DNA from: Aureispira sp.
GTDB taxonomy: Bacteria > Bacteroidota > Bacteroidia > Chitinophagales > Saprospiraceae
Direction: 5' to 3'
DNA length: 33,501 nucleotides
NCBI GenBank assembly: GCA_024222455.1
Contig: JAAEPD010000115.1
Location: 1 to 33,501 of the forward strand
In this document: positions 1 to 33,501 of the stretch, piece by piece
Layout: each line of letters begins with the position of its first letter
Numbering within the stretch: the stretch's first letter is position 1
Translations under genes and position numbers: made by a program
Notes under the pieces: generated by a model
Database searches by the model: none
The model's input: only the letters and a program-made list of their open reading frames with translations
What the model was told of the DNA's origin: nothing

Positions 1-1354
1 AATTTAGAAACCTAAATTTTTTTTTTATTTTCCTATCTATAGTCATACTTGGTAATTGAATACAAACAGGTGTACATTGACTAGTATCTCTCAATTGTTG
101 AGGTTTGAAGGTTGGTAAACATTGCCTTTTGTTGTACGCCTCTATACTTGGATAGATTGTAAATGTATTTGCCAAAGGTGTTTTAATGTACAGTTGACCA
201 TTAGCAGCTACAAAAGCTGTTTGTTCTTGAACTAAAGGAATTACTTTTTTTGGTGTATCTACCTTTTCTATTACAGGACTATTCAATACAGGCTGCTTAA
301 TTTTTGTAGGAATAGTTTGTGTTGGTTGAGGTCTAAACAACCTCCAATCCTGTTTGATAAGGTAATCTGCAAGGTCTAAGCCTTCCAAGCGTTCTTTAGT
401 GCTGGCATTTTTCTCTAAAAGGTCAGATACTACAAATTTAGTATTGGGTAATTTGGCTTGAAACTCTTTTGCTTTTTTGCTCCAATGCTCAAACGCTTTG
501 CCCCCTTTGGATAAGTCAGGAAACAAACAAACGGTTCTACCTTCTAGCACCTTACATTTATCAAAGGTTAAGCTGCTTAGATTATACACCCCCAACCAAA
601 GGAACTGTTGAGTACTACCATTAGGCAGACCAAAATACAATGTTCCATAAATTGCCGTTTTAGGGGCTTCTACTAACGCTATAGGGCTATGAGGGTATTT
701 AGTCAATAAATGCTCTCCAAACAAGCAAGAAACCTTCTTATCGTTCGTTTTGTAGTCTATTAGCCATTGAGGTAAAGGCTTTTTGCTGTTGGTGTATGCT
801 CTTTCTATAGTGGAATGTAAAAAGCTGGTGTTTTTTGTATGATTTGTCTTATCAAATAGTTTTACCTGTATAGCTCTTACATTTTTGTATTGATCTATAA
901 AAGGAAAAGTAATTGCACCTGTTTGATAGCCTTTGCTGACTGTTCCTAAGTAGTAGAGTTCAATTACCTTTTGTATATCCTTAGCGTCAAAAGGATAAGC
1001 CACTCTATTCAATAGATTCTGAATGAATATATTTTGCTCATAGTCTTTTAAGGTTTTCATTAATACCTCTTTGGGTATGTATTTAGGATCTACTTTGGGC
1101 TTTTGTATAATTTGGTAGTTTACCTTATAAACTGTGCTGTTACCCTGCTGTTTTTGCTCACTTGATTGAGCATAACCATCTGTATAGGGGTTGAGATGAT
1201 AAGTACAACTTACTTCTCGATCACAACGTCCATACTGTTCAGGTAATAGTTTATTGTTGTGGCTGTCTATATAGCGTACAAAGCGTTTTTCATTACAGTT
1301 TGGGCAAAGAAATTTCTGCCCCCCGTTTTGAAGGGTATATTGGTATTGCTGCAT
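1..1354 (-). CDS. Primase/toprim-like zinc-ribbon protein (DUF6371 type), partial
   Basis: An open frame runs from ATG at 1354 to the left edge without a stop, at least 451 codons, so the C-terminus is missing. The N-terminus has a zinc-ribbon-like pattern: CPNC at about residues 17-20, then RCDREVSCTYH at about 45-55, as in CHC2-like ribbons of Bacteroidota DUF6371 proteins. Further on are the stretches GRTVCLFPDLSKGG and EGLDLADYL, which resemble the toprim-like half of that family. I infer a role in priming or replication of the element, cytoplasmic, acting with the SF3 helicase encoded just upstream. The start lies about 40 bases from a palindromic repeat array that could control it or act as an origin. 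Family assignment is from remembered motifs; biochemical function is inference. Confidence 0.7.
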   Translation of the reverse strand, partial: MQQYQYTLQNGGQKFLCPNCNEKRFVRYIDSHNNKLLPEQYGRCDREVSCTYHLNPYTDGYAQSSEQKQQGNSTVYKVNYQIIQKPKVDPKYIPKEVLMKTLKDYEQNIFIQNLLNRVAYPFDAKDIQKVIELYYLGTVSKGYQTGAITFPFIDQYKNVRAIQVKLFDKTNHTKNTSFLHSTIERAYTNSKKPLPQWLIDYKTNDKKVSCLFGEHLLTKYPHSPIALVEAPKTAIYGTLYFGLPNGSTQQFLWLGVYNLSSLTFDKCKVLEGRTVCLFPDLSKGGKAFEHWSKKAKEFQAKLPNTKFVVSDLLEKNASTKERLEGLDLADYLIKQDWRLFRPQPTQTIPTKIKQPVLNSPVIEKVDTPKKVIPLVQEQTAFVAANGQLYIKTPLANTFTIYPSIEAYNKRQCLPTFKPQQLRDTSQCTPVCIQLPSMTIDRKIKKKFRFLN

Positions 1355-1395
1355 TGTTATTTTGATTTTTTGGTAAAAAAAAGGTTTATTTCTTG

Positions 1396-1462
1396 CTACA
1401 CTATCTACACTACCTACACCCTTTTTGGGCTAATTGGTGTATATGGTGTAGATAGTGTAGGT
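1396..1462. repeat. Inverted array of 9-bp repeats; candidate replication origin or operator
   Basis: The left half reads CTACACTAT (1396), CTACACTAC (1405), CTACACC (1414). The right half reads GGTGTATAT (1436), GGTGTAGAT (1445), AGTGTAGGT (1454). The outer 15 bases CTACACTATCTACAC (1396-1410) are exactly complementary to 1446-1460, and TACACC (1415-1420) pairs with GGTGTA (1436-1441), giving a large two-stem palindrome with a 15-base loop. It sits between the SF3 helicase stop codon and the start of the primase-like gene. It could be iterons bound by an initiator, an operator, or a strong intergenic hairpin. Confidence 0.75.
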
Positions 1463-3114
1463 TAAAAAACAACTTTTTTTTCTGCATAAACTACCATTCC
1501 TTTATTCTTTCTTGTTACTTGGTAGCCTGCACTTTTTAGGCGTTTACTAAAGGTTCTAGAAGCACAAAGTTGATAACCATTATCAATACTATAGCTTCTA
1601 TACTCTTTATATAATTCTTGCAAAGGTTCAGTAAATTCTAAGGATTTAGTATATCCCATATCTTCCAAAAACATCTTAATAGGGTCAGATTCTAGTTTAT
1701 ATTGCTCCAATGCTTCTTGAGCTGCATTGCATTGTGTAAATCGTTTTGCTTGCAATAATCTAGTTAATCCTTCCAGCACCCAATTAAATACACCTGACAA
1801 TTCCTTATCAATGATTTTGCTATGCAATTGTTTATCCTGTTCCTGTTCGGGTATGGTCACATCAAAGGGAATGATTAAAAAGCGTCTAAAAAAACCATTT
1901 GTATGTTCTACATTTTTAGGTAACTCATTACAATTGAAAATTAGTTTTGCGTATTGTTTCAAAGTAAAGGGTTCACCATAGGGTAAACGTGCTTCAATTG
2001 GTTCACCTGAAGTTAATTGTTTAAATATAGATGATTCCAATTTGCCATTAATTTCACTACCATAGTTTACTAGCTTATTTGCAATTTTAGCCCTATAGTA
2101 GCCATTATCATTGGTAAGGCTGCTCAATGAATAGTTACTTGTATTTTCTTCTCCTAGTAAAGCATTGACTACTTCAAAAAATACAGATTTACCATTTGCC
2201 CCCGTTCCATAAAGTATTAGTGCTTTTTCTTCTTTAACTACATTCCTATTTTTGATAAATACAAAACCTAAAAATTCAGCTAGTACTTGTTGTCGTTCCT
2301 TGTCAGGTAACACCTTATTCAAATAAGCTTCAAAGATTGGTGCTTTTGCTTTAGGATTATATTCAAAAGGCAATTGATAAGTGAGAAAATCTAAACTGTC
2401 AAACGCCCTTAACTTATTGCCTTTTGGAGTTATTTCAAACGTTCCATTTTTTAGATTGATTAGTACCTTATCTTTTGGAATGTCTAATATTGGCAAATGA
2501 GCTTCTGACAAGAATTGTTTAAATAAGTGATCTCTAAATTGATAATACTTTGCTGCAAATTTAGGTACTTGCATCTGTTCGGCTGCTTGTCCTAAAAAAC
2601 GTTGAAAATCATCTTTATCAATTTCTTCCCAAAAGGCAGCATTGTACAAATAATTAAAATTATGTCGCTTGCAAAGCCCCCAATTATTCTGTTTAGCTAA
2701 GTCTAAAATATTATCTATAGCCAATACTGTATAGTGCCTAGTATTGAGCTTTATCTTATTCAATTCTTTATGAATATCCTTTGCTTCATCGCTTTCTTTA
2801 TCAACTGAATTTAGCCTTTTCCTTAATTTCTCTACTTTAGGAAATGCTAAGGCTTCAAAATCTAATGGTTCAAATTGCTCTAATAGCTTTGTCAAAATCT
2901 TACTAGAAGTCATTAGTTCTTCAGGCTTCAATAATTCTTCTATATGACTGTTGATAGTTTCAGGACTATCTAGTTCATCAAACTTAGGGTTTAGTATATC
3001 CTTCATACACTCTTTGTTTTGTGGGCTTTCAGATAATCTAAATTGCAATTCTTCTTGATTTGTAGTATCTTTACCCTGCTTCTTTATAGGGTTATTTTTG
3101 TGGTTATTTCCCAT
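1462..3114 (-). CDS. SF3 helicase, D5/P4-type primase C-terminal domain protein
   Basis: This 550-residue protein has a Walker A motif GTGANGKS at about residues 303-310, followed by a sensor-like FNCNELP near residue 395, the layout of D5_N/phage-plasmid primase P4 C-terminal superfamily 3 helicases. Such proteins form hexameric rings that unwind DNA at the origin of small phages, plasmids and satellites. The N-terminal about 150 residues are charged and show no primase catalytic motif that I recognise; the separate downstream primase-like gene may supply it. The start ATG overlaps the end of the upstream HTH gene by 11 bases, indicating translational coupling. Its stop codon overlaps the last base of a 9-bp repeat array. 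Role in replicating the excised element is inference. Confidence 0.88.
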   Translation of the reverse strand: MGNNHKNNPIKKQGKDTTNQEELQFRLSESPQNKECMKDILNPKFDELDSPETINSHIEELLKPEELMTSSKILTKLLEQFEPLDFEALAFPKVEKLRKRLNSVDKESDEAKDIHKELNKIKLNTRHYTVLAIDNILDLAKQNNWGLCKRHNFNYLYNAAFWEEIDKDDFQRFLGQAAEQMQVPKFAAKYYQFRDHLFKQFLSEAHLPILDIPKDKVLINLKNGTFEITPKGNKLRAFDSLDFLTYQLPFEYNPKAKAPIFEAYLNKVLPDKERQQVLAEFLGFVFIKNRNVVKEEKALILYGTGANGKSVFFEVVNALLGEENTSNYSLSSLTNDNGYYRAKIANKLVNYGSEINGKLESSIFKQLTSGEPIEARLPYGEPFTLKQYAKLIFNCNELPKNVEHTNGFFRRFLIIPFDVTIPEQEQDKQLHSKIIDKELSGVFNWVLEGLTRLLQAKRFTQCNAAQEALEQYKLESDPIKMFLEDMGYTKSLEFTEPLQELYKEYRSYSIDNGYQLCASRTFSKRLKSAGYQVTRKNKGMVVYAEKKVVF

Positions 3115-3460
3115 AATTCAACCCTTTTTTTGTTTCCGCTAAATAGGCTTCTGCTTCTGCCTCCAATTCTGTATTTGTCTTTTTACGCCCTGCTTTCAGG
3201 TATTCCATCAATTCCTCTTTAGAAAAATATAAACGTTTACCTTGCTTCATAACTGGTAGTTCGCCCCTACTTACTTTGCTGTATATGGTAGGTACACTTA
3301 GGATTAGAAATTCTGCTGCTTGTTGAACTGTTAGTAATTCGTCTTTTTCTTCTGTAGATTGGTCTTTTCTTCTGTTGAGCAGTAGTTTTTCTATAGCCTC
3401 TAACTTTTGGCTTAACTGGTGTACTGCTGCTGGTAATTGGTCGAAACTTAATTCCATCAT
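3104..3460 (-). CDS. Excisionase-type helix-turn-helix protein
   Basis: A 118-residue protein. The first about 40 residues look like a short helical/coiled segment (QLSQKLEAIEKLL). Residues about 43-90 (LLTVQQAAEFL, then PTIYSKVSRGELPV, then LYFSKEELMEYL) match the MerR-like/HTH_17 excisionase fold common next to Bacteroidota integrases. It may act as recombination directionality factor or as transcriptional regulator of the helicase operon. Two ATG codons are adjacent at 3460 and 3457. The gene overlaps the helicase by 11 bases and is the first gene of that operon, downstream of a pair of direct repeats that could be its own binding sites. Confidence 0.85.
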   Translation of the reverse strand: MMELSFDQLPAAVHQLSQKLEAIEKLLLNRRKDQSTEEKDELLTVQQAAEFLILSVPTIYSKVSRGELPVMKQGKRLYFSKEELMEYLKAGRKKTNTELEAEAEAYLAETKKGLNYGK

Positions 3461-3499
3461 TTAACAAAGTTTTTATTACTATTAATAATATTTACTTTG

Positions 3500-3548
3500 C
3501 AAGTATAACTATGGTATTTGCGGGTTAAAAGGTGGTATTTACGGGTTA
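3500..3548 (-). promoter_or_regulatory. Putative promoter with two 16-bp direct-repeat operators
   Basis: On the plus strand TGGTATTTGCGGGTTA (3512-3527) is repeated as TGGTATTTACGGGTTA (3533-3548), 15 of 16 bases identical and offset by 21 bp, two DNA turns. On the minus strand a -7-like box TATACTTG (3507-3500), one mismatch from TAnnTTTG, lies between the repeats and the HTH gene start, so the repeats cover the -33 region. This geometry suits a dimeric or cooperative regulator binding one DNA face. The repeats are seen directly; the promoter role is inferred. Confidence 0.55.
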
Positions 3549-3564
3549 CTAAATTTATTAGTGT

Positions 3565-4491
3565 TTATCTTGTTAATGCTTTGTATAAATCCGTTTCTAC
3601 CATTTTACTAAAGTGGCTTAAAACCTGTATAATTTTAAAGTATTCTGTATTACTTTTTAGGGGGTCTTCACTCAATTCTTTATATATGCTCCCTAATGTT
3701 TTAGCTAATTTGGTACGACAACTACTTCTTAGTCTAATATTTGAAGCTGGAATGTTATAAGCTCTTTGTTCAAAAAATGCTGTTAGAATTTCAATGAATG
3801 TTTTATAGCTTTCTTCATTAAAAAAGGCATAGTTCCACCCTTTTACATCCATAGACTTAAACTGTTGAATAATTAACTCTTTCGTTCTTGAGTTATCTTC
3901 TTTTAAATCCTCATTTAATTTTTGGGCAGCAAATGATAATTTTTCCTTTTCTAAGTGCTCTTTTTCTTCAAACTCTAACCGTTTTTTTAAACCCTTGAGC
4001 AATTTTTGTTGTATTGAATTACCCTCTTCTCTACCTGCCTTTAAATCATTTATTTCTAACTCATTTAACAACCTTTCTATAAATTTTATTTTTTCTTTAA
4101 CAGATCCTTCAAGTGTTTCTATAGAATTAAAAATAGTTAGCTCTTTAAAATAAAAACCTACTCTCTTTTTAAACTCAGGGTACTTTCCATATAATATAGA
4201 TTCTATATTCCCCCTAAGTACCATCCATTGATGTTCAATTAATTCATACTGCTTAAACAATGGTATATTTAGATTCTTAAATCTGGTTAGATGGTCTTTT
4301 ATCGTAATTTCTTCCATCGTAGATAAGCCAATTTTAGGCACTAAATCAAAAACAGTATTATACCATCGAATAAAATCTTCTTCATAAAACCGATAAGATT
4401 CTATCTGTTCTTGATTCTTAGACTTAGGGAATAAATCCTTTAGGTCTACTTTAGCAAAGGGCATAGGATAAGAATTAAGTAACCAGTCCAT
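3565..4491 (-). CDS. Element protein of unknown function, largely helical
   Basis: I do not recognise the family. The 308-residue product from ATG 4491 (a TTG at 4518 would add nine residues but overlaps the integrase) has no signal peptide or TM segment. The middle, about residues 160-210, is rich in E and K (KGLKKRLEFEEKEHLEKEKL) and likely coiled coil. The C-terminal part, about 215-300, looks like a compact helical domain (RTKELIIQQFKSMDVKG, then a basic RLRSSCRTKLAKTLG). It starts 13 bases after the integrase stop codon, so it is probably in the same transcript. Position between integrase and excisionase genes suggests an accessory of recombination or regulation, in the position where some Bacteroidota elements carry RteC-like proteins, but no RteC motif was recognised. 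Confidence 0.8.
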   Translation of the reverse strand: MDWLLNSYPMPFAKVDLKDLFPKSKNQEQIESYRFYEEDFIRWYNTVFDLVPKIGLSTMEEITIKDHLTRFKNLNIPLFKQYELIEHQWMVLRGNIESILYGKYPEFKKRVGFYFKELTIFNSIETLEGSVKEKIKFIERLLNELEINDLKAGREEGNSIQQKLLKGLKKRLEFEEKEHLEKEKLSFAAQKLNEDLKEDNSRTKELIIQQFKSMDVKGWNYAFFNEESYKTFIEILTAFFEQRAYNIPASNIRLRSSCRTKLAKTLGSIYKELSEDPLKSNTEYFKIIQVLSHFSKMVETDLYKALTR

Positions 4492-4504
4492 TATCGTATC
4501 ATTT

Positions 4505-5656
4505 TTAATCGTTATCAAAATCTAATTGAATCTTATTCGCTGCTGTACGCTTTGTTGCATCTACTATCTTAGCATACACTAGTGTAGTTTTTAAGTCACG
4601 ATGCCCTAACAGTTTCGATAAGGTATAAATATCTGTACCACTTAATAACTGTAAAACAGCATAAGTATGTCTAAAACAATGAAAGGTTATATCCTTAGTA
4701 ATACCTGCTGCTCCTATCCATTGAAACAGGTGTTTATTGTGGTAAGCAGAATACTTTAAACCCTCAAATACTTTTTGATTGGGCTTACCTTTTGCCCCTA
4801 ATAAGTCATAAGCTTGTTTTGAAATTGGTAAAAACTCTACGCCTTTAGTTTTTTGCTGTTTAAACTTGATCGAGTAACCTTCATCCTTGATATACTCTAA
4901 CTCCCCCCAAACCATTTTTTGAATATCTGAAAATCGTAAACCTGTTAAGGCTGAAAACAAAGCAGCCTGCTTTAATAGAGGATAATTACATTTTGTTTTA
5001 ATTAATTGGTTGAGTTCTTCTTTAGTTAGGTAAGCTCTTATTGTTTCTACTTCTTTTATGGAAGCTATCTTTGCATTCAAATCTGTTTGCAATAAGTTAT
5101 CTCTAAACGCTTGTTTTAGTGCTGCTTTGACTTTATTAAAATAAGAAACTGCTGTATTATGAGCTATTTTTGCTTTTGCACTTCTTCTACTTTTTGCTTT
5201 CAGCAGATAGTCTTTGAAATCTTCAAAAATAGATTCATTCAACTCTGAAAACTTAATACTACCCTTCGTGAAATCTTTAAGGTAATGTAAAGCTGAAGCC
5301 CAATTGCTTTTATTTGAGCCTATGCGCTTATTAGTTAGTTTTTCAAAGTAGCTTATAAAGTCACGCTCTCCAAGCTCTTTTAGTCTTAGTCGTTCCTTTT
5401 CGTATGCTGTATATATTTCAGGCTTATTTAGTTCATTTTCCCTTTTTTGACATATATGTTTAGCTAGTGCTAAATTTTCTTTATTCTTATTTTTCTCAGA
5501 AGTATCTCTAGGCTTTTGATGTATATACAATTTTAAAAATTCCCTCCTAGTAGTTTTGCCTGTTTTAGGGTTTAGTATAGCTGGATAAAAGTCAAGATAC
5601 AGACTTTCACGACCTTTTAAAATTACCTTTTTTCTTAATGTTACTTTGATTCCCAT
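4505..5656 (-). CDS. Tyrosine recombinase / integrase
   Basis: A 383-residue site-specific recombinase. The N-terminus (MGIKVTLRKKV) resembles the arm-type DNA-binding domain of Bacteroidota integrases, then a SAM-like core-binding domain around residues 100-190. The catalytic domain shows ALTGLRFSD (Arg near 240), HCFRHTYAV (H-x-x-R near 325), LLGHRDLKTT (near 350) and the Tyr in LVYAKI near 360, so all usual catalytic residues are present. It would integrate and excise the element by strand exchange at short att cores. The length is normal for the family. The downstream unknown gene follows 13 bases after the stop, and the upstream membrane-protein gene ends 11 bases before its start, so these appear co-transcribed. 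The likely target, the mnmE 3' end, is 2.4 kb away. Confidence 0.95.
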   Translation of the reverse strand: MGIKVTLRKKVILKGRESLYLDFYPAILNPKTGKTTRREFLKLYIHQKPRDTSEKNKNKENLALAKHICQKRENELNKPEIYTAYEKERLRLKELGERDFISYFEKLTNKRIGSNKSNWASALHYLKDFTKGSIKFSELNESIFEDFKDYLLKAKSRRSAKAKIAHNTAVSYFNKVKAALKQAFRDNLLQTDLNAKIASIKEVETIRAYLTKEELNQLIKTKCNYPLLKQAALFSALTGLRFSDIQKMVWGELEYIKDEGYSIKFKQQKTKGVEFLPISKQAYDLLGAKGKPNQKVFEGLKYSAYHNKHLFQWIGAAGITKDITFHCFRHTYAVLQLLSGTDIYTLSKLLGHRDLKTTLVYAKIVDATKRTAANKIQLDFDND

Positions 5657-5667
5657 TGCTTCTATAT

Positions 5668-7356
5668 TTATTTTTTCTTTTTCAATTTTAGTGTTTTACC
5701 TGTTCGCTTTTCCCATGCTTCTATTCTACATTCATTAGTACAATACTTTTGTTTGTGGTGTCTGTACTCATAACTTTTTGAGCAATGCACACAAGTACGT
5801 TGCTTAGGTGGTGGTGTATCGTTATACGATTTTCGTATAGGGCTTTCTTTATTGGTATCTTTAGTATTAAAACCTATAGGTTTGCGGTGGTGCTGTTCAA
5901 AAGGATTTGGGGCGTTACCTTCTATAAAATCTATAATTGCAGTTTTAAGAGTACTTATATTTTCAATAGTTGCCTGTTCTCCTAAATAAGCTTTAATAAC
6001 CTGTTCAGCTTTTAGTTCTATTTGTTGGGCTTCTTCATTCAAATTGGACTTGTTCAACTCCAAGTAAGATTTGAGATATTTTAAGATGATAGGCTCTAAC
6101 TCTTTTAATTCAGTATTGATTGCTGTTGCATCTTTTTGAATTATGGTTGCTTTTTGAGCATCTAGTTCAGGCAGTTCATTATTCAAAAGATAATGCTGCT
6201 CTTTAGTATTGGCAACCTTAAAAATTAATCGTTGCTGTTTAGCTTCAGCTAGATCATATAGTTGAGGTGGGGCGGTGGGTAATGGTGGTGCTGGTGTATT
6301 GATTGCCCATTCTTGTATTCTAGTTCTCAACTTGTAATTGAACTTATCACTAAGCATATTTACAAAATCGGTAGCTATTGACTGTGAAAAATAATATTGG
6401 TTAGGTAAAGCAACCTGCTCTATACCACTACCTTTTTTGTGTATCTGTTCCAATATTACTGAAAAGATAAATACACAAAGACATATAATTGTAAACCATG
6501 CTAAACCATTACCATAATGAGAAGTAGTATTTGCTGCTTTATCAATAGCATTAGTATTTGAAGCTTTGATTGTGTTGGATCCTAATAAATAAAGATTTTC
6601 TATACGTTGTAAATCATTTCTATTAGTAGTTACCAAAGTTTTTAATTCCTTTGCTTGTCCTGCTTCTAGTTGGGCTATCTGTTCAGCTTGTTCTACTTCT
6701 AATGCCTTAATTTTTCGTTGGATAGATTCTTTTCTACTTTGATAACTCTTACCTGTTCTTTTTTCTTTTTGGGTATAGCGGTTGAGGTTGTTTTGATGTG
6801 CTGCAATTTTGGCTTCAAAGCGTTTGTTCTCTGCTTGTATTTGGCTCAAATACCCTGTTGTAATGATTGTACTATCAGTAGAGAATAAAGCATTGAGTTC
6901 AACCTTTTTAGTTTGATATGTCTTATCTATAGCAGTAGTACTTTCTAGTTTTGGGGGTGGACTGGCTATACTTACCAATTCTTTGCTCCCCTGAAAACTC
7001 AATAAAGCAGATACACTTAAAAGCCCAATACAAACAATTACTATAAAAATAGTCATTGCTAAATCAAGCCCTTTGAATCGTTTGTACAAAAATGCTTTGA
7101 TAGTATAAGGGGCAAACTTCCTCAATCCTACTTCTAAAAATAGCGTTCCGATTATTGCACCAACAACAGCCAATAAAACAGCTCTATTGGGGGCAAATTC
7201 GCTAACTCTACTAAGGATTATACTGTAAATAATTCCAATTTCAGTAAGTCCTGAAATCAGTTGAGCAATGATGCCTAATTTGGATAAGGTGGGTACTAAT
7301 GTAGCGTAACGATTAAAAAACGCCTCATTGGTTGGTAAATTGAACTGAATTTTCAT
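5668..7356 (-). CDS. Four-TM protein with long coiled-coil loop and C-terminal zinc ribbon
   Basis: I do not recognise this family. I chose ATG 7356 (562 residues) because the longer frame starts with a TTG at 7410 and adds 18 poorly hydrophobic residues. Hydrophobic segments lie at about 27-50, 58-79, 99-121 and 290-312. The loop between the second and third is basic (RKFAPYTIKAFLYKRFKG) and so likely cytoplasmic, which puts the about 165-residue coiled-coil segment between TM3 and TM4 in the periplasm and the C-terminal half in the cytoplasm. The last about 45 residues contain C-X2-C-X13-C-X3-C (CVHC...YCTNEC) followed by a lysine-rich tail, a zinc ribbon that also occurs in the neighbouring HTH protein. 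It may link element DNA or a partner to the membrane; this is inference. Confidence 0.82.
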   Translation of the reverse strand: MKIQFNLPTNEAFFNRYATLVPTLSKLGIIAQLISGLTEIGIIYSIILSRVSEFAPNRAVLLAVVGAIIGTLFLEVGLRKFAPYTIKAFLYKRFKGLDLAMTIFIVIVCIGLLSVSALLSFQGSKELVSIASPPPKLESTTAIDKTYQTKKVELNALFSTDSTIITTGYLSQIQAENKRFEAKIAAHQNNLNRYTQKEKRTGKSYQSRKESIQRKIKALEVEQAEQIAQLEAGQAKELKTLVTTNRNDLQRIENLYLLGSNTIKASNTNAIDKAANTTSHYGNGLAWFTIICLCVFIFSVILEQIHKKGSGIEQVALPNQYYFSQSIATDFVNMLSDKFNYKLRTRIQEWAINTPAPPLPTAPPQLYDLAEAKQQRLIFKVANTKEQHYLLNNELPELDAQKATIIQKDATAINTELKELEPIILKYLKSYLELNKSNLNEEAQQIELKAEQVIKAYLGEQATIENISTLKTAIIDFIEGNAPNPFEQHHRKPIGFNTKDTNKESPIRKSYNDTPPPKQRTCVHCSKSYEYRHHKQKYCTNECRIEAWEKRTGKTLKLKKKK

Positions 7357-7449
7357 TAATTTTATGACAGTTTGATTTTTCAAATTACCCTGTTCATAGT
7401 TCGTCTGCAAACAAAAGCTATGTTCGGGGTTTTTATTTTTAGCGCATTC

Positions 7450-7803
7450 CTATTGCATAAATAAGCTTTCAATATCTGAACGTCTTAGTATTACACGCCT
7501 TCCAATCTTTCCAGCGTTTAGTTCATTTCGCTTAATGGCTCTCCATATTGTCCAACGACTAACAGACAATAATTCACAAGCTTCTGCAATTGTCAAAAAG
7601 TCTTTAGCCTGTATTTCTTCTATAGATTTAGTTTTGCTCTTTTTGGTTTGCTCATTAGAGGCTTCTATCTTTTCTTTTCGCTTTCTGTCTTTATATGCAC
7701 GTTTGGCGCATACATCTCCACAATATTTTGTTTTAGTTGTTTTGGCTATAAACTCTTTTTGGCAATACTGACAAATACGGTTTACTCTAATATTTGAACT
7801 CAT
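7450..7803 (-). CDS. Zinc-ribbon plus helix-turn-helix DNA-binding protein
   Basis: From ATG 7803 this is 117 residues; a TTG at 7830 would add nine. The N-terminus holds C-X2-C-X13-C-X3-C (CQYC...YCGDVC), followed by a basic linker, and the C-terminus holds an excisionase-type HTH (LTIAEACELLSVS, then IWRAIKRNELNAGKIG, then ILRRSDIESLF). Proteins of this build sit beside Bacteroidota integrases and likely act as regulator or directionality factor. It is the outermost element gene, 246 bases from mnmE, with a good TAnnTTTG promoter upstream, and is the likely head of the operon running through the membrane protein and integrase. Confidence 0.87.
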   Translation of the reverse strand: MSSNIRVNRICQYCQKEFIAKTTKTKYCGDVCAKRAYKDRKRKEKIEASNEQTKKSKTKSIEEIQAKDFLTIAEACELLSVSRWTIWRAIKRNELNAGKIGRRVILRRSDIESLFMQ

Positions 7804-7891
7804 TATATAGTGCTTGTTCTGACTTTGCAATGCTGCAAGTTTCTCATTGTTGCAACTTGTATAAAAAGATAAGGCAAAAAGCCTCTATTTC

Positions 7892-7937
7892 TTGTACCTC
7901 AAGACAAAGATACAAAAAAGGTACAAATAAAAACAAA
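7892..7937 (-). promoter_or_regulatory. Promoter with flanking inverted repeat, upstream of the zinc-ribbon HTH gene
   Basis: On the minus strand TATCTTTG (7912-7905) matches the Bacteroidota -7 consensus TAnnTTTG, and TTTG (7937-7934) lies 21 bases upstream as a -33 element. The -7 box is bracketed by an inverted repeat, TTGTACC (7892-7898) and GGTACAA (7920-7926), a possible operator for autoregulation or recombinase arm site. The predicted 5' leader is about 95 bases. Confidence 0.6.
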
Positions 7938-7980
7938 CTATTCACATAACAACACAAAACAAACAGAAGCAACAGGACAT

Positions 7981-8003
7981 AAAAAAAGCCCTAAAAAAGG
8001 GCT
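7981..8003 (-). terminator. Intrinsic terminator downstream of mnmE
   Basis: AGCCC (7987-7991) pairs with GGGCT (7999-8003) around a 7-base A/T loop. Read on the minus strand, the hairpin is followed by a run of seven T (7987-7981, the first of them pairing with the 5' A), as expected for a rho-independent terminator after mnmE, whose stop codon is 47 bases away. Confidence 0.7.
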
Positions 8004-8049
8004 CTACAGTACTATTATTTATTTTTAATATTTATTTACTTTGCGGCGG

Positions 8050-8067
8050 TTACTTTCCAATACAGAA
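8050..8067 (-). other. Candidate attachment site: last 18 bases of mnmE
   Basis: On the minus strand the mnmE 3' end reads TTCTGTATTGGAAAGTAA, encoding the invariant tail FCIGK plus stop. SGI1 and related islands are known to integrate with a tyrosine recombinase at this very position of mnmE (trmE/thdF), and the bases here are very close to that core as I recall it. A mobile element carrying a tyrosine recombinase lies immediately next to it. The second copy expected at the far end of the element lies outside the window, so the site is unproven. Confidence 0.5.
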
Positions 8068-9489
8068 ATTGGAGAAAATATTACCCAACAGATCATCCGT
8101 AGAAATTTCACCAGTTATTTCTCCTAAATGATGCAGTGCATGACGAATATCCATTGCCAAAAAATCACCTGTTATCCCCATCTGTAAGCCTTCCAAAACC
8201 TTATCTAAAGACTCATTCGATTTTTGCAGAGCTTCATAGTGTCTAAGGTTGGAAACCACTACATCTCCTTGCATTAACTCACCATCCAACACTGCATTAT
8301 ACAAATCCTCTTTTAGACCATCTAAGCCTCTCTTTTCTTTTGCGGTGATTTCTCTATAGTAAAACCCTTTAGTGCCTAAATCTTCAAAAATTTGATCCCA
8401 GCCCTTTTCGCTTGCCTCTTTTTCCATATGGTAACGAACATTATCATGGATACTATAATATTCATCGCACTTATTAGCAATCATTAAAACCTTCATGCCC
8501 TCTTTATAAAGCTTATCTAAGTCTGCTTTAACATCAGGAGCTTTTAGAGTTGTCATATCATAAACATAAACCAAAATTGAAGATTGCGCCACTTTTTCTA
8601 GTGTTTTTTCCACGCCAATAGCCTCTATTTGATCTCCTGCTTCTCTAATACCAGCAGTATCAATTAGCCTAAACTCAACACCTTTTATATTCAAAACCTC
8701 CTCGATGGTATCTCTAGTTGTTCCTGCTATAGCAGATACTATTGCTCGATCTTCATTGAGCAGAGCATTGAGTAAAGTAGATTTACCAGCATTGGGACGA
8801 CCTGCAATCACCGTATTGATACCATTCTTAATAGCATTCCCTAACTGGAAAGAATCTAATAAGCGTTTTAGTAAGGTTTGTATTTTATTCACCAATTCTT
8901 TAAGATCATCTCTATCTGCAAACTCAACATCTTCCTCTCCAAAATCTAGTTCTAACTCAATTAAGCTCGCAAAATGGATTAAATCTTCTCTAAGTTTTTG
9001 AATCTCATCCGAAAAGCCTCCTCGCATTTGCTGCAAGGCTAGTTGATGAGCAGACTCCGAATCTGCAGAGATCAAATCAGCAACAGCTTCTGCCTGAGAA
9101 AGATCCATTTGACCATTTAGAAAAGCACGTAAAGTAAACTCCCCCTCTCTAGCCATTCGAGCACCTTGACGCAAAAACAGCTCAATCAATCGTTGTTGTA
9201 TAAATCGAGAGCCATGACAAGAAACTTCTACTACATTCTCTTTAGTATAGGAGTTGGGTTCTTTAAATAAAGAAACTAGCACTTGGTCTACAATTACATT
9301 TTTTTCGTCTCGGATATATCCTAAATGGATGGTGTGTGTAGCTTGTTCAATGAGTTTTTTGCTCTTAAATAAATTATCAACTATAGTTATTGCATTCTTC
9401 CCAGAAAGGCGAATAACTGCAATAGCACCACTTCCAGCAGGAGTAGCTATAGCAACAATAGTCTCATCGAGATCAAAAGAATTATACAT
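8050..9489 (-). CDS. mnmE: tRNA modification GTPase MnmE
   Basis: MnmE with MnmG installs the aminomethyl-type group on C5 of wobble uridine 34 in several tRNAs, in the cytoplasm, using GTP hydrolysis and a folate cofactor. The 479-residue product has the N-terminal folate-binding domain (IVAIATPAGSGAIAVIRLSG at about 11-30), the GTPase motifs GRPNAGKS (G1, near 232), GTTRDTIEE (G2), DTAG (G3) and NKCDE (G4), and the invariant C-terminus FCIGK with the catalytic Cys. It is complete, so any element insertion at its 3' end has restored the reading frame. It is divergent from the phosphatase gene, with 149 bases between them. Confidence 0.98.
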   Translation of the reverse strand: MYNSFDLDETIVAIATPAGSGAIAVIRLSGKNAITIVDNLFKSKKLIEQATHTIHLGYIRDEKNVIVDQVLVSLFKEPNSYTKENVVEVSCHGSRFIQQRLIELFLRQGARMAREGEFTLRAFLNGQMDLSQAEAVADLISADSESAHQLALQQMRGGFSDEIQKLREDLIHFASLIELELDFGEEDVEFADRDDLKELVNKIQTLLKRLLDSFQLGNAIKNGINTVIAGRPNAGKSTLLNALLNEDRAIVSAIAGTTRDTIEEVLNIKGVEFRLIDTAGIREAGDQIEAIGVEKTLEKVAQSSILVYVYDMTTLKAPDVKADLDKLYKEGMKVLMIANKCDEYYSIHDNVRYHMEKEASEKGWDQIFEDLGTKGFYYREITAKEKRGLDGLKEDLYNAVLDGELMQGDVVVSNLRHYEALQKSNESLDKVLEGLQMGITGDFLAMDIRHALHHLGEITGEISTDDLLGNIFSNFCIGK

Positions 9490-9638
9490 AGAATATTAAT
9501 ATGCGAATTTGAAGATAGCAGATAAAGCAGTTCTTCTCTGTTTTTATTAAATTTGTTTATAATGAAGTTGTTTAAGAATGACCTAATATTTTTAAACAGC
9601 TTCAATTGTTAATAGTACATAAATATAAAATACTACCC

Positions 9639-10091
9639 ATGAAAATACTAATGATCTGTTTAGGTAATATTTGTCGTTCTCCTTTAGCTGAAGGTATATT
9701 GCAACATAAAGCTAATGAATTAGGTTTGGATTGGACTGTCGATTCTGCAGGAACTAGTGCTTATCATGCTGGTGAATTGCCTGACCAACGTTCCATTCAG
9801 GTCGCTCGCCAACATGATTTAGATATAACTTATCAACACTCTAGGCAAATTGTAACTAGCGATCTAAGCAATTTTGATATTATTTATGTTATGGATAGTT
9901 CTAACTACCAAAATGTCCTAAAACTTTGCAAAACTGCTGCACAAAAAGAAAAAGTTCGACTAATCATGAATGAGGTAGAACCTGTTCGAAATATCAATGT
10001 TCCTGATCCTTATTGGGGTGACAATGGTTTTGAGAATGTTTACCAAATGTTGGATAAAGCTTGTGATCAAGTAATTAAGCGTTACCAATAA
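9639..10091 (+). CDS. Low-molecular-weight protein tyrosine phosphatase
   Basis: The product from ATG 9639 is 150 residues, the family's usual size; the longer frame from a TTG at 9606 adds an unlikely 11-residue lead. The active-site P-loop CLGNICRS is at about residues 7-14 (C-X5-R-S), and the general-acid aspartate is in VPDPYWG near residue 123. It dephosphorylates phosphotyrosine in cytoplasmic proteins; in many bacteria such enzymes act on tyrosine kinases of capsule or exopolysaccharide export, but no such kinase is visible nearby. A TAAATTTG box at 9548-9555 could be its -7 element. Confidence 0.95.
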   Translation: MKILMICLGNICRSPLAEGILQHKANELGLDWTVDSAGTSAYHAGELPDQRSIQVARQHDLDITYQHSRQIVTSDLSNFDIIYVMDSSNYQNVLKLCKTAAQKEKVRLIMNEVEPVRNINVPDPYWGDNGFENVYQMLDKACDQVIKRYQ

Positions 10092-10097
10092 GGGAAG

Positions 10098-10116
10098 CCC
10101 CAATTATTCTTTGGGG
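10098..10116. terminator. Short hairpin between convergent genes
   Basis: CCCCAA (10098-10103) pairs with TTGGGG (10111-10116), in the 12-base gap and first codons between the convergent phosphatase and YfhO-family genes. No T run follows on either strand, so its efficiency as an intrinsic terminator is doubtful. Confidence 0.35.
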
Positions 10117-12731
10117 TCTTCTACATTTTCATCTTTATTATCATAAAACATTCCTTCTTCTGCATCATCTTCACTCCTTTCTACAGGACGTTTCTTTTCT
10201 TGAGTAGCATCTTTAGGCTTGTTTTTGATATTGAACCACCAATAAGCAGCACCTAGTATCAACGCAGAGATTAATGATAAATAGAAACCTCTTTGTAAAT
10301 AAGGGACACTATAATTCAACTCTATAGTATGCTTTCCGGCAGGTACTAGCAATGCTGTGAACCCTACATTAGCTAACCTTAACTTGGCTGCTTGACCATC
10401 AATAGTAGCAGACCAACCTTGGTCAAAAGGCATGGAGAAAAACAACAAACCTTCTTTAGCTAAATCGATGTCTCCTTTTATATTATTTTGAGAAAAATCA
10501 GTAATATTCAAAGCTACTTGACCTCTAGATTTTGCATCTGCAGCCAACATATCTAAGGTGTAGTTTGCAGCAATAGTAGTAGTATCATAAAAATTAAATG
10601 CACTAAACTCTGACAATTGATCGTCTTCTATAACTGCTGCATTCAAGAGAGTAATATCCTTTTTCAAATTACTAAGTTTATCAAAAGAAGATCGACTTAA
10701 TACTTGCTCATAAGTAAACCCAAAGGGTATAAAATTCTGATTTTGGAAAACATGTACATCTCCTACTGTTTGTATGGCTTTGTATCCATGTCCTACTTGC
10801 ATATTTGGATCACCTTTAGCCAAAATATACTTATTACTAGCCATCATATTGACCAACTGTCTAGCAGCTAATCCTGGTGCCCATCGAGTTTGTGACTCCA
10901 CCTTAGCATCAATTATCCCAACTGCATCCAAAAATCGAATATAGTTAAGCTGATTAAAAGAGTGATAAGATTTAGTGCCATAATACCCTTGTACCTTAGC
11001 ATCATTAATACTAGAATGTATAGCACCTCCCGAAAAATAAGTCTTTTCTGTTCTATAAAAAGGAGTTTGATCTACAGATGCAACATAAGCCATTGCATCT
11101 TTTGTATAATCATTATAATATTTCTTCTGTGTCAACTCTGCCTTCGTAACTACATCTCGTCCAGTCAAGGTTGGTTTAGAAAAACTAATTAGCTCTATTG
11201 CCACTAATATCAGAAAAATAGGTTTAGTCATTGCTCTAAAACCTTCCATATTCCAAGAGGCAATCAAGGCTGTATACAAGACCAAAAAGAACATTACATA
11301 ACTTTGTGTAGTACTATCTACTACTACTTGATGTGCTGCAGCATTACCAAAGGGATAATACAACAAGCCCATTGTAAATATAAAACCTCCTGCCAATGCT
11401 ATATAATTAACCTTTTTCTCCTTATGTATAAGGTGCAAGCCATAGATAGCCATATACAACATTCCCATAATCACAATAAGAGAATATAAGCGATAGTAAT
11501 CTCCTGCAAATAACCAGACTCCATATCTAAGAAATGGGAAAATCAATGGCAACAGTACTATTCCTAAAAAGACTCCATATATTATTCGTTGACGTTTGGC
11601 CATCAAGGCAAAAGCTTGAGGAATCAATAAGAAGGTAGCTAAACCTGCATAAAGCATGGGGGCCTCTAAGTAATTGTACCATCCTGTAAATTTACTAGCT
11701 GTTCCCAAAAAATCATTGGCAAACATCCGCCCTATAATCGTAATTCCCTGTTTAGCATCTACTGTACTAAACATCGATTTATCACCTAAAGTATCAAAGA
11801 AAGAGGCATCTCCCAACACCCTTGGACTGTTCAACATTTGATCTAACTGAGGTAATAACGAAATACTAGCCATACCTACTCCAATACCTACCAGAGCAGC
11901 CATAGATAAGATAGTTATTCCTGTTTTTTTCAAATCAAATTCATAAACATCTAACATCCTACAAATGCTATATACTCCCAAAAGCAGCCCCATTACAAAA
12001 AGGTTGACTGGTTGAGTGATAACAATAAGCATGACTGCCAAAGGGAAGGACAACCATTTTTTCTTTATCAATAATCGTTCAAATGATAAGAACAACAAAG
12101 CCATATACAGACCTTCTGTCGTAAATATATACCAACCACTCCCTATCATCATAAATCCACTAAAGGCATAGAGCATAGCTCCGACTATAGATGGATAGTA
12201 GCTTAGCTTCATAGTTCTCAAGTAGGCATAAAATGCAGCTCCAGCTAATAATATCTTAGAAAACTCAATAAATGCAATTCCTTTTGCTAGGTTTTCCTGT
12301 CCCCAAAAAGAACATAAAAACCAGTTGAATGGATCTACAATACTAAATGGTAAAATATTTTGTCCCATTCCTTGCCTGAAAGACCAAGCAGGAATACCTT
12401 CTGTTCCCAAATATTCGGAAATCAGATAGAGGTTAGGATAAAATACATTGATGGTATCACTCCCTATATCCTTGAACAAGAACACATCATTGCCTAATAA
12501 AAAACCTCCATATATAGATATAGCTATAAAAAACAAAGCTCCTAATGCTACATATTTAGACTTGTCGCCCAACGTTTGTTCAAAAAGATCTACAGCTACT
12601 TTTGGCATCTTTTTTACAGATTCTTTTTTTGCAGATACTTCTGTTTTTTGAACCTTCTTGGAGCTAGCTTTTGTTTTTGCAGCATCCTTTTTTTGCTGTT
12701 TTTTTCTTTTGTTGGATGGTTTCTTAGCCAT
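10104..12731 (-). CDS. YfhO-family multi-pass membrane protein
   Basis: An 875-residue inner-membrane protein. The N-terminal about 45 residues are extremely lysine-rich and cytoplasmic. About a dozen TM helices follow (residues about 58 to 510), then a large extracytoplasmic part ending in a typical YfhO stretch (FDQGWSATIDG, then GFTALLVPAGKHTIELNY near 790-825) and a last TM at about 825-845, with an acidic C-terminal tail (KKRPVERSEDDAEEG). YfhO proteins resemble GT-C glycosyltransferases and in Firmicutes assist glycosylation of lipoteichoic acid; the substrate in Bacteroidota is not established. It appears monocistronic. Confidence 0.9.
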   Translation of the reverse strand: MAKKPSNKRKKQQKKDAAKTKASSKKVQKTEVSAKKESVKKMPKVAVDLFEQTLGDKSKYVALGALFFIAISIYGGFLLGNDVFLFKDIGSDTINVFYPNLYLISEYLGTEGIPAWSFRQGMGQNILPFSIVDPFNWFLCSFWGQENLAKGIAFIEFSKILLAGAAFYAYLRTMKLSYYPSIVGAMLYAFSGFMMIGSGWYIFTTEGLYMALLFLSFERLLIKKKWLSFPLAVMLIVITQPVNLFVMGLLLGVYSICRMLDVYEFDLKKTGITILSMAALVGIGVGMASISLLPQLDQMLNSPRVLGDASFFDTLGDKSMFSTVDAKQGITIIGRMFANDFLGTASKFTGWYNYLEAPMLYAGLATFLLIPQAFALMAKRQRIIYGVFLGIVLLPLIFPFLRYGVWLFAGDYYRLYSLIVIMGMLYMAIYGLHLIHKEKKVNYIALAGGFIFTMGLLYYPFGNAAAHQVVVDSTTQSYVMFFLVLYTALIASWNMEGFRAMTKPIFLILVAIELISFSKPTLTGRDVVTKAELTQKKYYNDYTKDAMAYVASVDQTPFYRTEKTYFSGGAIHSSINDAKVQGYYGTKSYHSFNQLNYIRFLDAVGIIDAKVESQTRWAPGLAARQLVNMMASNKYILAKGDPNMQVGHGYKAIQTVGDVHVFQNQNFIPFGFTYEQVLSRSSFDKLSNLKKDITLLNAAVIEDDQLSEFSAFNFYDTTTIAANYTLDMLAADAKSRGQVALNITDFSQNNIKGDIDLAKEGLLFFSMPFDQGWSATIDGQAAKLRLANVGFTALLVPAGKHTIELNYSVPYLQRGFYLSLISALILGAAYWWFNIKNKPKDATQEKKRPVERSEDDAEEGMFYDNKDENVEDPKE

Positions 12732-12839
12732 ATTGATTAAATATTTATGATCACTAGTTTAGGTAGGACTATCCAAAGGTAATAAGAAGCCCTCTAATAT
12801 CAAGCTTTTAGGTCTACAAATACATGCTTCTTAAACGCA

Positions 12840-12873
12840 AAAGCACCTTTCTTCATAAGAAGAAAGGTGCTTT
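12840..12873 (-). terminator. Strong hairpin terminator of the exb operon
   Basis: AAAGCACCTTTCTTC (12840-12854) is exactly complementary to 12859-12873, a 15-bp perfect stem with the 4-base loop ATAA. On the minus strand it lies 21 bases after the last exbD stop and ends in TTTT. It may also act on readthrough toward the YfhO gene. Confidence 0.8.
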
Positions 12874-12894
12874 ATAGCTAAAACTTAAAATTTC

Positions 12895-13374
12895 TTATTC
12901 TGGTAGTTCTCCGCGATCAGCAGCTAAATAACTTACTTTACGGAAATCTATCTTACGCAATTCTGTTTTTACATCTGTTACAATACCCATCTTGACGCCT
13001 TCATCTACACGCATTGCAGCAGTCATTGCTCTGTGCAATTTAGGGTTAGGCACTTTATCCTTTTCATTATTAATGAATTGAGGGATATCCGCAGGATCAG
13101 CAAATTGATCATTCAATTGTATCCGAGGAGCTGTACCAAAGATTCTAGCGTATTTCGCAGTTGGACTACCAATAAAGATGTGACTTACTAATGATTTTTT
13201 CTCCAATTTTTGGAGCTCAGTAGCTGTAGGCACTTGAATCTTTACCTTTAGTTCACTATCACGCATTTTTGTTACTACCATAAAGAAGAATAATAACATA
13301 AATACGATATCTGGCAGTGATGCAGTGGTAATCGCAGGAGCGTCCTTTTTATTCTTTTTAGAAAACTTAGCCAT
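12895..13374 (-). CDS. exbD: ExbD/TolR-type proton-channel subunit (third ExbD)
   Basis: This 159-residue protein has one N-terminal TM with the essential aspartate (SLPDIVFMLLFFFMV, Asp near 22) and a periplasmic domain, the ExbD build. ExbB-ExbD complexes use the proton gradient to energise TonB and outer-membrane transport. It differs from the two upstream ExbD copies: the start is KKNKKDAP-rich, the body is shorter, and the tail lacks their shared SEAEPT motif. It is the last gene of the operon, 56 bases after the previous one. A structural role distinct from the paralogues is possible. Confidence 0.93.
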   Translation of the reverse strand: MAKFSKKNKKDAPAITTASLPDIVFMLLFFFMVVTKMRDSELKVKIQVPTATELQKLEKKSLVSHIFIGSPTAKYARIFGTAPRIQLNDQFADPADIPQFINNEKDKVPNPKLHRAMTAAMRVDEGVKMGIVTDVKTELRKIDFRKVSYLAADRGELPE

Positions 13375-13430
13375 AATAGCAAGTGTTATAAATATTTTTA
13401 GAATTAGAGTTAAATCAACCCTCTTAAAAT

Positions 13431-13976
13431 TTACCCCTTATCAAAGTCTGTTGGTTCTGCTTCTGAAATAACCAAAGGTATCTCTTGGCGAACCTCTTTA
13501 CGTTGCTCTGGCAATAAATCCTTGTATTTTGCATTCCACTTTTGGATAGCTATATCGTCCCATAATTCGCGATAAGCTGCCTTCAGTTCATTGTATGTAC
13601 CCAAATATTTTTTGTAAGAAGTACCCTTATCATTAATAAGAGATACTACTGCTTTTTTAGGGGTTGAAGGCCAAATTTCCTTTTTATCTTGATTCAAGAT
13701 AAACTCTTTAGCAAACGCTCGCAGTTTATTTAACTCCATAGTTTCTCCTCGCACCAACAACTCATCATTTGCATTAATCTGAATATCCAAAACTTGACGT
13801 CTAGGTATTTCTCGTTTAGTTTTATCCTCTTGATAAGGAGGTAACAAACTCATAATCCCTGCATCCGACTGGATTGTTGTTGTCACTAAGAAGAAGATAA
13901 GCAATAAAAATGCTACATCTGCCATTGACCCTGCACCCAATTTGGGTAACTTTCTCTTTTTTCCGATCATAACCAT
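13431..13976 (-). CDS. exbD: ExbD-type proton-channel subunit (second ExbD)
   Basis: A 181-residue ExbD with the TM motif SMADVAFLLLIFFLVTTTIQ, including the proton-relay Asp near residue 20, and a long periplasmic part. It is a close paralogue of the next upstream gene: both share LPPY after the TM, a GTSYxxYxGxYNELKAAY segment near residues 125-145, and an identical PLVISEAEPT tail near the end. The pair looks like a tandem duplication retained within the operon, perhaps forming a heteromeric ExbD dimer in the ExbB pore. Confidence 0.94.
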   Translation of the reverse strand: MVMIGKKRKLPKLGAGSMADVAFLLLIFFLVTTTIQSDAGIMSLLPPYQEDKTKREIPRRQVLDIQINANDELLVRGETMELNKLRAFAKEFILNQDKKEIWPSTPKKAVVSLINDKGTSYKKYLGTYNELKAAYRELWDDIAIQKWNAKYKDLLPEQRKEVRQEIPLVISEAEPTDFDKG

Positions 13977-14056
13977 CTCATTTATTTTGTTAGTAAAATA
14001 GACTGAGATAGTATTCTGAAAGGCCCTTTTAGAATATTGAGTAGTTTATTCTCTGC

Positions 14057-14599
14057 TTATTGAGGAGCATCATCAAACGATGTAGGCTCTGCTTCTGAGA
14101 TAACCAACGGAATATTTGAACGTACATCTTTTCGTTCTTCTTTGGTTAAATCAGGATATGCTCTGCTATACTTTGCTTGAGCAGCATCTTCCCAAAGCTC
14201 ATTATAAGCAGCTTTTAGTTCATTGTATACTCCCACGTAAGTACCATAAGAAGTACCGTTATCATTCAATAATGAAATAACAGCCTTTTTAGGCGACTCT
14301 GACAAATCTGCACGTTTAGTAGGATTCAGAATAAACTCTTTGGCAAACTCACGGATATTCTCCAATTTCATGGGTTTATCACGTACCAATATCTGATCCA
14401 TTGCGTTGATTTGCACAGCAAATACGTTACGAATATTTTTCTTTTCGGGTGGTGGCGGCTCCTCTACATAAGGAGGAAGCAAGACACTAAGTCCTGAGTC
14501 GGTCTGAATGGTAGTTGTTACCAAAAAGAACACCAACAACAAGAAAGCAATATCTGCCATTGACCCTGCATTGATTTCTGGAACTTTTCTCCTAGCCAT
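14057..14599 (-). CDS. exbD: ExbD-type proton-channel subunit (first ExbD)
   Basis: A 180-residue ExbD: basic start MARRKVPEINAG, TM helix SMADIAFLLLVFFLVTTTIQ with Asp near residue 16, then a proline-rich linker (VEEPPPPEKK) and periplasmic domain. It is the paralogue of the following gene with the same GTSYGTYVGVYNELKAAY segment and PLVISEAEPT tail. Bacteroidota commonly encode two ExbD proteins beside one ExbB. It starts 35 bases after the upstream membrane-protein gene. Confidence 0.94.
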   Translation of the reverse strand: MARRKVPEINAGSMADIAFLLLVFFLVTTTIQTDSGLSVLLPPYVEEPPPPEKKNIRNVFAVQINAMDQILVRDKPMKLENIREFAKEFILNPTKRADLSESPKKAVISLLNDNGTSYGTYVGVYNELKAAYNELWEDAAQAKYSRAYPDLTKEERKDVRSNIPLVISEAEPTSFDDAPQ

Positions 14600-14634
14600 A
14601 ATTTATAGTAATGAGCTAATTTGAAAATATAGGC

Positions 14635-15159
14635 CTATTGCCCCTTAATAAAGTCACGAATAGCTGCAGCTAAAACTAAGACAAACGCAACAATCATCAT
14701 TACATATCCAAAAAGGATAAGTCCGTCAGCAAATTTGACAGCAGATGTTTGTGTTTCGCCAACTTTGAAATTAGCCACTTGTTCAGCTGTTAGCAAAGAA
14801 TCATCACTCTTGAACATTTCAACAGTAACAGTACCATCACCCATAGCATTTGTAATAAAATACAATACTATCATTACACCTACACCTATTAGGATTTTGA
14901 CAGAATCCTTAGGATTCATTGCCATATAGATGACTGGTGCAATTATAGTAACTGCAATAGCTACTATAAGTAAAAAGTAAGCTGCATACAACCCAAAATT
15001 AAATAGGTCAGAATGATTCTTATTTAACTCTTCGATATTGGGATTCCCGTCAGGATATCCTCCTAAAATTATTGCAAAAGTAAGTATAGCCAACACAGCA
15101 CCAAGTCCGAATCCGATGGCTACACCATATTTTTTCAAAAACTGATATGCTCCTATCAT
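14635..15159 (-). CDS. Four-TM protein of unknown function in the exb operon
   Basis: A 174-residue membrane protein with hydrophobic segments at about 12-31, 56-80, 88-106 and 147-168, ending in a short basic cytoplasmic tail (RDFIKGQ). A roughly 35-residue polar loop lies between TM3 and TM4. I do not recognise a named domain. It sits between exbB (37 bases upstream) and exbD (35 bases downstream) in the same transcript, so it is probably an accessory of this ExbBD motor, perhaps for assembly or for linking it to a partner. Comparable small membrane proteins are known to me at this position in other Bacteroidota, but I cannot name one with a proven function. Confidence 0.85.
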   Translation of the reverse strand: MIGAYQFLKKYGVAIGFGLGAVLAILTFAIILGGYPDGNPNIEELNKNHSDLFNFGLYAAYFLLIVAIAVTIIAPVIYMAMNPKDSVKILIGVGVMIVLYFITNAMGDGTVTVEMFKSDDSLLTAEQVANFKVGETQTSAVKFADGLILFGYVMMIVAFVLVLAAAIRDFIKGQ

Positions 15160-15196
15160 GAGTGATATAGTTTTTTATAAGATTTGTAAGACAAGA

Positions 15197-16042
15197 CTAT
15201 GCTTCGTTATTATTAGTACTGTTACCACCAAAGGCTACAGCTCTATTATCTATCAAGATATCTACTAAACCAATAGTTGCATCTTCCATAGAGTTAACAA
15301 GGCCATCTACTTTTGAAGTAATATAGTTGTAAAAGATTTGAAGGATAATTGCTACGATCAAACCAAATACTGTAGTCAAAAGTGCTACCTTAATACCACC
15401 TGCTACTAATGAAGGTTGGATATCACCAGCACTTTGGATCGCATCAAATGCTTCGATCATACCAAGTACTGTACCCATAAATCCTAACATCGGAGCTAAG
15501 GCAATAAATAATGCTAACCAAACTAGACCTTTTTCTAAAAGTCCCATTTGTACGCTACCATTAGATACAATAGCTTTTTCAACTGCATCAATACCTTCAT
15601 CTACACGACGAAGACCTTCTCCAAGCACCTCTGCTGTTGGGCCAGGCGTTGATTTACAGATGTTTTTAGCAGCTTCGACATCACCATTAGAAATGGCGCC
15701 CTCTAACTGGCCTAATAATTTCTTAGTGTTGACAGTAGCCAAACTAAGCGTAATAATACGCTCAATAGCGACAGCTAATCCTAAGATTAAACAAACTAAT
15801 ACGATGGCCATAAATTGCCATCCACCATCGATGAAGTATTTTTTTACAACTTGATGTGCAGAACGCTCTATCACTGGTTCGTCAGCGTTGACAGGCGTTG
15901 GTGCTGGTGGGTTGTCAGGTGTAGTCACTGGTGGCTGATCTTGCGTTACAGCAGGACTATCTGGATCTTGAGCATAAGCAGTGTTGTTGTAAGCGAAAAC
16001 GCTCAAAAACATCACCAACATTAAAGCAAAACACTTTTTCAT
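15197..16042 (-). CDS. exbB: MotA/TolQ/ExbB proton-channel protein
   Basis: A 281-residue ExbB-type subunit. Residues 1-25 look like a cleavable signal peptide (LMLVMFLSVFAYNNTAYAQ), followed by a Pro/Asp-rich periplasmic stretch to about residue 55, an N-terminal extension usual in Bacteroidota. TM helices lie at about 75-95, 170-190 and 210-235. The conserved core LAPMLGFMGTVLGMIEAF and the following LLTTVFGLIVAI carry the pore threonines of the family. With ExbD it forms the proton-driven motor that energises TonB. It is the first gene of the five-gene operon, starting 78 bases after tRNA-Ser on the same strand with no clear promoter between, so partial co-transcription is possible. Confidence 0.95.
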   Translation of the reverse strand: MKKCFALMLVMFLSVFAYNNTAYAQDPDSPAVTQDQPPVTTPDNPPAPTPVNADEPVIERSAHQVVKKYFIDGGWQFMAIVLVCLILGLAVAIERIITLSLATVNTKKLLGQLEGAISNGDVEAAKNICKSTPGPTAEVLGEGLRRVDEGIDAVEKAIVSNGSVQMGLLEKGLVWLALFIALAPMLGFMGTVLGMIEAFDAIQSAGDIQPSLVAGGIKVALLTTVFGLIVAIILQIFYNYITSKVDGLVNSMEDATIGLVDILIDNRAVAFGGNSTNNNEA

Positions 16043-16120
16043 AACTAAAGAGGGTTTTACAATTATTTATTTGAAAATAAAATTACTTGGTATTAAAAAA
16101 AATCTCTATTCCTAAAACAA

Positions 16121-16210
16121 TGGCGGAGAGAGCGGGATTCGAACCCGCGGTACCCGTTAAGATACACACGCTTTCCAAGCGTGCTCGTTCGACCGCTCTG
16201 ACACCTCTCC
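16121..16210 (-). tRNA. tRNA-Ser (anticodon GGA)
   Basis: Read on the minus strand the 5' end GGAGAGG pairs with TCTCTCC, followed by discriminator G and an encoded CCA (16123-16121). The anticodon stem CACGC/GCGTG encloses the loop TTGGAAA, giving anticodon GGA. The T arm GCGGGTTCGAATCCCGC is canonical, and a long variable arm, class II as expected for serine, lies between. About 90 bases with CCA. Confidence 0.97.
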
Positions 16211-16239
16211 TAAATGCTATACAGCAAGGGTAAGACGCA

Positions 16240-16270
16240 CAAAAATTGTAAATTAATGTTACAAAACAAA
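16240..16270 (-). promoter_or_regulatory. Putative promoter of tRNA-Ser
   Basis: On the minus strand AATTTTTG (16247-16240), one mismatch from TAnnTTTG, is preceded by TTTG (16270-16267) with a 19-base spacer. A start about 7 bases downstream would leave a leader of roughly 20 bases before the tRNA. Confidence 0.4.
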
Positions 16271-16376
16271 ATTTTTGAGAATTAATGTGTCAGGAAGTGT
16301 CAAGTTTTGTGACTTTTTCACTTTTGAGCCTTCCTTCTTTTTCCTTGATTTCTAGCTTCAGCGCCCCAAAGCTAAT

Positions 16377-16434
16377 AAAAAAATGCAACTCCCTCTAAGT
16401 TGTATCTAAAGTAGATGTAAGGGAATTGCATTTT
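16377..16434 (-). terminator. Intrinsic terminator downstream of the dioxygenase gene
   Basis: AAATGCAACTCCCT (16381-16394) pairs with AGGGAATTGCATTT (16420-16433). The single non-Watson-Crick pair becomes G-U when read on the minus strand, which then ends in seven T. A weaker A/T hairpin (16448-16457 with 16461-16470) lies right at the stop codon. Confidence 0.65.
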
Positions 16435-16469
16435 GGTGTATGGTTGTAACTTTTTTTTTGAAAAAAAGT

Positions 16470-17600
16470 TTATTTATCCAAAGTACCTCTCAATGCTTGC
16501 TCTCTCTCTATAGATTCAAACAATGCTTTAAAATTCCCTTTACCAAAGGATTTTGCGCCATTGCGCTGTATTATTTCATAAAATACAGTTGGGCGATCTT
16601 GAACTGGTTTGGTGAAAATTTGCAATAAATAACCTTCGTCATCTCTATCAATTAAAATATTTAATCGCTTCAATTCCTCCAAATCTTCTTCAATTTTGCC
16701 TACTCTTTCTGTCACATCCTCATAGTAATTATCTGGTACATACAAGAAATCTACACCATTTTTACGTAGCATATCTACTGTTGATATAATATCTTTGGTA
16801 GCAACAGCAATATGTTGTACTCCTCCTCCTTGATAATAATCAATGTATTCTTCTATTTGAGAACGTTTTTTGCCTTTAGCAGGCTCATTGATTGGGAATT
16901 TGACATAACCATTTCCGTTAGAAACTACCTTACTCATCAAAGCAGTGTATTCTGTAGAAATATCATTATCATCAAAAGTAATCAACAAATTAAAACCCAT
17001 TACTTTTTGGTAGTATTCTACCCAAGTGTTCATTTCGCCCCATCCTACATTACCTACACAGTGATCTACATACATCAAACCAGTAGATTTGACATCCATA
17101 GTGCTTTTGCGAGCCTCAAATCCTGGCATAAATGCTCCTTTGTAGTTTTTGCGCTCTACAAAAGTGTGAATCGTCTCACCATAAGTACAGATAGACGCAG
17201 TACGTACCTCTCCATCATCATCAGTCAAAACTTGAAGTTCTCCTGCTGACTTAGCCCCACGCTCCAAAGCTGTTTTGTAACTAGCTTCTGCATCATCTAC
17301 CCACAATGCCAATACTTTGACACCATCGCCATGTTTTTTGACGTGTTCTGCTACTGGACTATCAGGAAATAAGGCAGCAGTTAAGACCAAACGAATTTTG
17401 TCTTGTTGCAATACATAGGAAGCCGTTTCTTTACAACCTGTTTCCGGACCTCTGTAAGCTACCAATTCATATCCAAAAGCTGACTGATAATAATGAGCAG
17501 CTTGTTTGGCATTGCCTACATAAAACTCTACATAATCTGTCCCTAAAAGAGGCATTGCATCTTTTTGAGTTTCTTGATTAACTTTGATTAAGGTATCCAT
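16470..17600 (-). CDS. hppD: 4-hydroxyphenylpyruvate dioxygenase
   Basis: This iron(II) enzyme converts 4-hydroxyphenylpyruvate to homogentisate in tyrosine degradation, in the cytoplasm. The 376-residue product has two vicinal-oxygen-chelate halves, an N-terminal one from about 14 (DYVEFYVGNAKQAAHYYQ) and a catalytic C-terminal one. The three metal ligands are visible: His in VDHCVG near 177, His in VQHIAV near 261, Glu in VFYEIIQRNG near 339. The C-terminal GKGNFKALFESIEREQ is the typical gate helix. Length is normal. The homogentisate dioxygenase gene is not in the window. Confidence 0.97.
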   Translation of the reverse strand: MDTLIKVNQETQKDAMPLLGTDYVEFYVGNAKQAAHYYQSAFGYELVAYRGPETGCKETASYVLQQDKIRLVLTAALFPDSPVAEHVKKHGDGVKVLALWVDDAEASYKTALERGAKSAGELQVLTDDDGEVRTASICTYGETIHTFVERKNYKGAFMPGFEARKSTMDVKSTGLMYVDHCVGNVGWGEMNTWVEYYQKVMGFNLLITFDDNDISTEYTALMSKVVSNGNGYVKFPINEPAKGKKRSQIEEYIDYYQGGGVQHIAVATKDIISTVDMLRKNGVDFLYVPDNYYEDVTERVGKIEEDLEELKRLNILIDRDDEGYLLQIFTKPVQDRPTVFYEIIQRNGAKSFGKGNFKALFESIEREQALRGTLDK

Positions 17601-17694
17601 AATCCTTGTTTAAATTGAATTAAGAGTCTAACAATATGTATAGACTAATGATTAAATAAAAGCTGAGCAGTTCTATTCTGATTAGAATTTAACA

Positions 17695-17702
17695 CAAAGG
17701 TA
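17695..17702 (-). promoter_or_regulatory. -7 box of the dioxygenase gene
   Basis: TACCTTTG on the minus strand matches TAnnTTTG exactly, about 95 bases upstream of the start codon. It directly adjoins the T run of the upstream gene's terminator, and no clear -33 element is seen at the right spacing. Confidence 0.5.
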
Positions 17703-17703
17703 T

Positions 17704-17737
17704 AAAAAAAGCTTTCAGGCGAGTGCCTAAAAGCTTT
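17704..17737 (-). terminator. Intrinsic terminator of the SDR gene
   Basis: AAAGCTTTCAGGC (17708-17720) pairs with GCCTAAAAGCTTT (17725-17737) around GAGT. The only mismatch is a G-U pair in the minus-strand RNA, and that strand then reads seven T (17710-17704), a textbook rho-independent terminator 11 bases after the stop codon. Confidence 0.85.
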
Positions 17738-17748
17738 AGATTTATTTT

Positions 17749-18570
17749 CTAAATGAAAAAGTCCATTTGTAATTCTTGTGTAGGGTCTACAGCATATTGG
17801 TCCATATCTGTGATTCCTTCTTCTTTCAAGACTTCATCGTCTATAAAAAAGTTGCCTGTACAGGCTTTGCTATCTCTTTTCAAAATGTGATAAGCAGAAT
17901 CAGCCATGATATCTACCGTACGACATTGACGAGCCATTTCTTCGCCTCCTATCTCATAACGAACAGCAGCCGTATCGATAGCAGTACGTGGCCATAGTGC
18001 ATTGACACCAATACCATAATCTCTAAATTCTTCAGAGTGTCCTAATACACACATACTCATTCCGTACTTAGACATAGTGTATGCTACAAAACCTCCAAAC
18101 CACTTAGGGTCCATATTAAGAGGTGGTGATAAGTTTAGAATATGAGGGTTATTTCCTTTTTTGAGGTGAGGTAGACACAATTTAGTTGTCAAGAATGTTC
18201 CTCTTGTATTCACAGAGTGAATCAAATCATAACGCTTCATGGTCATATACTCAGTATTGAGCAATTTAATCGCACTTGCATTATTGATCAAAATATCAAT
18301 TCCTCCAAATGTTTCTACAGCTTTGTCTACTGCTGCTTGCACGATATCTTCTTCTCTTACATCTACAATCAATGGCAAGGCATTTCCTCCTGCTTTTTCT
18401 ACTTCTTCTGCTGTAGTATAGATAGTGCCAGGCAACTTAGGATGTGGTTCTGCAGTTTTAGCTGCAATCACAATATTCGCACCTTCTTTAGCTAGACGTA
18501 AAGCAATTGCTTTACCAATACCACGACTTCCACCTGTGATAAAAACTGTTTTTCCCTTAAAAGAACTCAT
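17749..18570 (-). CDS. Short-chain dehydrogenase, HSDL2-like
   Basis: A 273-residue NAD(P)-dependent oxidoreductase. It has the Rossmann glycine motif TGGSRGIG at about 11-18, NNAS near 91, the catalytic serine in LNLSPP near 145, and YTMSK (Tyr/Lys pair) near 163-167. The insert AAKTAEPHPKLPGTIYTTAEEV and the motif LWPRTAIDTAAV are hallmarks of the hydroxysteroid dehydrogenase-like 2 subgroup, linked in eukaryotes to peroxisomal or mitochondrial lipid metabolism; the bacterial substrate is not known to me. No SCP2 domain is attached. It lies upstream of the dioxygenase but is separated by a strong terminator. Confidence 0.93.
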   Translation of the reverse strand: MSSFKGKTVFITGGSRGIGKAIALRLAKEGANIVIAAKTAEPHPKLPGTIYTTAEEVEKAGGNALPLIVDVREEDIVQAAVDKAVETFGGIDILINNASAIKLLNTEYMTMKRYDLIHSVNTRGTFLTTKLCLPHLKKGNNPHILNLSPPLNMDPKWFGGFVAYTMSKYGMSMCVLGHSEEFRDYGIGVNALWPRTAIDTAAVRYEIGGEEMARQCRTVDIMADSAYHILKRDSKACTGNFFIDDEVLKEEGITDMDQYAVDPTQELQMDFFI

Positions 18571-18823
18571 TTTGTATGTTTTTGAATTTTTGAATAGCCT
18601 ATAAATCTTTCTTGATCACATAAATTTAGGACCTACAAACTATTGAAGTGATTGATAATTTGGTTATAGCGTCTAAATTACCAATAAATCAAAAATTAAT
18701 GAAATTAATATTCTGGATATTTAGTTGTAGAATGCAATCTGTAGATACAAATATTTGTTTTATCGTTTAGATTACTTTAATATTAATGTTCATTCTCGAA
18801 TTTTAAATAGACTATTATACTAT

Positions 18824-19465
18824 ATGAAACTTATAGATTCTTTCGGATTCTTCCTTTTTGGAGCTGTGGTAGGTGCATTTTTGTATGCCAATTATTTTGG
18901 AGCAAAGGGAAAACCTCATCAAACCCAAAGTCATGAAATGCTACTTGAGCGTGTCAAAAAAGTAGCTAAACTCATTACAGTAGAAGGTGAATTTGCCAAC
19001 CTACACGAATACAAAGATTTTTATTGGTCAGATATTAGTTTTTTGAGCAAAAAGGCCATTATCAAAGTCAAGGCTAAGGTTTCGGTAGGTTATGACCTAC
19101 AAAAAGCTACTTTTGAGGCTGATGAGGTCAATAAAATATTCTATGTGCGTGATTTGCCTCAACCTGAAGTACTATCTATTGACCACGATTTAGAATATTA
19201 TGATATGTCTGAGGGTATGTTCAATAGTTTTTCGGAAGAAGATTTAACAGCAATAGGTAAGGTGGCTAAATCTAAACTGGAAAAAGAGGTAAAAAAAGGC
19301 CCTCTTATGGAAAAAGCAAAAGAGGAAGGTATAGAAACACTAGAAATCATTAGAATATTGGTAGAACAGGCTGGTTGGACATTTGAGATTCATAATGCGC
19401 CTGAGACTAATGATACGCTCAATATACCAAGTCCTAATGCTAGAGTTGACTCTTTGTTAAATTAA
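18824..19465 (+). CDS. DUF4230-domain membrane-anchored protein
   Basis: From ATG 18824 the product is 213 residues; a TTG at 18755 would add 23. One N-terminal TM (FGFFLFGAVVGAFLYANYF, about 5-24) anchors a soluble domain. The segment KVAKLITVEGEF followed by DISFLSKKAIIKVKAKVSVGYDL and a C-terminal EEGIETLEIIRILVEQAGWTFEI fits DUF4230, a domain of unknown function. Its stop codon overlaps that of the convergent CHAT gene (shared TTAA at 19462-19465), so the two transcripts must overlap at their 3' ends. Confidence 0.88.
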   Translation: MKLIDSFGFFLFGAVVGAFLYANYFGAKGKPHQTQSHEMLLERVKKVAKLITVEGEFANLHEYKDFYWSDISFLSKKAIIKVKAKVSVGYDLQKATFEADEVNKIFYVRDLPQPEVLSIDHDLEYYDMSEGMFNSFSEEDLTAIGKVAKSKLEKEVKKGPLMEKAKEEGIETLEIIRILVEQAGWTFEIHNAPETNDTLNIPSPNARVDSLLN

Positions 19466-22400
19466 ACTTCTTTTCTAGCATTAGCCAACAATCGCCAACG
19501 CCCTAGCAAGATCAAGGCAGCAAGTAGCAACCCTCCTATTCCTAGATACAAAGGCATATTACTTATTTTTTTAGGAATCGTAATCGACTGCGTATCACCC
19601 AAATGCACAAAAGCTGCCCAAAGGGCAGGGTGCGCTGCCAAACCTTTTTGACTATCCAAATATTGGAGTTTGGCTTGTCGAAGTGCTTCATCTTTAGTTA
19701 TGCCCTGACTCAATTGCTTATAAAAAGTAGTCATCAGCACCTTAGTAGATAAATCATTAACAGACCACAAGCTCATAATTATGCTTGGTGTGCCTGCATA
19801 CATAAAAGCACGTGCTAAACTCAAAGCTCCCTCTCCTTCTGCATAGCGCCCTATCCCTGTTTCGCAAGCACTCAAAACAACCATGTTTGTCTTTAAATCT
19901 AGATTACTAATCTCATGTAAAAACAACATATTATCCTCTAAAGTATCTGAATTTTCGGAAAAGAACAACCCCGAAAACATAGGCATAGATTTATTGGTCA
20001 AACCATGCAGAGCTAAATGTATAATAGAAAAACTATCTGCTAACTGCTTAAATCGTTGTTCATTAGCTGCCTCTCCATACAAAAACCGTCCTTCATAAAC
20101 ACGCTCTAAATACTCTATCTCAGCCGTTGCATAAGGCAAAGAATCCAATGTTTTTCGCATTTTTTGGATATAAGGCATCCTAGAAGTGTTAGTTATAATA
20201 CTTGTGTCATAACTTGCAGCCATTGCTAATATTTTGGCAGAAGCTATTGGCTTCTCCTTTTTGTTTTCATGCAGCAAAGCTGCTGAATAACTGTAGTTGA
20301 CTGTATATTTCCGTATTAAATATGGTAATTTATTATAAGGTAAGGTAGGTTGTCCTCCATCACTTGTCAGAAGTATTTCAAATGGCAAATTGACTAAATC
20401 CTTATCAGGTATAATAATGAGTTTATTTACCTCTTCAGGAAGGTTAGAAAGCGGTTGTTTTAGCAACAACTTATATAAGTCAGAAGCATCTTTTGCAAAT
20501 AGTTCTAAGTCTGACAACAATGGATTTTTTAGCTTTAATAATAGTTGTTTTATTTTTCTACTTAAAGATCTCTGGTTTATTGTTTTATACACCTGAATCT
20601 TATCTTTTGTTATCACATGCAACACAGTAGCACTATCTCCAACCATGTACTCCAATAATACAGTATTAGGGTCCAACAACTGTTCTTGTACTAGACTTGT
20701 ACTAATAGGAGCATCACCATTTTTAAACTTATGGTATTTAGCATAATCCTTTTCTATTTGCTTTTTTAATGTATTCAACTGATTCCCCAAGTCTAAAATA
20801 GCTTTAGATTTAATCGGAATATTTATAGTGTCATTATTTGCTTTCAATTCCAATAATTCAGCCTTTAGGCTAGCCAACTCCTTTCGAATATTTTGCTGTT
20901 GTTGCCGAATTTCAGTAGGCACGCCTCCAAAACTCAATGCCTCACCTACTTTTAATGCATCTTTTAACAAAAAAGACTTATACTGCTCTGAAAAATAAAA
21001 TCCTCTATCTAGATATTTTTCTTTGTTAGTAAGAGCATACAAATCCCAACATATCTTTTGACTTTGGTTATATATATTACCAAATAAGGACAAAAATTCT
21101 TTTTGATCATTTGGGCTAACATGCTCACTTAGGATATATTTGCAAATACTGTCAGATTTCTCTACTAAATCTAAGGTAACTTTTGCTAATTTATAGTTAA
21201 AGGTATCATTTTGGGCCTCTCGGTTATCCTCTAACCAGTCTAACTTTCGATTTAATAAATCGAGCATTTTTTTATAATTCCTACAGCCATTTTTTACATC
21301 TTGCAATGAAGGATTATCATATATAGACTGCCCCTTAAAATTGGGCAAAAGAAGATTTAAGGCATTCTGAAAATAATTAATATTGATTAAATTACCCATC
21401 TCTATATAAGTATCGACTATAATCATGGTTAAATTCTTGTCATAAGCTATGTTTAGTGCCTTCTTAAAATATAAACTAGCATTAGAAGTATCCCCCAATT
21501 CATAATAAACTGTAGCCATATTTCGATAAACTTCAGCAAAAGCCTCTGTTTCCTCTCCATACAACTCCTTATATCTTTTTTCGGTACCTTGATAACAAAA
21601 TAAAGCTTGTTCATATTCTTGTTCTAAGGTATAGACCCTCCCCAACATATCATATAACTGTGCAATAGCTACTTTATGTGCTTGCTCATCTTGCCTATAA
21701 ATATCCAAGGCTTCTAATATCAATTTTTTAGCTGCAAACATTTTATGTTGACTGTACTGCACTATAGCCATACTATGCACCAATCCACCTAAGTTAGACG
21801 TTTTTTTTCCATAAAACTTTTCGTAGAGAGGGCGAGCTTCGTCCAAGTACAACTCTGCCTGATTGTACTGCCCCATATATATATAATTATTGCCCATACT
21901 AAACAGCAAACTAGCATAGTCATAGAGAGGAAATTCGCCTAAAACCTGATGTATTTCATATGCCAATTGAAAATAAGAAGCAGCTCCATTTGTATTATAT
22001 TTATAACTAAATACATTACCCAGATGATAATACAATCTTGCGACTGTCAAATCCTGTTCACCAGTCAAGCCTATTTGCATCTGTCTAGCTTGCTCAAAAT
22101 AGTGATATGCACTATCCAAAGCATAGCGATTGAAGTAATAAGAGCCTATATGTTCTAACCCTTTTACTACTGTAACATGAGCCGTATCACATTGATTTAT
22201 GCTAACCTTTAGTTCTCTTATTATAGGTGTAATATCTTGTCTCAAAACATGCAATGAATAATAGTGTATTTGCTCTCCTATTTGAAGTGAGCCGATACAA
22301 TTCCCATTCTTTCTAGCTAAGTTTTCTGCTTTTTGAAAAACATTAATAGCACTCTGATAATTAGCATTAGCTATATGCGCCATTCCTTTCCTAGTCCATT

Positions 22401-22488
22401 CTCCTACTTGTATCTCAGCAGCTGTTTGTGCTGATAATACTTGTCCCAGAATTAGTAATGCAAGAGATATTACTATAGATCTAATCAT
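19462..22488 (-). CDS. Secreted TPR-CHAT putative caspase-like protease
   Basis: From ATG 22488 the product is 1008 residues (the longer frame uses a TTG). A signal peptide (IRSIVISLALLILGQVLSAQ) is followed by many tetratricopeptide repeats to about residue 420 (for example AASYFQLAYEIHQVLGEFP and EQALFCYQGTEKRYKELYG), a helical coiled-coil region, and a C-terminal CHAT domain from about 690. The catalytic dyad candidates are His in HLALHG (near 827) and Cys in LSACETGIG (near 872). A last TM (LYLGIGGLLLAALILLG) follows, with a basic tail, so the enzyme is probably periplasmic and inner-membrane anchored. CHAT domains are caspase-family proteases; substrate unknown. It could also act as a scaffold in signalling. 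Confidence 0.92.
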   Translation of the reverse strand: MIRSIVISLALLILGQVLSAQTAAEIQVGEWTRKGMAHIANANYQSAINVFQKAENLARKNGNCIGSLQIGEQIHYYSLHVLRQDITPIIRELKVSINQCDTAHVTVVKGLEHIGSYYFNRYALDSAYHYFEQARQMQIGLTGEQDLTVARLYYHLGNVFSYKYNTNGAASYFQLAYEIHQVLGEFPLYDYASLLFSMGNNYIYMGQYNQAELYLDEARPLYEKFYGKKTSNLGGLVHSMAIVQYSQHKMFAAKKLILEALDIYRQDEQAHKVAIAQLYDMLGRVYTLEQEYEQALFCYQGTEKRYKELYGEETEAFAEVYRNMATVYYELGDTSNASLYFKKALNIAYDKNLTMIIVDTYIEMGNLININYFQNALNLLLPNFKGQSIYDNPSLQDVKNGCRNYKKMLDLLNRKLDWLEDNREAQNDTFNYKLAKVTLDLVEKSDSICKYILSEHVSPNDQKEFLSLFGNIYNQSQKICWDLYALTNKEKYLDRGFYFSEQYKSFLLKDALKVGEALSFGGVPTEIRQQQQNIRKELASLKAELLELKANNDTINIPIKSKAILDLGNQLNTLKKQIEKDYAKYHKFKNGDAPISTSLVQEQLLDPNTVLLEYMVGDSATVLHVITKDKIQVYKTINQRSLSRKIKQLLLKLKNPLLSDLELFAKDASDLYKLLLKQPLSNLPEEVNKLIIIPDKDLVNLPFEILLTSDGGQPTLPYNKLPYLIRKYTVNYSYSAALLHENKKEKPIASAKILAMAASYDTSIITNTSRMPYIQKMRKTLDSLPYATAEIEYLERVYEGRFLYGEAANEQRFKQLADSFSIIHLALHGLTNKSMPMFSGLFFSENSDTLEDNMLFLHEISNLDLKTNMVVLSACETGIGRYAEGEGALSLARAFMYAGTPSIIMSLWSVNDLSTKVLMTTFYKQLSQGITKDEALRQAKLQYLDSQKGLAAHPALWAAFVHLGDTQSITIPKKISNMPLYLGIGGLLLAALILLGRWRLLANARKEV

Positions 22489-22511
22489 AAATACTTCTAG
22501 TCCTTTCAAAC

Positions 22512-22545
22512 AGAAAGGTAAGTGTCCTAAAACACTTACCTTTCT
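22512..22545 (-). terminator. Perfect hairpin between ybaB and the CHAT gene
   Basis: AGAAAGGTAAGTGT (22512-22525) is exactly complementary to 22532-22545, with loop CCTAAA. It lies 33 bases after the YbaB stop and 24 bases before the CHAT start. There is no T run on the minus strand, so it may attenuate or process a shared transcript rather than end it. Confidence 0.6.
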
Positions 22546-22577
22546 ATCAAGTTAATTATTACTTACTCTAGTTTTGC

Positions 22578-22880
22578 TTATATACCTCCCAACAAGTCAC
22601 CTAATCCACCCATTCCACCAGGCAACATATTTCCAATCATGCCTTGCATTTCAGTTTGTTCTTTTTCGGCAGCAGCAGCCAACACTTTATTGATAGCAAC
22701 CAATACCAAATCTTCGATTTCTTCCTTATCGGTCAAATCTGCACTAATCGAAACATCTAAGATTTCACGAGCTGCATTAGCTTTTACTTTCACTAAGCCA
22801 TCTCCTGCTTCTGCCACTACTTCTATAGCAACAAGTTTTTCTTGCATTTGCTTTTGCATTTCTTCCATTCCGCCAAACAT
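22578..22880 (-). CDS. ybaB: YbaB/EbfC-family nucleoid-associated protein
   Basis: This 100-residue protein has the family layout: an N-terminal helix (MEEMQKQMQEKL), a central beta stretch (GDGLVKVKANAAREILDVSIS) with the usual VKVxANA motif, a helix EIEDLVLVAINKVLAAAAEK, and a Gly/Met-rich C-terminus (NMLPGGMGGLGDLLGG). YbaB dimers bind DNA and accompany the nucleoid. The usual neighbours dnaX and recR are absent here. The upstream 279 bases to the TonB receptor gene are a divergent promoter region. Confidence 0.94.
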   Translation of the reverse strand: MFGGMEEMQKQMQEKLVAIEVVAEAGDGLVKVKANAAREILDVSISADLTDKEEIEDLVLVAINKVLAAAAEKEQTEMQGMIGNMLPGGMGGLGDLLGGI

Positions 22881-23092
22881 AAATATTATCTTTTTTGTGG
22901 TTGTTGAATTTGTTTTTCTTCTCTATTATCTAATAGTTTGCTATTTTTAGTTCTTGATATTCAAAACCTTATAGTTTTGCACACAACAAAAATCGAGTCT
23001 TGATTATCAATTACTTGAGAAATTTTAGCGAACTATAACAAATATACAACAATGTTAAAGCAATACCAAAAACTCTCAAAATTCTAAAAGAA

Positions 23093-23107
23093 GACTACCT
23101 TTGTTCT
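23093..23107 (+). promoter_or_regulatory. -7 promoter region of the TonB receptor gene
   Basis: GACTACCTTTGTTCT contains TACCTTTG (23096-23103), an exact TAnnTTTG match about 57 bases upstream of the start. The identical 15 bases recur upstream of kdsD (25568-25582). No clear -33 element is visible. Confidence 0.55.
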
Positions 23108-23159
23108 TATCCCAACAAGCACTCCTTTCATTCGATTAAAACCTAAGCAATAGTTCAAA

Positions 23160-25514
23160 ATGAAAAAATTATTAGTGCTCTTCCCTCTTTGTTTTTTATT
23201 GGTTGATCTCTCTGCTCAATTTACACAGACAATCAGAGGAGTTATCATAGACAAAGAATCCGAAGCTCCACTCATAGGAGCTAATATTATTATACTTCAA
23301 ACAGATCCTATTATAGCATCTAGTACAGATTTAGATGGAAAATTTAAACTAGAAAAAGTAGCTGTAGGGCGACATACCTTGCAAGTTTCCTATTTAGGCT
23401 ATCAACAACAAGTTTTATCTAACATTGAGGTTGTTTCTGGTAAAGAAACAGTGTTGACGATCAAACTGGAAGAAGAAGCCTTTGAGAGTGTAGAGGTGAC
23501 TGTAACTGCTAGTAAACAAGATAAAGAAAAAGCACTCAACGAAATGGCTGCAGTAAGCACTCGCCAATTTGCAATAGAAGAAGCACAGCGCTATGCTGGC
23601 GCTCGTGGCGATGTATCTCGTATGGCTGCTAATTTTGCAGGAGTTTCGGGGGCTAATGATAGTCGAAACGATATTATTATTAGAGGAAACTCTCCTTTAG
23701 GGCTTCTTTGGCGTTTTGAAGGGGTTGATATTCCTAATCCTAACCACTTTGGAGGTTTTGGTACTACTGGGGGCCCCGTAAGTATGCTCAACAACAATGT
23801 CCTTTCTAATTCAGATTTTTTCACAGGTGCTTTTCCATCAGAATATGGCAATGCTAATTCTGGAGTGTTTGATTTACGTATGCGTTCAGGCAACAATGAG
23901 AAATACGAATTCATGGTGCAAATGGGTTTCAATGGGCTTGAAGCTGGTGCAGAGGGGCCATTGAGTAAGAAAAAAGGCTATTCCTTTCTAGCAAATTATA
24001 GATATTCTACATTAGGTCTATTCAAGCTAATGGGTATTGATTTTGGATTGGTCGGTGTTCCTCAATATCAAGATTTAGTTTTCAAACTTGATTTTCCTAA
24101 GACTAAGGCTGGGCACTTTTCGGTTTTCGGACTGGGTGGCATTAGTTCTATAGACATGTTAGAAAGCACTATAGACAAAGAAGATATAGATGGAGGTTAT
24201 GGATCAGACCTGTATAGTGGAACTAAGATGGCTGTTTTGGGACTAAAACATCAGTATTTGCTCAACAACAATTCTTATACTCGATTTACCTTAGCTGGAA
24301 CTGTCCATCATGAATGGACTAAAATAGATCAGTTGGATGTCAACAACGAAAATCCGCTTAGACGTTATCAAGGAGATTTTTTGCAAGCAAAAGCAACTGC
24401 TCGATTTGTATATAACAATAAGGTTAACTCTAGATTGACCCTCCGATTTGGCTTAACTGGCAATTATTATTATTCTAATTTTACGGATAGTGTTCGTATC
24501 GATAGCACTCAGTTTAGGAGTATTCGATCTTTTGATGGACATGCTGGATTAACCCAAGTATTTGCACAAGCTAAATATAAACTTTCTCGCAAGTTCACCA
24601 TTTTAGGAGGAGCTTACAGTCAATGGTTTGCACTGAACAATAGTGTATCTATAGAACCTAGAGCAGCTATCCAGTATCATGTTTATCCACAAGCCACTAT
24701 TAGTTTAGCCTATGGTCGTCATTCTCAATTACAACCTTTCCCTATCTATTTTAATCAAACCTTATTACCTGATTTCACCTATGTAGAATCCAATAAGGAT
24801 TTAGATTTCACATATAGTCAGCATGCTGTGCTAAGTTACGATCAGAATATAGGGCAAGATTTCCGTATCAAGCTAGAAGGCTACTTCCAACATATTAATA
24901 ACGCCCCCGTACAACCTACTCCTAGCAATTATTCCTTACTCAACTACGGAACAGACTTTGGAACTACAGGCATAGACAGTTTGGTCAACTCAGGGCTAGG
25001 GCGCAACTATGGTGTGGAGCTAACAGTAGAGAAGTTTTTTAGTAAAGGTTATTACTTTTTATTTACAGGTTCTGTCTTCCAATCACAATATCAAGGCAGC
25101 AATAAAAAATGGCGAAACACTGAGTTTAACAACAACTATGTTATCAATACTTTGGGTGGTTATGAATTTAAGTTAGGTAAGAATAATATGTTATCTATAG
25201 ACCTAAAACTAACAGTAGCAGGTGGAAGAAGATACACTCCTATCGACCTAGATGCTTCTAATGCAGCAGGAGCAATTGTTTATGTAGAAGATGAAACATT
25301 TGAGAGACAATATCCTATCTATATAAAACCTGATTTGCAAATCAGTTGGCGAAGCAATCTCAAGAAGCACTCCCAAGTGTTTACAGTTAGTTTGGAGAAC
25401 TTCATTAATCGCAAAAATGTATTGGAATACGCTTATGATGATATCAATAAAAGAGTGGATACTAATTATCAGCTAGGTATCTTCCCAATGGCTATGTATC
25501 GAGTGGAGTTTTAA
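23160..25514 (+). CDS. TonB-dependent outer-membrane receptor with carboxypeptidase-regulatory domain
   Basis: A 784-residue outer-membrane protein. The signal peptide is MKKLLVLFPLCFLLVDLSAQ. Residues about 24-110 form a CarboxypepD_reg-like beta-sandwich (TIRGVIIDKESEAPLIGANI and DGKFKLEKVAVGRHTL), typical of Bacteroidota receptors. The plug follows (DIIIRGNSPLGLLWRFEGV near 175-195; EYGNANSGVFDLRMRSGN near 225), then a beta barrel with many aromatic alternating strands and a final segment ending in FPMAMYRVEF. It takes up a ligand using energy from ExbBD/TonB. No SusD partner is next to it, so a large-glycan role is unlikely; the substrate cannot be told. Confidence 0.95.
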   Translation: MKKLLVLFPLCFLLVDLSAQFTQTIRGVIIDKESEAPLIGANIIILQTDPIIASSTDLDGKFKLEKVAVGRHTLQVSYLGYQQQVLSNIEVVSGKETVLTIKLEEEAFESVEVTVTASKQDKEKALNEMAAVSTRQFAIEEAQRYAGARGDVSRMAANFAGVSGANDSRNDIIIRGNSPLGLLWRFEGVDIPNPNHFGGFGTTGGPVSMLNNNVLSNSDFFTGAFPSEYGNANSGVFDLRMRSGNNEKYEFMVQMGFNGLEAGAEGPLSKKKGYSFLANYRYSTLGLFKLMGIDFGLVGVPQYQDLVFKLDFPKTKAGHFSVFGLGGISSIDMLESTIDKEDIDGGYGSDLYSGTKMAVLGLKHQYLLNNNSYTRFTLAGTVHHEWTKIDQLDVNNENPLRRYQGDFLQAKATARFVYNNKVNSRLTLRFGLTGNYYYSNFTDSVRIDSTQFRSIRSFDGHAGLTQVFAQAKYKLSRKFTILGGAYSQWFALNNSVSIEPRAAIQYHVYPQATISLAYGRHSQLQPFPIYFNQTLLPDFTYVESNKDLDFTYSQHAVLSYDQNIGQDFRIKLEGYFQHINNAPVQPTPSNYSLLNYGTDFGTTGIDSLVNSGLGRNYGVELTVEKFFSKGYYFLFTGSVFQSQYQGSNKKWRNTEFNNNYVINTLGGYEFKLGKNNMLSIDLKLTVAGGRRYTPIDLDASNAAGAIVYVEDETFERQYPIYIKPDLQISWRSNLKKHSQVFTVSLENFINRKNVLEYAYDDINKRVDTNYQLGIFPMAMYRVEF

Positions 25515-25567
25515 AAGACCTCACTACAAGTATATCTATACTTATTTCTACGTTATTGAAACGTTTT

Positions 25568-25582
25568 GACTACCTTTGTTCT
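25568..25582 (+). promoter_or_regulatory. -7 promoter region of kdsD
   Basis: GACTACCTTTGTTCT contains TACCTTTG (25571-25578), about 22 bases upstream of the kdsD start, in the 85-base gap after the TonB receptor gene. It is the same 15-base sequence as upstream of that receptor. The gene therefore probably has its own promoter with a very short leader. Confidence 0.5.
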
Positions 25583-25599
25583 AAACGAATTAACAGACG

Positions 25600-26547
25600 A
25601 TGGATTTATTAAAAATAGCTCAACAAGTATTCACCATAGAAGCACAAGCCATAGAAGGTTTAGCAGCTCAACTTGATGAGCAATTTGTGCAAGCTGTAGA
25701 GGTCTTAGATCAATGCAAAGGGCGTGTACTCGTTTGTGGAATGGGAAAATCTGGAGTCATTGGCAAAAAAATAACCGCTACTCTAGCAAGTATCGGGCGT
25801 TCAAGCTTTTTCTTACACCCAACAGAAGCTATTCATGGCGATTTGGGCTTAATCTCTACAGACGACTGTTTTTTGAGTATTTCCAATTCTGGCGAAACAG
25901 ATGAAATTCTACAATTGATTCCACATATTCGCAAACGACAACTAAAACACATTTGTTTGGTTGGCAATATTGATTCTACCTTAGCGCATCATGCTGATTT
26001 TGTATTGAATGTAGCTGTAGCAAAGGAAGCCTCTCATATACAAGCTGTCCCGATGGCCTCTACAACCGCAACATTAGCAATGGGTGATGCCTTAGCAGCA
26101 GCCTTGATAAAACTGAGGGGTTTTGAGCAAGAAGATTTTGCACTTTTGCATCCTGGTGGGAGTTTAGGTCGGAAATTGGTGGTCAAAATCCAAGCAGTGA
26201 TGCGCACAGAGGATTTGCCTATAGCTAAGAAAAATACCTCAATTTCGGAAGTCTTGATGCATATGTCTGCCGGAATGCTAGGGATTGTAGTCATCTGTGG
26301 TCAAAATAGTCAAATAGAAGGTATTATAACTGATGGTGATTTGCGTAGAGCACTCACCAAGCATCAAGGAGAATCCTTCTTTAGTTTAATGGCAAAGGAT
26401 ATCATGACCAATGCCCCAAAAACCATTTTACCTGACCAACCACTTTGGGATGCAGAAGAAATGATGTTGGGCCACAAAATCACAACAATTCTTGTTGCAA
26501 AAAACAATAAGTTGCTTGGCTTGATTGCCAAACATCATATTCGATAA
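25600..26547 (+). CDS. kdsD: Arabinose-5-phosphate isomerase KdsD/KpsF family
   Basis: Interconverts ribulose 5-phosphate and arabinose 5-phosphate, the first step toward Kdo of the lipopolysaccharide core, in the cytoplasm. The 315-residue product has an N-terminal SIS sugar-isomerase domain (GRVLVCGMGKSGVIGKK at about 41-57; GDLGLISTDDCFLSISNSGETDEI at about 85-108, the phosphate-binding SxSGET) and LLHPGGSLGRKL near 185, which links to two C-terminal CBS domains (about 200-315; IEGIITDGDLRRAL in the first). Length and layout are standard. The other Kdo genes are not in the window. Confidence 0.96.
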   Translation: MDLLKIAQQVFTIEAQAIEGLAAQLDEQFVQAVEVLDQCKGRVLVCGMGKSGVIGKKITATLASIGRSSFFLHPTEAIHGDLGLISTDDCFLSISNSGETDEILQLIPHIRKRQLKHICLVGNIDSTLAHHADFVLNVAVAKEASHIQAVPMASTTATLAMGDALAAALIKLRGFEQEDFALLHPGGSLGRKLVVKIQAVMRTEDLPIAKKNTSISEVLMHMSAGMLGIVVICGQNSQIEGIITDGDLRRALTKHQGESFFSLMAKDIMTNAPKTILPDQPLWDAEEMMLGHKITTILVAKNNKLLGLIAKHHIR

Positions 26548-26637
26548 GCTTAACCAGCTGATACTCTTCATATTTGATCCAACAATACCAATAAAACACT
26601 ATTAAAACAAAATGCTTCATTTATAAACAAAAAGTTT

Positions 26638-26645
26638 TATATTTG
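26638..26645 (+). promoter_or_regulatory. Possible -7 box of the DUF1761 gene
   Basis: TATATTTG matches TAnnTTTG, 82 bases upstream of the start. The preceding bases show no good -33 element. The rest of the 179-base gap after kdsD shows nothing else distinctive. Confidence 0.35.
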
Positions 26646-26726
26646 AAACTATTCACGAATAACCTACTGCTATTTTCAGTGCAGTATAATGGACCAAAAC
26701 ATTCTTAATATACAAAATCTACTACT

Positions 26727-27224
26727 ATGGAATTAAAATTTTGGATCATTCCGATTGCGGCATTAATCCCCATGATTATGGGCTTTTTATGGTATGGACC
26801 TATCATGGGAAAAGCTTGGATGAAGGAAACAGGCATGACTGAAGAAAAAGCTAAGGAAGGTAATATGGCAGTTATTTTTGGCCTAAGCTATCTGTTGAGC
26901 AACTTTTTAGGGTTTGCCTTATTATCTATTACCGTACACCAAATGGGGATTTTCTCTTTGTTTGCAGGACAAGAAGGCTTTGGTGTAGCAGGTGGTGCTG
27001 CTCAAGTACAGTTTGAAGCAGTTGTTGCACCTCTGAAAGATTTACACAGAACCTTTGGGCATGGTGCCTTCCATGGTGCTATTGCTGGTGTCTGCATTGC
27101 ATTTACAATTCTAGCGACCAATGCGATGTTTGAAATGAAAAGCTGGAAATATATTTGGATAAATTCTGGATATTGGATTATTACTATGGCACTGATGGGA
27201 GGTGTTATCTGTCAGTTTGTATAA
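26727..27224 (+). CDS. DUF1761 family membrane protein
   Basis: A 165-residue inner-membrane protein with four hydrophobic segments at about 4-24, 48-72, 113-133 and 145-164. The start IIPIAALIPMIMGFLWYGPIMGKAW is the recognisable DUF1761 signature (a WYGP motif after TM1), and GYWIITMALMGGVI near the end fits the last helix. The histidine-rich loop (LHRTFGHGAFHGAIAG, near 110-125) is notable. Function is unknown. It is probably monocistronic, followed by a hairpin. Confidence 0.9.
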   Translation: MELKFWIIPIAALIPMIMGFLWYGPIMGKAWMKETGMTEEKAKEGNMAVIFGLSYLLSNFLGFALLSITVHQMGIFSLFAGQEGFGVAGGAAQVQFEAVVAPLKDLHRTFGHGAFHGAIAGVCIAFTILATNAMFEMKSWKYIWINSGYWIITMALMGGVICQFV

Positions 27225-27228
27225 AAGA

Positions 27229-27251
27229 ATTGAAAACCAGTTGTTTTCAAT
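27229..27251 (+). terminator. Hairpin after the DUF1761 gene
   Basis: ATTGAAAAC (27229-27237) pairs with GTTTTCAAT (27243-27251) around CAGTT, just 5 bases after the stop codon. There is no clear T run, so it is a moderate candidate. Confidence 0.5.
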
Positions 27252-27269
27252 AAAGAGTAACTGATTAAT

Positions 27270-27328
27270 TGAGGAATTGAGTAGTTTTATCACGTTAAGT
27301 TGCTTTGCAACCCTTACTCAATTCCTCA
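27270..27328. repeat. Nested palindrome between convergent genes
   Basis: TGAGGAATTGAGTA (27270-27283) is exactly complementary to 27315-27328. Inside its loop GTTGC (27299-27303) pairs with GCAAC (27307-27311). Two more TTCCTCA copies follow the right arm. This 59-base stem-within-stem could be a bidirectional terminator, a repetitive palindromic element or a structured RNA. Confidence 0.65.
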
Positions 27329-27418
27329 TTTTCCTCAGTTCCTCAAAAGGTAATTCCAAATTAAATCTATTCTCATTATACTCACACAAAACTTGTAGAA
27401 GAACCTATTGATTTATAC

Positions 27419-28585
27419 CTATCCTTTCTTTAGTTTTACTTTCAACCAACTGTCCTCAAATGTGTAACTCTCCATTTCTAGATAGTTAGCAAAGCGAGGC
27501 AAAAACAAGCTTCTACGTTGATTATTAATAGAAATAGACAGCTCGTCACCATATTTTTCAAGTGTAAATTCTTGATCTTTTATAAATGGAATCCGTATAG
27601 ATATTACATAATAATCGCCCTCTTCTTTTACATTAAAAGGATTCTCCTTATGGAATATTTCTGCTGGATTTTTATCTTGATAGATAGTATCACCAATAGC
27701 ATCCAAAAGCTCCAAACCAAAAACCTCTTGCCCTTGATGTTTCACTTTGAAAATAGGTAAAGGTTGGAAACTCTCATCTATCTCTTGTAAGTAATGCCCT
27801 TGCGACTTGACATATTTTTCAAACACACTCCCTGCTGTTCCTACCTCTTCTGGCAAAATTCTATTAACTATTATTCCATCTACATTATATCCATATAACT
27901 GTAAGTAAGTATATGCTCGTTTAGCTTCTTGAATCACCATACGCTCAGGATTGGCCACTATACGTATAGAACAAACCTCTGGGTTAACCATAATTTCTTG
28001 TACAGTCGCCAGTTTTCCAAACAGTGCTTGCAACTCCTCATAGCCTTTATCCAATGGAATACCTTTGGTTCTACGAAGGATTTTACCCACTGTTTTGATC
28101 GCAAATTTTTGTCCTGGGAAAGCCTTTGTCAACCAAGACTGCATTACCTGAGGCAAGGTCAATAGAGTTAGCGTTTCTCCTGTTGGTGCACTATCAATGA
28201 TTAAAACATCATAAGCATTCGTTCTATAGTACTTTTCTATCCACAAAAAAGCGGATGCTTCTTCCATACCAGGCAATACCGAAAGTTCCTCTGCTACTAC
28301 ATTATCTACTCCTCTCCATTTGAAAATAGTAAGCATCAACTGGCGCATACTATCCCAATGTTTTTTCATAGAATAATAGACATCAAACTCTTGTCCCCAA
28401 AGATTTTCGGTAACAGGAGTTGGCTCTGGTTTCAACTCTACATTCAAAGCATCGGACAAACTATGAGCAGGATCTGTAGATACTACCAATGTTTTTAGCC
28501 CTTGTTTAGCACATTTCAAGGCGGTTGCTGCAGCCGTAGTTGTTTTTCCAACGCCCCCCTTACCTGTGAATAAGATGATTCTCAT
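27419..28585 (-). CDS. ArsA/Get3-type P-loop ATPase with C-terminal HSP20-like domain
   Basis: A 388-residue cytoplasmic ATPase. The deviant Walker A GKGGVGKTT is at about 8-16, the switch I-like STDPAHSLSDAL near 37-48, and switch II DSAPTGET near 131-138. There is no Cys pair for metal or zinc binding in the usual position. Residues about 315-388 (FNVKEEGDYYVISIRIPF, then LEKYGDELSISI, then WLKVKLKKG) form the HSP20-like beta domain found in a subfamily of bacterial and chloroplast ArsA homologues. Relatives deliver tail-anchored proteins or support arsenite efflux; with no ars genes nearby, arsenic resistance is not supported. Confidence 0.93.
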   Translation of the reverse strand: MRIILFTGKGGVGKTTTAAATALKCAKQGLKTLVVSTDPAHSLSDALNVELKPEPTPVTENLWGQEFDVYYSMKKHWDSMRQLMLTIFKWRGVDNVVAEELSVLPGMEEASAFLWIEKYYRTNAYDVLIIDSAPTGETLTLLTLPQVMQSWLTKAFPGQKFAIKTVGKILRRTKGIPLDKGYEELQALFGKLATVQEIMVNPEVCSIRIVANPERMVIQEAKRAYTYLQLYGYNVDGIIVNRILPEEVGTAGSVFEKYVKSQGHYLQEIDESFQPLPIFKVKHQGQEVFGLELLDAIGDTIYQDKNPAEIFHKENPFNVKEEGDYYVISIRIPFIKDQEFTLEKYGDELSISINNQRRSLFLPRFANYLEMESYTFEDSWLKVKLKKG

Positions 28586-28635
28586 GATTTTTGGTTATTA
28601 TTCGAATTTTCAGAAATGATTGAAAGATTTGATAA

Positions 28636-28665
28636 CAAAGGTAAATAAGTTGTGCTAAATACAAA
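28636..28665 (-). promoter_or_regulatory. Promoter of the ArsA-like gene
   Basis: On the minus strand TTTG (28665-28662), an 18-base spacer and TACCTTTG (28643-28636) form the best-matched Bacteroidota promoter in this window. The leader is about 45-50 bases. A small inverted repeat, TATGAT (28676-28681) and ATCATA (28686-28691), lies just upstream. Confidence 0.7.
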
Positions 28666-28938
28666 GTATTCCTGCTATGATATTCATCATAATATTTTTG
28701 TAGTTGCCTGTTAAATAGTGACCAAAATCAATATTTATACAGTTTTCTCTCATACTCTTCAGAGCCTCAAAAGAGAATTTCAAACACCTACTATTATCTT
28801 TTATCCGCTCTATAAAATATGTTTAAGAACTTTTTTCTCCCAAAAAGTGATTACCATTTTCAAGATCTAGGGATTATCTAATGAAGCTTCACTTTCGCAC
28901 CACATTTTATCTTTCATTTTTTTTAATGACTTTTGAAC
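28666..28938. other. Intergenic region between divergent ArsA-like and OmpA-like genes
   Basis: This A/T-rich gap must contain the promoter of the OmpA-like gene. The only candidate -7 I see is TATCTTTC near 28908-28915, which departs from TAnnTTTG at the last base and would give a leader of under 20 bases. No open frame, RNA gene or repeat beyond the small inverted repeat at 28676-28691 is apparent. Confidence 0.4.
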
Positions 28939-31086
28939 ATGAAAAAACTAACAACCCTCATCTTGTGCATACTCACACCATTTTTGATGACTGCACAGCA
29001 AATAAGTGAATCCGTTTATTTCAACTCTGCTCAGCATCTACTGACAGAAGAAGCTACAACTGACCTAAATGCATTTTTTGAGAAGCTTACCAAGCACCAA
29101 GCAAGTTATACTATACTTTTGGTAGGACATACAGATACAGATGGAGACCTAACCTACAACCAGAATCTGTCTGAACAACGCTGCAAATCTGTAAAAGACT
29201 ACTTGCTCAGTCAAGGATTCAAAGCACAACAAGTTAGTTTTGAAGGCAAAGGCTTTTCGGCACCAATAGCAGCCAACAATGACGAAAAAGGTAAAGCCCA
29301 AAACCGTCGTGTAGAAATAATATTAAGCACTCAAGGTCACATACCAAGTTTTCATGCACAGGTACCTAAAGCTCGCGTCAAATTCAACGCTGAAGAAGGT
29401 CTAGATTTTGTCTATGAGCGTTCTGGTACTCGCATCACCATACCAGCCAATGCCTTAGTAGACAAAGATGGTCGTAGTGTAAAGGGGGAAGTAGATTTAA
29501 GCTATCGTGAATTTAGAGACTTTGCCGATTTTATTGCTTCTGATATACCAATGACCCATAGAGGTGGGCAGTTTCACTCTGGAGGTATGTTTGAGATGAA
29601 TGCTCAACAAAAGGGCGAAAATGTTTTTATACGTCAAGGAGAATATATGGATGTTGAATTTGAATTAACTGCAGATTCCATTTCAGACCTTTCTTTTTAT
29701 AAATACGATGGAGTTGATTGGAGCACTATGGGAGCATTGGATAGAACAAGCCAGCAAAACAACTTTGATGTAACCTATAAACCTTGCAAAAAACGTTTTT
29801 TCCCTAAATCACCTCCTGTGACAGATAGTGTTCAGAATTTCTTGGATGCTATGAAGGTTGGGTATATGCTGAGTAGAGACAACCCTGTACAATACAAAGA
29901 AGTTGGATTTTTGACAGCTGATGAACGTTGGGCAGATCACCGTTATGCAGGGAAAAAAAATTATCTAAACTACAAGTTGAAAAAAATAAAATTAGACGAA
30001 ATCAGTAAAGACAAAGCCTTATACAATATTTCTTTTGAGGTTGTGGGAGAAGATGATTATAAAATTGTTGACCCTATGATGAAGGAAGTTCGTTATGCAC
30101 AAGCTGTCTTGATGAAAATTAAAGATTATGGAAAATCTAACCGAGAATTAGTTCCTTTGATCAATAGAACATGGATAGTACTTTCTAGAGGAAAACATCG
30201 TCCTTCTGCACGTCGTGATATTACAAAAATAACGCTCAAAAACTGGGCAGATATTCGAGTAAGTTATGATGGCAACACTACTTTTAAGTTTATTGTAAAA
30301 GGCTATAATGGTTTTGATACATTAAAAGCTCAACCTCAACTGATGGGTAATGAGCGAAAAAAACAACATAAAGCTATTGCTCAACAACTATTTGATGAGT
30401 ACACAGAGGTTCTTGATAAAGAGAATAAGCTTTTTGCTTCCAATCAGAAATTCTTGAAGGACAACTGGGGCTATTTTATGGCATATTCAGGGTCTTTGAT
30501 GCATTCTACCGAAAAATGTATGACTCCTTATAGCTGGATAAAACGCTTTTATACAAAATCGGGTGTAATGCGAAATCGTTATGAGCCTTTTGTAGCTATG
30601 AACCCAAGTACGGTTAGCATGAGCACACTATCTACATTAGCTAGAAGAGCAGCTGTAGGGACTCCCTTGCCTAGACCAACTTCTGATGTATACAAACCCA
30701 ATACAGCCCTTTCTCAAAAGTTAGAAATCAATAATTTTGGGATATTCAACTGCGATGCTATCCGTAAACTACAAGATCCTCAAGAAATTATAGCTTATTT
30801 TATAGACGAAAATGATGAGCCTATTGATGCTCGTGTGGTCAACGTGATTGATTATAATATTAATGGTATTCTAAAAATGTATGCACCTACCAAGGTGCCA
30901 TTTAGCACAGTAAGTCCTACAGCCTTATTGGTGATAGATTATTTTGGAGAAAACTACTTCTTAGATACTAAAGACTTTGCTGAATTAGACCTAGAAGGTA
31001 AATCAGCATACACTTTCAAGCTCAAAAATATTTCAAAGCTGGTCCCTGATGTAGAAGGGCTGCGCAATACTGTAGCGAGTAAGTAA
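28939..31086 (+). CDS. Exported OmpA-like protein, first tandem paralogue
   Basis: From ATG 28939 the product is 715 residues (the longer frame uses TTG). The signal peptide is KKLTTLILCILTPFLMTAQ. An OmpA/MotB-type peptidoglycan-binding domain occupies about 25-130 (LVGHTDTDGDLTYNQNLSEQR; AQNRRVEIIL), unusually at the N-terminus. About 145-260 is a ZU5-like Bacteroidota module (ERSGTRITIPANALVDKDG; REFRDFADFIASDIPM; SGGMFEMNA). The rest, about 260-715, is unassigned, with a distinctive FGIFNCDA near 600. It is probably periplasmic or outer-membrane attached, tying a partner to the cell wall. The next gene is a full-length paralogue. Confidence 0.88.
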   Translation: MKKLTTLILCILTPFLMTAQQISESVYFNSAQHLLTEEATTDLNAFFEKLTKHQASYTILLVGHTDTDGDLTYNQNLSEQRCKSVKDYLLSQGFKAQQVSFEGKGFSAPIAANNDEKGKAQNRRVEIILSTQGHIPSFHAQVPKARVKFNAEEGLDFVYERSGTRITIPANALVDKDGRSVKGEVDLSYREFRDFADFIASDIPMTHRGGQFHSGGMFEMNAQQKGENVFIRQGEYMDVEFELTADSISDLSFYKYDGVDWSTMGALDRTSQQNNFDVTYKPCKKRFFPKSPPVTDSVQNFLDAMKVGYMLSRDNPVQYKEVGFLTADERWADHRYAGKKNYLNYKLKKIKLDEISKDKALYNISFEVVGEDDYKIVDPMMKEVRYAQAVLMKIKDYGKSNRELVPLINRTWIVLSRGKHRPSARRDITKITLKNWADIRVSYDGNTTFKFIVKGYNGFDTLKAQPQLMGNERKKQHKAIAQQLFDEYTEVLDKENKLFASNQKFLKDNWGYFMAYSGSLMHSTEKCMTPYSWIKRFYTKSGVMRNRYEPFVAMNPSTVSMSTLSTLARRAAVGTPLPRPTSDVYKPNTALSQKLEINNFGIFNCDAIRKLQDPQEIIAYFIDENDEPIDARVVNVIDYNINGILKMYAPTKVPFSTVSPTALLVIDYFGENYFLDTKDFAELDLEGKSAYTFKLKNISKLVPDVEGLRNTVASK

Positions 31087-31132
31087 GAACTTTATTCTAA
31101 ATCCTAAATTCCTGTTCTCACCATCCAAGCAT

Positions 31133-31161
31133 AAGGGGGAGTTAGTTGTTGGCTCCCCTTT
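31133..31161 (+). terminator. Hairpin after the first OmpA-like gene
   Basis: AAGGGGGAG (31133-31141) pairs with CTCCCCTTT (31153-31161) with one G-U pair, followed by CCTTTT. It separates the two paralogues, so the second may have its own promoter within the remaining 48 bases or rely on readthrough. Confidence 0.6.
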
Positions 31162-31209
31162 CCTTTTCATCGTGTAAGCCTTTACTCATTTTGTCTAAAA
31201 TCTAATCCT

Positions 31210-33321
31210 ATGAATACTAAATTATTATTCATGGCCATAGTCTTGCTATGCCCACTACTCAACTATGCTCAAAACCTACAAACACATATATATTTTGAGT
31301 CGGCTCAACATATTCCAAGTACGGAGCAACTAGAACAGCTAAAACAATTCATTAGCAAATTAGATCTCCATTCTTCATCTTACAAAATGCACCTTATTGG
31401 CCGTACAGATACTAAAGGCTCTGAAACTTACAATGAAAATCTAGCTCAAAACAGGTGCAAAGCACTTCTTCCTCATCTAAACAAATGGGGTATAGATTCT
31501 AATCAGATTAGCATTGAGAGCCAACCTGCTCATAAAACCAAAGAGAATTTAGCCAATGGAGAGCAACGAAGGGTTGACCTTTATGTTAAATACATCTCCA
31601 AACCACTGGAGACTACTGTAGAGAAAATCACTTTTCGAGCAGAAGAAGGATTGGCCTATATCTATGAACGTTCGGGTACCTCTATCTATATTCCCCCTTA
31701 TGCTTTGGTTGATGCCAATGGCAAAACAGTTCAGGGTAAAGTAGATTTGAGTTATCAAGAGTTTCGGGATGTGGCAGATTTTATAGCTACAGATATTCCG
31801 ATGACCTTTCAGGATAAGCTTTTTCACTCTGCTGGAATGTTTGACATACAAGCTGTACAAAAAGGTAAACCAGTTTTTGTGAAAGATGAGGAATATATCA
31901 ATATAGATTTTGCGAAGACTAGTGATACTATTCAAGATCTTAATTTTTATGCTTACGCTGATAATAAATGGGAAGAATTGGGGGTAGTTGACCAAGTTCA
32001 AGGCTTCAATCAATTTGAAAAAAGACAGACTTGTGATGGTAAATACGAGCCTTGGTGGCCTAAAACTATGAAAGACAGCTTATGGTCTTTTTTGAGCGGA
32101 ATGAAGGTAGGGCATTTAGCTACTAAACACAATATTGGAATATTCAAAAGAAAGGGCTTTCAGACCTTAGAAGAACAATGGGCCGATCTAGATTATAAAT
32201 ATAAAGACTATACTGCACTTATAGAACTAGGTCAATCGGTACAGCTCACTAAAATGCGTACAGCCAAAACTCGAAAATATGGCATTTGTTTTAGCTTAAA
32301 TACTGGTAAAATAGCTAAAGAACTCACTACATTGACAGAGCATGCTTGGCAATTACACAGCAATCAGGTACCTAAATGGAATAACAACTATATGGATATG
32401 CGCCTCCTCTATGATGGTCAAGATACCATTTCTTTTGTACTCAAGTCATTTTTGTATCAAGCTCAATACGATACCTTCAAGGTCAGTCCGTTGGTAGAAA
32501 ATGGTGATGTAACTCAGAAAACTGCACTTTGCCAAAGCTTAGTGCAAGAGCATCGAGTTGCATTACAAAAAAAGGCTGCCTTGCATAATGAAGAGATGCG
32601 ATTCATGCAGCATCATTGGCGTTATTTTTTGGCTTTTACACAATTCATTATTCCTACTAATGAACAGTGTTTGAATGTTCCGCAGTGGATTCAGTTCTTT
32701 AGTAAAAATAAAGCATTGATGGAAGCTAGATATTCCCCTTTCAATGATTTGGAGTACAAAAAAATATCTATGGATAGTTTGTATCGCTTGGCACAAAAAG
32801 CAAAATATATAAATGCCACTGAACAAAATCTAGAAGCGGTCTTAGCTAAAGAAGATAGCATAATGAAAGCTGTTCGCAGCACTATGCTAAACAAAAATCC
32901 AAAGAAGGATAAATTGATAACAATACCATTTAGTCAGTTTTTGAGGGTTGCTACTTTTGGTACTTTTAATTGCGATGCTACTGTTGATCCAGTTATTGGT
33001 GGAACTAACTATAAACGAGTTTTGGCTTCCTTCCAAGATGAGCTTGGCAGAAGAATATCTCCAAAAGAAATTCATGTTATTAATTATAAGCTCAACGGAA
33101 TAGACAAGTTTACTAATCCTAATATCCGCTATCCATCCAATCGGAAAGTTGCTTTGTTTGTGATTGATGATGATGGTGCTCATTACACTTTAGCTACAGA
33201 GGAATTTAGTAAAATCAAGAAAGACTTGCACAAATCTCCAATTTTCACATTTCAGCTTACTAATGTATCTCCACAAACGGAATCTGCCCAAAAATTGCGC
33301 AATTTTTTAGTTGCTAATTAA
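31210..33321 (+). CDS. Exported OmpA-like protein, second tandem paralogue
   Basis: A 703-residue paralogue of the upstream gene, collinear throughout. The signal peptide is NTKLLFMAIVLLCPLLNYAQ; an OmpA-like domain at about 22-130 (LIGRTDTKGSETYNENLAQNR, with GRTD replacing the more usual GHTD; EQRRVDLYV); then the ZU5-like module at about 145-260 (ERSGTSIYIPPYALVDANG; QEFRDVADFIATDIPM; SAGMFDIQA). The C-terminal half shares WRYFLAFTQF-like and FGTFNCDA motifs with the first copy but has diverged clearly. Function is unknown; duplication followed by divergence suggests two related partners or ligands. Confidence 0.88.
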   Translation: MNTKLLFMAIVLLCPLLNYAQNLQTHIYFESAQHIPSTEQLEQLKQFISKLDLHSSSYKMHLIGRTDTKGSETYNENLAQNRCKALLPHLNKWGIDSNQISIESQPAHKTKENLANGEQRRVDLYVKYISKPLETTVEKITFRAEEGLAYIYERSGTSIYIPPYALVDANGKTVQGKVDLSYQEFRDVADFIATDIPMTFQDKLFHSAGMFDIQAVQKGKPVFVKDEEYINIDFAKTSDTIQDLNFYAYADNKWEELGVVDQVQGFNQFEKRQTCDGKYEPWWPKTMKDSLWSFLSGMKVGHLATKHNIGIFKRKGFQTLEEQWADLDYKYKDYTALIELGQSVQLTKMRTAKTRKYGICFSLNTGKIAKELTTLTEHAWQLHSNQVPKWNNNYMDMRLLYDGQDTISFVLKSFLYQAQYDTFKVSPLVENGDVTQKTALCQSLVQEHRVALQKKAALHNEEMRFMQHHWRYFLAFTQFIIPTNEQCLNVPQWIQFFSKNKALMEARYSPFNDLEYKKISMDSLYRLAQKAKYINATEQNLEAVLAKEDSIMKAVRSTMLNKNPKKDKLITIPFSQFLRVATFGTFNCDATVDPVIGGTNYKRVLASFQDELGRRISPKEIHVINYKLNGIDKFTNPNIRYPSNRKVALFVIDDDGAHYTLATEEFSKIKKDLHKSPIFTFQLTNVSPQTESAQKLRNFLVAN

Positions 33322-33398
33322 TAATTGTAGCACAAGCTAAGTAACAGAGCCAATATCTCCTTTTAGTAAAAGTAAGGTAGAAAGTTTAACTTTATGAG

Positions 33399-33501
33399 AT
33401 GCAAGATAAATTAGACTTATACACAGATTATTTATTAACAACCGTTCATCAAGCAACAGCAACTGGCTTGTCTCGACTCGTAGACGGTGCTATTTCACAT
33501 G
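33399..33501 (+). CDS. N-terminus of a probable IS4/IS701-type transposase, partial
   Basis: An open frame starts at ATG 33399 and runs off the right edge, 34 codons visible. The residues LDLYTDYLLTTVHQATATGL and SRLVDGAISH closely resemble the start of DDE transposases of Bacteroidota insertion sequences (typically YTDYL...ATGLS..LDG.ISHD). The start is 77 bases after the OmpA-like gene stop. The left inverted repeat would lie within 33322-33398, but it cannot be identified without the right end. Assignment rests on a short segment. Confidence 0.6.
   Translation, partial: MQDKLDLYTDYLLTTVHQATATGLSRLVDGAISH

Follow-up and report, generated by a model that had tools for sequence, protein, structure and literature searches.

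The two facing arrays of 9-bp repeats that lie between an SF3 helicase gene and a DUF6371 gene in Aureispira sp. are very likely an iteron replication origin of the integrative element that carries them, and this origin is probably read by the element's own SF3 helicase. Comparison with other loci favours this function, which a sequence-only reading of the same DNA had proposed: the array lies 3' of the SF3 helicase gene, its 9-bp step recurs among relatives, its core appears to co-diverge with the C-terminal domain of the helicase, and the known origins of homologous replicons are located at the same place. Related elements often retain the layout, whereas the site changes together with the domain that probably reads it. 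In what follows, the window is the whole stretch of DNA that was analysed, 33,501 nucleotides, which is one entire contig.

The array is composed of two opposed sets of three units each (Table 1), as had been claimed from the sequence alone. The repeat unit is best seen as a 6-bp core and a 3-bp spacer, and one of the six units, that at 1437, has one mismatch. The perfect 15-bp outer stem that had also been claimed is present as an inverted repeat, in which 1396-1410 pairs with 1446-1460. The array, which spans 1396-1460, stops one base short of the helicase stop codon at 1462-1464. A six-unit detector scored 35/36 on it, a value that none of 100 Markov shuffles of the 143-nt stretch reached. 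The pattern GTGTAGN3GTGTAG, with at most two mismatches, has seven matches in the window, four of them in the array and the remaining three scattered; 100 shuffles gave a mean of 1.67 and a maximum of 6. A second array with the window-type core was not found elsewhere in the window. A 17/18 triple at 2861 was considered as a second array and rejected, as it lies inside the helicase coding sequence and has a different core.

Table 1 Features of the array and of the element around it, in window positions.
Feature	Position	Strand	Remarks
Outer A-run/T-run motif, left half-site (TAAAAAAAAGGTTTATTTCTTG)	1374..1395	.	
Left iteron array	1396..1419	+	CTACAC x3 (at 1396, 1405 and 1414), 9-bp step
Central spacer between the arrays	1420..1436	.	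gap 17
Right iteron array, inverted	1437..1460	-	GTGTAT at 1437, GTGTAG at 1446 and 1455 (+ strand reading)
Outer A-run/T-run motif, right half-site (GTTAAAAAACAACTTTTTTTTCTGC)	1461..1485	.	overlaps the last helicase codons
Zn_ribbon_16 + DUF6371 protein, possible primase	2..1354	-	runs off the contig end
SF3 (D5-type) helicase, proposed initiator	1462..3114	-	D5_N, DUF5906 and Pox_D5 domains
HTH_17 protein, excisionase/regulator-like	3104..3460	-	
Uncharacterised protein	3565-4518	-	
Tyrosine integrase	4505..5656	-	
Uncharacterised protein, 580 aa	5668-7410	-	
Second HTH_17 protein	7450-7830	-	
mnmE	8050-9489		marks the chromosome side of the element

On the minus strand, the gene order ends with the SF3 helicase, the array and then the Zn_ribbon_16 + DUF6371 gene. 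Of the helicase and primase-like flanks that had been claimed, the helicase was borne out, and 'primase-like' is only plausible for the other gene, as it depends on a domain of unknown function (DUF6371). Because the left end of the element lies beyond the contig, no attachment repeat can be demonstrated for it, and no attachment site was found on the contig. A 78% match on contig C81 was rejected as an attachment site, since it looks like a shared terminator-like stretch. At 7830-8050, the element adjoins the 3' end of mnmE (trmE), which is the integration site of SGI1 too. The protein encoded at 5668-7410 has a relative (34%) in L080, a tRNA-Ser element of the same family, and otherwise only weak matches, one of which, at its end, is to an HNH endonuclease family.

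Helicase homologues were collected in partly overlapping genome searches with E cut-offs of 0.001 or 1e-60. A homologue was present in 33 of 296, 15 of 244, 7 of 295, 2 of 60, 8 of 98 and 1 of 7 genomes, and three of these counts, those from 296, 295 and 60 genomes, include the genome of the window itself. Three more loci came from a genome-contig scan and one from a phage scaffold; scans of viral contigs with two helicases gave no confirmed relative. The first set consists of 38 loci (tblastn, E <1e-60), with the window's own locus included and L046, a copy of the window, left out. The later set consists of 16 new loci from 87 and 194 genomes, some of which had been searched earlier.

The 9-bp step recurs at the helicase stop of these loci. 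In the 250 nt past the stop, 5-mer lag autocorrelation over 23 loci has its peak at lag 9 (70) and its second peak at lag 18 (34), while the other lags from 4 to 30 give 0-20, and 200 shuffles give a mean of 10 and a maximum of 28. In 16 of the 38 first-set loci, a pair of facing 9-bp triples scored above every one of 100 shuffles. The two-triple detector, fixed beforehand, reached 0/100 shuffles in 4 of the 16 later loci and 1/100 in two more; on inspection, single arrays were seen among the later loci, some of which span the stop codon. A single-triple measure asks for a 9-bp triple of at least 17/18, the cut-off of the preceding array searches, within -36 to +144 nt of the helicase stop. 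It was passed by 12/38 first-set loci (window included) and by 10/16 later loci, a count which is not a blind test because the region was picked after inspecting the later sequences. Five sets of shuffled controls gave 0, 0, 0, 0 and 0 for the first set and 0, 0, 0, 0 and 1 for the later loci. Such triples were found in 7 of 915 other windows of the first-set loci and in 8 of 321 of the later loci (15/1236 together), and periods of 7, 8, 10, 11 and 12 gave 0-1/38 and 0/16, respectively. When periods 7-14 were scanned in 14 loci, 18/18 triples were found in L086 and L073 only.

By either test, an array is located at the helicase stop in 30 of 54 loci (19/38 and 11/16), and neither test was passed there in 24 (19/38 and 5/16). 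The sequence-only reading had called for a search for 9-bp repeats at the same place in homologous elements, and many related SF3 loci do have them there. It had also named the lack of repeats in relatives with both genes as evidence against its proposal; among 19 relatives with both genes in the stretch retrieved, an array at the helicase stop was detected by one of the two tests in 11, five more have arrays elsewhere (L010, L012, L013, L037 and L039) and three have none that passes (L015, L016 and L047). Of the loci from the genome-contig scan, L003 and L004 have an array and L002 (Legionella sp.) has none. The iteron cores across relatives are CTACAC, CTGCAC, CTACAT, GTCACT, TTCACA, CGGCAC and CTGTC-type; the core varies with the lineage and the 9-bp step is constant. 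The exact CTACAC/GTGTAG pattern was found elsewhere in one viral contig only (L045) and, among 395 genomes of the phylum, in the window's own genome only, a scarcity that is consistent with lineage-specific cores. In addition, L091 has a third AGTGCCG half-site with an AT tract at 4877, 4.3 kb from its compact pair, and L090 has an extra TTCAC array at 6867, at the end of the DUF6371 homology. In L113, inspection by eye of the sequence past the helicase stop shows an AT tract with iterons outside it at either end, an order like that of PICIs; their steps are about 11 and 9.

A common structure was observed in 44 half-sites, whose array positions were hand-picked and which were oriented from the iterons to the AT tract. 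TG is found at a fixed phase in 128 of 132 units when the phase is chosen per half-site to favour TG. With one phase per locus, TG reaches 119, GT 106, AG 80 and the other dinucleotides at most 67 under the same optimisation. A unit usually reads (A)(A)[G/A/C]TG, with a part after it that is specific to the lineage. At most 34 nt past the third iteron, an A4..T4 motif is present in 31/44 half-sites, compared with 1.2 in shuffles and 8 for the reverse order.

In a PDB sequence search with the helicase, which gave 28 matches with E<=1, only the SaPI5 primase-helicase (7OLA/7OM0) was significant (E 1.2e-12), and it is also the top fold match of the window helicase. The AlphaFold2 model of the helicase has a mean pLDDT of 85.8. 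Its C-terminal part consists of helices 478-485, 498-512 and 519-528 and of strands 533-536 and 539-542, and by our reading of the model, residues from about 478 to 546 form a predicted winged helix. The final residue is F in 15 of the 38 first-set helicases (window included), a count that is not independent because the loci are related, and in the later L109 and L113; L011, L018, L019, L020, L047, L048, L049 and L113 are among the helicases that end so. Several helicase C-termini (ADEEPF, VQDGPF, GSDAPF and SDEPPF) resemble the SSB tail, and such ends are a possible docking peptide for the host replisome.

The divergence of the iteron core was compared with that of the helicase by partial Mantel tests on 20 of the 23 array-bearing helicases; L004, L035 and L043 are not in the alignment, A1, which left out L002, L004, L016, L035 and L043. 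Core and C-terminal domain (464-545) were correlated given the ATPase domain (r=0.46, 0/2000 permutations as high), and core and ATPase domain given the C-terminal domain were not (r=0.00, p=0.48). Without three near relatives, r was 0.41 (17 helicases, 0/2000), and when five split-class helicases were also removed, it was 0.47 (12 helicases, 0/2000). The later loci alone, represented by 10 of 16 helicases, gave r=0.42 (8/2000) and, for the ATPase domain given the C-terminal domain, -0.19. That test left out L110, L112, L113, L119, L120 and L123, which have no clear array or orientation; the later arrays were given their orientation by hand and their phase from the first-set profile, and the phase is imperfect for L109 and L121. 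Among 11 windows along the helicase, the two C-terminal ones were the highest in all three subsets. Finer windows give a signal at 526-549 (0.39 and 0.32) and at 486-499 (0.32), and the likely recognition helix, residues 516-529, has no co-divergence signal (0.00). From the strand positions in the AlphaFold2 model, the 526-549 signal covers the wing. By these permutation tests, which remove shared ancestry only in part, core divergence tracks the C-terminal domain of the helicase and not its ATPase domain, and the C-terminal winged helix probably binds the iterons.

Particular C-terminal segments are paired with particular cores. GWVV is found with GTG[T/C]AG (L003 and the later L117), RN[V/I]GK with GTGACA/G (L017 and the later L116 and L122), STKNVGKVIH with AAGTGGT (L010 and L039) and GMVVY with GTGTAG (L001 and the later L115). 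The pairing is unclean for GNVVY, which occurs with GTGTA (L040) and with ATGTAG (L009, L034 and L036), and for L041, in which GTGTAG is found with GTVIN.

The surroundings (6-18 kb) of 16 loci without a compact pair were also searched, and recognisable arrays are present in six. Four of these, L069, L071, L079 and L080, have two oppositely oriented arrays that share a core and are separated by 5-8 kb, and L070 and L078 have one array each. L077 and L072 have single triples, of 17/18 and 16/18, upstream of the helicase, and no convincing array was found in the other eight (L073-L076 and L081-L084). Six of nine loci tested have direct repeats at a tRNA gene, 15-55 bp long, namely L069, L071, L079 and L080 as well as two compact loci, L089 and L092, and the elements that such repeats bound are about 7-13 kb long. 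No repeated tRNA piece was found in the other tested loci, which are L095 and L097, each with a tRNA-Arg gene, and the window. Chance repeats of at least 15 bp occur in 10 of 300 unrelated pairs, so the three repeats of 15-17 bp gain weight mainly from their location at tRNA genes. Three split relatives have one array on the inner side of the attachment repeat, at a distance of 142-211 bp, and the second one just past the integrase gene, 1.45-2.4 kb from the attachment repeat; L080 has one array at the helicase end. In three split-class elements with an array beside the attachment site, excision would shorten the distance between the arrays from 5-8 kb to 1.7-2.6 kb across the attachment site.

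Inverted arrays can also be seen as an RNA hairpin between the helicase and DUF6371 genes, acting as an attenuator, a terminator or a stability element, which we consider very unlikely. The transcribed strand of the window does fold strongly (-33.8 kcal/mol, z -7.0), and four other loci also fold well, but the strong fold of the window is what inverted arrays yield without selection for pairing. If pairing were selected, unit i should match the opposite unit i better than unit j. In 14 of the 16 compact loci (the near-duplicates L035 and L036 were left out), the identity between left and right cores is 211/252 (0.84) in register versus 419/504 (0.83) out of register, and that between spacers is 55/126 (0.44) versus 105/252 (0.42). 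The arms thus match in the core with no in-register excess, so that no hairpin is conserved, and a conserved stem of the pRN1 type, with pairing beyond that from the repeated core, is not seen. Covariation of the two arms had been suggested as a check, and the spacers are unmatched in register. Moreover, the best fold of L041 is displaced by one unit, no Rho-independent terminator (a GC stem with a T run directly behind it) is present at 1396-1460, and no Rfam family reached its gathering score. Arrays are kept in L017, L040, L041 and L043, where no DUF6371 homologue was found in the stretch and, in the first three, none follows the array; the arrays of split relatives, kilobases apart, cannot form one hairpin. 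The folded single-strand origin and the attenuator that the sequence-only reading had offered as alternatives are not supported, given the same absence of in-register pairing beyond the repeated core and of a terminator-like site.

The repeats could also be an operator, at which the HTH_17 protein or the helicase would bind the iterons and control transcription. Their location at a gene boundary, the HTH_17 gene that adjoins the helicase gene and the array upstream of the helicase gene in L069, L070, L071 and L079 fit such a role; however, the array is 3' of the helicase in the window and in the compact relatives, a search for sigma-70-type promoters found no such site at the array, and the core tracks the C-terminal domain of the helicase. 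We regard an operator as very unlikely as the explanation of the array, and autoregulation could coexist with origin function. The HTH protein of the window has a homologue in only 3 of 32 other stretches. Arm-type sites of the integrase, or a part of the attachment site, are suggested by the three split relatives, with their one array close inside the attachment repeat and the other next to the integrase gene. This role is extremely unlikely: in the window, two genes of the element enclose the array and the integrase gene is 3 kb away, the second array of those split relatives is 1.45-2.4 kb from the attachment repeat, and L080 has one of its arrays at the end of the helicase.

If the array is an iteron origin, the C-terminal winged helix of the helicase would bind the iterons, and the facing arrays would serve to load two hexamers of the helicase in a head-to-head arrangement. 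The AT tracts on the flanks would then melt, a primase, perhaps the DUF6371 protein, would prime, and the excised circle of the element would replicate. It is conceivable, though doubtful, that these elements share a half-origin of modular build, in which three 9-bp iterons, each with an (A)(A)NTG part in common and a lineage-specific part, go with an A-run/T-run tract, and that the wing of the winged helix is a readable specificity code. Were this so, related elements in one cell would be orthogonal replicons. In the split class, excision would bring the half-origins nearer to each other, so the origin might be complete only in the circle. Whatever the wing does, the layout provides a sequence rule for finding the origins of small tRNA-integrated elements in the phylum of the window, and the natural series of helicase/iteron pairs offers a way to work out and test the DNA-recognition rule of SF3 initiators.

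A literature search, thin on subscription papers, returned no description of an iteron/wing code or of facing triples with a 9-bp step, and one paper that mentions DUF6371. Facing arrays were recognised by eye in five of 18 SF3 loci from phages and plasmids, namely A2, ALQ13.2, Javan602, a Lentilactobacillus plasmid and a Methanoculleus virus, with steps that differ among these five; no arrays were recognised by eye in eight (L051, L052, L056, L057, L060, L061, L063 and L066), and the other five gave no clear picture. Summed over the 18 loci, lag 9 counts 31, below lag 8 (48) and lag 12 (46), and some lag counts are inflated by simple AT repeats. Since these loci vary in their step and do not peak at 9, the 9-bp step is a feature of the closer family of the window. 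In the Lactobacillus phage A2, the annotated rep_origin overlaps and follows the 3' end of the SF3 gene and facing iteron sets are present, as in the window, whereas the step is 12 bp, the core is another one and the arrays are placed around an AT-rich stretch. Satellite phage P4 has two separate iteron sites, ori and crr, and an alpha protein with its own primase domain. The split relatives, with two sites kilobases apart, resemble it, unlike the window, which has one compact pair on its contig.

For pRN1, PMC4234260 places a replication-essential element 3' of a gene for an SF3 and winged-helix protein, like the array described here; according to the same paper, the stem-loop itself is required there and iterons were not found, whereas pairing is not conserved for the window array. 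In SCCmec, the C-terminal domain of Cch2 binds a region of 23 bp that lies 3' of cch2 and contains three AAGTG iterons (PMC7581432). The window likewise has its short iterons right at the 3' end of a D5_N helicase gene, the AAGTG core is also found in the relatives L040, L043 and L080, and by our arithmetic three 5-mers in the 23 bp given in PMC7581432 would fit a 9-bp step. The fragment TACCACTTAAT, as printed there, is the complement of ATTAAGTGGTA, and AAGTGGTA is present in L069 and L079. Unlike in the window, one direct-repeat set is reported to bind, binding is unaffected by deletion of the inverted repeats there, and a facing second iteron set is not described in the accessible part of PMC7581432.

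The origins of SaPIs and PICIs are located at the 3' end of the helicase gene (PMC7581432 and PMC6092414), and the PICI ori, 3' of rep, has two iteron sets (PMC6092414). According to the latter, PICI iterons flank an AT-rich region, while the arrays of the window face each other across 17 bp and have their AT tracts outside. In the window, the primase-like gene follows the origin, whereas the PICI primase precedes rep or is fused to it. In common with SaPIs and PICIs, the window has its array immediately 3' of the gene for the initiator helicase, two iteron sets, an SF3 helicase that is homologous to SaPI5 Rep, and an integrative element as their carrier.
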